From: Acinetobacter harbinensis
GTDB lineage: Bacteria > Pseudomonadota > Gammaproteobacteria > Pseudomonadales > Moraxellaceae
Length of the DNA stretch: 64,000 nt
Reading direction: 5' to 3'
Assembly: GCF_000816495.1 (NCBI RefSeq)
Contig: NZ_JXBK01000001.1
Location: 438,714-502,713 of the forward strand
The position numbers and the translations under genes are program-made. The notes beneath the pieces were generated by a model. The model was not told the origin of the DNA. It did no database searches and saw only the letters and a program-made list of their open reading frames with translations. Positions 1-64,000 of the stretch are shown piece by piece. Each line of letters starts with the position of its first letter. Positions within the stretch are counted from its first letter, which is position 1.

Positions 1-1054
1 TACCGGCAATATTCCAGACAATTACATTATTACTGTTCCAAATATCCCAAATGGTTGGACGGTTGAGGTCTTTGAAAAAGACTCTACAGGAAACTGTACC
101 GCAACCAAGCTGACCAATTCCGGCAACATTGCCAACGGTACAGAAAAAAGTTTCTGTTTGATGGTCACGCCACCTGCAGGTGCTGCTGCAGACACCGTGA
201 CTGGTCAAAATATTAAAGTTGAAATATCTTCACCTGCAACTGGTAGTAAAGATGATATTACTTTTAATGTTAAGGTTGCTGAACAACGTCAATTAACCTT
301 CACCCCAGATCGTCAAGGTCAAATTGCACCAGGTGGAACAATTGTTTATAGCCATACTTTAACCAATGCCGGCAACATTTTAGAAGGTGTGAGTGCAAGT
401 TATCCAATCGAGATTAATTGGAATTCAACGCTACAAGGCGCTAACACCTCTGTTTATGTAGATCTAAATAATGATGGTCAATTAACTGCTGATGAATTGA
501 TTACCGGCAACAGTGCATTTGAGCGCAATGCTTCCTTGCTTCAACTTTTGGCAAAAACAGGCAATGCTGGTTTATCACAAAACGAAGCAGTCAGCATTAT
601 TGTAAAAGTTGAAGCACCTGCGACAGCTACTGCCGGTGAGTCCGATACCACCAGTGTGACCTTTACAGCAACAGGTACAACAAATAAACCTGCTGCTGTA
701 ACAGTGACTGACCGCACCATCATTAACTTGGGTCAAGTTCGTTTGGTGAAAACACAAGGTTTATCTGCTAACTGTAGTGATCAACCAACAGCTTATGTGA
801 GTACAAATTTGGCTGCAAAACCGGGTCAATGTGTGTATTACAAAATTGTTGCCAGCAATGATGGTAATGCCAATGCCACCAATGTGGTGATTAGCGATAC
901 CGTACCAAGCTATACCAAACTGTACGGTACTGTGGAGCCGACAGGCGCAACTCAGTCAAATGGTCAAATCAGTTATAACGTCGGTATGCTTACACCTGCA
1001 GCAAGCGCAACCTTAAAATTTGCCGTAAAAGTTGATGGCCTCATCACTCCATAA
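1..1054 (+). CDS. DUF11-type repeat surface protein, 5' end outside window
   Basis: The reading frame is open from base 2, well upstream of its first internal ATG, so this is the C-terminal part (about 350 residues) of a larger gene that begins before the window. The visible part has beta-sandwich repeats of the DUF11 kind, rich in Asn, Thr, Val and Gly. One repeat carries a calcium-loop-like motif, VDLNNDGQLTADE. The last repeat has a Cys pair (ANCSDQ and PGQCVYY) and a typical DUF11 ending (VVISDTVPSYTKL). The C-terminal two repeats resemble the C-terminus of the third gene of this cluster in order and motifs, so the two are paralogues. Export is expected but the leader is not visible. It is probably a secreted or surface structural protein; no enzymatic motif is seen. 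Confidence 0.8.
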   Translation, partial: TGNIPDNYIITVPNIPNGWTVEVFEKDSTGNCTATKLTNSGNIANGTEKSFCLMVTPPAGAAADTVTGQNIKVEISSPATGSKDDITFNVKVAEQRQLTFTPDRQGQIAPGGTIVYSHTLTNAGNILEGVSASYPIEINWNSTLQGANTSVYVDLNNDGQLTADELITGNSAFERNASLLQLLAKTGNAGLSQNEAVSIIVKVEAPATATAGESDTTSVTFTATGTTNKPAAVTVTDRTIINLGQVRLVKTQGLSANCSDQPTAYVSTNLAAKPGQCVYYKIVASNDGNANATNVVISDTVPSYTKLYGTVEPTGATQSNGQISYNVGMLTPAASATLKFAVKVDGLITP

Positions 1055-1068
1055 GTCTCTTTAAATTA

Positions 1069-1110
1069 ATCCCCGCCCTTTTTAGAAAGGGTGGGGATCT
1101 TGATATTTTT
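1069..1110 (+). terminator. Rho-independent terminator after the first surface-protein gene
   Basis: A 13-bp stem (ATCCCCGCCCTTT paired with AAAGGGTGGGGAT, one G-U pair) with a TTAG loop lies 15 bases after the stop codon. An imperfect T-rich tail follows. It separates the first surface gene from the large outer-membrane gene, so the latter probably has its own promoter in the short remaining gap. Confidence 0.8.
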
Positions 1111-1141
1111 ATTTTAATTTTTTGGGGTTTGGGGCTTGTCC

Positions 1142-4100
1142 ATGAAAAAGGCAATCAGCAAGAAAGTGGAAACACTGTCTTTGACGGCACTTGCATCGGC
1201 GATGTTATTGGCACAGCATAGTTATGCAGCCATGCCGGCAGCTGGACAGATGATCCAAAATATTGCCTATGCCAGTTATGAAGTCAGTGATTCAAATGGT
1301 GAGCAATTACTGAAAAGCACGCAATCCAATGCTGTAAATATCGAAATTGCCAAATTTTATACGCTTGAATTATTGGCTGATCAACTTAAACAGGTTGAAG
1401 CCGGTTCAAAAGTAATTTGGCTCAATCAATTGACCAATACCAGTAATACCGATGCATGGTTTGACTTTAAAACCATTGCGGTCAACCATTTATCCAATGT
1501 CAAAATTTACTTAGATGCCAATAATGATGGTGTATTTGACCTATCCGATCGCTTAATCAAAGAAGGTTTGCTGTTACAACCCAATCAAACTGTGCATTTA
1601 TGGGTGGTGGCAGAGACCTCATTACAAACACCGGATCAACAAAAATTAGTATTGCCGTTAGTGGCCCAAATTCGTGAAGAACCCCAACAACAAAAAACTG
1701 CCGAAGATACTGTACAGGTGTTTGAGGCCAAATTAAAAATTGAAAAAACTGTAGATCAGCCGCTGCTGAGCATGAATCATCAAGCGCAAAGCCTTAACTA
1801 CACCCTAACAGTAAGCAATTCATCGGCTTTGCCCGTATCTCCTGCCAGCATTAGCGTAGATGGACAAAAACAAGCATGGCTGATTGTTGAAGATGCCTTG
1901 CCGGCCAATACCATATTTGATGCGATTCAAATTTTAGAGCCGGCTTCAACTGCGGTGGTTTTACATAAATTGGCAGAAGGACAATATTCAAGCCATATCC
2001 CGAATGACAAAACCCAAATTTCTCATGCTGTGGTGGCTTATAAAAATGCATTTGCTGCCGGTCAAAGCAGCAGCATTAAATTAAGCGTGAAAACGTTGGC
2101 CAGCATCAGCGCCACCACCTTGCTCAATCAAGCCTATGTGCTACATCAAACAGGGCAAGTGGATAAAAAGACTTTATCCAATACAGTTGAGACCCAAGTG
2201 TTGGGCAAAGCCAGTTTAGACAGTACCACTGCTGATTTTAAAACCGACTTATATAGCGGTAAAGTTAACGACGTTATTTATCTAAAGAGCAATGCTGCGG
2301 TGTGTAATGCCAATCGCTTTAGTCAAGAGCAGGTACGCATTCGGATTGAGTCGAAATTAACCGGTGATGTGGTAGTGGTCTCCGCCATAGAAAGTGCAGC
2401 AAACAGTGGAGTGTTTCAATTTAGTTTAAAGACTGAAGAAAATAGTGTTAAAAACTTAAATGATACTGTTTTACAAACGCTTAAACGTGATGACGTGACG
2501 GCACGTTTACTGGATTGTGTCGATGCTCAAGGTCAAATCACTACGCCAATTAACGATGTGGCCACGCAAATACTGATTGATCCCTACGGCATCGTGTTTG
2601 ATGCAAAAACCCAAAAACCGGTCGCTGGAGCAACGGTCATTTTGGTCGATGAAAATGATCAGCCCGTGGGTAATAATGTCGCCTTTGAGGTTGATCGGAC
2701 AACCGGTGCATTGCGTAGTATGCCTGCAAAACAAGTGACCTCGGCCACAGGGGAATTTGTTTATCCTCAAGTGATTGCGGGTAACTATAAATTGTTGGTG
2801 GATACCTCCAGCATAAGCAGCCGTCAATACAGTTTTGTCAGTGATCAAGCGCTATATCCAATAGCCTCATTCAATGGTATGGCGGTCAATGCTGAGTATT
2901 CTTATGGTGGGGTGTTTAGCCTTAGCTCTACCAGCCCTGCCTTAAATATTGATATTCCAATCGATCCTCAATTAACACAATCTAGTTTGGTGGTACAAAA
3001 AACCGCACGCGATAGCAGTATTGAACTGGGTGATTTTACCAACTACAGCATTACCGTAAGCAATCAAGGCGATGTATTGGCGCGTGAAGTTAAATTACAA
3101 GACACCTTGCCGCGCGGTTTTAGCTATGTCCCGAATACCATGCGCGTTGACGGTAAACCTGTTGCCGATCCAGTGGGCGGTAAAGGACCGTATTTAACGT
3201 TGGGTTTGGGCGATCTGGCGGTGAATGCCAGCGCAAAAATTGAATATCGCGTTTTGGTGGGGCCAAATGCATTAAATGGTGATGGTATTAACCGCGCGCG
3301 TGTAGTTGATCGTTCGGGGCTAAGCTCCAATGAAGCGCAAGCCAAAGTCAATGTGCGCGCTGGCGTTTTTAGTGCTGACGCCTTTGTGGTGGGTAAAGTT
3401 TATAACGACTGTAACGCGAATGGCATGCAAGACAAAGGTGAGTTAGGGGTATCCGGTGTCCGCATTTACATGGAAGATGGCAGTTATGTGATTACCGATC
3501 GTGAAGGTAAATATGACTTCTATGGTGTTTCTGCCAAAACCCACGTTTTAAAAGTTGACCGCACCACATTGCCTGTGGGAACCGTACTTATCAGACAATC
3601 AAATCGCAACGCGGATGATCCATCAAGCCGTTTTGTTGATGTCAAACGTGGTGAATTACATCGTGCTGATTTTGCCCTTACTGATCAGAACGGCAGCTGT
3701 TCTAGCACATTGATTGAGACGCTTAAGCAGCGTCAGCAGAATATTAATCGCAGTAATTTTAATTTAGAAAAGGCGATTAATCAGCAACTGTCGATAGAAG
3801 CACCAAGTTATCTCACCCGCAGTACCCGTTCAGAAAATAGCCAAGGCTGTTTGGCCAGTAACAATGAGCAAAACTGCTTACTCAATGCTACGAATCCTGT
3901 AAATACCCAAGCGCAGCAATTGGCGATCAATCCGCTTAAGCCGACCACTTGGGTAAATCTGGAAGATTATTTAAAGCGCAGTGACAGTAATCATTTAGAA
4001 ATCTTAAACCTCAAACAAGGACAAGTACTGCCTTTTGCCCAAACCAGCATTCAAGTGCAAGGCGCAGCTGGTGCGACACAGCGTGTGTTGGTTAATGCGG

Positions 4101-7100
4101 TGCTGGTCTCAGAAAAGCAACGCGGTAAATTGGCCATTTTAGATGAGCAGCATAAACAGGGTCTGGAATATGTAGGTGTGGCCTTAAATGTGGGTACAAA
4201 TACTATTCGTGTCGAGCAATTAGATTTACTGGGTAATGTACGTGAAAGCCAACAGGTTCAAGTGATTGTTCCAGATGATATTCATCATCTGAAATTACAG
4301 CAACCACTGGCATCGGTGATGGCCAATGGTCGTGATGTGATGCAATTACAGCTACAACTACAGGATAAAAATGGCATCAAGGTTTCCACACGCACTTCAG
4401 TGACCTTAGAAAGCGATATTGGTCTGATTGATCTGCCCGATTTAAATCCGAGTGAGCCGGGGATTCAAACCTTTATTGAAGGCGGTGAGATGATGATTCC
4501 CATCATCGCACCCAATGCACCGGCGCGTGGCACATTACGCGTCAGCAGCGGCCTGCTCAAACAAGCGCTTGATATTCAGTTCCAAGCCGATTTACGTCCG
4601 CTGATCGCCGTTGGTTTGGTTGAAGGGGTGCTTAATTTTAATCATTTTGATGCTCAGCAACTGCACAGTGTGACTCAAAATGATGGCTTTGAAGAACAGC
4701 TTAACGAGATTGCCAATTGGGGCGATGATACGGCGTTGAGCGGCCGTGCTGCGATGTTCCTCAAAGGAAAAGTCAAAGGCGATTATTTGTTAACGCTGGC
4801 TTATGATTCCAGTAAAAGCTCAAAACAGCGCTTGTTCCGCGATATTCAACCGGATGAGTATTATCCCATTTATGGGGATGCTGCGGCCAAAGGCTTTGAT
4901 GCGCAATCGACCAGTAAATTATATGTACGTCTAGACAAAGGCCGCTCGTATGCCATGTACGGCGACTATGTCACGCGTACTGAAAAAGATGAAGGCTTGG
5001 CATTGGGGCAATATAATCGCTCCTTGACTGGGGTGAAAGTCGGTCATGAAAGCGATAAATTACAAGCCTCGGCTTTTGTGGCACAAACCAAATCCCGTCA
5101 GATCGTTACTGAAAACCGCGCCTTAGGGATTTCTGGCCCTTATAGTTTGGGTGCAATTTCCAATGACTTGATTTTAGAAAACAGTGAAAAAGTTGAAGTG
5201 TTAACCCGTGACCGTAACAATCCCGGTTTAATTATTGCCAAACAAACCTTAACGCGTTTTTCAGATTATCAAGTCGACAGCTACAGCAACAGTATTTATT
5301 TAAAACAAGCCGTGGCCAGTGTCGATTCAGAGCTTAATCCGAACTTTATTCGGGTCACAGTAGAAGCGGATGAAATTGGTGATGCGTATTCAGTGGGTGG
5401 TGTGAGTTTTAGCTATGCCGTAAAAAGCCATCTGAAAATTGGCGGTTCATTTGTACAAAGCAATGACCCCCTCCAACATGAGCAAATCGCCAGTTTAAAT
5501 ACTGTGGTTAAAGTGGGACCGTACGGTAAATTGATTGCTGAAGTGGCGCAGTCGAAAAATACCGATAGCAGTATCGATCAAATTGCCTCTATCAATAGCG
5601 AAGGTTTAAGCGATAAAAATCAAGGAACTGCGGCACGCTTAGAGTTTGAATATGCACCAAGTTTTGCCCATGTTCGCGCCTATCATCAACAAGCCCAAGA
5701 CGGCTTTGAAAATGATGCGGCCACCATCAGTGCCGGACGTAAAGAAAGTGGCATAAAAGTATCAGCACCGATTGCTCAAATAGGTTTGGCGCGTTTTGAA
5801 GCAATTCGCACTGAAGATCAAGATAATCATGGCGTCCGTAGCGGATTATCGGCCAGTCTAGAGCGTAATTTTTTTAAAATCTTAGCGCTAGAATTGGGTC
5901 TACGCCATTATGATGAAAGCACTGCCGCAGCCACGTTGGCCACTGAAAATTCAGGCCCTTATAACGGCACAACGGCACGAATTAAATTTACCGGTAACTT
6001 ACCGTGGAAAGGTGCCAGCGCTTTTATTGAATATGAGCAAGATGTATCTAACGCTGATAAACAAGTCTTGTCCCTAGGCGGAACAGCCAAAGTTCTACCG
6101 AATACTGAAGTCTATGCCCGTCATGAATTGATTTCAGCCATTGATGGCTTATATTCACTGAACAGCGCTGAGGAAACCAACAGCACGGTGTTGGGTGTCT
6201 CTAGCAGCTATATGAAAGATGGTTCAGCCTTTAGTGAATATCGGGTTGCCGATGGCATTAGCAACCGTGAAGCGGAAGCCGCTTTGGGTTTACGCAATCG
6301 TTGGCAACTCAAACCACGCGTATATTTAAGCACTAGTTTTGAACGCATTCAAAGTCTGTCCAACAAGGCTGAAAATACGAATAATGATGCCACCGCGGCA
6401 ACGCTGGGTTTAGAATATTTGGTGCATGAGAATTGGAAAGCCACCACACGTTTAGAGGCGCGCCGTTCAGACAGCGCAGATACCTTAATCAATAGCGTAG
6501 GTTTTGCACGTAAATTAAATGATGATGCGACGCTTTTAACTAAAAACACCTTGAATTGGGTTGACAATAAACAGGCCGAGCAAGGCGATCATCTGCGCAA
6601 TCGTTTCCAGTTGGGTTTGGCGTGGCGTGATGATGCTGAAAATAAATTAGATATTTTGTCTAAAGTGGAATATTACTACGAACACAATGCCACAGATTTA
6701 GAGGCCGAATTTAAGCGTCAGGCCTATGTCACGTCTATTCATAGCAACTATCATCCTGAGCAGCGTTTGACGCTATCCAGTCAATATGCTGCAAAATGGT
6801 CAGTATTGAATGAGTACGATATCTCTAGCAATGCTTTAACTCAATTGCTCAGTGGCCGTGCAATGTATGACCTCAATGAACGTTGGGATATGAGTATACA
6901 AGCGGGCGCTTTATGGGCCAATCATGGCGCAGGAACACGCTATTTAATAGGTGCAGAGTTGGGCTATTTACTCAGTACCAATCTTTGGGTTTCGGCGGGC
7001 TATAATCTTTTAGGTTATCAGGACAATGAGTTGGCCAATACCAGCTCCAATGGGCAAGGCGCGTATTTAAAATTTAGATTCAAATTTGACGAAGATTTAT

Positions 7101-7153
7101 TTGCTCGCCCTCTCAAAAATAACACGGCTTTAGCATCAACGCAGGGACGATAG
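1142..7153 (+). CDS. Giant DUF11/SdrD-like surface protein with C-terminal outer-membrane barrel
   Basis: This 2003-residue protein starts with a signal peptide (MKKAISKK, then a hydrophobic stretch ending near SYAA). I chose ATG 1142 over the in-frame TTG at 1136 because a G-rich ribosome site ends 7 bases before it. Residues to about 450 are repeat domains with a calcium-loop-like DANNDGVFDLSD motif. Residues about 613-740 form a DUF11 domain, and about 748-800 an SdrD B/Cna-B-like domain (VYNDCNANGMQDKGELG). After a linker, residues from about 1160 to the end consist of alternating aromatic/polar strands and finish in a short aromatic strand (YLKFRFKF), as outer-membrane beta-barrels do. 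I infer a barrel-anchored surface protein that may display or secrete the two flanking repeat proteins. No characterised homologue is recognised. Confidence 0.8.
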   Translation: MKKAISKKVETLSLTALASAMLLAQHSYAAMPAAGQMIQNIAYASYEVSDSNGEQLLKSTQSNAVNIEIAKFYTLELLADQLKQVEAGSKVIWLNQLTNTSNTDAWFDFKTIAVNHLSNVKIYLDANNDGVFDLSDRLIKEGLLLQPNQTVHLWVVAETSLQTPDQQKLVLPLVAQIREEPQQQKTAEDTVQVFEAKLKIEKTVDQPLLSMNHQAQSLNYTLTVSNSSALPVSPASISVDGQKQAWLIVEDALPANTIFDAIQILEPASTAVVLHKLAEGQYSSHIPNDKTQISHAVVAYKNAFAAGQSSSIKLSVKTLASISATTLLNQAYVLHQTGQVDKKTLSNTVETQVLGKASLDSTTADFKTDLYSGKVNDVIYLKSNAAVCNANRFSQEQVRIRIESKLTGDVVVVSAIESAANSGVFQFSLKTEENSVKNLNDTVLQTLKRDDVTARLLDCVDAQGQITTPINDVATQILIDPYGIVFDAKTQKPVAGATVILVDENDQPVGNNVAFEVDRTTGALRSMPAKQVTSATGEFVYPQVIAGNYKLLVDTSSISSRQYSFVSDQALYPIASFNGMAVNAEYSYGGVFSLSSTSPALNIDIPIDPQLTQSSLVVQKTARDSSIELGDFTNYSITVSNQGDVLAREVKLQDTLPRGFSYVPNTMRVDGKPVADPVGGKGPYLTLGLGDLAVNASAKIEYRVLVGPNALNGDGINRARVVDRSGLSSNEAQAKVNVRAGVFSADAFVVGKVYNDCNANGMQDKGELGVSGVRIYMEDGSYVITDREGKYDFYGVSAKTHVLKVDRTTLPVGTVLIRQSNRNADDPSSRFVDVKRGELHRADFALTDQNGSCSSTLIETLKQRQQNINRSNFNLEKAINQQLSIEAPSYLTRSTRSENSQGCLASNNEQNCLLNATNPVNTQAQQLAINPLKPTTWVNLEDYLKRSDSNHLEILNLKQGQVLPFAQTSIQVQGAAGATQRVLVNAVLVSEKQRGKLAILDEQHKQGLEYVGVALNVGTNTIRVEQLDLLGNVRESQQVQVIVPDDIHHLKLQQPLASVMANGRDVMQLQLQLQDKNGIKVSTRTSVTLESDIGLIDLPDLNPSEPGIQTFIEGGEMMIPIIAPNAPARGTLRVSSGLLKQALDIQFQADLRPLIAVGLVEGVLNFNHFDAQQLHSVTQNDGFEEQLNEIANWGDDTALSGRAAMFLKGKVKGDYLLTLAYDSSKSSKQRLFRDIQPDEYYPIYGDAAAKGFDAQSTSKLYVRLDKGRSYAMYGDYVTRTEKDEGLALGQYNRSLTGVKVGHESDKLQASAFVAQTKSRQIVTENRALGISGPYSLGAISNDLILENSEKVEVLTRDRNNPGLIIAKQTLTRFSDYQVDSYSNSIYLKQAVASVDSELNPNFIRVTVEADEIGDAYSVGGVSFSYAVKSHLKIGGSFVQSNDPLQHEQIASLNTVVKVGPYGKLIAEVAQSKNTDSSIDQIASINSEGLSDKNQGTAARLEFEYAPSFAHVRAYHQQAQDGFENDAATISAGRKESGIKVSAPIAQIGLARFEAIRTEDQDNHGVRSGLSASLERNFFKILALELGLRHYDESTAAATLATENSGPYNGTTARIKFTGNLPWKGASAFIEYEQDVSNADKQVLSLGGTAKVLPNTEVYARHELISAIDGLYSLNSAEETNSTVLGVSSSYMKDGSAFSEYRVADGISNREAEAALGLRNRWQLKPRVYLSTSFERIQSLSNKAENTNNDATAATLGLEYLVHENWKATTRLEARRSDSADTLINSVGFARKLNDDATLLTKNTLNWVDNKQAEQGDHLRNRFQLGLAWRDDAENKLDILSKVEYYYEHNATDLEAEFKRQAYVTSIHSNYHPEQRLTLSSQYAAKWSVLNEYDISSNALTQLLSGRAMYDLNERWDMSIQAGALWANHGAGTRYLIGAELGYLLSTNLWVSAGYNLLGYQDNELANTSSNGQGAYLKFRFKFDEDLFARPLKNNTALASTQGR

Positions 7154-7214
7154 AACATGACCGTACTTAATTTATCGTTCGCGCTAGAACAACCAAACGT
7201 GCAGGTGAACTAAG

Positions 7215-10091
7215 ATGATCAAGCCATACACAGCTTTTATTTTGGCATCTTCATTTTTATTGTTGAGTACCATGCCACACGTTTATGCAGATGAAAATCT
7301 ACCGGCATCCAATACACGGATTCAGCGTAGTTTTGTAAATATGGATTTACAAACGCCAACGATTACTAACAATTATACTTTATTGGATGCCAATCCTAAT
7401 TTGTTTGGTACAGGAAACTATATTCCAGGTTGGAGAACGACACATACGTCCAGAAATAACATTAATTTTCCTATGGAATTTTGGAAAGGAGGTGGTCCTG
7501 ATGGAGTAGCGAATAATCCAAATGTCACTAGCAATGCGAGTAACCAATATATTGAATTAAATGCAGAGGAAGTATCAAATATTTATCAGAGTATTTGTTT
7601 GCTTCCTGATGATAGTTTTACTTGGAGCTTTGATCATGCAACTCGAAGTTCAAAAGATGAAAAGGCTGAATTTTATATTGGTCAAGTGAATGGAAGAGCC
7701 GTTACTAGGACTAAATCTATCGGTTCTAGTCCAATACATACTACAGTAAAAACTTGGCTTAATACTGGACTTAAATCTTTTTCAATGGCTGGTATCATTC
7801 CAGCAGCTGGAAAATATGAATTTATATTCCAAGCAACACAATGGAATAATGTGACATATGGTAACTTTATTGATAACGTAAAGATTAAATTAAGACCAGC
7901 GATAGAATTTTCCGCTAATAACAATACAGTAATTGAGAATCAGACCAGTGGTTATCATGCAGTGGAATTTAATATCGTTGGATTTGTAGATGCTGATTTC
8001 GATGTGGCGTTTACGATTGACAATACCGCATCAATTAATCCTGCCATATATGGTACAGATTATAAAATATTTAATAAAAACTCTGGTACAGCGGTAGAAA
8101 TAATCCCTGTCCTCAGTGCTGATTCTAAAAAACTTAGCTTTAAATATAAAGTTAAATATAACCCAAGTTTAAATTATGCAACTGGAGTAAAAATTACTGA
8201 TTTGGTTATTCAAGTCATTAATAATAATAATAAGGAAGGCAATAAAACCATTCCATTTATCTTGGATAAAACCCAGACCACCATTGCCGTGATGGCTTTG
8301 AGTGAATGTGGTGGAAATGTTCCTAATGGTTTTAATTACACCATCGAGGATGATGATGTCGATTTAAGGATTACTAAAAAAATCAATGAGACTATTCCTT
8401 TGCCAGGAAGTTTATCTTCATATGAGATGGTACTTTTTAATGACAGTAAAGCGCTTGCAAAGAATGTGAAACTGATAGATGTGTTGGGTGCCAATTTAGC
8501 CGTAACGGTAAATACTGAGTTGACATGTAAACTGACCGATCAAAATGGAATAGAAGTTGAGCAGACCTGTGAAGCGCTACTTTCAGGTTTGAGCACGGGA
8601 AATACTAAAACATGGGCTAGTCAGTTATTAAGTACGAGCGGTTTAGCATTGGGCAACGTGCCTGCTAACCAATACTTTAAATTTACGCTAAAAAATTTAA
8701 TCGTTAGCACAACAGACAAAGAAACCACTCAAGCAAATAAGAATTATATTATCAATAATATAGAAGTTAAGACCGATTCTACAGATCAAAATTTAGCCAA
8801 TAATATCGCGATTGCCAAAACTATGTATGCAGCTCAAAGTGATTTATCGAATAATATTTTGGTCACTGCAAATAATCTCACCGGTACAGGCATGTTCATC
8901 ATTGGTAAAGAGGGCAGAACAGGAACTACCCCACTTTGGACACAAAAAACAGAAGGCAGTAAAGCGTATTTTCCTTTAAAGATTCAAAACTCTGCTGCAC
9001 TTGTACAAGACTATCAACTGTATGCTTCAAGCAGTAAAGTTGAACCGACCTTAATCAGCGGTGACTATTCAACCTTGGTTAAAAATAGCATTACTCCATT
9101 TACTTCAGGGCTGAAAGTGGAGTTCTATAAAGTAGAGGCTGGACAATGTAAAGTCGGTCTGACTGGTCAGCAAATCACTCAACTTAATATTGCAGCCAAT
9201 ACGGTAGGGCAAGTTTGCGCTGTCGTCACAGTCTCTGCCTCGATCACTAGCACTACCAATATTTGGTTTGCCATTGAATCCCTACAATCGGGTTTAGGCG
9301 ATATTATTTTAGATGCCGTGATAGCACCGCCCAAACTGCGTTCCTTGGAACTCAGCAATGACCAAACCGCACAGGTGGCTGTGGGGGGAACCTATGTATT
9401 TTTACACCGTCTCACCAACACCGGTGTAGACGATGAAAAGCTCAGTCAACTAAATTTAGTGCGGCCCAATGATGGTTTTTTATATACTTTATTCTTAGAT
9501 AAAAATAAAAATGATGCCTTAGATGCCGGCGATACGCTGTTGGTGACTGGAACAGAATCTGAACTCACGAATTTTATTCTTCAACCCAATCAATCAATGA
9601 GTGTATTGATTAAGGTCGAAGCACCTTTAACCGCAACGCATGGTATGAGCAGTCAAGTGAAGGTAGTGGCCAGCGCCAATAATGATGGCAAGGCGACTGT
9701 ACTTTCCGCTTTGAGCAATACCGACTCCATTATTGTTAGTCCCAATCAATTACAAATTCTGAAATCGCAATTTAAAGTGGAGAAATGCGATAACGATATG
9801 AGCGGTATTATTATCGGAGCCGCTTATAGCTTAAAGAATGAAAATTTAAAGCCCAATCAATGTTTGATTTATCGGATTGCGGTTAAAAATATGGGCAATA
9901 GTGCATTAAATGATGTAACGATTAATGATATGTATCCGGCTTATACTGAAAAATGGACTTGGGGCGAAAAATTACCAATGACTAGTAGTGGCGAAAGGGT
10001 GCAAATGGACGGGGAAAAATTAAAAACTGTTTTGAGTGAACTGTTACCGCAACAAGAAAAGTCCTTATATTTCGGAATCAGAGTGAAATAG
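7215..10091 (+). CDS. DUF11-type secreted repeat protein
   Basis: The 958-residue product has a signal peptide ending near VYADEN. The ATG has an AGGTG ribosome site 7 bases upstream. It lies 61 bases after the barrel gene with no terminator between, so the two are probably co-transcribed. The N-terminal 200 residues look like a carbohydrate-binding or jelly-roll type beta domain (tentative). The middle holds a DUF11 repeat (about residues 390-540). The C-terminal 250 residues match the paralogous gene at the window start: a calcium-loop-like LDKNKNDALDAGD motif, then a final repeat with two Cys (VEKCDNDMSG and PNQCLIYR). The AT-rich first half (about 7.3-8.3 kb) differs in base use from the barrel gene, which suggests a variable domain. 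Function unknown; probably surface-exposed. Confidence 0.75.
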   Translation: MIKPYTAFILASSFLLLSTMPHVYADENLPASNTRIQRSFVNMDLQTPTITNNYTLLDANPNLFGTGNYIPGWRTTHTSRNNINFPMEFWKGGGPDGVANNPNVTSNASNQYIELNAEEVSNIYQSICLLPDDSFTWSFDHATRSSKDEKAEFYIGQVNGRAVTRTKSIGSSPIHTTVKTWLNTGLKSFSMAGIIPAAGKYEFIFQATQWNNVTYGNFIDNVKIKLRPAIEFSANNNTVIENQTSGYHAVEFNIVGFVDADFDVAFTIDNTASINPAIYGTDYKIFNKNSGTAVEIIPVLSADSKKLSFKYKVKYNPSLNYATGVKITDLVIQVINNNNKEGNKTIPFILDKTQTTIAVMALSECGGNVPNGFNYTIEDDDVDLRITKKINETIPLPGSLSSYEMVLFNDSKALAKNVKLIDVLGANLAVTVNTELTCKLTDQNGIEVEQTCEALLSGLSTGNTKTWASQLLSTSGLALGNVPANQYFKFTLKNLIVSTTDKETTQANKNYIINNIEVKTDSTDQNLANNIAIAKTMYAAQSDLSNNILVTANNLTGTGMFIIGKEGRTGTTPLWTQKTEGSKAYFPLKIQNSAALVQDYQLYASSSKVEPTLISGDYSTLVKNSITPFTSGLKVEFYKVEAGQCKVGLTGQQITQLNIAANTVGQVCAVVTVSASITSTTNIWFAIESLQSGLGDIILDAVIAPPKLRSLELSNDQTAQVAVGGTYVFLHRLTNTGVDDEKLSQLNLVRPNDGFLYTLFLDKNKNDALDAGDTLLVTGTESELTNFILQPNQSMSVLIKVEAPLTATHGMSSQVKVVASANNDGKATVLSALSNTDSIIVSPNQLQILKSQFKVEKCDNDMSGIIIGAAYSLKNENLKPNQCLIYRIAVKNMGNSALNDVTINDMYPAYTEKWTWGEKLPMTSSGERVQMDGEKLKTVLSELLPQQEKSLYFGIRVK

Positions 10092-10119
10092 TGCCTGATG
10101 CTTCAATCTGACCGGCAAT

Positions 10120-10149
10120 AAAAAAGGTGGCTGCTAAGCCACCTTTTTT
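10120..10149. terminator. Bidirectional terminator between surface cluster and rsmB
   Basis: A perfect 13-bp inverted repeat (AAAAAAGGTGGCT and its complement) surrounds a GCTA loop, with A and T runs on the two sides. It can end transcription of the rightward surface gene and of the leftward fmt-rsmB operon. Confidence 0.9.
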
Positions 10150-10160
10150 ACATCTTATTT

Positions 10161-11471
10161 TTACGCGCTTTTCATGATACGGCAGTAATAGAAGCCATCA
10201 CCCTGACCACTTTGCGGTAACAATTGACGACCGTGGATTTGTTCTATACCCCACTCAGCTTCAATTTTTTGTTCCTGCGCATCCGCATGATTGGCAAAGA
10301 AATTGACCATCTGCTGTTCATTTTCCACTTTTAAAATTGAACAGGTGATATACAACAACGTGCCACCCACTTTAAGCTGTGACCACATATTTTCTAAAAT
10401 CTGTTGTTGCAGTTGTACCGTTTTAGCAATATCACCCGATTGGCGCAGTAAACGAATATCCGGATGACGACGAATCACGCCAATGGCTGAACACGGCGCA
10501 TCTAAAACAATACAGTCCGCCAGTTCATCCGCCGTCCATTTCGCCGCATCCGCGGTAACAATGGAGACATGACTGTCGCTTAAAGCCAAACGCTCTAAGT
10601 TTTCAGTCACGCGTTTTAAGCGTTTTTCATCTTGATCAATGGCAATCAATTTTTTAGGTTGATATTTTTCTAAAATATGCGCAGTTTTACCGCCCGGTGC
10701 CGCACAGGCATCAATCACGATTTTACCATCAAGATTTGGCAATAAGCCGGCACACAATTGAGCATGTTCATCTTGCACCGAAAAACCACCCGCTTCAAAG
10801 CCGGGAAGGCTTGGCACATGAATGCTTTCATCTAAAGTAATCCCGACATTCGATAGCTCACAGGCATGTGCTTCAATGCCTTCATCTTCTAAAATTTCAA
10901 GATATTCATCACGGCTGACTTGTAAGGTATTGACACGCAAGGTGAGCGGCGCCACTTGCTTCAATTCATAACTTAAGGCTTCGAAGTCATCGCCCCAATC
11001 TTTCTTTAAACGTTTAAACAACCAGCTGGGTAAACCATGTGCTTGTTCTAACACATCATAAAACTGTTCGGTTTCACGGGTGGCACGGCGTAAAATAGCA
11101 TTCACCACACCGCTTAAGCTTTCCATGCCCAATTGCTTACAGGCTTCAACCGTCTCAGAAATGGCCGCATGTGCCGCAACACGGGTACACAGCAATTGAT
11201 ATAAACCAACATATAAACAGGTTTCGACCACGGCATTGTCTAACGGTTTGGCCAGCAATGGCAAAGTCACTTGTTTTAGTGCATGCCATTGACGTAGGCA
11301 GCCTAAAACCAATTCATGATATAAAGCGCGGTCTTTGTCCGAGACAATATTGATGTGCTGATTCAGCACTGAAGCCAGTGATTGACCATTTTGGACCGCC
11401 AATAACGTCTTAACAACCTGAGCACGTAAGTTTAGTGTTTTACCAGAGGCGTGGGGTGCAGATTGTCTCAT
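10161..11471 (-). CDS. rsmB: 16S rRNA m5C967 methyltransferase RsmB
   Basis: This SAM-dependent enzyme methylates C967 of 16S rRNA. The 436-residue protein has an N-terminal NusB-like helical domain (about residues 10-140). A Rossmann methyltransferase domain follows, with the SAM loop DACAAPGGKTAHIL, the motif IV LDAPCSAIGVIRRHPD and the catalytic-Cys motif TCSILKVENEQQ, all intact. The longer frame upstream lies inside fmt; the true start is the ATG that overlaps the fmt stop by one base (TAATG), so translation is probably coupled. Length matches the family. fmt-rsmB is a common proteobacterial pair. The gene ends at the bidirectional terminator. Confidence 0.97.
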   Translation of the reverse strand: MRQSAPHASGKTLNLRAQVVKTLLAVQNGQSLASVLNQHINIVSDKDRALYHELVLGCLRQWHALKQVTLPLLAKPLDNAVVETCLYVGLYQLLCTRVAAHAAISETVEACKQLGMESLSGVVNAILRRATRETEQFYDVLEQAHGLPSWLFKRLKKDWGDDFEALSYELKQVAPLTLRVNTLQVSRDEYLEILEDEGIEAHACELSNVGITLDESIHVPSLPGFEAGGFSVQDEHAQLCAGLLPNLDGKIVIDACAAPGGKTAHILEKYQPKKLIAIDQDEKRLKRVTENLERLALSDSHVSIVTADAAKWTADELADCIVLDAPCSAIGVIRRHPDIRLLRQSGDIAKTVQLQQQILENMWSQLKVGGTLLYITCSILKVENEQQMVNFFANHADAQEQKIEAEWGIEQIHGRQLLPQSGQGDGFYYCRIMKSA

Positions 11472-12430
11472 TATAAAATTTGTCCAATAGTCAGTTTTTG
11501 AGTTTGTAAAATTTGTACGGCGTTCAGGGCTTTGCCACCTGGCCATTGTAAAGCAGTTAAGGTGATAACCGTATGATTTGCGCAAGCAACATGCACACCA
11601 TGTTGATCAATGGCAATAATTTCGCCCACTTGGGCTTGCTCGGCATTCAGATGCGAGAGCGTTGAATTCCAAACCCGTAGGTTATGTTCAGTATCGAGTT
11701 GAATAAACGCCACCGGCCACGGATTAAAGGCACGGATGTTGCGGTCAATTTGCAGCGCATCCATTGACCAATCAATTTTCGCTTCCGCCTTGGATAATTT
11801 GTGTGCATACACGGTCAGTGCTTCATCTTGTACTTCACGGCTGTCTAAATACTGCTGTAAAGTCTCGATAGAGGCCAATACTGTCACAATCGCTTCGGCA
11901 CCTTGCGCGGCCAAGCTGTCATGTACACTGGCAGAGGTATCTTCTGCGCTAATTGGAGAGAGGGTTTTATACAGCATATCGCCCGTGTCGAGGCCCGCTG
12001 CCATTTTCATAATGGTCACACCGGTTTCAGTATCACCGGTGGCAATGGCACGTTGAATCGGTGCAGCACCACGCCAGCGCGGCAGTAAAGAACCGTGAAT
12101 ATTTAAACAGGCATATTTGGGCGTATCTAATACCACTTGCGGCAAAATTAAACCGTAGGCCGCCACCACCATCACATCGGCACCTAAAGCGGCCAGTTCA
12201 GCTTGCGCCGCTAAACCTTCTTCGGTGGAGGATTTAAAATGCAGCGGTTGGTACACCGGAATATTATGCGTCAAGGCCAATTGTTTAACGGCGGATGCAC
12301 TAAGTTTTTGCCCGCGACCTGCTTTGCGGTCAGGTTGGGTATAGACAGCGACAATTTCATGTTCGGTGGTTAACAGCGCGGCCAAAGCGACCGCGGCAAA
12401 TTCGGGCGTGCCCGCAAAGATGATTTTCAC
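11471..12430 (-). CDS. fmt: Methionyl-tRNA formyltransferase
   Basis: Fmt formylates initiator Met-tRNA with 10-formyl-tetrahydrofolate. The 319-residue protein begins KIIFAGTPEFAAVALAAL and contains the formyl-transfer motif NIHGSLLPRWRGAAP and the downstream GLDTGD motif with the conserved Asp. A C-terminal OB-like domain follows. I chose the GTG at 12430 because it gives the canonical N-terminus; the longer frame adds 13 residues with no family support, and the nearby ATG at 12434 is out of frame. A GGA ribosome site lies about 10 bases upstream. It is the first gene of the fmt-rsmB unit. No def gene is visible upstream, unlike in many relatives. Confidence 0.97.
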   Translation of the reverse strand: MKIIFAGTPEFAAVALAALLTTEHEIVAVYTQPDRKAGRGQKLSASAVKQLALTHNIPVYQPLHFKSSTEEGLAAQAELAALGADVMVVAAYGLILPQVVLDTPKYACLNIHGSLLPRWRGAAPIQRAIATGDTETGVTIMKMAAGLDTGDMLYKTLSPISAEDTSASVHDSLAAQGAEAIVTVLASIETLQQYLDSREVQDEALTVYAHKLSKAEAKIDWSMDALQIDRNIRAFNPWPVAFIQLDTEHNLRVWNSTLSHLNAEQAQVGEIIAIDQHGVHVACANHTVITLTALQWPGGKALNAVQILQTQKLTIGQIL

Positions 12431-13296
12431 ACATGAAATTCCAAATAAACTTAACGTATTATAAGGCAAAACCGCGCAGAGACCTACGATCGCTGTCCAG
12501 CAACGGACAAGCCATTGAAAGGCAGAAATTTATCTGCTCAGGGACTAAAGATTCTCATACACCCAATCTTTATTTAATAAGAAAAAGTAATGCAAAATTA
12601 AAAAATTATTCATGAAAGTTTTGTATTTAAATGAAAGTGATCACGTTATATTGGTTCAAGCAAAACATATATTTAATTTGAATGCTTGAAAGAGCACCCG
12701 ATTGATCGGGCTAAAGCAGCAGTGTTGAAAGTGTTTGGCATCGAGCAGAGTAATCTGTAGAGTAAATTGCTTAGATATTTGATTTAATTAAAGAACTGAA
12801 TATGCTGCGACTAGATTGGATTTTAGCATGGGTGTGTGATCTACACTTTGTTGTAAAGACCGCCATGCTGGATGATCGTTCAAAAAATCGAACTATACGA
12901 GGAAATGGCCGGCACACATGCTCTATGGCCTGCCATGCGTGTGAAAGATGAAGATTTCATGAAACCCATTCTTGCCAGCTCGATGCATTTATTCTTTGAA
13001 ACCTGCCATGCCCGGTTCAAAGGTTGAAGTCAATGGGTGGCAACACCGATTCGGGCGTCAGGCGCTGTGGCCAAAGAATTTATGCATGCGGACAGGCTGT
13101 ATTTCTGAGCGTCATATAATTTGAGGGTAAAAAGATCACAATGGCTCGGTCATTGCCTGATCTTTGACAGCATCCGTGAGCATTGAATTGAAAAAAATCT
13201 CACTTTTACAAAGTATTGGCTTTCTATACAATGAGCTGAATAATAAATCGCCATGATCACATTTATACAATGACCAGATCTCATACGGAGCGCTTC
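12431..13296. other. 866-bp gene-poor interval with probable coding debris
   Basis: No intact gene of recognisable family is seen on either strand. The fmt promoter should lie at the left end and the ilvD promoter at the right end. From about 12872 to 13027 a 51-codon frame begins MIVQKIELYEEM and ends HARFKG. Its continuation in the next frame (VEVNGWQHRFGRQALW, about 13024-13120) reads like protein before stopping, which suggests a frameshifted, decaying gene. The left part (12480-12860) is AT-rich with many stops. I could not assign the remnant to a family. Confidence 0.5.
12872..13122 (+). pseudogene. Possible frameshifted remnant of an unidentified gene
   Basis: Two overlapping frames have protein-like composition: a 51-codon frame starting MIVQKIELYEEMAGTHALW, and a frame offset by one base containing GWQHRFGRQALWPKN. 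Neither has a convincing ribosome site or a family I recognise. Reading across the apparent frameshift near 13020 gives a continuous protein-like stretch of about 80 residues. This could also be chance; there is no independent support from within the sequence. Confidence 0.25.
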
Positions 13297-14982
13297 ATGA
13301 GTAAAGACAATATCCGCGAACATTCTGCTGCGGTATACGAAGGCATTGAAAATGCACCTGCACGCTCGATGATGCGTGCCACCGGTTTTAATGATGCCGA
13401 TTTTGAGCGCCCTTTTATTGGGATTGCCTCGACGTGGGCCAATGTCACGCCGTGTAATATGCACATTGATGGCTTAGCCCGTGAAGTGGAAAAGGGCGTA
13501 AATGCCGCCAATGGTAAAGGCATTATCTTTAATACCATTACCATTTCTGACGGTATTTCTAACGGCACCGAAGGCATGAAATATTCTTTGGTATCGCGTG
13601 AAATTATTGCCGACTCCATTGAAGCAGTGGTGGGTTGCCAAGCCTATGATGGCGTGATTGCCATTGGTGGTTGTGACAAAAACATGCCGGGCTGCATTAT
13701 GGCCTTGGCGCGTTTAAACCGTCCCGGTCTGTTTATTTATGGCGGCACCATTAAACCGGGTGCAGGTCACACCGATATGATTTCTGTGTTTGAAGCGGTT
13801 GGTCAACACGCCAAAGGTGAAATTAGCGCCATTCAAGTGAAACATATTGAAGAAGTGGCCTTGCCGGGTCCGGGTTCATGCGGTGGCATGTACACGGCCA
13901 ATTCGATGGCCTCTGCCATTGAAGCATTGGGCATGAGCTTGCCGGGTTCATCGGCACAAGAAGCCATTTCAGATGAGAAAATGCTCGATTGTAATCGTGC
14001 CGGTGAAGCAGTGATGAACTTGCTGCGTTTAGACATTAAACCACGCGACATCATGACCAAAGCAGCGTTTGAAAATGCCATTAAAGTGCTGATTGCGCTG
14101 GGTGGTTCGACCAACGGTGTACTGCATATGTTGGCCATGGCGCATACTGCTGAGGTTGAATTATCTTTAGATGATTTCGTGCGTATTGGTAAAGACATTC
14201 CAGTGGTGGCAGACGTGCGTCCATCGGGGCAGTATTTAATGTCGGAATTGATTGCCATTGGCGGGATTCAACCGCTGATGAAACGCATGCTCAATGCCGG
14301 TATGTTGGATGGTTCTTGCTTAACCGTGACCGGTAAAACCTTGGCGGAAAATCTTGCTGATGTAGAGGATTATCCTGAAGGTCAGCAAATTATTTTACCG
14401 TTTGATGCACCGATTAAAAAAGATTCTCATTTGGTGGTGCTTAAAGGCAACTTGTCACCTACCGGCGCGGTCGCGAAAATTACCGGCAAAGAAGGGCTCT
14501 ATTTTGAAGGTCCAGCGCGTGTTTTCGAAGGTGAAATTGGCGCCATGCGCGGTATTTTAGACGGTCAAGTGCAAGCCGGTGATGTGGTGGTGATTCGCGG
14601 TGAAGGGCCAAAAGGCGGACCGGGTATGCCTGAGATGTTAAAACCCACCTCTGCCATTATTGGTAAAGGTTTGGGCAAATCTGTGGCACTGCTCACCGAT
14701 GGTCGTTTCTCTGGCGGTAGTCACGGCTTCGTGATTGGCCATGTGACTCCTGAAGCCTATGAAGGTGGACCGATTGGTTTAGTTAAAGATGGCGATAGAA
14801 TTTCCATTAATGCAGAAACCCGTGAAATGACCTTGCATATTTCCGATGAAGAAATGGCCACACGTCAAGCGGCTTGGGTGAAACCACAACCGAACTACCG
14901 TTACGGGGCTTTGGCCAAGTTTGCAAAATTGACCACGGGGGCAGAAAAAGGGGCAGTGACGGATCTCAATTTAGAGGTATAA
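13297..14982 (+). CDS. ilvD: Dihydroxy-acid dehydratase
   Basis: IlvD dehydrates 2,3-dihydroxy-3-methyl(valer)ate to the 2-keto acid, a late step of valine, leucine and isoleucine synthesis. The 561-residue protein has the three cluster-ligand cysteines of the IlvD/Edd family: Cys53 (NVTPCN), Cys126 ([10 protein letters not shown]) and Cys195 ([13 protein letters not shown]). C-terminal family motifs GGPGMPEM and [10 protein letters not shown] are present. I chose ATG 13297 because a GGAG ribosome site sits 7-8 bases upstream; the longer frame adds nine residues without support. It belongs to the roughly 560-residue form, shorter than E. coli IlvD (616). It is followed at once by a strong terminator, so it is monocistronic. 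No ilv leader peptide is evident upstream. Confidence 0.97.
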
Positions 14983-15008
14983 TTGATCATTGCTTAACAA
15001 ATTGTTAT

Positions 15009-15039
15009 AAACCCTTGTAGCACTACAAGGGTTTTTTTT
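15009..15039 (+). terminator. Terminator after ilvD
   Basis: A 12-bp perfect inverted repeat (AAACCCTTGTAG and its complement, minimal CA loop) runs into a run of eight T. It lies 27 bases past the ilvD stop and just before the next start codon, so it insulates ilvD from the downstream pair. Confidence 0.9.
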
Positions 15040-15052
15040 CGAGGTTGATCTC

Positions 15053-16363
15053 ATGTCACTTTTACGCCGTTGGTTTGATCCACTTCGGTCGCATTGGTTT
15101 TATCAAAAGCCGATTCGACAAGTGGTGTTATCGGCGGAACACGGTTTAAGCATTCACCTGCGTTTAGATGATGTGTACAGTTATTTAGCGGTACAGCAGT
15201 TACCTGAACTTGAAGAAATTTTAAGTGATGAACTGAAACCGTTAAAAGTGATTATTTCCAGTCAAACCGCTGCACCGCCCAATCAAATGTCGGCACTTGA
15301 ATGGCAGACCTATTGTTTAAACGATGCAAAAATTCTCTCCAAGCAGCACCGCTTTAGTTTCCATGACACCCCCGAACAACCGCCTGCTGAGGCCATTCAG
15401 CAAGCTGAAATAATTCTGCGCTACACGCCATTACGCGGGCAAGATTTTCTCTATTTACTTGAAGACGTGTTTCATATGCTGTGGCAAAAGCAGTATGGTA
15501 AATTACGCACTTTGTATGCCATGGCCAGTCGCCACCATAGCTTGCAACAGTTTCCAGAGCGTATTTTTAATGATGATGCAGTATTGGCGAGCTATTTTGA
15601 ATTTGGGCAGCGTAAATACCATGCAGTCGATGACTTACTGCGTTTAACCCGACGTTTAAAACAACAAAAACTGCTGACCGGTAATCCGATTTTCCTGATT
15701 AATCATATTGATTGGCGTGAGCATCTGATTAGTGATGCAGAAGAGCTCAATGCAATTCAGGCTTTAGATCCAGAACTGGACTTATATATCGCATTAGAAG
15801 ATCCGATGTCATGGCTTTTGCTGGCCTATATTAAAGAAGAATTGGCCAATTATTATAATATCCAACTGAATATTTATCCGCTGTCCTATCATCAGCGCGA
15901 TCTGTTCGACTGGAGTTTGGCCACGCGTCTATCAAAACGCACAGAAGTGAGTTTCACGCCATTTTGCCGTCCGACGCAACAGGCCACTCAGCAGATGGCG
16001 CAGCTGTTTTATTCTGTGCCGGCAGAGCAACAAGTTGAAACTATGTATCGCCTGTTACAAGCGGTCTGGAGCAAAGGCAAGGATTTATCCTTTAAACCCC
16101 ATTTTGCGCAAATGCAGCAAGACTTAGCGATTGCGCAATTGAGCCAAGAGGATATTGCTGCCAAACTGCAAGACAACGACTTACGCTGTGAAATGAAATC
16201 ACAGCCTGATTTTCCGGTGCTGGAGCTGCGTATCGCCGGTCAAAGTTATGTGTTTAATAGCTTATATCGGGTATGGATGATTGAAAGTATTTTTAGCAAT
16301 GTTCTAGAACAACAATATAAAACTGAAAATGAGGACAATAAGCATGAACAAAGAAAAATGTGA
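15053..16363 (+). CDS. Tandem DsbA-like thioredoxin-fold protein (HCCA isomerase/GST-kappa-like)
   Basis: The 436-residue protein has no signal peptide. Two similar segments, about residues 22-75 (LRLDDVYSYLAVQQLPEL) and 235-290 (YIALEDPMSWLLLAYIKEEL), each resemble the start of the DSBA-like thioredoxin fold of 2-hydroxychromene-2-carboxylate isomerases and kappa GSTs. In that family a strand, an Asp/Ser-Tyr helix cap and a helix come first. No CxxC pair is present, so it is not a classical disulfide oxidoreductase; a glutathione-dependent role or a purely structural role are both possible. The 3' end overlaps the chorismate mutase gene by 20 bases, so the two are translated together. Substrate unknown. 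Confidence 0.6.
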   Translation: MSLLRRWFDPLRSHWFYQKPIRQVVLSAEHGLSIHLRLDDVYSYLAVQQLPELEEILSDELKPLKVIISSQTAAPPNQMSALEWQTYCLNDAKILSKQHRFSFHDTPEQPPAEAIQQAEIILRYTPLRGQDFLYLLEDVFHMLWQKQYGKLRTLYAMASRHHSLQQFPERIFNDDAVLASYFEFGQRKYHAVDDLLRLTRRLKQQKLLTGNPIFLINHIDWREHLISDAEELNAIQALDPELDLYIALEDPMSWLLLAYIKEELANYYNIQLNIYPLSYHQRDLFDWSLATRLSKRTEVSFTPFCRPTQQATQQMAQLFYSVPAEQQVETMYRLLQAVWSKGKDLSFKPHFAQMQQDLAIAQLSQEDIAAKLQDNDLRCEMKSQPDFPVLELRIAGQSYVFNSLYRVWMIESIFSNVLEQQYKTENEDNKHEQRKM

Positions 16364-16631
16364 CTCGTTAGAACAGGCGCGTGAAAAAATTGATGCCATT
16401 GATATTGCTTTAATTGAGCTGATTGCCGCACGTCAATTTTATGTCGATCAAGCGGTTCGGTTTAAGAAAAGCGTGCAAGATGTGCAAGCACCAGAGCGGG
16501 TGGAGCAAGTGATTGCTCGCGTGCGTGCCCATGCCGAAACCGTGGGGATTAATGCCGATGTGGTGGAACAATTATATCGCGCGATGATTCAGCAATTTAT
16601 TCAACGTGAATTAAAAGAAATTCGGCCGTAA
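16344..16631 (+). CDS. AroQ-type chorismate mutase (PchB-like), monofunctional
   Basis: This 95-residue all-helical protein matches the AroQ chorismate mutase domain: an N-terminal helix with an acidic/hydrophobic heptad (AREKIDAIDIALIELIAAR), the catalytic Arg in that helix, and later VRFKKS and the C-terminal RAMIQQFIQRELKE helix. It converts chorismate to prephenate; PchB-type relatives also act as isochorismate-pyruvate lyase. No pch siderophore genes lie nearby. I chose ATG 16344, inside the end of the preceding gene, because it gives the canonical start; a GAGG lies about 11 bases upstream. No signal peptide, so it acts in the cytoplasm. Confidence 0.85.
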   Translation: MNKEKCDSLEQAREKIDAIDIALIELIAARQFYVDQAVRFKKSVQDVQAPERVEQVIARVRAHAETVGINADVVEQLYRAMIQQFIQRELKEIRP

Positions 16632-16664
16632 TGCTTTTTAACTGCTGATTTAATTTTAAGCCAT

Positions 16665-16695
16665 AAAAAAGACATCTTGTAATGATAAAGATGTC
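16665..16695 (-). terminator. Terminator of the CHAP-protein gene (leftward)
   Basis: On the minus strand an 8-bp stem (GACATCTT and its complement) with an 8-base loop runs into six T. It lies just beyond the stop codon of the leftward CHAP gene. The plus strand lacks a T tract, so it is not a good terminator for chorismate mutase. Confidence 0.75.
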
Positions 16696-16718
16696 TGATG
16701 AGGCTTAACAAGCACGAC

Positions 16719-17210
16719 TTACACCATACGATAATAAGTATAAGAGACCTGATCATTACGATAGACCGCATAGCCTTTTTGTCTAAAATCAGAGACCCAT
16801 TGCTGGCCGGTGTAGGCGGCAATATGGCCATAAACATGTTTTTGGGTTTTATTAATAATATAAATATCGCCAACACGGGGTTGGTCAAAGGCCGGTTGAA
16901 TTTGTTGATAGCCAATATTCTTCAGGGTCGGTCCCCAGTCGGATGCAGCAATCGGATGATTTAAGACGTTCGCACCGGCAGATTGCAGCGCAATTCGGAT
17001 ACTGCGCGCGCAGCGGGCCGTACTGCTACTGGATGAAATACTGGTCAATTTTTGCGTAAATTTATGTACATCCAAATACGGAATCCCGATTTTTTTAGAC
17101 TTATTTTTAGCCGGTTCGCGTGCTTGGCTTACTTGGAATTTCTGGGATATCACTGCCGTATTCTGGTCTGCAGCATGAATCATATTACTATGATGTGCGT
17201 CATAAATCAT
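16719..17210 (-). CDS. CHAP/NlpC-like cysteine amidase family protein without leader peptide
   Basis: The 163-residue protein carries a papain-like peptidase or amidase pattern in its C-terminal two thirds. Cys67 opens a helix (ARCARSIRIALQSAG). GDIYIIN precedes the His129 strand (HVYGHIAAYTG), and WVSDFRQ supplies a likely third polar residue (Asp141). This order is that of CHAP and related peptidoglycan amidases. The first 60 residues are polar and Ser-rich, with no signal peptide or membrane segment, which is odd for a wall enzyme. Type VI secretion amidase effectors have this build, but no immunity-like or secretion gene is adjacent. It is monocistronic with its own terminator. A cytoplasmic role cannot be excluded. 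Confidence 0.7.
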   Translation of the reverse strand: MIYDAHHSNMIHAADQNTAVISQKFQVSQAREPAKNKSKKIGIPYLDVHKFTQKLTSISSSSSTARCARSIRIALQSAGANVLNHPIAASDWGPTLKNIGYQQIQPAFDQPRVGDIYIINKTQKHVYGHIAAYTGQQWVSDFRQKGYAVYRNDQVSYTYYRMV

Positions 17211-17727
17211 TCTTCAGTCTCTACCTGTCTTTAATCGTCTTTCTAGAAAAAATAAGCAGTCGTTTTCCACCATAAAACCCGAATATTTTTTCTTACAACC
17301 CTGTGAAATGCTATGTTATTACATAGCTTCTGCATAACAGCGGCGTACTTTAAAGGGTTTGTGCTGAAATATCTAGCTTGCTTCTGCTGCATTTCTAGCC
17401 AGTTTGGCTCTTTTGGGGGGCCATACAAAAGTCTTGAAAATAGCGTTCAGGAAATTGATAAGCGAAAAATCAGTGAGTTAACCCTGTTGGATAAATATGT
17501 TATTAATCGCGCAAATTTTTATGTAGTCCTGTAATTAAATGCTTAATTTTTGATCAAAAATACACATTTTGCCATATTTAAGGGCACAATTTGCAACATC
17601 AATCGCGCTACACATCATCAGCAATCCACTGCGCAGAGATTAAAAAAAGCGCTGCTGTTTGGAATTAAAAGACACATTTAGCCGATAAAAAAAGCAGCCT
17701 GTTCGGCTGCTATAAAAACTGTAAAAA
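17211..17727. other. 517-bp intergenic region
   Basis: It holds the upstream region of the leftward CHAP gene and, at its right end, the terminator of the permease gene. Short frames on both strands lack ribosome sites and protein-like composition. I see no RNA gene, repeat or convincing promoter match in the middle. Confidence 0.6.
17686..17711 (-). terminator. Terminator of the pyrimidine permease gene
   Basis: Minus-strand stem of 7 bp (AGCAGCC and its complement, 5-base loop) followed by a run of seven T, starting 17 bases beyond the permease stop codon. Confidence 0.85.
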
Positions 17728-19035
17728 TTAGTCGGCGGAACCATCGGCCAGACCAAAGAACCAATTCAGAATCAGTGCAGCAAAAGTAGCAGTACCAATC
17801 CCACCTAAGTTAAAACCACCAAACTGTAAAGCGAAGTCGCCAGTACCTAAAATAATGGTGACGGCGGCCACCATCAGGTTTTTATTTTTGGAAAAATCAA
17901 CTTTGTTCTCAATCCAAATTTTTGCCCCTGCAATGGTGATCAAACCAAACACCACAATCGAGGCACCGGTTAAAATGGCAATCGGAATGGTGTGAATAAT
18001 CGCGCCAAATTTAGGCGATAAGCCTAAAAATACTGCAAATACACCGGCAATCACAAAGATAATGGTGGAATACACCCGAGTGACGGCCATCACCCCAATG
18101 TTTTCACCATAGGTGGTCATACCCGGCGCACCGACACTGCCGGATAACGTGGTGGCAATACCATCAGCAATAAAGGCTTTACCAATATACGGATCTAAAT
18201 TTTCACCAGTCATGGCACTGACGGCTTTAATGTGACCTAAATTTTCGGCCACTAAAATTAAGGCAATCGGGGCAATAATCAGCATGGCATTGACATCAAA
18301 CACCGGTGAATAAAATGTCGGAATACCAAACCAAGCGGCTTGCTGAATCGGTGCAAAATCAATCGCTACGCCATAGCCCATTACGTTGGAAATCAGGTAA
18401 TAAGCCAAATAGGCCAGCAATAAACCAATTAACAGCAATAAACGCTGTAATAAACCTTTGGTAAACACGGCAATGGAACCCATGCACAGTACGGTCAGCA
18501 GCGACATCCACATATTAAAGTCATTGCCCGCTACGCCTTTTACCGTCACAGGGGCGAGGTTTAGACCAATGATCATCACCACGGCACCGGTGACCACGGG
18601 TGGCATCAGTTTTTCAATCCACTGCGTGCCGGTTGCCATTACAATAAAACCGAATACGGCATACAAAATACCGCAGGCCATAATACCGCCGGCGGCGACG
18701 GCTAAGTTGGCATTCACCGCACCAGTGCCGGAGGCCGCATAGCCGGTGGCTGCAATCACCACGCCAATAAAGGCAAAACTAGAACCGAGATAGCTCGGAA
18801 CGCGTCCGCCGGTAATAAAGAAGAATAGGATCGTACAGATCCCTGACATTAAAATGGCTAAGTTTGGATCAAAACCCATCAAGAAAGGAGCCAGTACCGT
18901 GGCACCAAACATCGCAAAAGCATGTTGAATGCCTAACACCACGCTTTGTGCAGGCGGTAAGTATTCATTGGTACCGACGGGACGTGCATCGATCTGACCT
19001 GAGTAAGGCCGCCATTTGGGAAACCAGTTGGACAT
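17728..19035 (-). CDS. NCS2 uracil/pyrimidine permease, RutG-like
   Basis: This 435-residue inner-membrane protein of the nucleobase:cation symporter-2 family has about 14 hydrophobic segments. Its sequence follows E. coli RutG closely along its length: GIQHAFAMFGATVLAPFLMG, ITGGRVPSYLGSSFAF, PPVVTGAVVMIIGLNLAP, the substrate-site motif ILVAENLGHIKAV and GGFNLGGIGTATF. RutG imports uracil or thymine, so uracil is the likely substrate; xanthine is less likely given the match. No rut catabolic genes are adjacent, so the symbol rutG is not assigned outright. It is a single-gene unit with its own terminator. Confidence 0.88.
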   Translation of the reverse strand: MSNWFPKWRPYSGQIDARPVGTNEYLPPAQSVVLGIQHAFAMFGATVLAPFLMGFDPNLAILMSGICTILFFFITGGRVPSYLGSSFAFIGVVIAATGYAASGTGAVNANLAVAAGGIMACGILYAVFGFIVMATGTQWIEKLMPPVVTGAVVMIIGLNLAPVTVKGVAGNDFNMWMSLLTVLCMGSIAVFTKGLLQRLLLLIGLLLAYLAYYLISNVMGYGVAIDFAPIQQAAWFGIPTFYSPVFDVNAMLIIAPIALILVAENLGHIKAVSAMTGENLDPYIGKAFIADGIATTLSGSVGAPGMTTYGENIGVMAVTRVYSTIIFVIAGVFAVFLGLSPKFGAIIHTIPIAILTGASIVVFGLITIAGAKIWIENKVDFSKNKNLMVAAVTIILGTGDFALQFGGFNLGGIGTATFAALILNWFFGLADGSAD

Positions 19036-19288
19036 AAAATAAGCATATCAAGGAGTAAATTGAGCACATCATACTCTGCTTTTTTATTAGATTAATGGCT
19101 TTTATTATATTTTTGTTCAAACTAATCTACTGACTTTTCTTGTATTTTTACCGGATGGTAAAAGTTTATTGGATATAAATTAAAGTTAAATCAGCCAATT
19201 AATCAAAGGGCCTAAAGCTCAAATGATTCATAACCTGAGGTTATTCTATTCATAAGAGCGTGATGATTTAAACAATGGCATGTGCAAT

Positions 19289-19319
19289 AAAAAAGCACAT
19301 CTGAGTGATGTGCTTTTTT
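19289..19319. terminator. Terminator after ppc (bidirectional)
   Basis: A 13-bp perfect inverted repeat (AAAAAAGCACATC and its complement) with a 5-base loop, flanked by A6 and T6, lies 15 bases past the ppc stop codon on the minus strand. The roughly 250 bases to its right contain only the leader of the permease gene and AT-rich sequence. Confidence 0.9.
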
Positions 19320-19333
19320 AAACAGCCTGATGC

Positions 19334-22018
19334 TTATCCGGTATTGCGTAATCCGGCAGCAATTCCGGCAATACTGACCATTAAGGCATGATCAACTGGG
19401 GTCTGTTCTGCGGTACATTCGGCCAAATAACGACGACGACGTTTCATCAGCTCTGCTTGCAATAAATGCAGCGGCAGTAAATACGGTTTACGCACTTTCA
19501 TGGCTTGATCGAGTACCTCGTTACTGCTGAGTAATTTCGATTCACCTTTTAAGGTTAATAAGGTCTCGACCGCATCTTGTAAGCGTTGGCGCAATTGCTC
19601 ACCCAAAACTTTTAAATCAGCATCATCGGTTAAATGTGCTTCGTAATAGAGCGCGACATGACTGTCCGATTTAGACAGCACCATTTCCAGCATATCAATT
19701 AAGGTTTGGAAATACGGCCAGTGTTGCAGCATGTCATCGAGTAATGGTTTTTGCCCTTGCGCAATCATTTGGTTAATGGCCGCACCTGTGCCTAACCATG
19801 CCGGCAACATTAAGCGAATTTGTGTCCATGCAAAGACCCACGGAATTGCGCGTAACGATTCAATCCCGCCGCCGACATTACGTTTGGCAGGGCGCGAACC
19901 CAGCGGCAACATTTGTAGCTCAAGCTCAGGGGTCACGGTACGTAAATACTGTACAAAATGCGGATTATCTCGCACTGTGGCGCGGTAAACCTGTACCGAT
20001 AAATCGGTCATGCGATGCATTAAATCGCGCCATTCCTGTTTCGGTTCTGGCGGCGGCAGTAACGTGGCCTCTAAAGTGGCCGCGGTATAAATCTCTAAAT
20101 TTTGTAGCGCAATGCCTTCTAAGCCAAACTTAAAGCGAATCATCTCGCCTTGTTCAGTCACTCGAATGGCCCCAGAGATTGAACCGGGCGGTTGAGAAAA
20201 TAAAGCCTGTTGAGTCGGTGCGCCGCCGCGGCTAATTGAACCGCCACGCCCATGGAATAAGGTTAGTTGTAGCGCATGTTTTTTGGCCACCGCAGTCAGT
20301 TCTTCTTGTGCGCGATATTGCGCCCAATTGGCCGACATAAAACCAGCATCTTTGGCTGAATCTGAATAGCCAATCATCACTTCATGTTTACCTTGAATAT
20401 GCTGTTTATACCAATGCATATTGAACAAGGTGTTCATGGTCTCAGCTGCGCCGTCCAAATCTTTGAGCGTTTCAAAGAGTGGCACCACGCGTAGTGCCTG
20501 TTGAATACCGGCTTCTTTTTGTAGCAGCAATACCGCCAAAACATCACTTGGATATTCAGCCATTGAGATAATATAGGCGCCTAAACTCTCGGGTGGCTGC
20601 GCTGCCAACGTGCGCATGGTGGCAAAGACTTCTTGCACATCCGGATGTTCAATCAGGCTTTGTTTCGGTTCATTCAGATGTTTGGGCAACAGCGGCCGTT
20701 TGCTTTGCAGCTCTTGTAATAAAAAGTTCTGCCGCGCTTGTTCGGTCCATGTCTCAAAATTACCCAAGCCTAAATATTCAGTAATGGCGGAGATGGCTTG
20801 GCGATGACGACCAGATTCCTGACGAATATCCAGTTTGAGCAACTCAATACCGAAACAATTCACCCGATGTATATAATCCAGCAATTTGCCATTGGCAATT
20901 TCCGGCAAGTTACAGCTCATCAATGAGCGATAGCACAGCAATAAAGGCTGCAACAGTTCATCTTTACTTTTGATGACGCGACTGTCATCGGCGTCACGGC
21001 CTTGTAATTTTTCGGCCAACCAGTGCCGTGTGGCTTTCAGGCGTTCGCGCGTATCGCGTAAATATTCGCGATAGGGCTCCGCATGCGGGCTACCCAAAGC
21101 CTGAATTAATTCATCACTAGATTGTTGAATCGACAATTCCCAGCGCAAATCTTCCATATCGCGCAGATATAAATCTGCCGCTTTCCAACGTGATAACCAC
21201 AGTACTTCTTGGGTAATTTGATGGGTGACATTTGGGTTGCCATCACGGTCACCGCCCATCCAAGAGGCAAAGCGCACTGGTGCAATACTCAGCGGTAAGC
21301 GTTTGCCACAATGTACCTCGACCATATCATCCAATTGACGGACAAATTTTGGTACCGCATTCCACAGGGTTTGTTCAATGGTGGTAAAGCCCCATTTGGC
21401 TTCATCGACCGGTGTTGGGCGATGTTGACGAATTTCATCGGTTTGCCACGCTGAACAAATCAGCTGTTTTAATTCTTGTAGCACCGTGTCACGTTCACGT
21501 GGAGTGAGTTTTTGTTGATCGACCTTAAACAGGCAGTCATTAATACCATCATATTTTTGAATTAAGGTGCGGCGGCTGACTTCGGTTGGATGTGCGGTCA
21601 GCACCAATTCAATATTGAGTTCGCAAATTTGCTTAAATAAGGTATCAGCGGAAATATCCTGCTGTTTGAATTTTTCTAATAATTGATCCAGTGGATTTTG
21701 CGACGGGCTTTGTGTGTCAAATTCACTTTGGCGACGACTGCGCACCACATGATACTGTTCGGCAATATTGGCAAAATTGAGAAAGTGGGTGAAGGCGCGG
21801 GTAAGCGGTAAAATTTCGGCATCTTCAAGGCTTAAAAAGAGTTGTTCCAGTTGTTTTTCTGCTTCGACTTGTCCATCCCGTGCACCTTTGGCCAAGGCGC
21901 GAATTTGCTCGATCTGATTAAACAAATCTTGCCCTGCATGCTCTTTCAGGGTTTCGCCCAATAAGTTGCCCAGTAAACGTACATCGTCACGCAGTGGAGC
22001 ATCAATTTGTTGAATCAT
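19334..22018 (-). CDS. ppc: Phosphoenolpyruvate carboxylase
   Basis: PEP carboxylase adds bicarbonate to PEP to form oxaloacetate, refilling the TCA cycle. The 894-residue protein is full length for the family (883 in E. coli). The catalytic histidine motif VLTAHPTEVSRR (His143), the substrate loop FHGRGGSISRGGAPT and GYSDSAKDAGF are all intact. The C-terminal end GIAAGLRNTG is the conserved tail that binds the allosteric inhibitor aspartate. The start has an AGGAG ribosome site 9 bases upstream. It is monocistronic, between its own terminator and the tetR gene. Confidence 0.98.
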   Translation of the reverse strand: MIQQIDAPLRDDVRLLGNLLGETLKEHAGQDLFNQIEQIRALAKGARDGQVEAEKQLEQLFLSLEDAEILPLTRAFTHFLNFANIAEQYHVVRSRRQSEFDTQSPSQNPLDQLLEKFKQQDISADTLFKQICELNIELVLTAHPTEVSRRTLIQKYDGINDCLFKVDQQKLTPRERDTVLQELKQLICSAWQTDEIRQHRPTPVDEAKWGFTTIEQTLWNAVPKFVRQLDDMVEVHCGKRLPLSIAPVRFASWMGGDRDGNPNVTHQITQEVLWLSRWKAADLYLRDMEDLRWELSIQQSSDELIQALGSPHAEPYREYLRDTRERLKATRHWLAEKLQGRDADDSRVIKSKDELLQPLLLCYRSLMSCNLPEIANGKLLDYIHRVNCFGIELLKLDIRQESGRHRQAISAITEYLGLGNFETWTEQARQNFLLQELQSKRPLLPKHLNEPKQSLIEHPDVQEVFATMRTLAAQPPESLGAYIISMAEYPSDVLAVLLLQKEAGIQQALRVVPLFETLKDLDGAAETMNTLFNMHWYKQHIQGKHEVMIGYSDSAKDAGFMSANWAQYRAQEELTAVAKKHALQLTLFHGRGGSISRGGAPTQQALFSQPPGSISGAIRVTEQGEMIRFKFGLEGIALQNLEIYTAATLEATLLPPPEPKQEWRDLMHRMTDLSVQVYRATVRDNPHFVQYLRTVTPELELQMLPLGSRPAKRNVGGGIESLRAIPWVFAWTQIRLMLPAWLGTGAAINQMIAQGQKPLLDDMLQHWPYFQTLIDMLEMVLSKSDSHVALYYEAHLTDDADLKVLGEQLRQRLQDAVETLLTLKGESKLLSSNEVLDQAMKVRKPYLLPLHLLQAELMKRRRRYLAECTAEQTPVDHALMVSIAGIAAGLRNTG

Positions 22019-22159
22019 CTGGTCATTCTCCTAAACATCTGTCTTGAATATACCGCGATTTGTCGATATTCCTATAATGCACAGACAAAAGTCGTGAATA
22101 GCTTGCTGTAAAAATGTTCAAGCCTGAGCGTCAGCTTGCAGGGTAGAGCTTATTGCTGG

Positions 22160-22804
22160 CTATTCTCGTGATTCGGTTTTTTGATATTTCAGCATAAACA
22201 CGTCCATGCTTTGCGCAATAATCTGTTGGCGTTCGCTATCACTGGGAATAGCGCGAATGCCGAGCAACACTTGATGATGACGCATTCCCAACAGCAACGA
22301 CATGATCAATAAGGTCAGCGTGTTCAGATTTTCATCTTCGATAAAACCCAAAGCGATGGCTTGTTGAAAGAAGTTTTCCCACACGGCATGCATGCGTAAG
22401 TGTGAGGCATTGTAAAATTTTTGCGCCAGTGGATTTTGCTCTGCTGCCAACTCCAGCAATAACAGTTCCAGTTTAATGGCTTCAGGTAAGTTAATAATCG
22501 TTAACAACAGCGTGCAGGCATGCTCGAAGGCCTGTGCAAAATCACTGTTGGCATCTAAGTTTAAAGGCTGTGCATTGATCAGTTCTTCACAGCTCACCGC
22601 AATGGCGCAGCTAAATAAATTGGCTTTATCTTGAAAATGATTGTAGACCGTCAGCTTGGTGACACCGGCCTCTGCGGCAATTTGGTTCATGCTGGAGCCA
22701 TGATAACCATATTTTAAAAACAGAGATTTTGCTGCCATTAAAATACGCTGACGTTTTTCTAAGTCTTTGGGACGACCGACATGTATGTGCACAAATTTTT
22801 CCAA
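22160..22804 (-). CDS. TetR-family repressor of the adjacent RND efflux operon
   Basis: The 214-residue protein has the TetR helix-turn-helix in its N-terminal 65 residues (GRPKDLEKRQRILMAAKSLF, then MNQIAAEAGVTKLTVYNHF). Its C-terminal helical ligand domain resembles AcrR- and TtgR-type efflux regulators. It is divergent from the efflux operon, with 134 bases between start codons that contain a good palindrome. The simplest reading is autoregulation and repression of the pump, relieved by a hydrophobic drug. An alternative start a few codons downstream cannot be excluded. The ligand is unknown. Confidence 0.9.
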   Translation of the reverse strand: MEKFVHIHVGRPKDLEKRQRILMAAKSLFLKYGYHGSSMNQIAAEAGVTKLTVYNHFQDKANLFSCAIAVSCEELINAQPLNLDANSDFAQAFEHACTLLLTIINLPEAIKLELLLLELAAEQNPLAQKFYNASHLRMHAVWENFFQQAIALGFIEDENLNTLTLLIMSLLLGMRHHQVLLGIRAIPSDSERQQIIAQSMDVFMLKYQKTESRE

Positions 22805-22841
22805 AAAAAAGCGAAAAGGTCATTGCTTGACCCTTGGCTTG

Positions 22842-22871
22842 TAATTAATGTACCCGACAGTATATTAATTA
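22842..22871. promoter_or_regulatory. Candidate TetR operator palindrome
   Basis: Two 12-base arms (TAATTAATGTAC and GTATATTAATTA) match as an inverted repeat at 11 of 12 positions around a 6-base CCGACA spacer. The site is midway between the divergent tetR and efflux start codons, where an operator controlling both would be expected. Confidence 0.75.
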
Positions 22872-22938
22872 AAAAATAGTCAATTGAAGATATTGTTTAT
22901 TTTGCCCTAAAAAACATTTTTAAATAAGAGCGAACTGG

Positions 22939-24045
22939 ATGAGCAGGATAAAGAGCAAGGCGGTCAGTCTGCTGATCGTTTGTGGCATCAGCTTATGGGG
23001 ATGCAGTAAAGAGACCCACGAAACGGCTGCGACGCCGTTGGTGATGGTGACACAGCCCAATCGTAGCGACAACGAGCAAAAAAGTTATGCCGGCGATGTA
23101 CAAGCGCGGCAACAAACTGCCTTGGCTTTTCGGGTGGCCGGACAAGTGATTGAGCGCTATGTCGATGTGGGTGATCAGGTGAAAGTCGGGCAGGTGCTGG
23201 CAAAACTGGATGTAAAAGATGCACAGCTACAACTCAATGCTGCCAGCGCGCAAGTGGAAAATGCACAATCTGCGGTTAAAAATGCAGAGAGTGAACTGAA
23301 ACGCTTTAAAGAATTACTGCCAAGCCATGCGGTGAGTCGTTCGCAATACGAGGCCGTCGACAATCAATATCAAGCGGCGTTATCGGCATTAAAACAAGCG
23401 CAGTCCAATTATGCGGTCAGCCGTAATCAAACCGGCTATAACCAACTGATCTCCAATAAAAATGGCGTAATTACCGCACGTAATATTGAAGTCGGCCAAG
23501 TGGTCTCCGCCGGTCAAGCAGCCTATCAACTGGCGATTGCGGGCGATCGTGATGTGGTGATTGGTATCCCTGAGCAAGCTATTGGCGAGATTAAAGTCGG
23601 GCAAGCGGCGTGGGTGACGTTGTGGTCTAAATCAGAGGAAAAATTTGCCGCCTATGTGCGTGAAATTTCACCTGCAGCCGATCAGTCACGCACTTTTAGT
23701 GTCAAAGTGGCACTACGTGAAGGCAGCGCGGTGATTCAATTGGGACAAAGTGCGCGCGTATTTTTTAATCAAACGCAGAACAATGTGTTAAGTGTGCCGC
23801 TATCGAGTGTATCGGCCAATGATCAGCAAGCCTATGTTTGGGTGGTGCAAAAAGACCACACCGTGCATAAGGTGCCGGTCACTGTCGGCGCCTATGGCCG
23901 TGACAGTGTGCCGATTTTATCCGGTTTACAGCCACAAGATTATGTGGTGATTGGCGGGGTGCATTTGCTGCGTGAAAAACAAAAAATTCAGCCAATTGAT
24001 CGTGAAAATCGTGCCGTAACTATGAGCGCTGGAGCTTCACGATGA
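22939..24045 (+). CDS. RND efflux periplasmic adaptor (MFP) lipoprotein
   Basis: The 368-residue membrane fusion protein links an RND pump to an outer-membrane channel. It has a lipoprotein signal with a lipobox ending at Cys22 (SLWGCSKE). A barrel-sandwich/lipoyl half follows (RQQTALAFRVAGQVIERYVDVGDQVKVGQ), then a coiled-coil hairpin at about residues 95-155 rich in Gln, Ala and Asn, the second lipoyl half (GVITARNIEVGQVVSAGQ), and beta-barrel and membrane-proximal domains. Its stop overlaps the start of the RND pump gene (ATGA). No outer-membrane factor gene follows, so it must use a channel encoded elsewhere. Confidence 0.93.
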   Translation: MSRIKSKAVSLLIVCGISLWGCSKETHETAATPLVMVTQPNRSDNEQKSYAGDVQARQQTALAFRVAGQVIERYVDVGDQVKVGQVLAKLDVKDAQLQLNAASAQVENAQSAVKNAESELKRFKELLPSHAVSRSQYEAVDNQYQAALSALKQAQSNYAVSRNQTGYNQLISNKNGVITARNIEVGQVVSAGQAAYQLAIAGDRDVVIGIPEQAIGEIKVGQAAWVTLWSKSEEKFAAYVREISPAADQSRTFSVKVALREGSAVIQLGQSARVFFNQTQNNVLSVPLSSVSANDQQAYVWVVQKDHTVHKVPVTVGAYGRDSVPILSGLQPQDYVVIGGVHLLREKQKIQPIDRENRAVTMSAGASR

Positions 24046-27000
24046 AGCAAAATAAATCAGCCTCGAATTATAATCTGTCGGAATGGGCGTTAAAAAATAC
24101 CGGCCTGATGCTGTACTTCATGTTGTTGTTGGCCATTGTCGGTATGGTGTCTTATTCTAAACTGGCGCAAAGCGAAGACCCACCATTTACCTTTAAAGTT
24201 ATGGTGGTGCAGACCTATTGGCCGGGGGCAAGTGCAGCAGAAGTCTCGTTACAGGTCACGGACCGGATTGAAAAAGAACTGATGAGCACCGGCAGTTATG
24301 AGCGCATTATGGCGTTCTCTCGCCCCGGAGAATCCATGGTGACTTTTGTCGCCAAAGATTCCCTGCGTTCCAGTCAAATTCCCGATGTTTGGTATCAAGT
24401 TCGTAAAAAAGTCAATGACATCAAGGGGCAACTGCCCAGCGGTGTACAAGGGCCATTTTTTAATGATGAATTTGGCGATACCTTTGGCAATATTTATGTC
24501 TTGACTGGCGCAGATTATGATTATGCACTGCTCAAAGAATATGCCGATCGTTTGCAACTGCAACTGCAACGGGTCAAAGATGTCGGCAAGGTTAATTTGG
24601 TTGGCCTGCAAGATCAAAAAATTTGGATTGAATTATCAAACACCAAAGCTGCACAACTGGGCATCCCGATCAGCGCCATTCAACAGGCTTTACAACAGCA
24701 AAACAGCATTGCCAATGCCGGCTTTTTTGAAACGGGCAGTGATCGTATTCAAATGCGCGTCAGTGGCGCACTACAAAGTGTCGATGAACTTAAATTAATG
24801 CCACTCTTGGTGGGCGGAAAAACCATTCAATTGGGCGATGTGGCCGAGGTCTATCGCGGCTTTAGTGAACCTGCGCAGCCCCGCATGCGCTTTATGGGTG
24901 AAAATGGCATTGGTATTGCCGTCTCCATGCGTAAAGGCGGCGATATTCTGGCCTTGGGTAAAAACCTAGAAACCGAGTTTGCACGCTTACAAACCAGTTT
25001 GCCTTTAGGCATGCAGCTGCAAAAAGTCTCCGATCAACCGGTGGCGGTTAAACGTAGCGTCAATGAATTTATGAAAGTACTGGCCGAAGCGGTGATTATC
25101 GTTTTATTGGTCAGTTTCTTTTCTTTGGGCTTTCGTCCGGGTTTGGTGGTGGCATTTTCCATTCCCTTGGTCTTGGCCCTGACCTTTGCCGGTATGCATT
25201 TATTTGATGTCGGTTTACATAAGATCTCCTTGGGCGCGCTGATTTTAGCCCTCGGCCTGATGGTGGATGATGCCATTATTGCCATTGAAATGATGGCGAT
25301 AAAAATGGAGCAGGGCTATAGTCGTTTAGCTGCTGCCGGCGCGATGTGGAAAACCACTGCCTTTCCGATGTTAACCGGCACTTTAATTACTGCGGCCGGC
25401 TTTTTACCGATTGCCACCGCAGCCTCGAGCACCGGTGAATATACGCGTTCGATTTTCCAAGTGGTGACCATTGCCTTAATCGTGTCTTGGTTTGCCGCCG
25501 TGCTGTTTGTGCCGTATTTAGGCGATAAACTGCTGCCGGATATCAATCATGCCGCGCAACAAGCACCGTGGTATCAGCGCTTATGGGCGCGTATGCGTAA
25601 ACAGCCTGCACCGCCGCGGATGGCTGCACATAATGCGCAACATGATCCTTATCAAACAGCGTTTTATCAAAAATTTAGAACTGTGGTGAATAGCTGTATA
25701 ACCTACCGTAAAACCGTGATTGCCAGTACCGTGGCGATTTTTGTACTCTCGGTGTTGATGTTTAAATTGGTGCCGCAGCAATTCTTCCCGCCGTCCAATC
25801 GTGCTGAAATTTTGGTCGACTTAAAATTGGAAGAAGGGGCCTCGTTAACCGCCACCGAACATGCGGTAAAACAAGTGGAAAAATTCTTATCCACGCAAAC
25901 TGGCATTGACAACTATGTGGCCTATGTTGGCACCGGTTCAACACGTTTTTATCTACCGCTGGATCAACAATTACCGCAAGCCAGCTTTGCGCAATTCGTG
26001 GTCTTGGCATCGTCATTAGAAGACCGTGATGCATTGCGTCAATCTTTAGATCAGAAAATTCGTCAATTGTTGCCCGCGGTTCGAACCCGCGTGTCATTGC
26101 TGGAAAATGGCCCACCGGTGGGTTATCCCTTGCAATATCGGGTCTCGGGTGAAGATTTAAACTTGGTGCGGCATTGGGCGCAAAAAGTGGCCGCTGTGGT
26201 GGGCGATAATCCCAACAGCAGTAATGTACATTTAGATTGGGGCGAGCCAAGCAAAAGAATTCAGCTCAATATTGATCAAGACCGTGCCCGTCAATTGGGG
26301 GTTTCGAGTGTCGATTTGGCCAACTTTTTAAATAGCTCAATTAGCGGTGCCACTATCAATCAATATCGCGATAAACGTGAATTGATTGAAATTCGTTTAC
26401 GCGGTGAGCATGCAGAACGATTAGATGTGGCATCATTATCCAGTTTGGCTGTACCGACCAGCAATGGCAACTCTGTGCCACTGGCGCAAATTGCCAAAAT
26501 TGAATATGGCTTTGAAGATGGCTTGATTTGGCATCGTAACCGTTTACCCACCATTACTGTGCGTGCCGATATTCGCAGTACATTACAACCGGCCACGGTG
26601 GTCGGAGAATTATCCTCACAGATTGAGCAACTCCGTGCGGAATTGCCCAGTGGTTATTTGGTCGAAGTGGGCGGTACGGTAGAAGAGTCAGCACGTGGTC
26701 AAAATTCAGTCAATGCCGGTATGCCAATGTTCTTGGCAGTGGTGATTACCTTGTTGATGATTCAGTTAAAAAGTATCTCGCGGGCCTTAATTGTTTTGTT
26801 AACCGCACCTTTGGGCTTGATTGGCGTGGTATTGTTCCTGTTATTATTTCATAAACCCTTTGGTTTTGTGGCTATGTTGGGCACGATTGCACTTTCGGGC
26901 ATGATCATGCGCAACTCGTTAATCTTGATTGATCAGATTGAGCAGGATATTCAGGCCGGACACGACCCATGGACGGCCATTTTAGATGCCACCGTGCGGC

Positions 27001-27194
27001 GTTGTCGGCCAATTGTATTGACGGCCGCTGCTGCAGTACTGGCGATGATTCCGTTATCGCGCAGTATTTTCTTTGGCCCGATGGCGGTGGCGATTATGGG
27101 CGGCTTGATTGTCGCGACATTACTGACGCTGTTCTTCTTGCCAGCATTATATGCGCAATGGTTTAAAGTGAAAAAAAATAGCCAAAATGCTTAA
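24042..27194 (+). CDS. RND (HAE-1 type) multidrug efflux permease
   Basis: This 1050-residue inner-membrane pump has the duplicated RND plan: TM1 near residue 20, a large periplasmic loop, a TM2-6 block (about 335-490), a second loop, and a TM8-12 block (about 870-1040). The proton-relay motif in TM4 is present (LALGLMVDDAIIAIEMM), as is the C-terminal RNSLILIDQIEQ segment. The N-terminus lacks the usual FI.RPV motif of AcrB and instead reads WALKNTGLMLYFML, placing it in a divergent HAE-1 branch. It exports amphipathic compounds with the upstream adaptor; the substrate range is not predictable. It probably answers to the divergent TetR regulator. Confidence 0.93.
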   Translation: MKQNKSASNYNLSEWALKNTGLMLYFMLLLAIVGMVSYSKLAQSEDPPFTFKVMVVQTYWPGASAAEVSLQVTDRIEKELMSTGSYERIMAFSRPGESMVTFVAKDSLRSSQIPDVWYQVRKKVNDIKGQLPSGVQGPFFNDEFGDTFGNIYVLTGADYDYALLKEYADRLQLQLQRVKDVGKVNLVGLQDQKIWIELSNTKAAQLGIPISAIQQALQQQNSIANAGFFETGSDRIQMRVSGALQSVDELKLMPLLVGGKTIQLGDVAEVYRGFSEPAQPRMRFMGENGIGIAVSMRKGGDILALGKNLETEFARLQTSLPLGMQLQKVSDQPVAVKRSVNEFMKVLAEAVIIVLLVSFFSLGFRPGLVVAFSIPLVLALTFAGMHLFDVGLHKISLGALILALGLMVDDAIIAIEMMAIKMEQGYSRLAAAGAMWKTTAFPMLTGTLITAAGFLPIATAASSTGEYTRSIFQVVTIALIVSWFAAVLFVPYLGDKLLPDINHAAQQAPWYQRLWARMRKQPAPPRMAAHNAQHDPYQTAFYQKFRTVVNSCITYRKTVIASTVAIFVLSVLMFKLVPQQFFPPSNRAEILVDLKLEEGASLTATEHAVKQVEKFLSTQTGIDNYVAYVGTGSTRFYLPLDQQLPQASFAQFVVLASSLEDRDALRQSLDQKIRQLLPAVRTRVSLLENGPPVGYPLQYRVSGEDLNLVRHWAQKVAAVVGDNPNSSNVHLDWGEPSKRIQLNIDQDRARQLGVSSVDLANFLNSSISGATINQYRDKRELIEIRLRGEHAERLDVASLSSLAVPTSNGNSVPLAQIAKIEYGFEDGLIWHRNRLPTITVRADIRSTLQPATVVGELSSQIEQLRAELPSGYLVEVGGTVEESARGQNSVNAGMPMFLAVVITLLMIQLKSISRALIVLLTAPLGLIGVVLFLLLFHKPFGFVAMLGTIALSGMIMRNSLILIDQIEQDIQAGHDPWTAILDATVRRCRPIVLTAAAAVLAMIPLSRSIFFGPMAVAIMGGLIVATLLTLFFLPALYAQWFKVKKNSQNA

Positions 27195-27338
27195 TTTTTT
27201 CTCTATTTTTTAAGAATTATCAGGTGCGAAACAGTGAAAATTTCAATATAGTAGCAGCTGATAATTTTATACATTTTGATAAAGTAAATTATTGCAGATT
27301 AAAAAACTAAACATGCAGTAAATGGGGTTAAAACGCAC

Positions 27339-27716
27339 ATGAAGCAAGACAACTTAAGCCGACTTCGCCGTTCTATTGCGATTTCCTATGTCTTCATGTT
27401 TTTCGCTCTATTTACGGTGATTAGTGGATTATTGGCGTATGGCTATGCCCGAAAGGTCAGCCAAGCTGAAAATGCAGAAGTATGGCTACAATCGCAGGCC
27501 TTTTGGGTGATGCGTAATACCATGATTTATACTATTTTAATTTGTTTTGCTGGACTGTGGTTTATTCCGCTGATTTTCTTTACTTGGAACAGCGCACTGT
27601 GGGTAACCGGTTGTACGGTGGCCGGTGTGGTGTTTAGTCTGATTGCCTTTTTGTTTCTACTCAATGCTTGGCTAAAGGGCCTAATTCGTTTTTGCAAAAA
27701 TAAAGCCGTTTTCTAG
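27339..27716 (+). CDS. Small three-helix membrane protein of unknown function
   Basis: The 125-residue protein has a basic N-terminus (RLRRS) and three clear membrane segments at about residues 14-36, 60-82 and 86-112, with a short polar loop (RKVSQAENAEVW) between the first two. No family motif is recognised; small DUF4870-like proteins have a similar build. It lies between the RND operon and dnaJ, in the same direction as both, but dnaJ has its own apparent heat-shock promoter, so co-regulation is doubtful. Confidence 0.7.
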   Translation: MKQDNLSRLRRSIAISYVFMFFALFTVISGLLAYGYARKVSQAENAEVWLQSQAFWVMRNTMIYTILICFAGLWFIPLIFFTWNSALWVTGCTVAGVVFSLIAFLFLLNAWLKGLIRFCKNKAVF

Positions 27717-27744
27717 CCTGATTCAACTTTTTTACTGCATTGCC

Positions 27745-27772
27745 CTTGTAAAGTTTTCATTCACCCCCAATT
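27745..27772 (+). promoter_or_regulatory. Sigma-32-type heat-shock promoter of dnaJ
   Basis: CTTGTAA (27745-27751) and CCCCAATT (27765-27772) lie 13 bases apart. They resemble the sigma-32 consensus (CTTGAAA and CCCCATNT, spacing 11-16), and the site is 50 bases before the dnaJ start. Position and spacing support a heat-shock promoter. Confidence 0.65.
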
Positions 27773-27822
27773 TCTGTGCACAGTTCAGTATTAAATAAAT
27801 TCCGTGAGGAGCATCGCCAGAT

Positions 27823-28941
27823 ATGGCTAAACGTGATTATTATGAGGTTTTGGGCGTCGCTAAAACCGCTAGTGATGATGAAATTAAAAAAGCCTACCGT
27901 AAGTTGGCGATGAAATATCATCCAGATCGTAACCCAGACAACCCAGAAACCGAAGATAAATTTAAGGAAGCTGCTGAAGCTTACGAAATTTTATCCGACA
28001 GCGAAAAACGCAGCATGTATGACCGCATGGGGCACAATGCCTTTGAAGGCGGCAGAAGTGGCGGCGGCTTTGGCGGTGGTGGCTTTAGTGCCGAAGATAT
28101 TTTCAGCCAGTTTGGCGATATCTTTGGTGGCGCTTTTGGCGGCGGCGGTGGTCGTGGTCAACAACGAGCAGCGCGTCGCGGATCAGATTTGCGCTACGTC
28201 ATGGACTTAACGCTTGAAGAAGCGGTGCATGGGGTGAAAAAGAACATTACTTTTACCGCACCTGCGTCATGCGATGCCTGTGACGGTAAAGGTTCTAAAA
28301 ACCCGCAAGATGTTCAAACCTGCCCAACCTGTCATGGTGCAGGCCAAGTGCGTATGCAACAAGGTTTCTTCTCTGTACAGCAAACCTGTAGCACGTGCCG
28401 TGGTCAAGGTCAGATCATCAAGAACCCATGTGGAAAATGTCATGGTTCTGGCGTGATGGATCGTCAACAAACGCTTGAAGTGACTATCCCAGCAGGGGTA
28501 GACAATGGCGATCGCGTACGCTTAACCGGTAAAGGTCAAGCCATTCGTGATGGTGAAGCGGGCGATTTATACGTTGAAGTGGTGGTGCGTGAGCATGAAA
28601 TCTTCCAACGTGACGGTGCCGATCTGTATATGGATGTGCCGGTCAGCATTGCTGATGCTGCTTTAGGTAAAGAAATTCAAATTCCAACCTTAGACGGTCG
28701 GGTGAGTTTAAAAATTCCTGAAGGCACACAAACTGGTAAAATGTTCCGTTTACGCGGCAAAGGCGTTAAACCGGTACGTACCAGTATGCAGGGCGATTTA
28801 CTCTGCCGTATTGTGGTGGAAACGCCAGTACATTTAACTGCACGTCAACGTGAGTTGTTAAAAGAATTGCAAGAGACCATGGATGGCGATGACAGTAAAT
28901 CATCTCCGAAGAAAAAATCATTCTTTGGTTTGTTTGATTAA
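27823..28941 (+). CDS. dnaJ: Chaperone DnaJ (Hsp40)
   Basis: DnaJ delivers unfolded proteins to DnaK and stimulates its ATPase. The 372-residue protein has a J domain (residues 1-70, HPD at 33-35) and a Gly/Phe region (about 75-115, GGGFGGGGF). The cysteine-rich zinc domain holds four CxxCxGxG repeats ([32 protein letters not shown]). The C-terminal substrate-binding domains follow. A GAGGAG ribosome site precedes the ATG. dnaK is not adjacent. A strong terminator follows. Confidence 0.99.
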
Positions 28942-28964
28942 GTTATTCAGCGCGATCTAGTGTC

Positions 28965-28997
28965 AAAAAGGGAGAATAGTCATATTCTCCCTTTTTT
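28965..28997 (+). terminator. Terminator after dnaJ
   Basis: A 14-bp perfect stem (AAAAAGGGAGAATA and its complement) with a GTCA loop ends in six T, 24 bases after the dnaJ stop. Confidence 0.92.
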
Positions 28998-29123
28998 ATG
29001 CTTATTAATGGCTTTTATTTTGATGGACTCAGTCTGGAGCATGCTTTTAGCTGTTGCTCTATGATGAAGATAAACCAAGGTAACCAGCATATTGAAAGGG
29101 CCGGATTTTACGCAAATATTTAG

Positions 29124-30017
<894 letters not shown>

Positions 30018-30074
30018 ACCTTAAGCAAGTTACGAGATCAAGATAAAATAAAACTAAAATAAGAAGTATAGAAA

Positions 30075-30719
30075 ATGAAGAAAATGATCTTAATGGCATG
30101 TACTGCGGCACTTATTGCTTCAGCACATGCCGCGCCGTTTGAACATGCCAAACTGAGTATTGATAAACACAATATTAAAGTTTGGACCTATCAAAATAGT
30201 CAAAATCCGGTGTTGCAATATCAAGCGGAAACCATCTATGACTGCTCCTTAGAAAAAGCCGTGGCGTTAATTTTGGATGTCGATCAAGCCGTGAAGTGGG
30301 TGCCGTATATGGGCCGTGTGAAAGTGCTGTCTAGCGATAGCCAAAAAGGCGAATCTTTATTGTATATGGTGCTGGATTTTCCTTTTCCACTGAAAGACCG
30401 CGATGTGCTGGTTCACAGTAAAATAGTGAAAGATGCCTCGGGTTTGATTCGGATTAAAAATAAAGCAGTCAATCAAGGCTATGCCAAAAATCCGGACTAT
30501 ATTCGCTTAACCGAATATGTAGGCGATTGGACATTTCAAAAATTAGCCCCGAATAAAGTCAAAGTTTCAACCTCTGGTTATGCCAATCCTGAAGGCGCCA
30601 TTCCCGTTGGCTTTGTGAATATGTTTGTGCAGCAGCAGCCCTATCAGATGCTACAGAAAATGAGGATTGAGCTGGCCAAACCCTCAGGGCCAGTTTTGCT
30701 ACCAGAAGCAGTGCGCTAA
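30075..30719 (+). CDS. Exported START-domain lipid-binding protein
   Basis: The 214-residue product has a signal peptide (MKKMILMACTAALIASAHA, cut before APFEH). The rest matches a bacterial START domain: an N-terminal strand pair and helix (CSLEKAVALILDVDQAVKWV), a central LKDRDVLVHSKI strand, and a long C-terminal helix (VQQQPYQMLQKMRIELA). START domains hold a hydrophobic ligand in a groove; the ligand here is unknown, and a periplasmic role in lipid handling is likely. It lies 57 bases after dapB without a terminator between, so it may be co-transcribed. Confidence 0.85.
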   Translation: MKKMILMACTAALIASAHAAPFEHAKLSIDKHNIKVWTYQNSQNPVLQYQAETIYDCSLEKAVALILDVDQAVKWVPYMGRVKVLSSDSQKGESLLYMVLDFPFPLKDRDVLVHSKIVKDASGLIRIKNKAVNQGYAKNPDYIRLTEYVGDWTFQKLAPNKVKVSTSGYANPEGAIPVGFVNMFVQQQPYQMLQKMRIELAKPSGPVLLPEAVR

Positions 30720-30720
30720 A

Positions 30721-30757
30721 GCCTAAAAAAGCCCACAGTGTGTGGGCTTTTTTAGGC
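30721..30757 (+). terminator. Terminator after the START-protein gene
   Basis: A perfect 17-bp inverted repeat (GCCTAAAAAAGCCCACA and its complement, GTG loop) starts immediately after the stop codon and contains A6 and T6 tracts. Confidence 0.93.
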
Positions 30758-30868
30758 TTTCTTTTTAGGACTTAAAACAAGCATAGCGATCCTAACAATA
30801 AAAATGATCGCTTTAAATGCCTTGACCGCTTTATTGAATATCCGATATTGAGATGTGTGGTCGAGGTA

Positions 30869-31231
30869 TCAACGGCTTTCTGGCAAATGAATGGTAAATA
30901 AGGGGGTAACTTTTGCGCTGGCATCTAATGATTGGATACGGTAATGCTGGCTGCTGATTCGTTGACACTGAAATGTAAGTTCAGCCGGTTTAGGAATCCC
31001 GAGCATCCTTGTGCTTAGAGTTGCTTGCCAATATAGATAAGTGATTTGGTCTGTGCTATTGAGCTCTTCTCGCTTTTCTTTACGCAGTTCAAAATTATTG
31101 AATTGTTGCGCTTTTAAATAGCCTTCAATCAGGGCTTTACAGACGAAATTTTGCTGCTGAGCAGCAATGGATTGTACCGGTTGACAGGCATTTAAGAAAA
31201 TTAGGCTGATGTATAAAGTTATTTTTTTCAT
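30869..31231 (-). CDS. Small lipoprotein of unknown function
   Basis: The 120-residue product has a lipoprotein signal peptide (MKKITLYISLIFLNAC, Cys16 in the lipobox). The mature part is about 105 residues with two further Cys (FVCKALIEG and FQCQRISS) that could form a disulfide, and alternating strands at the C-terminus. No family is recognised. It is divergent from the MocR regulator gene, with 79 bases between start codons, which leaves open regulation by that protein. The frame, leader and lack of overlap support a real gene. Confidence 0.65.
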   Translation of the reverse strand: MKKITLYISLIFLNACQPVQSIAAQQQNFVCKALIEGYLKAQQFNNFELRKEKREELNSTDQITYLYWQATLSTRMLGIPKPAELTFQCQRISSQHYRIQSLDASAKVTPLFTIHLPESR

Positions 31232-31310
31232 CTGTTTAGACTGAATGAATATGATGTCACTAGCTTAGAGTTAGTTTATATTGGCATACAGAGACAACTA
31301 TTTTTAAAAA

Positions 31311-32753
31311 ATGAGTACAGTTATGCACTTTCAGTATCAAAGACTCGCTCAGCAATTGGCAGAAAAGATTTATCGTGGTGAGTTGGTACAAGGGCAGCGC
31401 TTGAATTCATTAAGACAATTTGCACAGCAGCATCAGATTAGTTTAAATACTGCGCAAAGTTGCTATGCACTTTTAGAGGCGCAAGGTTTAATTGAGGTTA
31501 AACCGAAGTCTGGATATTTTATTAAAGCCAAGCCGCGTCAAACGCAACTGCCTAAGCATCGTGATTTTGCTTCCATCGCCCGCGATGTTTCAAATTTAGA
31601 CTTACAAATAGAGATTCAACAGGCCTCCATCAATAATAAATTAATTCATTTGGGCGCAATTCAAATCTCTCCTGATTTAGTTCCAGTCGTCACGTTACGC
31701 CGTTCGATACAGCGTGCACTGAAACACAGTAAACCAGAGGATTTTTTATATAGTGATAAACAAGGACATATTCGCTTAAGAGAAGCCTTATCTGAGCATT
31801 GGGCAGAAGATGGTTTCTATATTGCCAAAGAGGATATTTATATCAGCAACGGCTGTATGCCGGCATTATCAGTGATGATTCAAAGCCTGACTGAAATAGG
31901 CGACAGTATTATTGTTCCTACGCCGAATTTTAATGGGCAACTACAACTGTTAGCAGCTCTAAAGCGTCGAATTGTGGAAATTCCTGCAACGGATCAAGGT
32001 TTTGATTTAGTGCGTTTAGAACAGGCCATGCAAAATTCTGGTGCAAAGGTCTGTTTGCTGACGGCCAACTATCAAAATCCTTTGGGCTTTTGTTTAAGTC
32101 ATGCTGAAAAAGAAAAAATTGCCCAACTGGCAACCCAGTATCAATGCTATGTCATTGAAGATGATATCTATGCTGAATGTGGCTATGACTTTAAGCGGCC
32201 TTTACCGATTCGGCATTGGGATCAACAGGGCTATGTGGTTTATTGTGGTTCGGTGTCTAAATCATTATCGCCGGCATATCGTCTCGGTTGGTTTTGTCTG
32301 AATGCACGTTTACAGCATTTGCGCGCAAAAATTACTATGTTGAATGTGTCGGTAAATACCCCTTTACAATTGGGCTTGGCCGATTTGATTTATAGTCGTG
32401 CTTATCGTGAGCATATCAATACATTAAGACCGGTTCTGCTGCGACAAGTTGAACAGTATCGTCAGTATATTATTTCAGCTTTCGATACAGTGGCGATTGC
32501 GTTGACTCAGCCACAAGGTGGTTATGCGTTATGGCTCCAATTGCCCGAAGAAATTGACAGCTTAGAGATGTATCGTTATGCGCAGCAACAGGGGGTTAAT
32601 ATTGTGCCGGGTGAGGTATTTGGTGAAGATCAGCGCTATAAAAATTATATTCGGCTCAATGCAGGACATAAGCTTTCAGTAGAAATCTGCCAAGCGATTG
32701 ATCTCTTGGCAGATTGGACACGTAAAAAAATCAATATATTAAGGCGGGGTTAA
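31311..32753 (+). CDS. MocR-type (GntR plus aminotransferase) transcriptional regulator
   Basis: The 480-residue protein fuses an N-terminal GntR winged helix (about residues 8-75, [20 protein letters not shown]) to a class I aminotransferase-like domain. The PLP lysine motif is intact ([15 protein letters not shown], Lys near residue 315), as are YQNPLG and the Asp/Tyr cofactor site EDDIYAECG. MocR proteins use PLP as an effector sensor. The closest paradigm groups are PdxR-like and YdcR/YczR-like; the target is unknown. The divergent lipoprotein gene is a candidate target. Its stop codon overlaps that of the convergent dehydrogenase gene by four bases. Confidence 0.9.
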
Positions 32754-33772
32754 AAATCCGCTTTTAACACAATGCGGTAACGCGCTTGACCTGAATGTAG
32801 ACGCTCTAAAGCTGCATTGACCTCTGACATCGGATACAACTCAATTTGCGGTGCAATATTTTTACGTGCTGCAAATTTTAACAGCTGACGTAATGCCGCA
32901 GGTGAACCTGTCGGGGAGCCGCTAATCGATTTTGCCCCACCAATTAACGTACCGGCAGAAATTTTCATCGGCTCTAACACCAAGCCCAGCATATGCATGG
33001 TGCCATTCGGTGCCAGTGTATTTAAGTAAGCCGGCCAATCTAATGTAACATTAACGGTGCTAAGCAATAAGTCCAGTTTGCCACGTTGCGCTTTCAGGGC
33101 TGCGCCATCACGACTATTTACCACATGATCTGCACCCATGGCTTTAAGCTCATCGGTTTTATCTAAATTTGAGGTAAAGGCCGTAATTTCACAGCCCCAA
33201 CCTTTAAGCAGTTTAATGGCCATATGACCTAAGCCGCCAATGCCAATTACGCCCACATGATGGGTGGCTTGAATTTGATGTTTTAAAAGCGGATCAAATA
33301 CGGTAATTCCCCCACACAGCAGTGGACCTGCACTTTCTGGGTCTAAATCTTCTGGTAACGGAATAATCCACTGCCAGCCAGCACGGACTTTATCGGCAAA
33401 ACCACCAGCATGACCGACAATGGTGGCGGTTGGTCGGCCGGTACACAGCACTTGTTGTCCTGACACACACGGATCACAGAATTGACAGCTTTCAGCAGTC
33501 CAGCCTATACCAACACGTTGCCCGACTTTTAAGCCTTTGGCCTCGGAACCCAGTTGACGAATGGTACCAATAATTTCATGACCGGCCACCACCGGATAAA
33601 CCGAGGAATGCCATTCATTATTAATCACTGAAACATCGGAGTGGCATAAACCGCAGTATTCCACTTGCACTTCTACTTGATGCGGTTTTAATTCTCCGGC
33701 ATCAAATTGATAAGGTTCAAGGTCTGCCCCCGCGCGCATCGCTGCATAGGCATGGATAAGATTATCGCTCAT
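32750..33772 (-). CDS. Zinc-dependent NADPH aldehyde reductase/alcohol dehydrogenase, Ahr-like
   Basis: This 340-residue medium-chain dehydrogenase has the catalytic zinc ligands Cys40, His65-Glu66 and a Cys near 160 (LLCGGITVF). Structural zinc cysteines are 96, 99, 102 and 110, and the nucleotide motif is [13 protein letters not shown]. The closest pattern is the cinnamyl-alcohol-dehydrogenase-like group that includes E. coli Ahr (YjgB, 339 residues), which reduces many aldehydes with NADPH. I chose ATG 33772 because of an AGGA ribosome site 7 bases upstream; the longer frame adds 10 unsupported residues. It probably detoxifies aldehydes. Confidence 0.88.
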
Positions 33773-33811
33773 AGTGAATCCTTTTATGATGAGGTGCGCC
33801 ATTGAATATCT

Positions 33812-34366
33812 TTATTTAAACGCACAATGATTTTCATGATCATTGACCATGCCCACTGCTTGCATAAAGGCATAACAACTGGTCGGGCCAAGAAACTTAA
33901 AGCCATTCTTTTTTAATGCTTTGGACAAGGTAGTGCTGATCACAGTGTGCGTAGCGGCTTGACGATAATCTAGTACAGTATTGTGAATGGTTTGCTGTTG
34001 GACGAAACTCCACAGCCAGTGGCTGACATCGATCTGATCGTGCTTTAACCTTTGCCAAGCAATGGCATTGTCACGAATGGCGGTCAGTTTAGCCAAATGC
34101 CGAATCAGGCCAGTATCTTGCTGCTTGTGTTGTAACTCTGCATCGCTAAATTGTGCAATCTGTGCAATGGAATATTGAAAGAAGTGCTGGCGGTAACAGT
34201 CACGCTTTTTCAGCACAGTAATCCAAGATAAACCGGCTTGTTGTGCCTCTAAACACAGCATCTCAAACAAATAGGCTTCATCACGACAGGCTTTGCCCCA
34301 TTCATCATCATGATAAGCGATATACAGCGGATCATTGGAGCACCAAGTACAGCGTGAAATCGACAT
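33812..34366 (-). CDS. tag: DNA-3-methyladenine glycosylase I
   Basis: Tag removes 3-methyladenine from alkylated DNA. The 184-residue protein starts like E. coli Tag (RCTWCSNDPLYIAYHDDEWG). It has all four zinc ligands: Cys6 and His19 near the N-terminus, His177 and Cys181 at the C-terminus (HENHC). The helix-hairpin-helix core includes LSWITVLKKRDCYR. The start at 34366 is preceded by AGGAG and gives the canonical length; the longer frame runs into the upstream gene. It lies 28 bases after the preceding small gene, in the same direction, probably one operon. Confidence 0.96.
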   Translation of the reverse strand: MSISRCTWCSNDPLYIAYHDDEWGKACRDEAYLFEMLCLEAQQAGLSWITVLKKRDCYRQHFFQYSIAQIAQFSDAELQHKQQDTGLIRHLAKLTAIRDNAIAWQRLKHDQIDVSHWLWSFVQQQTIHNTVLDYRQAATHTVISTTLSKALKKNGFKFLGPTSCYAFMQAVGMVNDHENHCAFK

Positions 34367-34394
34367 GCTTGCGGCTCCTGTTGAGGACTGAAAT

Positions 34395-34640
34395 TTAAAG
34401 TTTAAATTCAACCCATTGATCGTTTTGGTTATCCCAATAATACAGCTCAGCAGTGGATAAATCAGCAAAGCTCATCCACTGCTCTTGTCCAGTTTTTTCG
34501 GCAAACCCGCTGCTGATCAAAAGCGCTTCTTCGCTAATTTCCATCACCCAGCCTTGATGGCTTGAGCCGTTCAAAACGATTTTTTGTTGATTGCCTGATT
34601 CAGCAAATTCGACCAGACGATTGATCAACGCTTCTGACAT
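34395..34640 (-). CDS. Conserved small protein, possible Sm-like fold
   Basis: An 81-residue acidic protein with an AGGA ribosome site 8 bases before its ATG. After an N-terminal helix (LINRLVEFAES) it alternates short strands (KIVLNGSSHQGWVMEISEEALLISSGF in outline), ending in an aromatic tail (YYWDNQNDQWVEFKL). The strand pattern with a Gly-x-Val turn resembles a small Sm or SH3-like barrel, but this is a weak inference. It sits between the M23 lipoprotein and tag genes, all leftward with short gaps. Confidence 0.7.
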   Translation of the reverse strand: MSEALINRLVEFAESGNQQKIVLNGSSHQGWVMEISEEALLISSGFAEKTGQEQWMSFADLSTAELYYWDNQNDQWVEFKL

Positions 34641-34657
34641 GAATAGTTCCTAAAAAA

Positions 34658-35200
34658 TTAACGTAAATACGGATAAGGATTGACCACACCACGTCCTTTA
34701 CCGTCAAGATAAAGACCATAATGTAAGTGCGGTGCAGTATGACGCGCATTACCGCTGTTGCCGACATAGCCAATCAACTGACCTTTTTTGACATAATCTC
34801 CGACCTTTAAGCCGCGTTTATGCCCATCTAAATGTGCATAATAATGCCAACTACCGGCCGGCCCAATCATCCAGACCACTGTACCACCCAAATTGTTATT
34901 GCGTAAGTCGGCAATTAAACCTTCGGTGGCACTAAAGACTTTGGTTCCACGTGGAGCCATAATATCAATGCCCTCATGCCGGCGACCATGACTACGCGCG
35001 GCAGCCCAAGTATCGCTTAACTGACCTGCTTTGATGTGCTGTACCGGAATAGGCAAGGCCGATTTTAATGGCATGTTTTTCAGTCGTTGTAGTTCTGCCG
35101 CAGGCAGGGCACTACTGGAAGGTTTTTGAGGATTAGAGGTACATGCCGCAATCCATAGCACAGTAAAACTAAGCCAGAGAGTGAACATAAAACGCAGCAC
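34658..35200 (-). CDS. M23 (LytM-type) peptidase lipoprotein
   Basis: The 180-residue product has a lipoprotein signal ending at a Cys near residue 20 (LWIAACTSNP). An M23 metallopeptidase domain with intact zinc and catalytic motifs follows: RHEGIDI (HxxxD), YYAHL and HLHYG. Such enzymes cleave peptidoglycan crosslinks, and unlike NlpD- or EnvC-type activators its zinc site is not degenerate. No LysM domain is present. It is probably anchored to a membrane facing the periplasm and acts in wall remodelling. An alternative start at the Met in MFTLW would also leave a leader. Confidence 0.9.
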   Translation of the reverse strand: MLRFMFTLWLSFTVLWIAACTSNPQKPSSSALPAAELQRLKNMPLKSALPIPVQHIKAGQLSDTWAAARSHGRRHEGIDIMAPRGTKVFSATEGLIADLRNNNLGGTVVWMIGPAGSWHYYAHLDGHKRGLKVGDYVKKGQLIGYVGNSGNARHTAPHLHYGLYLDGKGRGVVNPYPYLR

Positions 35201-35260
35201 GGTTCATCCTTTTTCTATGCTATTTGGCTGAAATATTTTGAATTACACCGCTGGACTATG

Positions 35261-36295
35261 TCACAACTTTAGGGCAGAGATCAATTTTTTCATTGCTGTG
35301 GGAATACCCATTTCTGTTGCAATTTGTGTCGTTAACCCAGTCGCGCTAAGCGCTGAAGCAACGGCCTGTTGTTGCTCAGGATCGATGACAAAACACAGCG
35401 CCTCTAGTTGCCAAGTAAAGTGGGTAAAACTGTGGCTGATGGCGGCACGTTGTAGACATTTTTTTAAGCCCAACGATTGGCACAGTAGTTCAAATTCTGC
35501 TACATCTTCAATAATCGGTAAACACCACAAACCGCCCCATAATCCACTCGGTGGGCGTTGTTGCCAAAGCCACTGATCAGCACATTGAATCACCAACACT
35601 TGTGCTGATTTAATCGGTACTGCTTTTTTGGGTTTTTTAAACGGTAGCAACGTCTCTAAACCTTGTTGATGGGCTTTGCAATGTGTCTGCATCGGACAGT
35701 ATAAACACAGCGGTTTTTTAGGCGTACAGATGGTTGCACCTAAATCCATAATGGCTTGGGTGTAATCATGATTACGTTCAATAGGGCATAACTGTTCAGC
35801 CAACTGCCACAGCAGACGCTCATGAATCGGTTTAGATAAATCATCTTCGATGGCAAAAAAACGCGCCAACACCCTTTTCACATTTCCATCCATAATCACG
35901 CCATATTGACGTAACCCCAGTGACATTAATGCCCCTGCGGTGGAAGGGCCAATACCGGGGAGGGCAATCCACTGTGCTAATGTTTCGGGGAAATGGCCAT
36001 TATTGGCCACGATGGCAGCAGCTTTATGTAGATTGCGCGCACGCGCATAATAGCCAAGGCCGGCCCAATACGGTGCAACCTCATCCCAACTGGCGTGCCC
36101 CAAAGTCTGTACTGTGGGGAAGCGCTGCATAAAGCGCTCAAAATATTGCAGCACCGTTTTAACTTGGGTTTGCTGTAACATGATTTCTGAGACCCACACC
36201 GTATAAGGGTCATCTGCCACTTGCCACGGCAAGTCATGCCGGCCATGTACATCAAACCAGTCCAAAAGTGCATCTGCAAAAGAAAACGCTGCCAT
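35261..36295 (-). CDS. mutY: Adenine DNA glycosylase MutY
   Basis: MutY removes adenine mispaired with 8-oxoguanine. The 344-residue protein has catalytic Glu37 (VSEIMLQQTQV), the helix-hairpin-helix LPGIGPSTAGAL and Asp136 (VIMDGNVKRVL). The four [4Fe-4S] cysteines at 190, 197, 200 and 206 have the C-x6-C-x2-C-x5-C spacing. A C-terminal NUDIX-like domain recognises 8-oxoG (SGLWGGLWCLP and SHSFTHF). I chose ATG 36295; the longer frame begins at a TTG three codons upstream. The ribosome site is weak in either case. Confidence 0.97.
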   Translation of the reverse strand: MAAFSFADALLDWFDVHGRHDLPWQVADDPYTVWVSEIMLQQTQVKTVLQYFERFMQRFPTVQTLGHASWDEVAPYWAGLGYYARARNLHKAAAIVANNGHFPETLAQWIALPGIGPSTAGALMSLGLRQYGVIMDGNVKRVLARFFAIEDDLSKPIHERLLWQLAEQLCPIERNHDYTQAIMDLGATICTPKKPLCLYCPMQTHCKAHQQGLETLLPFKKPKKAVPIKSAQVLVIQCADQWLWQQRPPSGLWGGLWCLPIIEDVAEFELLCQSLGLKKCLQRAAISHSFTHFTWQLEALCFVIDPEQQQAVASALSATGLTTQIATEMGIPTAMKKLISALKL

Positions 36296-36365
36296 ATAAA
36301 CCAAAACTTAAAAATAGAGCAGCAGTATAACGAAAATGCTCTGCTGCTGGGCGGCAAGCGATAAT

Positions 36366-36390
36366 AAAAAAATGATGCCGTAGCATCATT
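36366..36390 (-). terminator. Terminator after the HIT-protein gene
   Basis: Minus-strand stem of 8 bp (AATGATGC and its complement) with a four-base loop and a T7 tail lies between the HIT gene and mutY, so mutY is transcribed from its own promoter or by readthrough. Confidence 0.75.
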
Positions 36391-36426
36391 ATTCAATCAC
36401 TGGATGACTGTATAGCGGTCAGCTTA

Positions 36427-36789
36427 TTAGCCGCTTAACATGCCCCAACGCTCATCCAGTTTTAAGCTTTGACCTTCATAGCGTGGAATAATATGGATGT
36501 GTAAGTGCGCTGCTTTTTCACCAAATACTGTGCCATCATTAAAGCCAATATGAAAACCTGAAGGCTGATGACGCAGTTGTAATTCATGTCGTGCCAGCTC
36601 AAGTAAGGTCAGTAAGCTTTTACGTTCTTTATCGGTAACATCAAAAAAAGAGCTGATATGGCGCAGGGGAATAATGACTGAGTGCCCTTTAGATAATGCA
36701 TTCGGCTCAGGTAAAATTACCCCAAAGTCATTTTTATCAATGATGTCATATTCATCAAAGTCGCAATATGCGCAGTTATGTTCAGTCAT
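36427..36789 (-). CDS. HIT-family nucleotide hydrolase/transferase
   Basis: This 120-residue protein has the histidine-triad motif HLHIHIIPR (residues 95-103) that forms the nucleotidyl-His intermediate, preceded by the family strand GFNDGTVFGEKAA. The N-terminus (CAYCDFDEYDII) has a CxxC pair of the sort seen in some HIT proteins. It resembles the Hnt/HIT_2 group rather than galactose-1-P uridylyltransferases; diadenosine polyphosphate or AMP-conjugate hydrolysis is a typical activity. It has its own terminator. The exact substrate is unknown. Confidence 0.9.
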   Translation of the reverse strand: MTEHNCAYCDFDEYDIIDKNDFGVILPEPNALSKGHSVIIPLRHISSFFDVTDKERKSLLTLLELARHELQLRHQPSGFHIGFNDGTVFGEKAAHLHIHIIPRYEGQSLKLDERWGMLSG

Positions 36790-36859
36790 TATTCTATCCT
36801 CTTTAAAATATAATTTTTAAAACTATCCCATCAATGCAGAGTGAAATATTTTATAAAAT

Positions 36860-37609
36860 TTACGCTACGTCTGAAGCTAGACGTCTGTTTAATAGGGCAT
36901 ACATGGCCGCCAAACCCCGTTGTTCGGCATTTGCGTTATAACCCAAATCTACCCCATTGGCTTTGGCACGTTCATTCGCCAATGGATTACTAAAACCGTG
37001 TTTGGCATCAGCAAATACAATCACTTCATGTTCTACTTTGGCAGCATACATTTCGGCTTTAAAGGCAGCCACATCATCTAAAGTGACCATGCTGTCTAGT
37101 TCGCCGTGCAGTACTAAAATTTCTGCCTGTACTTGCCCCATTTGTGCCGGTGCTTTAGGTGTCAGGGTGCCATGAAAGGTAACTACCGCTTGTAACGGTG
37201 CTCCCGAGCGGGCCAAATCTAGCACCACTTTACCGCCATAACAAAAGCCGACTGCTGCCAGTTTATCTGCATTTACTTCAGGTTGTGCGGCCAAGGTCTT
37301 TAAAGCTGCAGACGCACGAGTCACAATGGTGTCGGGATCGGCAAAGGTTTGGGTCATCCATATATTGGCTTGAGTTGCCACCGTGGTGGTCTTTTTATCG
37401 CCATACATGTCGATTGCGAAGGCGGCATAACCGTGTTCGGCAAGTTCTCGCGCCCGCTGTTCGGTATAGTCATTACGTCCCCACCATTCTGGCGCAACAA
37501 GTACAGCAGCGATAGGCGTGTCTGATTGTGGTGCGGCAAAGTAGCCGATCAATGTGGTGCCATCTTCAGCGCTGTATTGAATCTCGCGTGTTTGAATTGC
37601 TAAAGCCAT
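36860..37609 (-). CDS. Dienelactone hydrolase family protein
   Basis: The 249-residue alpha/beta hydrolase has the Cys-Asp-His triad of the family: Cys123 in the nucleophile elbow (VGFCYGGKV), Asp172 (HGELDSMV) and His204 (DAKHGFSNP). No signal peptide. Dienelactone hydrolases open the lactone of chlorocatechol breakdown, but no catechol genes are adjacent, so a general carboxylesterase or detoxifying role is more likely. It is a single gene, with unassigned DNA on both sides. Confidence 0.9.
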   Translation of the reverse strand: MALAIQTREIQYSAEDGTTLIGYFAAPQSDTPIAAVLVAPEWWGRNDYTEQRARELAEHGYAAFAIDMYGDKKTTTVATQANIWMTQTFADPDTIVTRASAALKTLAAQPEVNADKLAAVGFCYGGKVVLDLARSGAPLQAVVTFHGTLTPKAPAQMGQVQAEILVLHGELDSMVTLDDVAAFKAEMYAAKVEHEVIVFADAKHGFSNPLANERAKANGVDLGYNANAEQRGLAAMYALLNRRLASDVA

Positions 37610-37941
37610 GAATTCAATCCTTGTTAGACATGCAAAAAATAAAATGATTTAAACATAAAAAGATCAATCTTTCATGATTGTACAAGATGCCTATACGTTG
37701 ACGGCCTATTATTGGTAGTAAATTGCAACAGGCTTTTAAGCGCATTTTATTTAAGCAGAACTGGCTGATTCAATAAGATTATTTTTAAGCATGCAATATG
37801 GCTATTGAGGATTTAAAAAATAAACACAGCATTTAACTAAAGCCCAGTGAAAAAAAGCCAGTGCAATTTAATCAGCACATAGCTAACTCAATTTGACTCG
37901 CAATCTTTTCACAGCTTTATAATTTTAGGGATGACAGCGCG
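37610..37941. other. 332-bp intergenic region
   Basis: It is AT-rich and contains the upstream region of the leftward dienelactone hydrolase gene and the 3' side of fklB. I see no gene, no clear terminator and no repeat in it. Confidence 0.6.
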
Positions 37942-38643
37942 TTATTTGGGTGCTTTACCTAGTATTTCAAGCAGTTCAACATCAAAAATGAGGGTACTGT
38001 TGGGCTCAATGGCATCGCCCGAACCAATTTGACCATAGCCCAATTCTGCTGGAATAAAGAAACGATATTGCGCGCCTTGTTTCATTAATTGTAAGCCTTC
38101 AGTCCAGCCTTGAATCACTTGGCTGACTTGAAATTCGGCTGGTTGGTTGCGCGCAATCGAGCTATCAAACACGGTGCCATCAATTAAGCGGCCTTCATAA
38201 TTGACTTTAACCAAGGAGTTGGCTTTGGGTGATGAACCTGTACCGGCTTTTAACACTTGATATTGCAAACCAGATTTTGTGCGCTGAATTCCGGATTTTT
38301 TAGCATTGGCTGCTAGAAATTCTGCACCAATTTTAGCATTAGCGGTGGCTTTTTGTTTTAGCTCAATCAGTTGTTTAGCATCACTTTGTTTTTTATATTG
38401 CGTTAAAATATGCGCCATTTCTTCATCGGTCAGTGCTGGTTTACTGCCGTCTGCGGCCGTTTTTAAGCCTTGCATAAAGGCATCTAAATCTAAATTTTTA
38501 ACCGATTCAGCATTGCTGCGGCCCATTAAATAACCGAAACTATAACCCACTTGCTCTTGTACGCTGCTGTTTGTACTGATCGTTTGCGCAAAACTGACGC
38601 TACTCAATGCACATAAACATACGATGCTGATGGCTGTTTTCAT
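37942..38643 (-). CDS. fklB: Periplasmic FKBP-type peptidyl-prolyl isomerase
   Basis: The 233-residue product has a signal peptide (MKTAISIVCLCALSSVSFA). An FKBP_N helical dimerisation domain follows (about residues 25-115, SFGYLMGRSN), then a C-terminal FKBP domain with the active-site pattern VKVNYEGRLIDGTVFDSS, QVIQGWTEGLQLM and FIPAELGYGQ. It assists folding of exported proteins. The start is the ATG behind a GGGGGA ribosome site; the longer frame begins at a TTG five codons earlier. It is paired with a second FKBP gene just upstream, next to the capsule locus, as in Acinetobacter. Confidence 0.9.
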   Translation of the reverse strand: MKTAISIVCLCALSSVSFAQTISTNSSVQEQVGYSFGYLMGRSNAESVKNLDLDAFMQGLKTAADGSKPALTDEEMAHILTQYKKQSDAKQLIELKQKATANAKIGAEFLAANAKKSGIQRTKSGLQYQVLKAGTGSSPKANSLVKVNYEGRLIDGTVFDSSIARNQPAEFQVSQVIQGWTEGLQLMKQGAQYRFFIPAELGYGQIGSGDAIEPNSTLIFDVELLEILGKAPK

Positions 38644-38665
38644 GGTGTTATCCCCCAAATAAAGC

Positions 38666-38685
38666 AGGAGAGCAGTGGCTCTCCT
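38666..38685 (-). terminator. Intercistronic hairpin between fkpA and fklB
   Basis: An 8-bp perfect stem (AGGAGAGC and its complement, 4-base loop) lies between the two FKBP genes. The following bases on the minus strand are only moderately T-rich, so it may attenuate or stabilise the transcript and not fully terminate it. Confidence 0.45.
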
Positions 38686-38692
38686 TGGATTT

Positions 38693-39397
38693 TTATTTTA
38701 CTTTGATCAGTTCGACATCAAAAATTAACGTGCTATTGGCTGGAATCATGCCCGGAACGCCTTGTTCACCATAGCCGAGTTGTGACGGAATATAAAAAGT
38801 CGCTTTACCGCCTTCTTTCATCAGTTGTAAGCCTTCGGTCCAACCCGGAATCACTTGATTCAGTGGGAATTCAACCGGTTCACCACGTTCAATTGAACTG
38901 TCAAAAATCTTACCATCGACCAATTGGCCTTTGTAATGTACCGTAACCATAGAGGTGGCGCTAGGTTGCTTACCTGTGCCTTCTTTGGTCATTTTATATT
39001 GTAAACCCGAGGCTGTGGTTTGAATGCCCGGCTTTTTCGCATTTTCAGTCAGGAAGGAATCACTGACTGTTTGCACTTGTTCGGCTTGTTGCACTTGCTT
39101 TTGCTGCATTTCTTTTTGGAATTGCTCATAGGCTTGTTGCAGCTCTTGTTCACTATAGGCCGGTTTGCCACGCGCATGACCTTCACGCACACCGGTCACA
39201 AAACTATTAATATTCAGTTCCGGCGGAGTTTGATGGGCCACTTCATAACCCAGCGCATAACTGATTTTTTCAACCGCAGAAGCATTTTTTGCCGCTTTAG
39301 AGCCAAGCGTAGCAGGGTTTTGACTGGCATAATAAACAGGTACAAGTGCAGCAGCGCCTAAAATAACAGCGACAGCAATCGGTAAGGCTTTACTCAT
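38693..39397 (-). CDS. fkpA: FKBP-type peptidyl-prolyl isomerase FkpA
   Basis: The 234-residue protein has an N-terminal hydrophobic segment (MSKALPIAVAVILGAAALVP) that acts as a leader or anchor. An FKBP_N domain with a Gln/Glu-rich helix follows (about 80-110). The FKBP catalytic domain has VTVHYKGQLVDGKIFDSS, QVIPGWTEGLQLM and YIPSQLGYGEQG. I chose the inner ATG because a GGGA ribosome site lies upstream; a start six codons earlier is possible. fkpA marks the left edge of the Acinetobacter K locus. Here an insertion element separates it from wzc. Confidence 0.9.
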   Translation of the reverse strand: MSKALPIAVAVILGAAALVPVYYASQNPATLGSKAAKNASAVEKISYALGYEVAHQTPPELNINSFVTGVREGHARGKPAYSEQELQQAYEQFQKEMQQKQVQQAEQVQTVSDSFLTENAKKPGIQTTASGLQYKMTKEGTGKQPSATSMVTVHYKGQLVDGKIFDSSIERGEPVEFPLNQVIPGWTEGLQLMKEGGKATFYIPSQLGYGEQGVPGMIPANSTLIFDVELIKVK

Positions 39398-39543
39398 GAG
39401 GGTTCCCACATTCATTTTATATTAAAAAAGTTGCCTTAATTTTAGCAGACTTTTCCGTCGAACACGCTTTGTGCAAGGGCTATTGTCTAGATATGCAATA
39501 TATGCTGATTAAGCCGTTTATTCTATCTAAAGGTGAAAGAGGA

Positions 39544-39567
39544 CTCCAGCCGACAGCCAGGGTGGAG
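39544..39567. repeat. Left-end hairpin of the IS605-type element
   Basis: Imperfect 8-bp stem (CTCCAGCC with GGGTGGAG, 7 of 8 paired) around an 8-base loop, just outside the tnpA stop codon. It is the expected subterminal structure bound by TnpA. Confidence 0.7.
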
Positions 39568-39583
39568 GTGAATTTTACAGATT

Positions 39584-39982
39584 CTAACCTTGCTGATTCT
39601 GAATGTATTGTTTAATTATTTCTAGAGGCGCACCACCACAAGACCCTGCAAAATATGAACGTGACCATAAAACAGGTTTTGCATAACTCCCCCTTAAATC
39701 TAAAAATTCATTTCTCATTCTTCTACTTGTTACAGATTTTAAATTATTGACCAACTTGCTTAATTGTACCGTTGGTGGGTACTGAATTAGCATGTGAACG
39801 TGATCGGATTCACCGTTGCATTCCTTTAATTCAGCATTAAAATCCTTGCATATTTCAGCAGCACACTCACTAAAATATTGATGATGTATTTCACCTAGTA
39901 TTTTCTTGCGATACTTTGTGATGAAAACTAGATGGACATGCAAATTAAAGGCTGAATGTCGGTTTTTATATATCTCACTCAT
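39584..39982 (-). CDS. tnpA: IS200/IS605 transposase TnpA (Y1 HUH)
   Basis: TnpA cuts and joins single-stranded element ends through a 5'-phosphotyrosine. The 132-residue protein has the HUH motif at 61-63 (DHVHMLI) and the catalytic Tyr126 in the C-terminal helix (EIIKQYIQNQ). The family N-terminus (FNLHVHLVFITKYRKK) is present and the length is normal. All key residues are intact, so it should be active. It is divergent from tnpB with about 60 bases between the start codons. Confidence 0.96.
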   Translation of the reverse strand: MSEIYKNRHSAFNLHVHLVFITKYRKKILGEIHHQYFSECAAEICKDFNAELKECNGESDHVHMLIQYPPTVQLSKLVNNLKSVTSRRMRNEFLDLRGSYAKPVLWSRSYFAGSCGGAPLEIIKQYIQNQQG

Positions 39983-40041
39983 TGAGAGTACTTGCTTTAT
40001 ATAGTAACATTACCGCTATATTAGCAGATACACACTCATTG

Positions 40042-41349
40042 ATGAAGATTAACAAAGCGTATAAATTTAGGCTTGAGCCTAATGCGGATCAGGAGGTTGT
40101 TTTAAACAATCTTGTTGGTTCTGCACGTTTTGTTTGGAATCATATGTTAGTACTTTCATTTGAAATGCTTGCTCGAAATGAACACATTAATGCAGTAAAT
40201 TTAGTGAATAAGATTACAGTACTGAAAAAGAATCCTGAATATGCTTTTCTAGCATTACATTCAAATGCTGTTTCCTTACAGCAAAAAGTACGTGACCTTG
40301 CTTCGGCATGGGGTAAGTTTTTTGACACAAAAGAACATGCTCGATTAAAAGAAAATAAGCGCAAACCAAAGAAACCTAAGTTCTTTAAATTGAATGACGG
40401 TACTGAAATTCAGTTGCGTCCACTGATGCCTAGATTTAAGAAAAAATCAGACGGTTATGATTCGATTCGGCTTGTTCAATTCGATAAATACTGTTGGATT
40501 AAAGGCAATAAACTTAAGCTTCCTAACGGTGTTGGTGTTGTTAAATTTAGAAAATCACAAGACATTTTAGGCACAATCAAAAATGTGACCATTAGCAAGG
40601 TATCAGGACGTTGGTATATTTCATTCTGCACTGAAAAAGAACTGACTGAAATGCCAATTCACCCCTCTAAATCTGCAATTGGTGTGGATTTAGGTGTTGC
40701 TAAATTAATCACAACTTCTGATGGGCAGGTGTTTGAGCCCAAGAATAGTTTTAAAGCTAATCAATTTAAATTGGCTAAACTTCAACGGAAGCTGAGAAAG
40801 AAAACCAAGTTCAGCCAAAATTGGAAGAAACTGAATCAAAAAATCAATAAATTGCATCATCATATTGCCAATATTCGGCATGACTACTTGCATAAGATCA
40901 CTACAACACTCAGCAAAAGCCACGCAATGATTGTCGTTGAGGATTTGAAAGTAGCCAATATGTCGAAATCAGCAAGCGGAACACTTGAGAATAAAGGTCG
41001 AAATGTTAAAGCCAAATCAGGCTTAAATAAATCAATCCTAGATCAAGGTTGGTCAATGCTTGTTGGTATGCTTGATTATAAGCAGAAATGGCGAGGTGGT
41101 TTGCTTGTTAAGGTTGACCCTAGATACACAAGTCAAAAGTGTAGCTCTTGTGGTCATATTGCAAAAGAAAATAGGCAAACTCAGACTAAGTTTGAGTGTG
41201 TCGCATGTGATTTTGTTGCGAATGCGGATTTAAACGCATCAAGCAACATTTTAGCGGTGGGACATACCGTTTTGTCTGTGGAGGGAGGATGCAGTAAGGG
41301 TCACCCTGTGAAGCAGAAAGCAAGTGAAATCCGCAAGGAAGTCGCCTAA
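40042..41349 (+). CDS. tnpB: TnpB RNA-guided endonuclease of the IS605-type element
   Basis: TnpB uses an RNA from the element's right end to cut double-stranded DNA and aids element retention. The 435-residue protein has an N-terminal helix-turn-helix region (NKAYKFRLEPNADQ). The RuvC acidic residues are all intact: Asp216 (GVDLGVAK), Glu300 (IVVEDLKVANM) and Asp396 (ADLNASSNIL). A zinc finger is formed by Cys367, 370, 386 and 389. I start at ATG 40042; the longer frame begins at a TTG overlapping tnpA. Nothing is truncated, so it is probably active. Confidence 0.95.
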   Translation: MKINKAYKFRLEPNADQEVVLNNLVGSARFVWNHMLVLSFEMLARNEHINAVNLVNKITVLKKNPEYAFLALHSNAVSLQQKVRDLASAWGKFFDTKEHARLKENKRKPKKPKFFKLNDGTEIQLRPLMPRFKKKSDGYDSIRLVQFDKYCWIKGNKLKLPNGVGVVKFRKSQDILGTIKNVTISKVSGRWYISFCTEKELTEMPIHPSKSAIGVDLGVAKLITTSDGQVFEPKNSFKANQFKLAKLQRKLRKKTKFSQNWKKLNQKINKLHHHIANIRHDYLHKITTTLSKSHAMIVVEDLKVANMSKSASGTLENKGRNVKAKSGLNKSILDQGWSMLVGMLDYKQKWRGGLLVKVDPRYTSQKCSSCGHIAKENRQTQTKFECVACDFVANADLNASSNILAVGHTVLSVEGGCSKGHPVKQKASEIRKEVA

Positions 41350-41427
41350 GAGCTTTGGCTTTTAGAATCCCCCACTTGAGCTAGTCGAAAGTGGGAGAGT
41401 ATGTCAAAATGCGTTCAATTGCTCAAA
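41210..41427 (+). ncRNA. Predicted omega RNA (right-end RNA) of TnpB with guide
   Basis: In this family the guide RNA overlaps the 3' end of tnpB and the right end, and its guide is the flank just outside the element. Here the scaffold would end at the right-end hairpin and TCAA (41404-41407), and the guide would begin at 41408 (AATGCGTTCAATTGCTCAAA). The 5' limit is a guess from known lengths. The placement is inferred from family knowledge plus the visible right end. Confidence 0.5.
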
Positions 41428-41527
41428 CATGATTAATACAATTTAATTGCATCGGTTTATCTATTTAAGTGCTCTTACTGTTGGCTTTAATCTTGAGTGG
41501 ACTTAAATAGTGGTTTGAACTCAAAGT

Positions 41528-41563
41528 AAAAAAGCCAGTCGATGTTGATCGACTGGCTTTTTT
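41528..41563 (-). terminator. Terminator of the wza-wzb-wzc operon
   Basis: A perfect 16-bp inverted repeat (AAAAAAGCCAGTCGAT and its complement) around GTTG with A6 and T6 tracts lies 16 bases beyond the wzc stop. It could act in both directions and also shield the operon from the insertion element. Confidence 0.93.
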
Positions 41564-41578
41564 GAGGATTAAGCAGAT

Positions 41579-43765
41579 TTAATCACTGTTTTTATCCGCT
41601 TTATACGCATAGGCATAATTATAGCCGTAGCCATAACCACCTGCTTCACGCTGAATATCATTTAAGATAAAGCCATTCACTTTTACCCCAGCTTGTTCAA
41701 AGCGATTAATGGTCAGTTCAAGCTCTTTCATTTGTGTTTTGGCATAGCGCGCAATGACTAAATTTACCCCAGCATATTGTGAAATAATAATACCATCGGT
41801 CACGGCCAACACCGGTGGCGTATCAATCAAGATATGGTCATATTGGCTCGACAAATCTTGCAACATTTCAGCAAACTTAGCGGTACCGAGCAATTCTGAT
41901 GGATTACTTGGACTCTTACCGCGCGACATAATACTTAAGTTCTCAACTTCGGTACTGCGTACAATATTCTCTAAGGGTTGTTGCCCATTGAGGTATTCGG
42001 CTAAGCCGGGTTGAGTATCGTAATTAAAATATTTATGCATATAACCACGACGTAAATCGGCATCAATCAGCAAGACTCGTTTTTGGCTTTGCGCCAAAAT
42101 AGTGGCCAAGTTAATGGAAATAAAAGATTTACCCAGTTCAGGTGCTGGTCCTGAAATCATAATAATATTATTCTTGGCACTGCTTAAGGCAAAGTGAATT
42201 GCGGTGCGCATACTACGCAAGCTTTCAATGGCAATATCATCACTATTTTTAACCGCAAGAATGGGAATATTCTTTTTCTTCTTCAGCAGTTGCACGCGAC
42301 TTTCTTGAATTGTTGAACGTGGTACGGTGGCATACACTGGTAAATCCAGTTCATTTTCAATTTGGCTAGAGTCTTTAATGCCAGAGCGCAGCATATTGCG
42401 TAACAACGCCAATAAGGTACCCAAGAATGCACCCAAGAATAGTGCCAGCACTAAAATTTGCAGTTTTTTCGGTGCAATCGGTTTAATGGGTTCAACGGCA
42501 GTATCAATAATCCGCACGTTACCAATTTCACCGGCTTTAGAGATTTGCAGTTGTTGATAAGAGTTGAGTAAACCGGTATACAGCTGCTGTTTGACTTCAA
42601 TTTCACGGAACAATTGTAAATATTGGCGTTGTAATTCAGGTAAACGTTTTAGCGTACCATTCAGCGCTGCAATTCTTTTGTTAATCGCAGCCACTTGCGC
42701 CTGCATTTGCTGCATCACCGGATGTTCAGCCGTATATTTGGCCGAAGCTTCTGCAACACGTTGTTCTAATTCTGATTTTTGAGTCTCTAGCGCAACACTT
42801 TGCGTCAAATACAATTCAGATTCTTTGGTGACATCGACCGTATTATATTTTTCACGGAAACGGTTGAATTCACGCTCAGCCACATCCAATTGCTGCTTTA
42901 ATTTCGGCAATTGAGCTTCTAAAAAGCCTAAGGTTTGAGCCGTTTCAGCAGAGCGGCGTTCAATGTTTTGTTGGTTATAGGCCACTAAAACGGCATTCAG
43001 CACTTGGGTAATATGCTGCTTATCATGCCCTTGATAATTCAGTCCCAATACACCAGTCAGTTTGCCTTTTTCCGCTACGGAGTAATTACCCAGCAAAGAT
43101 TGCATCGCCGCAGGCAGCGTTTGTTTTTGCAGCATATAGCGACGATCAAACTGATCTTGACTATAAATAGCCACTTTCCACAGGCCATATTCCGACTGCA
43201 ATGTGCTGCTTTGATTAAGCGGTGCAGAAAAAACCACTTGATCTGTTGCGCTATTGGTCAGGCTATAATTGCCTTGCTTAAAACTAAGCAATAAGGCTTT
43301 GTCTTTAAAGACGCTCGGAATATCAAATTCACGTATATCAAAGCTTTTTTGATTGTCTTTAAAGCGCGCCGATTGCTGAGAATAGACCACATCATATTGA
43401 TGGCGTTTCGATAAACGGTTCCAAAAGGAATCATCAGTGGCAGAAATTTTTAAATCTAAATGTAGGCGATCAATGACCGTACCCAACACCAAGCGAGATT
43501 TTAAAATTTCAATTTCAGCTTGAGCGGGAGATTTTTGATCCATCATACTGGAGAGATCACCCAACAAAGCGGCAGATGCGCCTTTGGAGTCTTCCACTTG
43601 AACCAAGGCATCAACTGCATAAGTATCGGGCGTGGTTCTTAAGTAAAGTAAGGCACAAATCAAACTTAAGATCATGCACAGTGCGATAAGTTTCCATTGC
43701 GCGATTAAGGAAAAAAACAGTTCCTTAAGGTCAATGGTGTCTTCTGTTTGGCTATTTTGGCTCAT
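41579..43765 (-). CDS. wzc: Capsule polysaccharide co-polymerase and tyrosine kinase Wzc
   Basis: Wzc controls chain length and export through cycles of tyrosine autophosphorylation. The 728-residue protein has an N-terminal Wzz domain with membrane segments near residues 30 and 440, and a long periplasmic coiled coil between. The cytoplasmic BY-kinase has Walker A (GPAPELGKS, about 535), Walker A' (LLIDADLRRG, about 565) and Walker B (HILIDTPPV, about 643). Six tyrosines lie in the C-terminal cluster (GYGYGYNYAYAYK). It is the last gene of the leftward wza-wzb-wzc operon, 21 bases after wzb. Confidence 0.97.
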   Translation of the reverse strand: MSQNSQTEDTIDLKELFFSLIAQWKLIALCMILSLICALLYLRTTPDTYAVDALVQVEDSKGASAALLGDLSSMMDQKSPAQAEIEILKSRLVLGTVIDRLHLDLKISATDDSFWNRLSKRHQYDVVYSQQSARFKDNQKSFDIREFDIPSVFKDKALLLSFKQGNYSLTNSATDQVVFSAPLNQSSTLQSEYGLWKVAIYSQDQFDRRYMLQKQTLPAAMQSLLGNYSVAEKGKLTGVLGLNYQGHDKQHITQVLNAVLVAYNQQNIERRSAETAQTLGFLEAQLPKLKQQLDVAEREFNRFREKYNTVDVTKESELYLTQSVALETQKSELEQRVAEASAKYTAEHPVMQQMQAQVAAINKRIAALNGTLKRLPELQRQYLQLFREIEVKQQLYTGLLNSYQQLQISKAGEIGNVRIIDTAVEPIKPIAPKKLQILVLALFLGAFLGTLLALLRNMLRSGIKDSSQIENELDLPVYATVPRSTIQESRVQLLKKKKNIPILAVKNSDDIAIESLRSMRTAIHFALSSAKNNIIMISGPAPELGKSFISINLATILAQSQKRVLLIDADLRRGYMHKYFNYDTQPGLAEYLNGQQPLENIVRSTEVENLSIMSRGKSPSNPSELLGTAKFAEMLQDLSSQYDHILIDTPPVLAVTDGIIISQYAGVNLVIARYAKTQMKELELTINRFEQAGVKVNGFILNDIQREAGGYGYGYNYAYAYKADKNSD

Positions 43766-43786
43766 AATCTGAATAATTTTCTAAAG

Positions 43787-44215
43787 TTAAATATATTTTT
43801 TCCAATCGGCAATGCAATTTTGAATCAAAATGCAGGTCTCATCAAATACGGTTTGATCATGCTGATACGGGTCGGGCACATTTTTGTCTTGCCAATGCCC
43901 TAAGCGAAAGGTTTTACCCTTGGAAAAGGGCCAAGTATGTTCGATATGTTTTTGTTGATTTTGGCTCATCACCAAAATTAAATCTGCTTTTTTAATCAGT
44001 TCTAAATTCAACTTTTTAGCACAATGCGGCTGCATATCGATTCCCAAACGCTGCATACAGCGTTGTGCTTTTTCATCTGCGGCATGACCACTTAGGCCTG
44101 AAATACCCGCTGACTCGATATGCAACTGTGGATACTGTTGTTTTAACAGGTATTCTGCCATTGGACTGCGGCAGATATTTCCAATACAGACCACTAAAAT
44201 ATTTTGAATATTCAT
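43787..44215 (-). CDS. wzb: Low-molecular-weight protein-tyrosine phosphatase Wzb
   Basis: Wzb dephosphorylates the Wzc tyrosine tail. The 142-residue protein has the P-loop VVCIGNICRSPMAEYL with the nucleophile Cys10 and Arg16, and the acid loop VPDPYQ near residue 114. Length is normal. Its ATG overlaps the wza stop by one base (TAATG), so the two are translationally coupled. Confidence 0.97.
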   Translation of the reverse strand: MNIQNILVVCIGNICRSPMAEYLLKQQYPQLHIESAGISGLSGHAADEKAQRCMQRLGIDMQPHCAKKLNLELIKKADLILVMSQNQQKHIEHTWPFSKGKTFRLGHWQDKNVPDPYQHDQTVFDETCILIQNCIADWKKYI

Positions 44216-45330
44216 TATTTACCCAAACTATCAAGTTGATAGACCACACTTGAGAATGGGATCATTTGATTGATCACACGCTGCCAGCGTGCCAGACCTG
44301 AGGCATCGACATACACAATATCATTGCTGCGCATTTTAAACTGATTGGCCAAACCAAAGTCGGCAATACTGCTTAAATCGATATGATAGACCTCGGTATG
44401 CGCGCCACTGGCTTGACTACGCACCACATAAATTTTACTGCGACTGGCGGACAGGGGATTAAGCCCTAAGCTTTCACCCAACACATCACTCAGGCTCATG
44501 CCTTGATCACGCATCGGTAAGGATTGATTTTTACCCGATTCACCCATCACATAGACTTTTTGATTTTCGCGATTATTCACATACAGCGTGTCATTCGGTT
44601 GAATCAGCAAGTTGTGTAAAGACAGTCCAGCTTTTTCCAGCTCAACGGTATTTAAGTTATAACTGCGCCCCTGACGTACCAAAGTAATAAAGGTATTGTC
44701 GCCTTGCTGTGCATTGACGCCGCCGGCCATGCCTAACGCGGTATAGACACTAATCGGTTGATCGCTTAAATAATATTGCCCACCTTTCATGACATTGCCC
44801 TGTACCGAATAGCGTTGTCCTTGATAAGACAACACCCGAGCAATCACGTCTGGGGTTTTTAAATAGCGTGACAGTTGATCGCGTAATTCGCGGTTCACCT
44901 GTGGCAGGGATTTTCCTGCCGCTTTATAACGGCCAATAATGGGAAATTGAATATAGCCATTTTGATCAATTTGGTAGCCATTGGCTTGAATGGCTTGCTC
45001 ATTGCTTACGGTATTGGTCGGTGGTGTAATTTCAGGATAAGCCCATAAATAAATCGATAAAATATCGCCAGAACTGAGTTGATAACTCTGGTGTTTTGCG
45101 CTAAATAAGTGTGAATATTCTTGTTGAATGTTATGGACTGCAGGTTGCGTTGCCAGCAAAGAGTCTTGGGTCAGTTGAATCACATTCACCGAAGTGCCCA
45201 ATTCAGTTTTATAGACACCTTCAGTGGGAAGATCGTAAGTCTGTAGACCAGAGGTTACGGCACAACCGCTAGCTGCCATGATAAAAGACAGTAAAATGAT
45301 CGGTTTAAAATGTTTCACACATATTCCCAT
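44215..45330 (-). CDS. wza: Outer-membrane polysaccharide export lipoprotein Wza
   Basis: Wza forms the octameric outer-membrane channel for capsule export. The 371-residue product has a lipoprotein signal (FIMAASGCAVTSG, Cys near 23), the Poly_export domain (LSSGDILSIYLWAYPEI) and two SLBB domains (VQGNVMKGGQYYL and VYVMGESGKNQSL). The amphipathic C-terminal barrel helix ends LDSLGK. The start is uncertain: ATG 45330 or the GTG four codons downstream, which has a better placed GGGA. It is the first gene of its operon, divergent from gna. Confidence 0.96.
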   Translation of the reverse strand: MGICVKHFKPIILLSFIMAASGCAVTSGLQTYDLPTEGVYKTELGTSVNVIQLTQDSLLATQPAVHNIQQEYSHLFSAKHQSYQLSSGDILSIYLWAYPEITPPTNTVSNEQAIQANGYQIDQNGYIQFPIIGRYKAAGKSLPQVNRELRDQLSRYLKTPDVIARVLSYQGQRYSVQGNVMKGGQYYLSDQPISVYTALGMAGGVNAQQGDNTFITLVRQGRSYNLNTVELEKAGLSLHNLLIQPNDTLYVNNRENQKVYVMGESGKNQSLPMRDQGMSLSDVLGESLGLNPLSASRSKIYVVRSQASGAHTEVYHIDLSSIADFGLANQFKMRSNDIVYVDASGLARWQRVINQMIPFSSVVYQLDSLGK

Positions 45331-45617
45331 GATAAAAATTTTAAAATCGTTTTAAATTGCCGGTATTTTACCGAAGTTATCTTTTCTTTATATAGTAAAT
45401 TGTAAGCAATGCATGCTGTTATACAATTTATTTATACAAAATATAAAAAAGACTAAAATTTTCGAATAAATTATCGATTTTTCACACAATATATACAATA
45501 TTGCCTTTTTTTGCTGTTTTTGGACAAAAAGCATCATAAGAAAATCAAAATTTTCTGCTAGTATCTGCGCCGAAAAGATTTGTTCTTGATAAAATTATCT
45601 ATACATAAGGCGTTCAC
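45331..45617. promoter_or_regulatory. Divergent promoter region of the capsule locus
   Basis: 287 bases of very AT-rich DNA separate wza from gna and must hold the promoters of both capsule operons. No JUMPstart element is visible. Several TATA-like boxes occur but no pair with convincing spacing stands out. Confidence 0.6.
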
Positions 45618-46895
45618 ATGCTACAGCTCTCTGACCTGAAAATTGCCATCATTGGCTTAGGATATGTTGGTTTACCTTTAGCAGTTGAATTTGGTAAACA
45701 AGTGCCCGTGATTGGCTTTGATATTCATCAAAAACGGATTGATGAGCTTAAAAGTGGCCAAGACCATACTTTAGAAGTATCTCCAGAAGAATTAAAACAA
45801 GCCAGTAAATTGAGCTATTCAGCAGACTTAGCAGAACTCAAAGACTGTAATTTTTTTATTGTCACCGTTCCAACACCAATTGATGATTTTAAACAACCCG
45901 ATTTAACTCCACTAATTAAAGCCTCCACCAGTATTGGTCAAGTGCTTAAAAAAGGTGATGTGGTGGTCTATGAATCCACTGTTTATCCCGGCGCCACAGA
46001 AGAAGTCTGCATTCCAGTCTTAGAAAGACAGTCGGGTTTAAAGTTTAATCAAGATTTTTTTGCCGGTTATAGCCCTGAACGAATTAATCCGGGTGATAAA
46101 TTACACCGTGTGACCAATATTTTAAAAATTACCTCGGGTTCGACCCCTGAAATTGCTGATTTTGTCGATCAAGTCTATAACTTGGTGATTGAAGCCGGTA
46201 CGCATCAAGCCCCGAGTATTAAAGTGGCTGAAGCCGCCAAAGTGATTGAGAACACCCAGCGTGATGTCAATATCGCCCTAATCAATGAATTGGCTCTTAT
46301 TTTTAATAAATTAGGCATTGATACTGAAGATGTTTTAAAAGCCGCGGGTACCAAATGGAATTTTTTACCGTTTCGCCCCGGTTTGGTGGGTGGTCATTGC
46401 ATTGGGGTTGATCCGTATTACTTAACCCATAAAGCGCAGTCTGTTGGTTTGCATCCTGAAATTATTCTGGCTGCACGTCGTTTAAATGACCGTATGGGGG
46501 AATATATAGCAACTCAGCTTATTAAAGAGATGGTGAAAAAGCGTATACAAGTAGTAGGCTCTAAAATTTTAGTCATGGGTTTAAGTTTTAAAGAAAATTG
46601 CCCAGATATTCGTAATACTAAAATTATTGATATGGTAAAAGCGCTTAAAGAATATGATTTAGATTTAGATATTTATGATCCATGGGTCGATTCTAAAGAA
46701 GTAGAACGTGAGTATGGTTTGGCACCAGTTTCAGAACTTGTTCCAAATACTTATGATGCAATTATTTTAGCTGTAGCACATGATCAGTTTAAAGAAATGT
46801 CACCGCAACAATTTCATGGTTTAGGTAAAATAAATCATGTATTAGTTGATCTAAAGTATGTTCTAGGAAAAGATGATTCAGACTTACGTCTATAA
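45618..46895 (+). CDS. gna: UDP-N-acetylhexosamine 6-dehydrogenase (TviB/WbpA-like)
   Basis: The enzyme oxidises C6 of a UDP-HexNAc twice with NAD to give the uronic acid. The 425-residue protein has an N-terminal Rossmann motif ([18 protein letters not shown]), the [12 protein letters not shown] segment, the central helix with [17 protein letters not shown], and the catalytic Cys motif [11 protein letters not shown]. It belongs to the TviB/WbpA group, which prefers UDP-GlcNAc. Gna is typically the first gene of the rightward Acinetobacter K operon. Base use becomes more AT-rich in the last third (from about 46.5 kb), possibly a recombination junction. Confidence 0.93.
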
Positions 46896-46907
46896 CAACT
46901 GTTAACT

Positions 46908-46985
46908 ATGACAACTAAACATTCGAGAAAAACTAGTATTACTAAATATTTATCTAAATTTGCCAGCATCATAATATTTGGATAA
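46908..46985 (+). other. 25-codon frame in the gna to transporter gap
   Basis: The 163-base gap between gna and the ABC transporter gene contains a short frame (MTTKHSRKTSITKYLSKF, then FASIIIFG and a stop) that looks like a basic N-terminus leading into a membrane segment. It could be the remnant of a lost membrane protein such as a flippase, or chance. No clear ribosome site. Confidence 0.2.
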
Positions 46986-47058
46986 TTATTGGAACGCGTC
47001 TGGTTCTTAGAAATACTAACTATGCCAACAATCCACTTAATAGAGTAAAGATTACATA

Positions 47059-48858
47059 ATGTTCCATTTAGCAAAAGAACTGTTTGCCTTATTAACTCCT
47101 AGCCAGCGCCGACGCTACTTATCTTTGCAGGTTATGGTTTTTTTTATGGCTATTATGGAATTATTGGGTATAGCTTCTATTGCACCATTTATGGCCCTCG
47201 TAGCAGATATGCAACTACTTGAAACTAATGCAATGCTTAGTAAGATTTACTTAGCGAGTGGTGTAGATACTCACAAAGAATTTTTATTTATAGCAGGTCT
47301 TGTTGTTCTTTTAATGCTGAGTATTGCCTCTATATTATCAATCATTACTACATGGCGCTTATCTTTATTTGCCTTTTCTGTTGGTACAGAAATAGGCGAT
47401 CGTTTGTATCGCTATTATCTGCACCAAGACTGGCTGTTTCACGCCTGTGGTAGCAGTGCTCAGTTAACTAAGCAAATTGCTACTGAATCTATGCGAGTTA
47501 CAAACTTTATTATTCTTCCGTTGATCCAGATGAATGCCCGCTTTATTTTAGCTGTAGTTATTTCAGTTGGTATTTTTATTTATAATCCACTGATAGCAAC
47601 TGTAGGTGTTGTACTATTTGTTAGTGGGTATATGATTGTTTATAAAATCATACGCAAGCGTATTACACGCTACGGTGAAAATGTATCAACTGCATCAACT
47701 GATCGTTTCCGTTTAATGAATGAGGGTTTTGGCGGTATTAAAGACGTATTGCTTTATAATCGCAATCATGATTTTGTTGAGCAATTTGAACACAGTGGAA
47801 GAGTTCTTGCGCGCGCTCAAGGTGTAAACACCGCATTAAGCCAAGCACCGCGTTACTTAATGGAGTTGCTGGCTTTTGGTGCATTAATTAGTTTAGTTTT
47901 AGTACTACTCACCACGCATAACGGTGCATTGAGCCAAGTTCTCCCTGTATTGGCCGTGTATGCATTGGCAGGATTTAAACTTTTACCAGCGCTACAGCAG
48001 ATATACGCTAGTATTACTTCAATTAAAGGTAACACGGCTGCCTTCGATGCGATCAAAATAGATTTACTGGCGTCTAAAGCCGAAGAGAGCGAAAAAACTC
48101 CTATTTCAGCTACTAATGATTTAACAGCAATCAGTCACATTCGATTTAATAATGTAAGTTTTACGTATCCTAATAAAAAAGATCCAGCGCTCAATGGCAT
48201 AAACATTGCAATACCTATTAAAGCTACTGTTGGCTTTGTAGGCGAATCAGGCTCAGGTAAATCGACAGCAATAGACTTACTGCTTGGTTTAATTGAGCCA
48301 ACTATGGGTCAACTTATGTTGGACGATATAATCATTGACCATAGCAACAAGCAAGCTTGGCAAAAGCACATAGGCTTTGTACCGCAAAGTATTTTTTTAA
48401 GCGAAGGCACTATTGCTCAAAATATAGCGTTTGGTTTAAATAATAAAGATATTGATTTAGATAAATTAAATCAAGCTATTAAGCTTGCTCATCTTGATTT
48501 ACTCGTTAATAGCTTACCTAAAGGTTTAGACACCAAGGTTGGTGAACGTGGTGTTCAGCTGTCTGGTGGCCAGCGCCAACGAATTGGTATTGCTAGAGCG
48601 TTATATAATCAAGCGAATGTGTTGGTGTTTGATGAGGCTACAAGCGCATTGGATGGTATCACTGAAAAAGTGATTATGGATGCTATCCAAGAAATGAGTG
48701 GTCAAAAAACGATTGTAATGATTGCACACCGATTAAAAACGGTGAAAAACTGCGATATTATTTATCTTATGGAGCAAGGCAAAGTTGTTGATCAAGGTAC
48801 TTACCAGCAACTTATAGACAGTAACCTAAAATTTAAAAAAATGGCGGAACATGCTTAA
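47059..48858 (+). CDS. PglK-like ABC transporter, candidate lipid-linked oligosaccharide flippase
   Basis: This 599-residue protein fuses a six-helix ABC exporter membrane domain (residues 20-330) to a nucleotide-binding domain. Walker A is GESGSGKST, the signature LSGGQRQRIGIAR, Walker B VLVFDEATSALD, and the switch His IAHRL. The membrane part resembles Campylobacter PglK, including MAIMELLGIASIAPFMALV and the loop YALAGFKLLPALQQIYASI. PglK flips undecaprenyl-linked oligosaccharide. No Wzx is found among the other capsule genes here, so this protein may replace it. Its end overlaps the next gene by eight bases, tying it to the aldolase cassette. Export of another substrate cannot be excluded. 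Confidence 0.85.
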   Translation: MFHLAKELFALLTPSQRRRYLSLQVMVFFMAIMELLGIASIAPFMALVADMQLLETNAMLSKIYLASGVDTHKEFLFIAGLVVLLMLSIASILSIITTWRLSLFAFSVGTEIGDRLYRYYLHQDWLFHACGSSAQLTKQIATESMRVTNFIILPLIQMNARFILAVVISVGIFIYNPLIATVGVVLFVSGYMIVYKIIRKRITRYGENVSTASTDRFRLMNEGFGGIKDVLLYNRNHDFVEQFEHSGRVLARAQGVNTALSQAPRYLMELLAFGALISLVLVLLTTHNGALSQVLPVLAVYALAGFKLLPALQQIYASITSIKGNTAAFDAIKIDLLASKAEESEKTPISATNDLTAISHIRFNNVSFTYPNKKDPALNGINIAIPIKATVGFVGESGSGKSTAIDLLLGLIEPTMGQLMLDDIIIDHSNKQAWQKHIGFVPQSIFLSEGTIAQNIAFGLNNKDIDLDKLNQAIKLAHLDLLVNSLPKGLDTKVGERGVQLSGGQRQRIGIARALYNQANVLVFDEATSALDGITEKVIMDAIQEMSGQKTIVMIAHRLKTVKNCDIIYLMEQGKVVDQGTYQQLIDSNLKFKKMAEHA

Positions 48859-50473
48859 TATGAATAATTTGATTTTTCTGGACTGTACTTTCCGTGACGG
48901 TGGTTACTACAATGCATGGGACTTTTCATCTGAATTGATAAACGACTATCTCATCGCTATGCAAGCAGCCGGTATAAATGCTGTTGAGTTAGGTTTTCGT
49001 TCTCTTAATAACAAAGGTTTTAAAGGTGCTTGCGCATTTACTTCTGATGATTTCTTGCGCAGCTTACCTTTGCCTGAAAACCTAACCATTGGTGTCATGT
49101 TAAACGCCAATGAGTTGGTAGGCGATATAGCGCAAGAAGAGGTACTCGCTCAATTATTTCCAGTATCGGCCGCCGAATCACCTGTTGATTTAGTCCGTAT
49201 TGCTAGTCATTTGCATGAGTTTGAGCAGGCTTTACCTGCTGTGACTTGGTTGAAAGAACGCGGTTATCAAGTTGGTTTTAATTTGATGCAGATCGCTGAT
49301 TGTCCAGAGCAAGAAGTGAAAGCGCTGGCTCGGCTAGCTAATAGCTATCCTTTAGATGCGCTGTATTTTGCTGATAGCATGGGCAGCATGAGTCCAGATC
49401 AGGCCGCGAAAATTGTGGGTTGGTTGCGTAGTGAGTGGCAGGGTGCATTAGGGATTCATACGCATAATAATTTAGGTCTTGCGCTCTCTAATACATTACG
49501 AGCTTTAAACGAAGGCGTCACTTGGGTTGATGCAACTGTTACAGGTATGGGGCGCGGTCCTGGTAATGCATTAACTGAAGAGTTGGCAATAGAGATAGCT
49601 GAATCTCGTCAGCAAAAAGTTAATTTGGTTCCACTGATGGGGCTTATTCGTAAGCACTTTCGCCCGATGAAAGAAGCCTACGGCTGGGGTACTAACCCTT
49701 ATTATTATCTTGCCGGTAAGTACGGTATTCACCCAACCTATATTCAAGAAATGCTTAATGACTCGCGTTATAGCGAAGAAGATGTGCTGGCTGTCATTGA
49801 GCATTTACGTATCGAAGGTGGTAAGAAATTCAGTTTGAATACCTTAGATACCGCACGTCACTTTTATCGTGGTGAGCCTCAAGGGCAATGGTCTCCTCAA
49901 GCTCTTTTTGCTGGGCGAGATGTGTTGCTTTTGGGTACAGGGCCGGGCGTTGAACAGCACCGTTCAGCGTTAGAAAGTTATATACGCCAAGCTAAACCTT
50001 TGGTGTTGGCATTGAATACGCAAAGTGCTATTGCACCAGAGTTGATTGATGTGCGTGTGGCTTGTCATCCTGTGCGCTTATTAGCTGATTGCGAAGCGCA
50101 TACTAAATTGCCACAGCCCTTGATTACACCCTACTCAATGTTGCCCGAAGATGTGCAACATGCATTGGCTAGTAAAGAAATTTTTGATTTTGGCTTAAAC
50201 GTACAAGCAGATACTTTCGAGTTTAACGAGACCTATTGTACGACACCGACCTCGTTAGTGATGGCTTATGCTTTTGCGCTTGCAAGTAGCGGAAAAGCTA
50301 AACGCTTGTTGCTAGCTGGTTTTGATGGTTATGAAGGTGAAGATCCGCGTAATTTTGAAATGAATAAAGTTGTTAAAAGCTATACCCAAACAGCTAATAC
50401 GACACCATTACTAGCAATTCTACCAACTCGGTATGATGTCTTTAAACAAAGTGTCTACGGGGAAGTTGAATGA
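48851..50473 (+). CDS. DRE-TIM (HMGL-like) aldolase fused to a GT42/MptE-like domain
   Basis: The 540-residue protein has two parts. Residues 8-280 are a DRE-TIM metallolyase barrel: DCTFRDGGYY supplies Asp11, Arg15 and Asp16, GIHTHNN supplies the metal ligands His203 and His205, and GMGRGPGNA closes the site, as in 4-hydroxy-2-oxovalerate aldolase and HMG-CoA lyase. No LeuA-type regulatory domain follows. Residues about 352-540 form a Rossmann-like domain with LLLGTGPGVEQH and a later SLVMAYAFALASSG/LLLAGFDGY segment. The layout recalls GT42 sialyltransferases and MptE-like (DUF115) proteins. It overlaps the upstream transporter by 8 bases and the downstream cytidylyltransferase by 4. I infer a pyruvate aldolase that makes a 2-keto-3-deoxy sugar acid. 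I know of no characterised close relative. Confidence 0.75.
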   Translation: MLNMNNLIFLDCTFRDGGYYNAWDFSSELINDYLIAMQAAGINAVELGFRSLNNKGFKGACAFTSDDFLRSLPLPENLTIGVMLNANELVGDIAQEEVLAQLFPVSAAESPVDLVRIASHLHEFEQALPAVTWLKERGYQVGFNLMQIADCPEQEVKALARLANSYPLDALYFADSMGSMSPDQAAKIVGWLRSEWQGALGIHTHNNLGLALSNTLRALNEGVTWVDATVTGMGRGPGNALTEELAIEIAESRQQKVNLVPLMGLIRKHFRPMKEAYGWGTNPYYYLAGKYGIHPTYIQEMLNDSRYSEEDVLAVIEHLRIEGGKKFSLNTLDTARHFYRGEPQGQWSPQALFAGRDVLLLGTGPGVEQHRSALESYIRQAKPLVLALNTQSAIAPELIDVRVACHPVRLLADCEAHTKLPQPLITPYSMLPEDVQHALASKEIFDFGLNVQADTFEFNETYCTTPTSLVMAYAFALASSGKAKRLLLAGFDGYEGEDPRNFEMNKVVKSYTQTANTTPLLAILPTRYDVFKQSVYGEVE

Positions 50474-51162
50474 AAAATAAAGTTACCGCCTTTTTACCTT
50501 GTAGAGCAGGTAGTGAAAGAGTACCTCATAAAAATATTAAACCTTTCGCGGGTTACGATTTTGGATTGATAGAAATTAAGCTAAAGCAGCTTCATGAGTC
50601 AAAGGAAATTGATGAGATTGTATTGTCAACGAATGATCTGCATATTTTAAATTATGCACAATCACTTAGTTTAAAAAAATTAAGTATTCATAAACGATCC
50701 GAAGACCTTTCATCTAGTGAAACAAGTACAGATCAGTTGGTAGCTCATGCTTTAGAATTAATTCCAAGTGGTGATATTTTATGGACGCATGTCACTTCAC
50801 CTTTTATAACTGCTAAGCATTACGATGAAATGATTCGTTGTTACTTAGAGAAAAAAACAGAAGGTTTTGATTCGTTAATGAGTGTAACAGAGCTATATGC
50901 TTTTCTGTGGCAAGATAAAAAGCCGTTAAATTACGATAGAAGCATAGAGAAGTGGCCTAGAACACAGACCTTACAGCCTATATCAGAAGTAAATAGTGGG
51001 GTTTTCTTAGCATCTACGAAAGTATATAAAACAAAAAATGATCGCATAGGTGATCAGCCTTATTTGTATAATCTAAATAAACTTATTAGTCATGATATAG
51101 ATTGGCCTGAAGATTTTATTGTCGCAGAGTGTATGGCTGAAAAAGGACTTGTTAAATTATGA
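50470..51162 (+). CDS. CMP-acylneuraminate-type cytidylyltransferase
   Basis: The 230-residue protein has the N-terminal nucleotide loop of CMP-sialic acid/CMP-Kdo synthetases (AFLPCRAGSERVPHKNIKPF), followed by IVLSTNDLHIL, the LWTHVTSPF strand and the SEVNSGVFLAS motif. Such enzymes couple CTP to a 2-keto-3-deoxy sugar acid at the anomeric carbon. It overlaps the aldolase gene and the HAD gene by four bases each (ATGA), so all three are translated together. With no NeuB-like gene in view, its substrate is more likely a product of the aldolase than ordinary sialic acid. The symbol neuA is withheld. Confidence 0.85.
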   Translation: MKNKVTAFLPCRAGSERVPHKNIKPFAGYDFGLIEIKLKQLHESKEIDEIVLSTNDLHILNYAQSLSLKKLSIHKRSEDLSSSETSTDQLVAHALELIPSGDILWTHVTSPFITAKHYDEMIRCYLEKKTEGFDSLMSVTELYAFLWQDKKPLNYDRSIEKWPRTQTLQPISEVNSGVFLASTKVYKTKNDRIGDQPYLYNLNKLISHDIDWPEDFIVAECMAEKGLVKL

Positions 51163-51827
51163 GTTACAGCCTTGAAAAATATAAAACTCTAGTTTTTGAC
51201 TGTGACGGCGTTGTTTTAAACTCCAACAAAGTTAAAACCGATGCTTTTTATCAAGCAGCATTATCGTATGGTGAGCAAGCGGCGCAAGCATTGGTTGAAT
51301 ATCATGTCGCTAATGGCGGTGTGTCGCGTTATAAAAAGTTTGCATACTTTTTAAATACTCTAGTCCCCCAGTATGCAGCAGGAGTCTCCGGCTCAACGCG
51401 TGAAGAGTTGCTCGATGCTTATGCACGTTACGTACTAAAAGGATTGCTAACCTGCGATATCGCAGAAGGCATTCACGAGTTGCGCAAAAACACCCATAAC
51501 ACGAACTGGCTGATAGTTTCAGGTGGCGACCAAGCTGAATTGCGTTATGTATTTGCTGAGCGTGGTTTAGCTGAATACTTTGATGGCGGCATTTTTGGTA
51601 GTCCAGACACTAAAGATGAAATCCTTGAGCGCGAAATAAATAACGGCAATATTCAGCAGCCTGCATTGTTTCTTGGTGACAGCAAATATGATTACCAGGC
51701 TTCTAATGGTGCCGGATTGGATTTTGTGTTCTTGACTGGGTGGACTGAGGTTGAGGGGTGGGAAGAGTGGTGTAATCAATACTGCTTGATAAGTGTTGAT
51801 AGTATTGAAAAATTATTAGGAGCTTAA
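51159..51827 (+). CDS. HAD-superfamily phosphatase of the ulosonic-acid cassette
   Basis: The 222-residue protein has all four HAD motifs: DCDGVVLNS (Asp14 nucleophile, Asp16 acid), VSGGD (Ser121), Lys152 (PDTKDEIL) and GDSKYDYQA (Asp174, Asp178). A helical C1 cap lies between the first two. This is the phosphoglycolate phosphatase-like group of small-molecule phosphatases. Its overlap with the cytidylyltransferase gene suggests it removes phosphate from a sugar-acid phosphate before CMP activation, as KdsC or Kdn-9-phosphatase do in known pathways. The substrate is inferred only from context. Confidence 0.8.
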   Translation: MSYSLEKYKTLVFDCDGVVLNSNKVKTDAFYQAALSYGEQAAQALVEYHVANGGVSRYKKFAYFLNTLVPQYAAGVSGSTREELLDAYARYVLKGLLTCDIAEGIHELRKNTHNTNWLIVSGGDQAELRYVFAERGLAEYFDGGIFGSPDTKDEILEREINNGNIQQPALFLGDSKYDYQASNGAGLDFVFLTGWTEVEGWEEWCNQYCLISVDSIEKLLGA

Positions 51828-51884
51828 AGATATTTTATTAACAGTGCAGCGTATAAAGTATCGTTTAAATCCTTATGAGCTGAA

Positions 51885-52046
51885 GTGTTAATTGAGGTTA
51901 TTGATAAGCTTTTTATTGAGCTAACTTCAGAAAATACACATAAAAAATCAATAGTTTATTTGCAGTACTTAATTGAGAAAACAAATGAAATAGGTAATGT
52001 TGTTTTCAAAGAAGAGCGAGAAAGGATTAATAAGGGCGAGTCTTGA
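51885..52046 (+). pseudogene. 53-codon frame, possible gene remnant
   Basis: In the 271-base gap after the HAD gene a frame starting at GTG encodes a helical, charged peptide (KLFIELTSENTHKKS, ending EERERINKGES). An in-frame stop lies just upstream and there is no good ribosome site. The composition is protein-like, so it may be the tail of a deleted gene left by cassette exchange. I do not recognise it. Confidence 0.25.
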
Positions 52047-52098
52047 TTTTACTGGTCTTAATGGGTATTTTTGATTTTTATAAGGTATTTAGGTGCTT

Positions 52099-52896
52099 AT
52101 GTCAATGTTGCGTAAAATATATTGGGCCTTAATAGTGCCTTTTATGAGCTTTTTAGGTTATTTAAAATTAAAATCTATTAGTGAGAAAAAAGATTATCTT
52201 GAATGGAGAGAGTCTTTCAGCGCAAAGAAAGTTTTAATCGTTGGAACAGGACCAAGCCTAGATAATGTTAGTGATGAATATTTTTTAAATTTTGATACTA
52301 TTGTATATATTAATCATGCTATTAAATGTTCGGGTAAAGTAAAGGATGAGTATTTTTTCTCTACTGATGTGGATGTGGTTAAAGGTATAGCTGATAAACC
52401 TTATTTTAAAAAAATTGAGACCATAGGTAAGGTTAAATCAATACTTGCTCCAATTTTTTTTCAGCAAGTATTTTTCTTGAAAGGTAACATTAAAAAAGGT
52501 TTTTCTTGGTTAGTAGCTAGCGAAGCAAGTTATAAAATTCATAGGGTCAGTAAGAGTTTCTTTGATTTTAACTTTCCAGTCACAGCAGTTTTTTGGCCAA
52601 AACAGCCTGATATAAAAGGGTTAGATATTTGGTTTTCACAGAAGCAACAAGTTTGTTTTTTTCCTGTTGTAGAATCAACATCAGCTCTTAGCGCGATTTT
52701 ATTTGTCGCTAAATATAGACCCTTGCAAGTTTCTTTAATCGGGTGTGATTTTGGTGTAGGGAGATCAAAGTCTATAGTAGAGGATTGTCCTGCGCATAAT
52801 GTGAATGTCTTTAGTGAGGCTAGAAATAAATTTAATTATATTAAGAATTATCTATCAAATAAAAATATTCTTTTGACAAATGAATCTTGGAGCTAA
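52099..52896 (+). CDS. GT42/MptE-like protein, candidate CMP-sugar transferase
   Basis: The 265-residue protein opens with a hydrophobic helix (residues 6-24). A Rossmann-like domain follows with KKVLIVGTGPSLDNV near residue 44-58, then TIVYINHAI, and a later STSALSAILFVAKYRPLQ/VSLIGCDFG segment. The GxGPSL loop and the helix-strand-GxDF order match GT42 sialyltransferases (Cst-I/II type) and MptE-like proteins. Right after a CMP-sugar cassette, a transferase for that sugar is the natural role, but catalytic residues cannot be confirmed by eye. I chose ATG 52099, five bases after AGG; a GTG two codons upstream is the alternative. Confidence 0.6.
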   Translation: MSMLRKIYWALIVPFMSFLGYLKLKSISEKKDYLEWRESFSAKKVLIVGTGPSLDNVSDEYFLNFDTIVYINHAIKCSGKVKDEYFFSTDVDVVKGIADKPYFKKIETIGKVKSILAPIFFQQVFFLKGNIKKGFSWLVASEASYKIHRVSKSFFDFNFPVTAVFWPKQPDIKGLDIWFSQKQQVCFFPVVESTSALSAILFVAKYRPLQVSLIGCDFGVGRSKSIVEDCPAHNVNVFSEARNKFNYIKNYLSNKNILLTNESWS

Positions 52897-52900
52897 TTTC

Positions 52901-54049
52901 ATGAAAATACTTCAAGTTACCAATATAGTCAGTCACCATCAGTTACCCTTAGCTCGAGAGCTATGCAAATTGGTTGGTGAAGAAAACTTTTTATTTGCTG
53001 CTACAGAAAAAATTGATCAAGATAGATTGAACAATGGATGGCAAAGTGAATATCCTGAAAAATGGATTATCCATCCTAATGAATCTGCAGCTGATCAAGA
53101 GAAATATGACAAATTCTGGGATGAAGCTGATGTTATTCTCTGTGGTGAGCGCTTAATTAGTAGAATGCAAGAGCGTATTGATAATAAAAAGCTATGTTTT
53201 TATATGTCTGAACGTTGGTGGAAGCCGCCTGTAGGTATGCTTCGATTATACCATCCTAGATACTTAAAAATGTTTTTAAACTTTAGACGTTTGAGTAAAA
53301 GCCCGTATTTTCACTACTTACCTACAGGGCCATTTGCAGCAAAAGATTTAGCCATGCTTGTACCTATGTCAGGACGTGTGTGGCATTGGGGATATTTTAC
53401 TGAGATGCCGAGTGTAACACGTAATGTTTCAGACGTGACCGACTCTCAGAGTGTTAGTATTCTTTGGGTTGGACGTATGCTGAAATTGAAAAATGTTGAT
53501 TTGTTGATTAAAGCATTATCTCGGCTAAAAAATGAAGGTAAGAAATTTAAGCTTTTACTAGTTGGTGAAGGACCAGAGCGAGAGCGATTACAAAAGCTTG
53601 CAGATAAGTTGTTGGGTGAAGAGTTTTGTACAATTCAAGATTTTATCCCAGCTTCTGAAGTGCCAGCACTAATGGCCGAACATGATATATATGTATTGCC
53701 AAGTAATGCATATGAAGGGTGGGGGGCTGTTATTAATGAAGCAATGTCAGTCGGTTGTGCTGTTGTTGTATCAGATAAGACTGGTGCAGGGGCTGCAATG
53801 ATTGAACATGGTGTGAATGGGATGTTGTTTAAGTCTGGATCAGAGCACTCTCTTTATGAGTGTTTAGATTGGTTTATTAGTATGAACGATTTAAGGAAAG
53901 ATCTAGGTATGCATGCTAAGTCTACATTTGTAGAAGACTGGCAGCCGAGCATAGTTGCCCAACGTTTTATAAATATATCTTCACAGTTGATTAATGGCAG
54001 AGAGGTATTAGGTTATTCTCACGGGCCATTATCAAAAATTAATAAATGA
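52901..54049 (+). CDS. GT4-family glycosyltransferase
   Basis: The 382-residue cytoplasmic GT-B protein starts KILQVTNIVSHHQLPLAREL. Its C-terminal half holds the nucleotide-sugar site of family GT4: ILWVGRMLKLKNVDLLI, LLVGEGPERERL and the E-x7-E motif within YEGWGAVINEAMSVG. It should add one sugar to the lipid-linked repeat unit. The ATG at 52901 follows GGAG by 8 bases; the longer frame starts inside the preceding gene. The specific sugar is unknown. Confidence 0.88.
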   Translation: MKILQVTNIVSHHQLPLARELCKLVGEENFLFAATEKIDQDRLNNGWQSEYPEKWIIHPNESAADQEKYDKFWDEADVILCGERLISRMQERIDNKKLCFYMSERWWKPPVGMLRLYHPRYLKMFLNFRRLSKSPYFHYLPTGPFAAKDLAMLVPMSGRVWHWGYFTEMPSVTRNVSDVTDSQSVSILWVGRMLKLKNVDLLIKALSRLKNEGKKFKLLLVGEGPERERLQKLADKLLGEEFCTIQDFIPASEVPALMAEHDIYVLPSNAYEGWGAVINEAMSVGCAVVVSDKTGAGAAMIEHGVNGMLFKSGSEHSLYECLDWFISMNDLRKDLGMHAKSTFVEDWQPSIVAQRFINISSQLINGREVLGYSHGPLSKINK

Positions 54050-54067
54050 ATACTTTGGTGGTGTAAC

Positions 54068-55315
54068 TTGGGTATTACCTTTTTTGTTTCAATAGTAGTG
54101 TTAATATTGAGTTTTATTTTTTTTAAAACTCCGAAAGGAAGGTTTAAATACTTATTCATAAATCCGATTGCTTTTGTTTCGATATTTGTTATTATTTACA
54201 TGATAGTAGGGTTTAATTTATTTTGGCAAGGCGATTATTATTTTTTAGGTGTAAATTTATCATATGGTTTAGATAGACTTTATGGGGTTACATCTGTTTT
54301 TTTAGGATTTTTTTTAGGATTTTTTTTAATAATTTTTTATTCTATTAAACAACGTAATACTTTTAACTATTACAAGGATTACCGGCTAAGGTCATCTTTA
54401 GTTTTCCTTTTTATATTCCTAATGGTTCTCTACTCATTATTACTAATTAATAAATTTAAAATTCCTTTAGTACATAATTTTTTAGGTCTTTTTTTTAATG
54501 CTGGCATTACAGTAATTTCCTATGCTTTTATTTCTAAAATGCGCTACTCTCATTTTTTATTATTAATCTATACTTTGCTGGTTGTTTATCTAGGTTTTCG
54601 CTATAGATTATTATTTTTGTTTTTACCTATTATTATTTCTCTTTTTATATTAAAAAAAACATCGTTTTTTAAGATGCTCGTATACTCAGCCGTAACTTTA
54701 GTTTCTGTTTTAATTGTTGCCGTTGTTGGTATATCACGTAGATATTCGGATGGCCTAGATCTTAGTAGGTTAGATGGAATGGGTTTTTTAAATATAATTA
54801 TTCAAGGTATATTTAATGATACATCCACAGTACTAACGTCAGGCGCACTAATTCAATGGCTAGATGATACCGATAATTTTGCTTATTTTAAGCAGATTTG
54901 GTATGTGTTAAATTATTTCATACCTAATGAATTATATCCAGATAAGGAATATTCCCCTATCTTTGATAATATTTCTATATTGACAGGTCAGATAAATAAT
55001 GAATCGGGCGCTGCAGTTCTAGGTTTTGTAGAGTATTATCATACTGCTGGTTACTATGGAGTTATTTTATTTGCATTTTTATTTGCATTTTTATTTGCTA
55101 AGCTTTTTAAAAAAATGATTAATTCAAATAGTCTTTATGATCATTATGTTTACTTTGTTCTACTTGCTTGGTTTATAAACTCTTTAACAAGAGGTTATCT
55201 ACCACAAAACTTACAAGATCTTGTTTCTATAGTTATAGGGCTTTATCTGATTAAGAGATTTTCTAATTTATCTAAAGCTGGTGGCTATCTTGAAAGTAAT
55301 AATAAACGGATCTAA
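54068..55315 (+). CDS. wzy: Candidate capsule repeat-unit polymerase Wzy
   Basis: The 415-residue protein is almost entirely hydrophobic, with about 10-12 membrane segments and one larger loop around residues 225-330 (SRRYSDGLDLSRL, FIPNELYPDKEYSP). That is the build of Wzy polymerases, which join repeat units in the periplasm. Wzy proteins share little sequence, so the call rests on topology, lack of any other candidate and position. The start is a TTG behind GGTGG. It is the most T-rich gene in the window and has 12-bp tandem repeats near both ends. Confidence 0.7.
   Translation: MGITFFVSIVVLILSFIFFKTPKGRFKYLFINPIAFVSIFVIIYMIVGFNLFWQGDYYFLGVNLSYGLDRLYGVTSVFLGFFLGFFLIIFYSIKQRNTFNYYKDYRLRSSLVFLFIFLMVLYSLLLINKFKIPLVHNFLGLFFNAGITVISYAFISKMRYSHFLLLIYTLLVVYLGFRYRLLFLFLPIIISLFILKKTSFFKMLVYSAVTLVSVLIVAVVGISRRYSDGLDLSRLDGMGFLNIIIQGIFNDTSTVLTSGALIQWLDDTDNFAYFKQIWYVLNYFIPNELYPDKEYSPIFDNISILTGQINNESGAAVLGFVEYYHTAGYYGVILFAFLFAFLFAKLFKKMINSNSLYDHYVYFVLLAWFINSLTRGYLPQNLQDLVSIVIGLYLIKRFSNLSKAGGYLESNNKRI
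54297..54327 (+). repeat. T-tract tandem repeat inside wzy
   Basis: T7, then two copies of the 12-base unit AGGATTTTTTTT, encode a Gly-Phe-Phe-Leu repeat in a membrane segment. Single-base slippage in a T8 run would frameshift wzy. Confidence 0.8.
55065..55098 (+). repeat. 12-bp tandem repeat near the 3' end of wzy
   Basis: About 2.8 copies of TTTTATTTGCAT, in frame, encode alternating Phe-Ala-Phe-Leu in a membrane helix. Copy-number change would keep the frame. Confidence 0.8.
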
Positions 55316-56408
55316 CTTGCACTCGGGTGGTGGTTTACAAGCTGGTATTTCATTTCTGTATGAAGCTTCTAGATTAAATTCTAGTGATTTACCCTTGCTG
55401 CATGTGATTGTTTCAAGCGAAATTTATGCAGGGCTAGCTCAAATGGGTGCTAATACAGCCGTTTTTGGTCGTTATGAAGTTATAGATACATTTGGTCTTG
55501 AGGGTTTGTACTCCAAATTAAATAATAGAATTAAAGAATATGAATTGGTTTTTACAATTTTTGGCCCAAACTATTTAAGAGTAAAAGCTAAAAAAGAAAT
55601 TGTCGGTTTTGCGCAGCTGTGGATATTAAATTTTAACAACCCTATATCTGAAAAAATGTCTTTTTTTAGTAAAAATGTATTGCGTCTTAAGTTTCTTATT
55701 CAATGGCTTTTTTTCTTACGGGCAGATCATTACGTTGTTGAACTTGAGCACGTTAAAAAGGGGTTGATTCAAAGCAAAGGTGTTGATGCTGAAAAAGTAA
55801 GCATTGTATATAATACTGTCTCATCTTTATACCTTGATGAAAGTAAATGGAAGACTATCTGTATAGAAAAAGGCAATGAAAAAATATCTTTAGGGATTGT
55901 GACCCGAGATTACCCGCATAAAAATATTGGTATTTTGCCTGCAGTCGGTCAGATTTTAGAAAGTAAGCACAATCTTAAAGTGCACTTTTATACCACGCTT
56001 AATGAGCTTGAGTGGTCAGCTCGAGATGAGTTTTTTAAGAAGTATGTATCAACTGTAGGTTCGCTATCACCAGACCAATGTCCGTCGTTTTATCAACAAA
56101 TAGACGGCGTGGTATTTCCTAGTTTATTAGAGTGTTTTTCAGCAACACCCTTAGAGGCGATGGTTATGGCTAAGCCGTTATTTGCTTCTGATCGTGGTTT
56201 TGTACGTGATGTTTGTGCTGAATATGCAGTGTATTTTGATCCATTAGATGCCAATGATATTGCACTTAAGATAGCTAACTATTTTAAAACCAATTTTAAT
56301 AACACAGAAAAGTTAGATAGAGCTAGAAATCACGCACTAAATTTTTCTTCAGCTAAGAGTCGAGCTGAAAAATATTTAGAAATTATTCAACAACAAGTGA
56401 AAGGTTGA
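55290..56408 (+). CDS. GT4-family glycosyltransferase
   Basis: The 372-residue protein begins KVIINGSNLHSGGGLQAG and carries GT4 features: LGIVTRDYPHKNIGILPAV at the hinge and the E-x7-E motif in LLECFSATPLEAMVMAKP. No membrane segment apart from a hydrophobic patch near residue 135. The TTG at 55290 follows GGTGG and gives the natural N-terminus; a GTG three codons earlier is possible. The gene starts inside the wzy 3' end. It may transfer one of the FucNAc residues made by the next genes. Confidence 0.85.
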   Translation: MKVIINGSNLHSGGGLQAGISFLYEASRLNSSDLPLLHVIVSSEIYAGLAQMGANTAVFGRYEVIDTFGLEGLYSKLNNRIKEYELVFTIFGPNYLRVKAKKEIVGFAQLWILNFNNPISEKMSFFSKNVLRLKFLIQWLFFLRADHYVVELEHVKKGLIQSKGVDAEKVSIVYNTVSSLYLDESKWKTICIEKGNEKISLGIVTRDYPHKNIGILPAVGQILESKHNLKVHFYTTLNELEWSARDEFFKKYVSTVGSLSPDQCPSFYQQIDGVVFPSLLECFSATPLEAMVMAKPLFASDRGFVRDVCAEYAVYFDPLDANDIALKIANYFKTNFNNTEKLDRARNHALNFSSAKSRAEKYLEIIQQQVKG

Positions 56409-56412
56409 GCAA

Positions 56413-57450
56413 ATGCATTTTAACGGAAAAATTCTACTAATTACAGGTGGCACTGGCTCATTTGGTAACGCAGTGCTAAAGCGCTTTTTAAATACTGATA
56501 TTGCTGAAATCCGTATTTTTAGCCGTGATGAAAAGAAACAAGATGATATGCGTAAGAAGTATCAATCATCCAAGCTTAAATTCTATATTGGCGATGTACG
56601 CGATTATAACAGTATATTAAATGCTACCCGTGGTGTTGATTATATTTATCATGCGGCTGCACTCAAACAAGTACCGTCTTGTGAATTTCATCCTATGGAA
56701 GCCGTAAAGACAAATGTTTTGGGTACAGAAAATATGTTGGAAGCGGCTATTCAAAATCGAGTAAAACGTATTGTATGTTTAAGTACAGATAAAGCCGTGT
56801 ATCCGATTAATGCAATGGGCATCTCTAAAGCGATGATGGAAAAAGTCATTGTTGCCAAATCTAGGAATTTAGAAGGTTTGGATACCGTTATTAGCTGTAC
56901 ACGTTATGGTAACGTGATGGCATCACGCGGTTCAGTGATCCCTTTATTTGTCGATCAAATTCGTCAAGGAAAACCCTTGACCATTACAGATCCCAATATG
57001 ACTCGTTTTATGATGACACTGGAGGATGCAGTAGATTTAGTGCTGTATGCATTTGAACATGGTCAAAATGGCGATATTTTTGTACAAAAGGCACCTGCTG
57101 CTACCATTGAAGTACTTGCTCAAGCCTTAAAAGAACTGATTCAGTTACCTGAGCATCCAATTTCTATTATGGGAACGCGTCATGGTGAAAAAGCCTATGA
57201 AGCCTTGCTCAGTCGTGAAGAAGTAGTGGTTGCCATTGACCATGGCGAATATTTTCAAGTGCCCGCCGATCAGCGTGATTTGAATTATGAAAAGTACGTT
57301 GAGGAAGGTGATTTAGAAATCACACAATTTGAAGATTATAACTCGCATAATACAACGCGCTTAGATATTGAAGGTATGAAGAAACTATTGCTTAAACTTA
57401 ATTTTGTGCGTGCCTTAACCCAAGGTCAATATATAGACCCAGAGGCATAA
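56413..57450 (+). CDS. fnlA: UDP-GlcNAc 4,6-dehydratase/5-epimerase FnlA (WbjB/CapE)
   Basis: FnlA starts UDP-L-FucNAc synthesis from UDP-GlcNAc. The 345-residue short-chain dehydrogenase has the NAD loop LLITGGTGSFGNAVL and the LSTDKAVYPINAMGISK active-site segment, in which Met replaces the usual Tyr of YxxxK, as in CapE and FlaA1. The C-terminal region after RHGEKAYEALL is typical of WbjB/CapE. fnlB follows two bases after its stop, so fnlABC form one unit. Confidence 0.95.
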   Translation: MHFNGKILLITGGTGSFGNAVLKRFLNTDIAEIRIFSRDEKKQDDMRKKYQSSKLKFYIGDVRDYNSILNATRGVDYIYHAAALKQVPSCEFHPMEAVKTNVLGTENMLEAAIQNRVKRIVCLSTDKAVYPINAMGISKAMMEKVIVAKSRNLEGLDTVISCTRYGNVMASRGSVIPLFVDQIRQGKPLTITDPNMTRFMMTLEDAVDLVLYAFEHGQNGDIFVQKAPAATIEVLAQALKELIQLPEHPISIMGTRHGEKAYEALLSREEVVVAIDHGEYFQVPADQRDLNYEKYVEEGDLEITQFEDYNSHNTTRLDIEGMKKLLLKLNFVRALTQGQYIDPEA

Positions 57451-57452
57451 GC

Positions 57453-58565
57453 ATGAATGTTTTAGTTACAGGTTCAAATGGCTTTATTGCTAAAAATTTA
57501 ATTCAATTTTTAGCTGAAAAAGCAGATGTTAATGTTCTGCCTTACAACAAAGAATCCACTCCACAAGATTTAGAGCAAGCGGTTATTAATGCAGATTGGA
57601 TTGTGCATTTGGCGGGGGTAAACCGTCCCTTAAATGATCAAGAATTTATAGACGGTAATACGACCTTAACTCAGCATATCGCTGATATTTTAAAGTCTAC
57701 CAAAAAAACCACGCCAATTATTTTATCGTCCTCTATTCAGGCCGAGCGTGATAACGTCTACGGACAAAGTAAATTGGGCGGTGAGCAAGCCTTACTTGAG
57801 TTAAATCAAGCTCAAGCTAATCCAGTGTATATCTGCCGCTTAGCCAACGTGTTTGGTAAGTGGTCGCGCCCAAACTATAATTCTGCGGTGGCAACCTTTT
57901 GTTATAACGTCGCTAATGACTTACCTATTCAGATCAATGATCCAAGTGCGATGATCCGCTTGGTCTATATCGATGATGTGGTTGAAACGTTTTGGAATAT
58001 GCTACAAGGCAGCTTTATACCACAGCAACAATTTATGATTGAACCTGAATATCAAATTAGCGTTGGCGATTTAGCCAATACTTTAAATGAGTTCAAAAAA
58101 TCACGTGACAGTTTAATCACTGCGCCAGTGGGCACAGGGTTAATACGTGCTTTATATTCCACTTATTTAAGCTTTTTGAAGCCGGCACAATTTGATTATA
58201 GCGTGCCGAAATATGGTGATGAGCGCGGTGTGTTTGTCGAAATGCTTAAAACGCCTAATGCGGGTCAATTTTCTTATTTTACCGCACATGCTGGTATTAC
58301 TCGTGGTGGACATTATCACCACAGTAAAACTGAAAAGTTTTTAGTCATTAAAGGTAAGGCACTGTTTAAGTTCAAACACATCATCACAGGTGAGTTTTAT
58401 CAGTTAGAAACTTGCGGCGATGAGCCAAGAATTGTGGAAACAGTACCCGGTTGGACGCATGATATTACCAACATTGGTACGAATGAAATGGTGGTGATGT
58501 TGTGGGCCAATGAAATTTTTGACCGTGAAAAACCTGATACCTATGCGATGCCTTTAACAAATTAA
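57453..58565 (+). CDS. fnlB: UDP-2-acetamido-2,6-dideoxy-hexulose reductase FnlB (WbjC/CapF)
   Basis: FnlB reduces the FnlA product in the second step of UDP-L-FucNAc synthesis. The 370-residue protein has an N-terminal Rossmann reductase (VLVTGSNGFIAKNLI, SSSIQAERDNVYGQSK with the Tyr-Lys pair). The C-terminal cupin domain has a metal-type motif (GGHYHHSKTEKF, later PGWTHDI); CapF needs both for its epimerase and reductase activities. Length and both active sites are complete. Confidence 0.95.
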   Translation: MNVLVTGSNGFIAKNLIQFLAEKADVNVLPYNKESTPQDLEQAVINADWIVHLAGVNRPLNDQEFIDGNTTLTQHIADILKSTKKTTPIILSSSIQAERDNVYGQSKLGGEQALLELNQAQANPVYICRLANVFGKWSRPNYNSAVATFCYNVANDLPIQINDPSAMIRLVYIDDVVETFWNMLQGSFIPQQQFMIEPEYQISVGDLANTLNEFKKSRDSLITAPVGTGLIRALYSTYLSFLKPAQFDYSVPKYGDERGVFVEMLKTPNAGQFSYFTAHAGITRGGHYHHSKTEKFLVIKGKALFKFKHIITGEFYQLETCGDEPRIVETVPGWTHDITNIGTNEMVVMLWANEIFDREKPDTYAMPLTN

Positions 58566-58576
58566 GAGTAAAAATT

Positions 58577-59707
58577 GTGAAAAAATTAAAATTAATGACG
58601 GTAGTCGGTACACGTCCAGAAATTATTCGTTTATCTCGCGTGATGGCAGCATGTGATACCTATTTTGATCATGTGATTATGCATACCGGTCAAAACTATG
58701 ACTATGAACTCAATGAAATTTTCTTTACTGACTTGGGTATTCGTAAGCCGGATCATTTTTTAAATGCCGCTGGCACCACAGGTGCGGAAACCATTGGCAA
58801 TGTCATCATTGGTGTTGATAAGGTTTTAGAGGAAGTGCAGCCAGAAGCATTGCTAGTACTTGGCGATACCAACAGCTGCATGGCCGTTATCCCAGCCAAG
58901 CGTCGTAAAATTCCAACCTTTCATATGGAAGCAGGAAATCGCTGTTTTGATATGCGTGTGCCGGAAGAAATTAACCGTCGTATTGTGGACCATACCGCAG
59001 ACCTGAACTTAACTTATAGCACCATTGCACGTGACTACTTGCTAGCAGAAGGCTTACCCGCTGATTTGGTCATTAAGACCGGTAGTCCCATGTTTGAGGT
59101 ATTAAATTACTATAAAGCAAAGATCGAAGCGTCTGATGTATTAGCACGTTTAGGCTTAAAAGAACATGAGTACTTTATTGTCAGTGCACATCGTGAAGAA
59201 AATATTAACTCAGATCAAAACTTTTTAGATTTGATTGAAATGCTGAATGCGGTGGCAGAAAAATATCAGTTTCCGGTTATTGTTTCCACACATCCACGTA
59301 CGCGCAACCGTATTGAACAGCTAAATATTAAGTTTCATCCTTTAATTCAGCTATTAAAACCACTTGGATTTAGTGATTATAATAAATTGCAACTCTCTGC
59401 AAAAGCAGCTTTATCTGATAGTGGCACAATTAACGAAGAATCTTCAATTTTAAACTTTCCTGCATTAAATTTACGTCAAGCACATGAGCGTCCAGAAGGG
59501 ATGGAAGAAGCTGCGGTGATGATGGTGGGCTTAACTGCTGAGCGGACTTTACAAGGCTTAGAGATTTTAGACTCACAGCCGCGTGGTGAAGAACGTTTAT
59601 TACGTTTGGTCGCTGATTATAGTATGCCAAATGTCAGTGAAAAGATGGCGCGTATTATTTTAAGTTATACCGACTATGTTAACCGAGTAGTTTGGAAGAA
59701 GTACTGA
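58577..59707 (+). CDS. fnlC: UDP-N-acetyl-L-fucosamine synthase FnlC (C2 epimerase, WbjD/CapG)
   Basis: FnlC epimerises C2 to give UDP-L-FucNAc. The 376-residue GT-B-fold protein matches the WecB/CapG group: TVVGTRPEIIRLSRVM, MHTGQNYDYELNEIFF, VLGDTNSCMA, HMEAGNRCFDMRVPEEINR and SDSGTINEESSIL. The start codon is GTG. With fnlA and fnlB it forms the complete L-FucNAc pathway, which predicts that the capsule contains L-FucNAc. Confidence 0.95.
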   Translation: MKKLKLMTVVGTRPEIIRLSRVMAACDTYFDHVIMHTGQNYDYELNEIFFTDLGIRKPDHFLNAAGTTGAETIGNVIIGVDKVLEEVQPEALLVLGDTNSCMAVIPAKRRKIPTFHMEAGNRCFDMRVPEEINRRIVDHTADLNLTYSTIARDYLLAEGLPADLVIKTGSPMFEVLNYYKAKIEASDVLARLGLKEHEYFIVSAHREENINSDQNFLDLIEMLNAVAEKYQFPVIVSTHPRTRNRIEQLNIKFHPLIQLLKPLGFSDYNKLQLSAKAALSDSGTINEESSILNFPALNLRQAHERPEGMEEAAVMMVGLTAERTLQGLEILDSQPRGEERLLRLVADYSMPNVSEKMARIILSYTDYVNRVVWKKY

Positions 59708-59721
59708 GTTAAGGGTGAGCT

Positions 59722-60906
59722 ATGAACAACAAGGTCTATTTAGTCACAGAATATTATCATGAGAGTCAGAATACGACAGGATACTTACTTGGCAAAGTAT
59801 ATAATTTTTTAAATATGCAGAGCGATATAGATCTGGTCTTAATTGCTAAAGAGGATAAAAATAGTCCTTGTTATAGTAATGCCCATTACATTAAGGCTAT
59901 AAGCCCAAATAAAACCAGTTTGCTGAAAAGATTGATTTATGAGTTTATGATTTCATTCTATTTTTTCGTTTCCATCATGAAAAATGTAGAAAAAAAAAGT
60001 ATAGTTTTTACTGGTACTACACCAATTTTTTTACTTATAGTTTTATTTTTTACCAAGAAATTTTTAAAGTTTAAATGGATTTTATTAGTACATGATGTCT
60101 TTCCAGAGAACTTAGTTGCTGCAAAGGTTTTAAAGCAAGGAAGTATGGTTTATAAAATTCTTAAAAGGTTTTTTGATGTTATTTATACCAGTGCAGATGA
60201 AGTTATTGTTATTGGTAAGGATATGGAAAAGTTGGTTCATTCCAAAACTCACAAGAACAATATTAGTGTTATTCAAAATTGGATTGATTACTCCGACATT
60301 AATGTAGAACCAAAAAATGACAACTCTATTCTGAAAGAGCTTAATTGGTTAGACATGCATACTACAATATTTCAGTTTTTTGGTAATATCGGACGTGTTC
60401 AAGGTGTGGATGTTATTTTAGATGCTATTAAGAACATGGAGTATTCGCATCTTGCAAAATTTATCTTCATAGGTGATGGCGCATATGTTGAAAAACTTAA
60501 AATACAAATTAAAAGCTTGAATCTAGATAATGTTTTTTATTATGGTGCTTTAGATCAGTCCCAAAAATCGATTGGCTTAAATGCATGTGATGTTGCATTG
60601 GTTACATTAGCAGAGGGAATGCTCGGCTTAGGTGTGCCGAGTAAATCGTACTTCTCAATGGCTGCTAACAAACCTATTTTAGCAATCATGGAATATGAGT
60701 CTGAAGTTTCGCATATGCTGAAAACTCATAATATTGGTTGGGTTGTTCAGCCAAATAATATTCATGCTTTAACCAATAAGTTAGATGAAATTGTTCAAAA
60801 AAATAATGTTTATGGATTTAATTCACCACGCGAAGTTCTAAAAAAATATTATGCTGAACCTGTTGCTATGCAAAATATCTTAGAAATTATTAGAAAACTT
60901 AACTAA
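59722..60906 (+). CDS. WbuB-like glycosyltransferase, candidate L-FucNAc transferase
   Basis: The 394-residue GT4-type protein has the features of WbuB, which follows fnlABC in other loci and transfers L-FucNAc: LVTEYYHESQNTTGYLLG, a central hydrophobic pair (IVFTGTTPIFLLIVLFF), WILLVHDVFPEN, and a C-terminal site FGNIGRVQGVD with EGMLGLGVPSKSYFSMAANK. Position directly after fnlC supports the same donor. It is likely membrane-associated. Confidence 0.85.
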   Translation: MNNKVYLVTEYYHESQNTTGYLLGKVYNFLNMQSDIDLVLIAKEDKNSPCYSNAHYIKAISPNKTSLLKRLIYEFMISFYFFVSIMKNVEKKSIVFTGTTPIFLLIVLFFTKKFLKFKWILLVHDVFPENLVAAKVLKQGSMVYKILKRFFDVIYTSADEVIVIGKDMEKLVHSKTHKNNISVIQNWIDYSDINVEPKNDNSILKELNWLDMHTTIFQFFGNIGRVQGVDVILDAIKNMEYSHLAKFIFIGDGAYVEKLKIQIKSLNLDNVFYYGALDQSQKSIGLNACDVALVTLAEGMLGLGVPSKSYFSMAANKPILAIMEYESEVSHMLKTHNIGWVVQPNNIHALTNKLDEIVQKNNVYGFNSPREVLKKYYAEPVAMQNILEIIRKLN

Positions 60907-60919
60907 TGGTAGAATTAAC

Positions 60920-61861
60920 GTGAAAATACTAATCACAGGCAGTAACGGATTCTTAGGTCAATATTTATGTCAGTTTCTGGCTGAAAAAAACTATTCAATT
61001 TTGGCACAAACACGTAAAGCTCAAACATTTGCTCTTCCTAATATAAGCAATATCAATTTTGACTTAAATGATAACTTGGACAATGTCAACCTTTACCAAG
61101 TTGAAGTTATCATTCACTGTGCAGGTCGTGCGCATATTATGAATGAAACCGCTGAATCGCCTTTAACCGCATATCGTCAAACTAACGTACAAGGTACTTT
61201 AAACCTTGCACAAAAGGCGGTAGAAAGTGGTGTAAAGCGTTTCATTTATTTGAGTAGTATAAAAGTGAATGGCGAAGAAACACGAGAAACTCCATTTAAG
61301 CCTGATGATTTATTTAAATCGAATGATCCTTATGGATTATCTAAATACGAGGCTGAACAGGCTTTGCTTAAACTCTCTGAACAAACCGGACTAGAAGTTG
61401 TCATTATTCGTCCTGTTCTTATTTACGGACCAAATGTTAAAGCCAATTTTAAAAGTATGGCGGCATTAGCTAGTAAAAAACTGCCTTTGCCAATAGGCTG
61501 CCTAGGCAATAAACGTAGTATGGTGAGTGTTTATAACTTAGCTGATTTTATTCATACTTGTATGAGACATCCGAATGCTAATGGTGAAGTATTTCTCTCT
61601 AGTGACCAAGAAGATATTTCAGTCAAACAATTATTTGAAAAGTTAGCCTACTATCAAAATAACAAATTACTGATGATACCTGTGCCTAAAAGTCTGATTA
61701 GCCTGCTAGCAAGTTTAGTAGGGAAAAAAGCAGTCGCGTCACGTTTATGTTCAGAGTTGGTGGTAGATACATCAAAAAATACTAAACTTTTAGATTGGAC
61801 AGCACCTTATAGCGTTGATGCAAGTCTAGAAAAAATGTTTAACACAACTCATAAAAATTGA
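60920..61861 (+). CDS. UDP-4-keto-6-deoxy-HexNAc 4-reductase (Fnr/Qnr/WbpV-like)
   Basis: The 313-residue extended short-chain dehydrogenase has the NAD(P) loop ILITGSNGFLGQYL, IIHCAGRAHIM, YLSSIKVNGE, and the catalytic PYGLSKYEAEQ. This is the WbpV-type group that reduces the 4-keto sugar made by Gdr to UDP-D-QuiNAc or UDP-D-FucNAc; in A. baumannii loci these are called qnr and fnr. Which epimer is made cannot be told by eye. The start is GTG. It is grouped with the initiating transferase and gdr, which use the same sugar. Confidence 0.85.
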   Translation: MKILITGSNGFLGQYLCQFLAEKNYSILAQTRKAQTFALPNISNINFDLNDNLDNVNLYQVEVIIHCAGRAHIMNETAESPLTAYRQTNVQGTLNLAQKAVESGVKRFIYLSSIKVNGEETRETPFKPDDLFKSNDPYGLSKYEAEQALLKLSEQTGLEVVIIRPVLIYGPNVKANFKSMAALASKKLPLPIGCLGNKRSMVSVYNLADFIHTCMRHPNANGEVFLSSDQEDISVKQLFEKLAYYQNNKLLMIPVPKSLISLLASLVGKKAVASRLCSELVVDTSKNTKLLDWTAPYSVDASLEKMFNTTHKN

Positions 61862-61875
61862 GATTAGTCATAGAT

Positions 61876-62886
61876 ATGTCCATTCTATTCATCTTTATTT
61901 TCTTTATACTTGCGTTTGCTTTGACTTATTTCATGCGAACTTATGCCTTAAAGAAAAACATCATAGATAACCCCAATGAACGTAGTTCCCATAGTATTCC
62001 TACCCCACGTGGTGGTGGCGTTGCTGTAGTCATCAGTTATCTTTTGGCGCTTGGATTACTCATCTATTCAAATGATATATCTGTGCATATAGGTGTGACT
62101 GTTATAGCCGCAGGTTTTATTATTGCCTTATTGGGCTTTTTGGATGATCACGGCCATATTAACTCTATGCTGCGTTTAGCCATCCATTTCATGGTTGCAA
62201 TCGGTGTTGTCATCAGTTTGGGTGGCTTTGCTGAAGTCGCAATTCTAAACGGTATACAGCTGGGCTTTTTTGCCAATATTATTGCAGTCCTATTTTTAGT
62301 TTGGTTGCTTAATTTATATAACTTTATGGATGGTATTAATGGCATTGCCAGTACAGAAGTTATTACATCAACTATCAGTATGGCAATAATCTATTTGGTG
62401 CTAAATCATATTGTTGATGAAAAATCACTGATTTTATTGGCAGCTTGTGCATTTGGATTTTTATTGTGGAATTTCCCGAAAGCTAAAATATTTATGGGAG
62501 ATGCCTGTAGTGGCTTTCTAGGACTTATTCTGGGAATTTTTGCACTGATCGCATTAAAAGTCGATATTGCTTTATTTTGTGCTTGGCTCATTTGTTTAGG
62601 GGTTTTTATTGTAGATGCCACTTTTACCTTAATCCGTCGAGTCGTCACAGGGCATAAAATGTACGATGCGCATCGTAGTCATACCTATCAAATTTTATCA
62701 CGTCACTTCAATAGCCATACGCCCGTAACCCTAGCTGTCGCAGCGATCAATATTTTTTGGCTGTTGCCAACCGCCTATTTTGTGGCAACGCAAAATTACG
62801 CTTATCCAGAATTGGGAATTTTAATTGCCTATCTACCTTTAATTATTTTAGCGATTAAATTTAAAGCAGGTCATCCAGATGCTTAA
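61876..62886 (+). CDS. itrB: Initiating sugar-1-phosphate transferase, ItrB/WecA family
   Basis: This polyprenyl-phosphate sugar-1-P transferase loads the first sugar onto undecaprenyl phosphate. The 336-residue protein has about 10-11 membrane segments and the MraY/WecA motifs: SSHSIPTPRGGG, FLDDHGHI (Asp pair), NFMDGINGIA, FMGDACSGFLG and DAHRSHTYQIL. In A. baumannii, ItrB members start with D-FucNAc or D-QuiNAc, consistent with the adjacent reductase and gdr. The start is uncertain: ATG 61876 or TTG 61858; neither has a strong ribosome site. Confidence 0.88.
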   Translation: MSILFIFIFFILAFALTYFMRTYALKKNIIDNPNERSSHSIPTPRGGGVAVVISYLLALGLLIYSNDISVHIGVTVIAAGFIIALLGFLDDHGHINSMLRLAIHFMVAIGVVISLGGFAEVAILNGIQLGFFANIIAVLFLVWLLNLYNFMDGINGIASTEVITSTISMAIIYLVLNHIVDEKSLILLAACAFGFLLWNFPKAKIFMGDACSGFLGLILGIFALIALKVDIALFCAWLICLGVFIVDATFTLIRRVVTGHKMYDAHRSHTYQILSRHFNSHTPVTLAVAAINIFWLLPTAYFVATQNYAYPELGILIAYLPLIILAIKFKAGHPDA

Positions 62887-63403
62887 ACCGATATTGTTAA
62901 TTTTAGGTGCGGGAGGGCATGGACGCTCCGTTGCCGAAAGCGCTAAGCTATCAGGTAAATGGTCAGATATTATTTTTGCAGATGATAGTTGGCCGATTCA
63001 TACCAGTGTCGCTGAATATAAGATTATTTGTGATATTCAAGGCCTAGATACATTAGAGATTGACAATCTTTTTGCTATAGCTGCGGTGGGTAATAATCAA
63101 CGACGCGAACAGTGGCATAGCCGTTTAGCCGCATTAAATATTGCTCAAGCCAGTATTATTCATCCACATGCAATTATTAGTCCTACTGCACGTATCGGGC
63201 AGGGTGTTGCGATTATGGCAGGCTGTGTTGTGGGTACAAATACCAATATTGCTGATGGTGTCATTCTTAATATAGGTACATTAATAGATCATGATGTATC
63301 TGTTGAAAAGTATGCGCATCTAAGTGTCGGGGTTAAAGTTGTTGGCGGCAAAGACATCACTGAATATTCTTTTTTAGAGGTGGGCAGTATCATTGCTCAT
63401 TAA
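62879..63403 (+). CDS. PglD-like sugar O/N-acetyltransferase, short C-terminus
   Basis: The 174-residue protein has the PglD N-terminal Rossmann-like half (LLILGAGGHGRSVAES) and a left-handed beta-helix of hexapeptide repeats (ARIGQGVAIMAGCVVGTNTN), including the catalytic His segment LIDHDVSVEKYAHLSVG. It stops at EVGSIIAH, about 25-40 residues before relatives usually end, so the last coils that help bind acetyl-CoA are missing. It may be trimmed but functional, or inactive. Its start overlaps the previous gene by eight bases. It would acetylate an amino or hydroxy group of a capsule sugar. Confidence 0.75.
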   Translation: MLKPILLILGAGGHGRSVAESAKLSGKWSDIIFADDSWPIHTSVAEYKIICDIQGLDTLEIDNLFAIAAVGNNQRREQWHSRLAALNIAQASIIHPHAIISPTARIGQGVAIMAGCVVGTNTNIADGVILNIGTLIDHDVSVEKYAHLSVGVKVVGGKDITEYSFLEVGSIIAH

Positions 63404-63485
63404 ATTGAAATGAATATCGTACTCATGCTATTAATTTGTAGTGTATAAAATCTCAGTATCCATGCATAGAAGCAAGAAGGTTTGT

Positions 63486-64000
63486 GTGAAATCAACAATT
63501 ATTCAATTGGTCGAATCTCCTCGATGGTCAAAATTAGTCTTTCTCATTCTTCTTGACTTTTGTATTTTTCCTGTACTGATTTGGCTGTGTTATGCCTTAC
63601 GTCAATTTGATTTAGGCGCAGACGTGGTACCCAACATCGCCTTTGGTTCACTCTGGGTCAGTGGCATTGCGGTACTTTCCTTATTGCTCTGTGGCGTTTA
63701 TCGTTTTATTGTTCGTACCTATAATGAAGTCTTTATGGTGAAGTTGGGACTGGCCACCTTGCTGAGCGTGGTGGGGCTGTATGCCTTGGCATACTTCAGT
63801 TATGCGTTTATTCCGACCTCTATTCCCTTGATGTTTGGCTTTTTTATGTTTGCTTGGGTGTGGTTTAGCCGTGGCTTTATCCGCTTTTTGGTGCACTCTT
63901 ACTTACATGCGGATATTCATAAAAAACGTGTCGCTATTTATGGTGCGGGTTATGCCGGCCAGCAAGTGGCGGCGGCATTGTCTCGTTCAGACGAACACTT
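63486..64000 (+). CDS. gdr: UDP-GlcNAc 4,6-dehydratase Gdr (CapD/PglF/WbpM family), 3' end outside window
   Basis: Only the first 171 residues are present. They show the four membrane segments typical of the family (LVFLILLDFCIFPVLIWL, LWVSGIAVLSLLLCGVYRF, LATLLSVVGLYALAYFSY, MFGFFMFAWVWFSRGF) and the start of the first nucleotide domain (VAIYGAGYAGQQVAAAL). The start is a GTG, five bases after AGAAGG. Gdr makes the UDP-4-keto-6-deoxy-GlcNAc used by the reductase encoded upstream. It usually sits near the right end of the variable part of Acinetobacter K loci. Confidence 0.9.
   Translation, partial: MKSTIIQLVESPRWSKLVFLILLDFCIFPVLIWLCYALRQFDLGADVVPNIAFGSLWVSGIAVLSLLLCGVYRFIVRTYNEVFMVKLGLATLLSVVGLYALAYFSYAFIPTSIPLMFGFFMFAWVWFSRGFIRFLVHSYLHADIHKKRVAIYGAGYAGQQVAAALSRSDEH

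Follow-up and report, generated by a model that had tools for sequence, protein, structure and literature searches.

A recurrent aldolase-cytidylyltransferase-HAD cassette in Acinetobacter harbinensis points to a NeuB-independent route to CMP-activated ulosonic acids

CMP-activated ulosonic acids are made by several well-described PEP-dependent routes, including the KdsA-KdsC-KdsB pathway, the Kdn-9-P route and the mammalian Neu5Ac-9-P route. Phosphate removal in these pathways is the work of KdsC, the Kdn-9-P phosphatase and NANP, and CMP-3-deoxy-2-ulosonates are made by cytidylyltransferases of both the PseF/NeuA and the KdsB families. To our knowledge, all known CMP-ulosonate pathways rest on a single superfamily of PEP-dependent synthases. 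Here we consider a locus of Acinetobacter harbinensis, lying in a stretch of 64,000 nucleotides that was analysed as a whole (the window). Its three-gene cassette resembles the PEP-dependent routes in the kinds of step proposed for it (synthase, HAD phosphatase and cytidylyltransferase), in its CTP_transf_3 enzyme and in its setting in a polysaccharide locus, but differs in the enzyme proposed to form the carbon-carbon bond: in place of a NeuB or KdsA synthase there is an aldolase of the DRE-TIM type that bears a sialyltransferase-like domain.

In our view, this cassette is likely to supply a capsule or LPS sugar: a 3-deoxy-2-ulosonic acid in CMP-activated form, built with no PEP-dependent synthase. 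In the scheme that we propose, the metal-dependent DRE-TIM barrel would join pyruvate to an aldehyde sugar, probably a phosphorylated one, the HAD enzyme would take off the phosphate, and the cytidylyltransferase, as its family strongly suggests, would add CMP. A literature search covering titles and the beginnings of abstracts, to which subscription papers and preprints contributed little, found no such pathway, and prior work may exist. If the scheme is right, nature would have a second, unrelated carbon-carbon bond enzyme for CMP-ulosonates and hence an aldolase source for unusual ulosonic acids, and genome surveys based on NeuB would be missing a class of sialic-acid-like sugars, including those of Gram-positive bacteria and cyanobacteria.

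Organisation and distribution of the cassette

The three genes lie on the forward strand and encode a DRE-TIM (HMGL-like; PF00682) two-domain aldolase of 540 residues (48851..50473), the proposed ulosonate (phosphate)-forming enzyme; a CMP-ulosonate-type cytidylyltransferase of 230 residues and of the PseF/NeuA type (50470..51162); and a HAD hydrolase (subclass I) of 222 residues (51159..51827), the proposed ulosonate-phosphate phosphatase. The first-pass annotation of this DNA had described three genes with four-base overlaps, and this holds in full, with the open reading frames in place, ATGA overlaps at both junctions (50470 and 51159) and all the Pfam families present. With its start at 48851, the aldolase gene in turn overlaps the 3' end of an upstream ABC transporter gene (47059-48858), an overlap that vanishes with the alternative in-frame ATG at 48860. 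Genes for glycosyltransferases and for an MptE-like protein lie downstream of the cassette, together with one that weakly matches O-antigen polymerase, and sugar-nucleotide enzymes, read by eye from the ORF translations, flank it on both sides. The MptE-like, DUF115-type protein (52093..52896, forward strand) scores 18.3 bits with PF01973, under the cut-off of 34.6, and is a tentative candidate for a CMP-ulosonate transferase.

A scan of contigs yielded 339 relatives of the aldolase, of which the best 80 were taken for analysis, and the locus counts therefore describe close relatives only. Partner genes were sought from -4 to +7 kb, and 75 of the 80 loci had more than 1.5 kb of DNA downstream of the aldolase. 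The co-occurrence of aldolase and cytidylyltransferase, which had been put forward as a check on the original idea, is borne out in every one of these loci (75/75, from the best 80 of 339), and a homologous HAD is present in 72 of them, with none found in the -4 to +7 kb range at L065, L077 and L114. The tight order aldolase-cytidylyltransferase-HAD is seen at 52 of the 75 loci and other arrangements at 23; the cytidylyltransferase is upstream of the aldolase in six loci, and the HAD of L084 is on the opposite strand.

Cassette hosts are found among the Gammaproteobacteria, Alphaproteobacteria, Actinomycetota, Cyanobacteriota and Bacillota (four phyla). The cassette is conserved but rare and patchy: the 248 other genomes of the family hold only four full-length copies and one partial copy of the aldolase. 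Some match to the aldolase occurs in 169 of the 249 family genomes, the window's own included; the others among those listed are shorter, 22-41% identical and confined to about residues 1-330, and are other DRE-TIM enzymes. Plasmids also carry the genes, with all three on one Leisingera plasmid and an adjoining aldolase and KdsB-type gene on two more. Barrel-only plasmid relatives in Paraburkholderia, Mesorhizobium and Priestia are shorter proteins of 31-32% identity with no annotated cytidylyltransferase nearby, so linkage to a cytidylyltransferase is not a trait of the wider family. No DNA match to window positions 48000-51827 was found in the E. coli genomes, and of the three phage records that matched, none spans 80% of the aldolase.

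The two domains of the aldolase

The TIM-barrel catalytic domain with its adjoining helices (residues 1-340; 48851..49870, forward strand) was characterised through an alignment of 59 members and residue column counts. Residues 7-256 match PF00682 (HMGL-like) with 97.2 bits against a cut-off of 29, placing the protein in the DRE-TIM metallolyase superfamily. R15-D16 is kept in 79 of 81 aligned rows and H203-x-H205 in all 81; at loci L074 and L089 the aldolase match begins only at residue 66-67. The first-pass annotation had taken the RD and HxH motifs as those of pyruvate-type aldolases. They are indeed present and conserved, but not specific, and the general base of DmpG is absent: the two motifs are common to the whole DRE-TIM superfamily, Claisen enzymes included, and so do not by themselves prove a pyruvate aldolase.

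By sequence and by fold, the closest solved structure to the barrel is BVU_2661 (3dxi), followed by the 4-hydroxy-2-oxovalerate aldolases, behind which the Claisen enzymes rank. The 4-hydroxy-2-oxovalerate aldolase model TIGR03217 gives 100 bits, under its equivalog cut-off of 286. Moreover, Tyr19, a tyrosine in 79 of the 81 rows, aligns with the position of His21 in DmpG, which we take, in both number and role, to be the catalytic base; since the tyrosine replaces this base, the DmpG mechanism does not simply carry over. The window aldolase thus shares the TIM barrel and the RD and HxH motifs with DmpG/BphI and BVU_2661, its top matches in structure and sequence, but departs from them in its sub-cut-off TIGR03217 score, in Tyr19, in an extra C-terminal domain and in its polysaccharide context.

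This C-terminal domain (residues 341-540; 49871..50470, forward strand) is a separate domain that the first-pass annotation had passed over. An AlphaFold2 model of the whole aldolase reaches a pLDDT of 90.1 with a pTM of 0.69, a value that makes the arrangement of the two domains with respect to each other uncertain, and the C-terminal domain itself is modelled with a pLDDT of 94.3. Its sequence matches nothing in Pfam and NCBIfam, and its profile finds archaeal HPPK among PDB sequences with an E-value of 0.0073 over 40 positions. Foldseek alone places SteA and archaeal HPPK at the top, Maf and CstII being absent from the matches listed. When the Foldseek candidates were re-aligned with VIA-align, the Maf glycosyltransferase 5mu5 came first (Z 14.0, 185 of 200 residues, rmsd 3.2), with SteA at 12.3, archaeal HPPK 8sd5 at 12.0, CstII 1ro8 at 10.7 (173 residues, rmsd 4.2), a Pasteurella sialyltransferase at 10.4 and GT29 sialyltransferases at 7-8.

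The structural match to the Maf and GT42 sialyltransferase-like fold covers most of the domain, and the same fold is also found in non-CMP enzymes (HPPK, SteA). Judging from the modelled fold, the domain, which we describe as Maf/CstII/MptE-like, probably binds a CMP-sugar, either for transfer or for regulation of the enzyme, and may be a CMP-ulosonate-binding or transferase domain. The likeness to Maf and to the GT42 enzyme CstII is one of fold, at the Z-scores given; the domain differs from both in having no family match at the level of sequence and in being fused to an aldolase, and a role as transferase is putative. The domain is also rare, being found at an E-value of 1e-10 in one of the 397 further genomes sampled from the phylum. 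Its GxGPS-type motif resembles the GTGPSL motif of the MptE-like protein encoded downstream (hhalign probability 39); the similarity is a motif of just 20 columns, and sequence-level homology between the two was rejected. For a Marinobacter protein set from nine loci (A4), a GT29 relation is no more than a lead: the hit to ST3Gal1 was weak (E 0.57) and stood behind unrelated proteins, Pfam gave none for the first member, and no GT29 match was found among the nine.

One slot, two families of cytidylyltransferase

The window cytidylyltransferase matches PF02348 (CTP_transf_3) with 51.7 bits, above the cut-off of 22.6, and the PseF model TIGR03584 with 66.6 bits, under the equivalog cut-off of 205.7. 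R12, K21, D209 and D211 are present in 39 of 39 rows, rows below 100 bits having been excluded from the residue counts. Across the 75 loci (from the best 80 of 339), the enzyme is of the PseF/NeuA type in 37, of the KdsB type in 37 and of both types in one; the KdsB-type label of L062 rests on 32 bits only and is nonetheless counted in this tally and in the tree. On an aldolase tree of 75 rows (39 and 36 by label), the cytidylyltransferase label switches 16 times, and at least 10 of these switches are forced by well-supported branches. Shuffled labels require 25.4 switches on average, with none of 500 shuffles giving as few as observed, and the label is therefore partly inherited.

The KdsB-type enzymes of the cassettes have a mean identity of 67% to one another and of 35% to the KdsB of the window genome, and form a dedicated subfamily; the same figures ruled out their being misread housekeeping KdsB. 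Two of the 37 (L124 and L082) were scored with KdsB models, and both exceed the subfamily model NF009905 (288.2 and 267.2 bits; cut-off 255) and fall below the equivalog TIGR00466 (142.6 and 140.2; cut-off 155.2), whereas the window genome's own KdsB exceeds the two. In the plasmid collection, the top relative of the KdsB-type enzyme beyond three Leisingera records is 38.9% identical.

That two families with the same kind of product occupy one slot is our main argument, and it points to a CMP-3-deoxy-2-ulosonate as the product of the cassette. As KdsB-type enzymes fit this slot, our guess would be an acid resembling Kdo or Kdn, with a C8 or C9 chain. A bolder reading, which we regard as rather doubtful, is that the cassettes of at least four phyla represent an undescribed class of CMP-ulosonate biosynthesis, relying on a bifunctional pyruvate aldolase whose Maf/CstII-like domain would handle or transfer the CMP form, the configuration of the sugar being perhaps unlike that of Kdo, Kdn or the sialic acids.

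The HAD hydrolase, for its part, matches PF00702 with 45.3 bits (cut-off 26.4) and TIGR01549 with 27.5 bits (cut-off 23.3). D14 and D16 are present in all 73 rows, and K152, D174 and D178 in 71 of the 73. A comparison with PDB sequences gave no match at an E-value of 0.001.

The source of the ulosonate and variant loci

An alternative is that KdsA or NeuB encoded elsewhere feeds the cytidylyltransferase, leaving the aldolase to do something else, such as trimming, recycling or modifying the sugar. The first-pass annotation saw no NeuB- or KdsA-like synthase at the locus, which proved correct: the window open frames hold no PF03102 match and no match to the NeuB HMM, and the only TIGR01362 (KdsA) match of the genome is about 1.04 Mb away. 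It had also named a synthase elsewhere in the genome as what would count against it. Here the outcome is divided. The genome has no PF03102 (NeuB) match at all, but one of its three PF00793 proteins is KdsA (378.9 bits, cut-off 314). The genome also has a true KdsB that adjoins lpxK, along with a weak match of 464 residues besides the cassette enzyme, and with this KdsB at hand, feeding of the cassette by KdsA is not needed.

Genome-wide synthase searches in 50 cassette genomes out of the 80 loci speak on both sides. KdsA exceeds its cut-off in 43 of the 50, as is expected of Gram-negative bacteria with Kdo, and PF03102 has a match in 19, but 31 have none. Two of the 19 matches, one in Metabacillus and one in Anabaena, fall on proteins that TIGR01362 hits below its cut-off, and by our reading the other 17 are genuine NeuB. 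Two Nesterenkonia and a Garicola have no KdsA match, but do have NeuB-type proteins. Within the fetched stretches, NeuB was found at a single one of the best 80 of 339 loci (L065). In the draft genome of Metabacillus litoralis (L124), whose cassette holds a KdsB-type enzyme well over its cut-off (288.2 bits against 255), neither NeuB nor KdsA was found; its sole PF00793 match, which is also its sole PF03102 match, is a bifunctional DAHP synthase/chorismate mutase, so no known synthase was found for this cassette. In Psychrobacter (L045), the cassette, with an aldolase gene truncated by the start of the contig, lies beside PseB, PseC, PseF, PseG and PseI. The separate, true PseF scores 367.8 bits with the PseF model and the cassette enzyme 62.1, and since the Pse set has a PseF of its own, the cassette enzyme need not depend on PseI. 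Further, the loci were fetched through the aldolase, and yet all those with room downstream (75/75, best 80 of 339) carry the cytidylyltransferase. Overall, feeding by a distant synthase appears unlikely. These comparisons of sequences lend good support to a CMP-ulosonate pathway that is independent of NeuB, because the cassette recurs, the aldolase is usually the sole visible carbon-carbon enzyme, NeuB is rare within the fetched stretches, the cytidylyltransferase slot is refilled and neither NeuB nor KdsA was found in the Metabacillus draft. Of the aldolase-based pathway first suggested for this locus, it is this part that stands; the pyruvate donor, the phosphorylated aldehyde and the product are what we infer.

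A second alternative, to which we give slightly less credence, is that the cassette yields a short C5 or C6 3-deoxy-ulosonic acid, or else the product of a two-step aldol, with an HpcH/HpaI enzyme making the aldol bond where present and the DRE-TIM enzyme catalysing another step. An HpcH/HpaI gene accompanies the DRE-TIM aldolase in six of the 80 loci (L049, L062, L111, L113, L114 and L115) and in L044, the assignment resting on Pfam runs for L044 and L049, and in each case it sits between the aldolase and the cytidylyltransferase. All seven loci have a divergent cytidylyltransferase (32-136 bits with our cytidylyltransferase profiles in six; 28% identity in L044). The DRE-TIM enzyme may therefore not be the sole or true carbon-carbon bond former there. 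Moreover, a similar set in Acuticoccus (L139) comprises a cytidylyltransferase, PGDH and a HAD along with a member of the aldolase/citrate lyase family, with no DRE-TIM protein among the features listed. On the other hand, the window and 74 of the 80 loci (best 80 of 339) have no HpcH/HpaI gene in the cluster, and the divergent cytidylyltransferases of L093 and L097 (173 and 169 bits) directly follow the aldolase, with no HpcH/HpaI gene between.

Least probable of all is that the DRE-TIM enzyme carries out a Claisen-type condensation of an acyl-CoA with a 2-oxo acid, the kind of reaction that yields isopropylmalate or phosphonomethylmalate, and that CMP is added to a different acid or a phosphonate: CTP-using enzymes of the CTP_transf_3 kind can activate other acids, the RD and HxH motifs would fit, and in Marinospirillum (L077) PEP mutase-like and phosphonopyruvate decarboxylase-like genes, read by eye, follow the KdsB-type gene, but the 4-hydroxy-2-oxovalerate aldolases outrank the Claisen enzymes as best matches and the KdsB-type enzymes in half of the loci favour ulosonates. 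A phosphonate route in the window was itself rejected, the PEP-mutase-family open frames of the genome (298 and 540 residues) being separated from the locus by about 1 Mb and more.

Returning to the preferred reading of a CMP-3-deoxy-2-ulosonate made by the aldolase, the variant loci may have exchanged their carbon-bond enzyme, or gained a further one, while keeping a similar kind of end product. A parallel arrangement is seen in Nesterenkonia (L127), Halomonas (L128), Garicola (L129) and an Enterobacter plasmid (L137), where a NeuB of about 510-540 residues has an N-terminal GKGPS domain. Compared by hhalign with the C-terminal domain of the aldolase, this domain shows weak profile similarity (probability 5.3, E 0.0073), and homology at the level of sequence is at best suggestive. 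Neither a phosphatase nor a cytidylyltransferase was seen beside NeuB in L129; an inositol-monophosphatase-type gene is adjacent in the other three loci, and a related cytidylyltransferase is close by in two of the four (L128 and L137). These loci resemble the cassette in that the synthase carries a fused GxGPS-type domain and, where seen, in an adjacent phosphatase and a cytidylyltransferase near by, but differ in that the synthase is of the PEP type, the phosphatase is of the inositol-monophosphatase type and the domain is N-terminal, whereas that of the aldolase is C-terminal.

Related loci with another aldolase

In seven loci (L044, L049, L062, L111, L113, L114 and L115), an HpcH/HpaI-type aldolase gene sits between the DRE-TIM aldolase and a divergent cytidylyltransferase, and these loci constitute a variant of the cassette with two aldolases. 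On an Acuticoccus plasmid (L139, 4201-7362), genes for an aldolase/citrate lyase family protein, an acylneuraminate cytidylyltransferase, a phosphoglycerate dehydrogenase and a HAD protein lie in a row, and a DRE-TIM protein is absent among the features listed for that locus.

NeuB with an N-terminal GKGPS domain

NeuB proteins that carry an N-terminal GKGPS domain are encoded in Nesterenkonia (L127, 8025-9611, minus strand), Halomonas (L128, 7325-8857, plus strand), Garicola (L129, 6601-8211, plus strand) and on an Enterobacter plasmid (L137, 6364-7908, plus strand), and they mark an unusual type of NeuB locus. The GKGPS of these domains reads as an MptE/GT42-like motif. An inositol-monophosphatase-type gene adjoins this NeuB in L127, L128 and L137, and a cytidylyltransferase lies near it in L128 and L137.

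Neighbouring genes

A conserved protein of 417-466 aa, aligned as set A4, is encoded near the cassette in Marinobacter (L076, 11580-12911, and eight further loci); by eye, one stretch resembles the sialylmotif of GT29 transferases, and against the PDB the protein matched ST3Gal1 weakly (E 0.57). On a Paracoccus plasmid (L136, 3374-5684), an annotated glycosyltransferase family 29 gene lies next to one of the acylneuraminate cytidylyltransferase family. In Marinospirillum (L077), the genes at 12386-14828, immediately 3' of the KdsB-type cytidylyltransferase gene, resemble a phosphonate pathway, judged by reading the sequence; they may encode a PEP mutase fusion protein together with a protein resembling a decarboxylase. 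Within the window, a putative IS200/IS605-type TnpB ORF (39982-41349), identified by eye, borders the polysaccharide locus.
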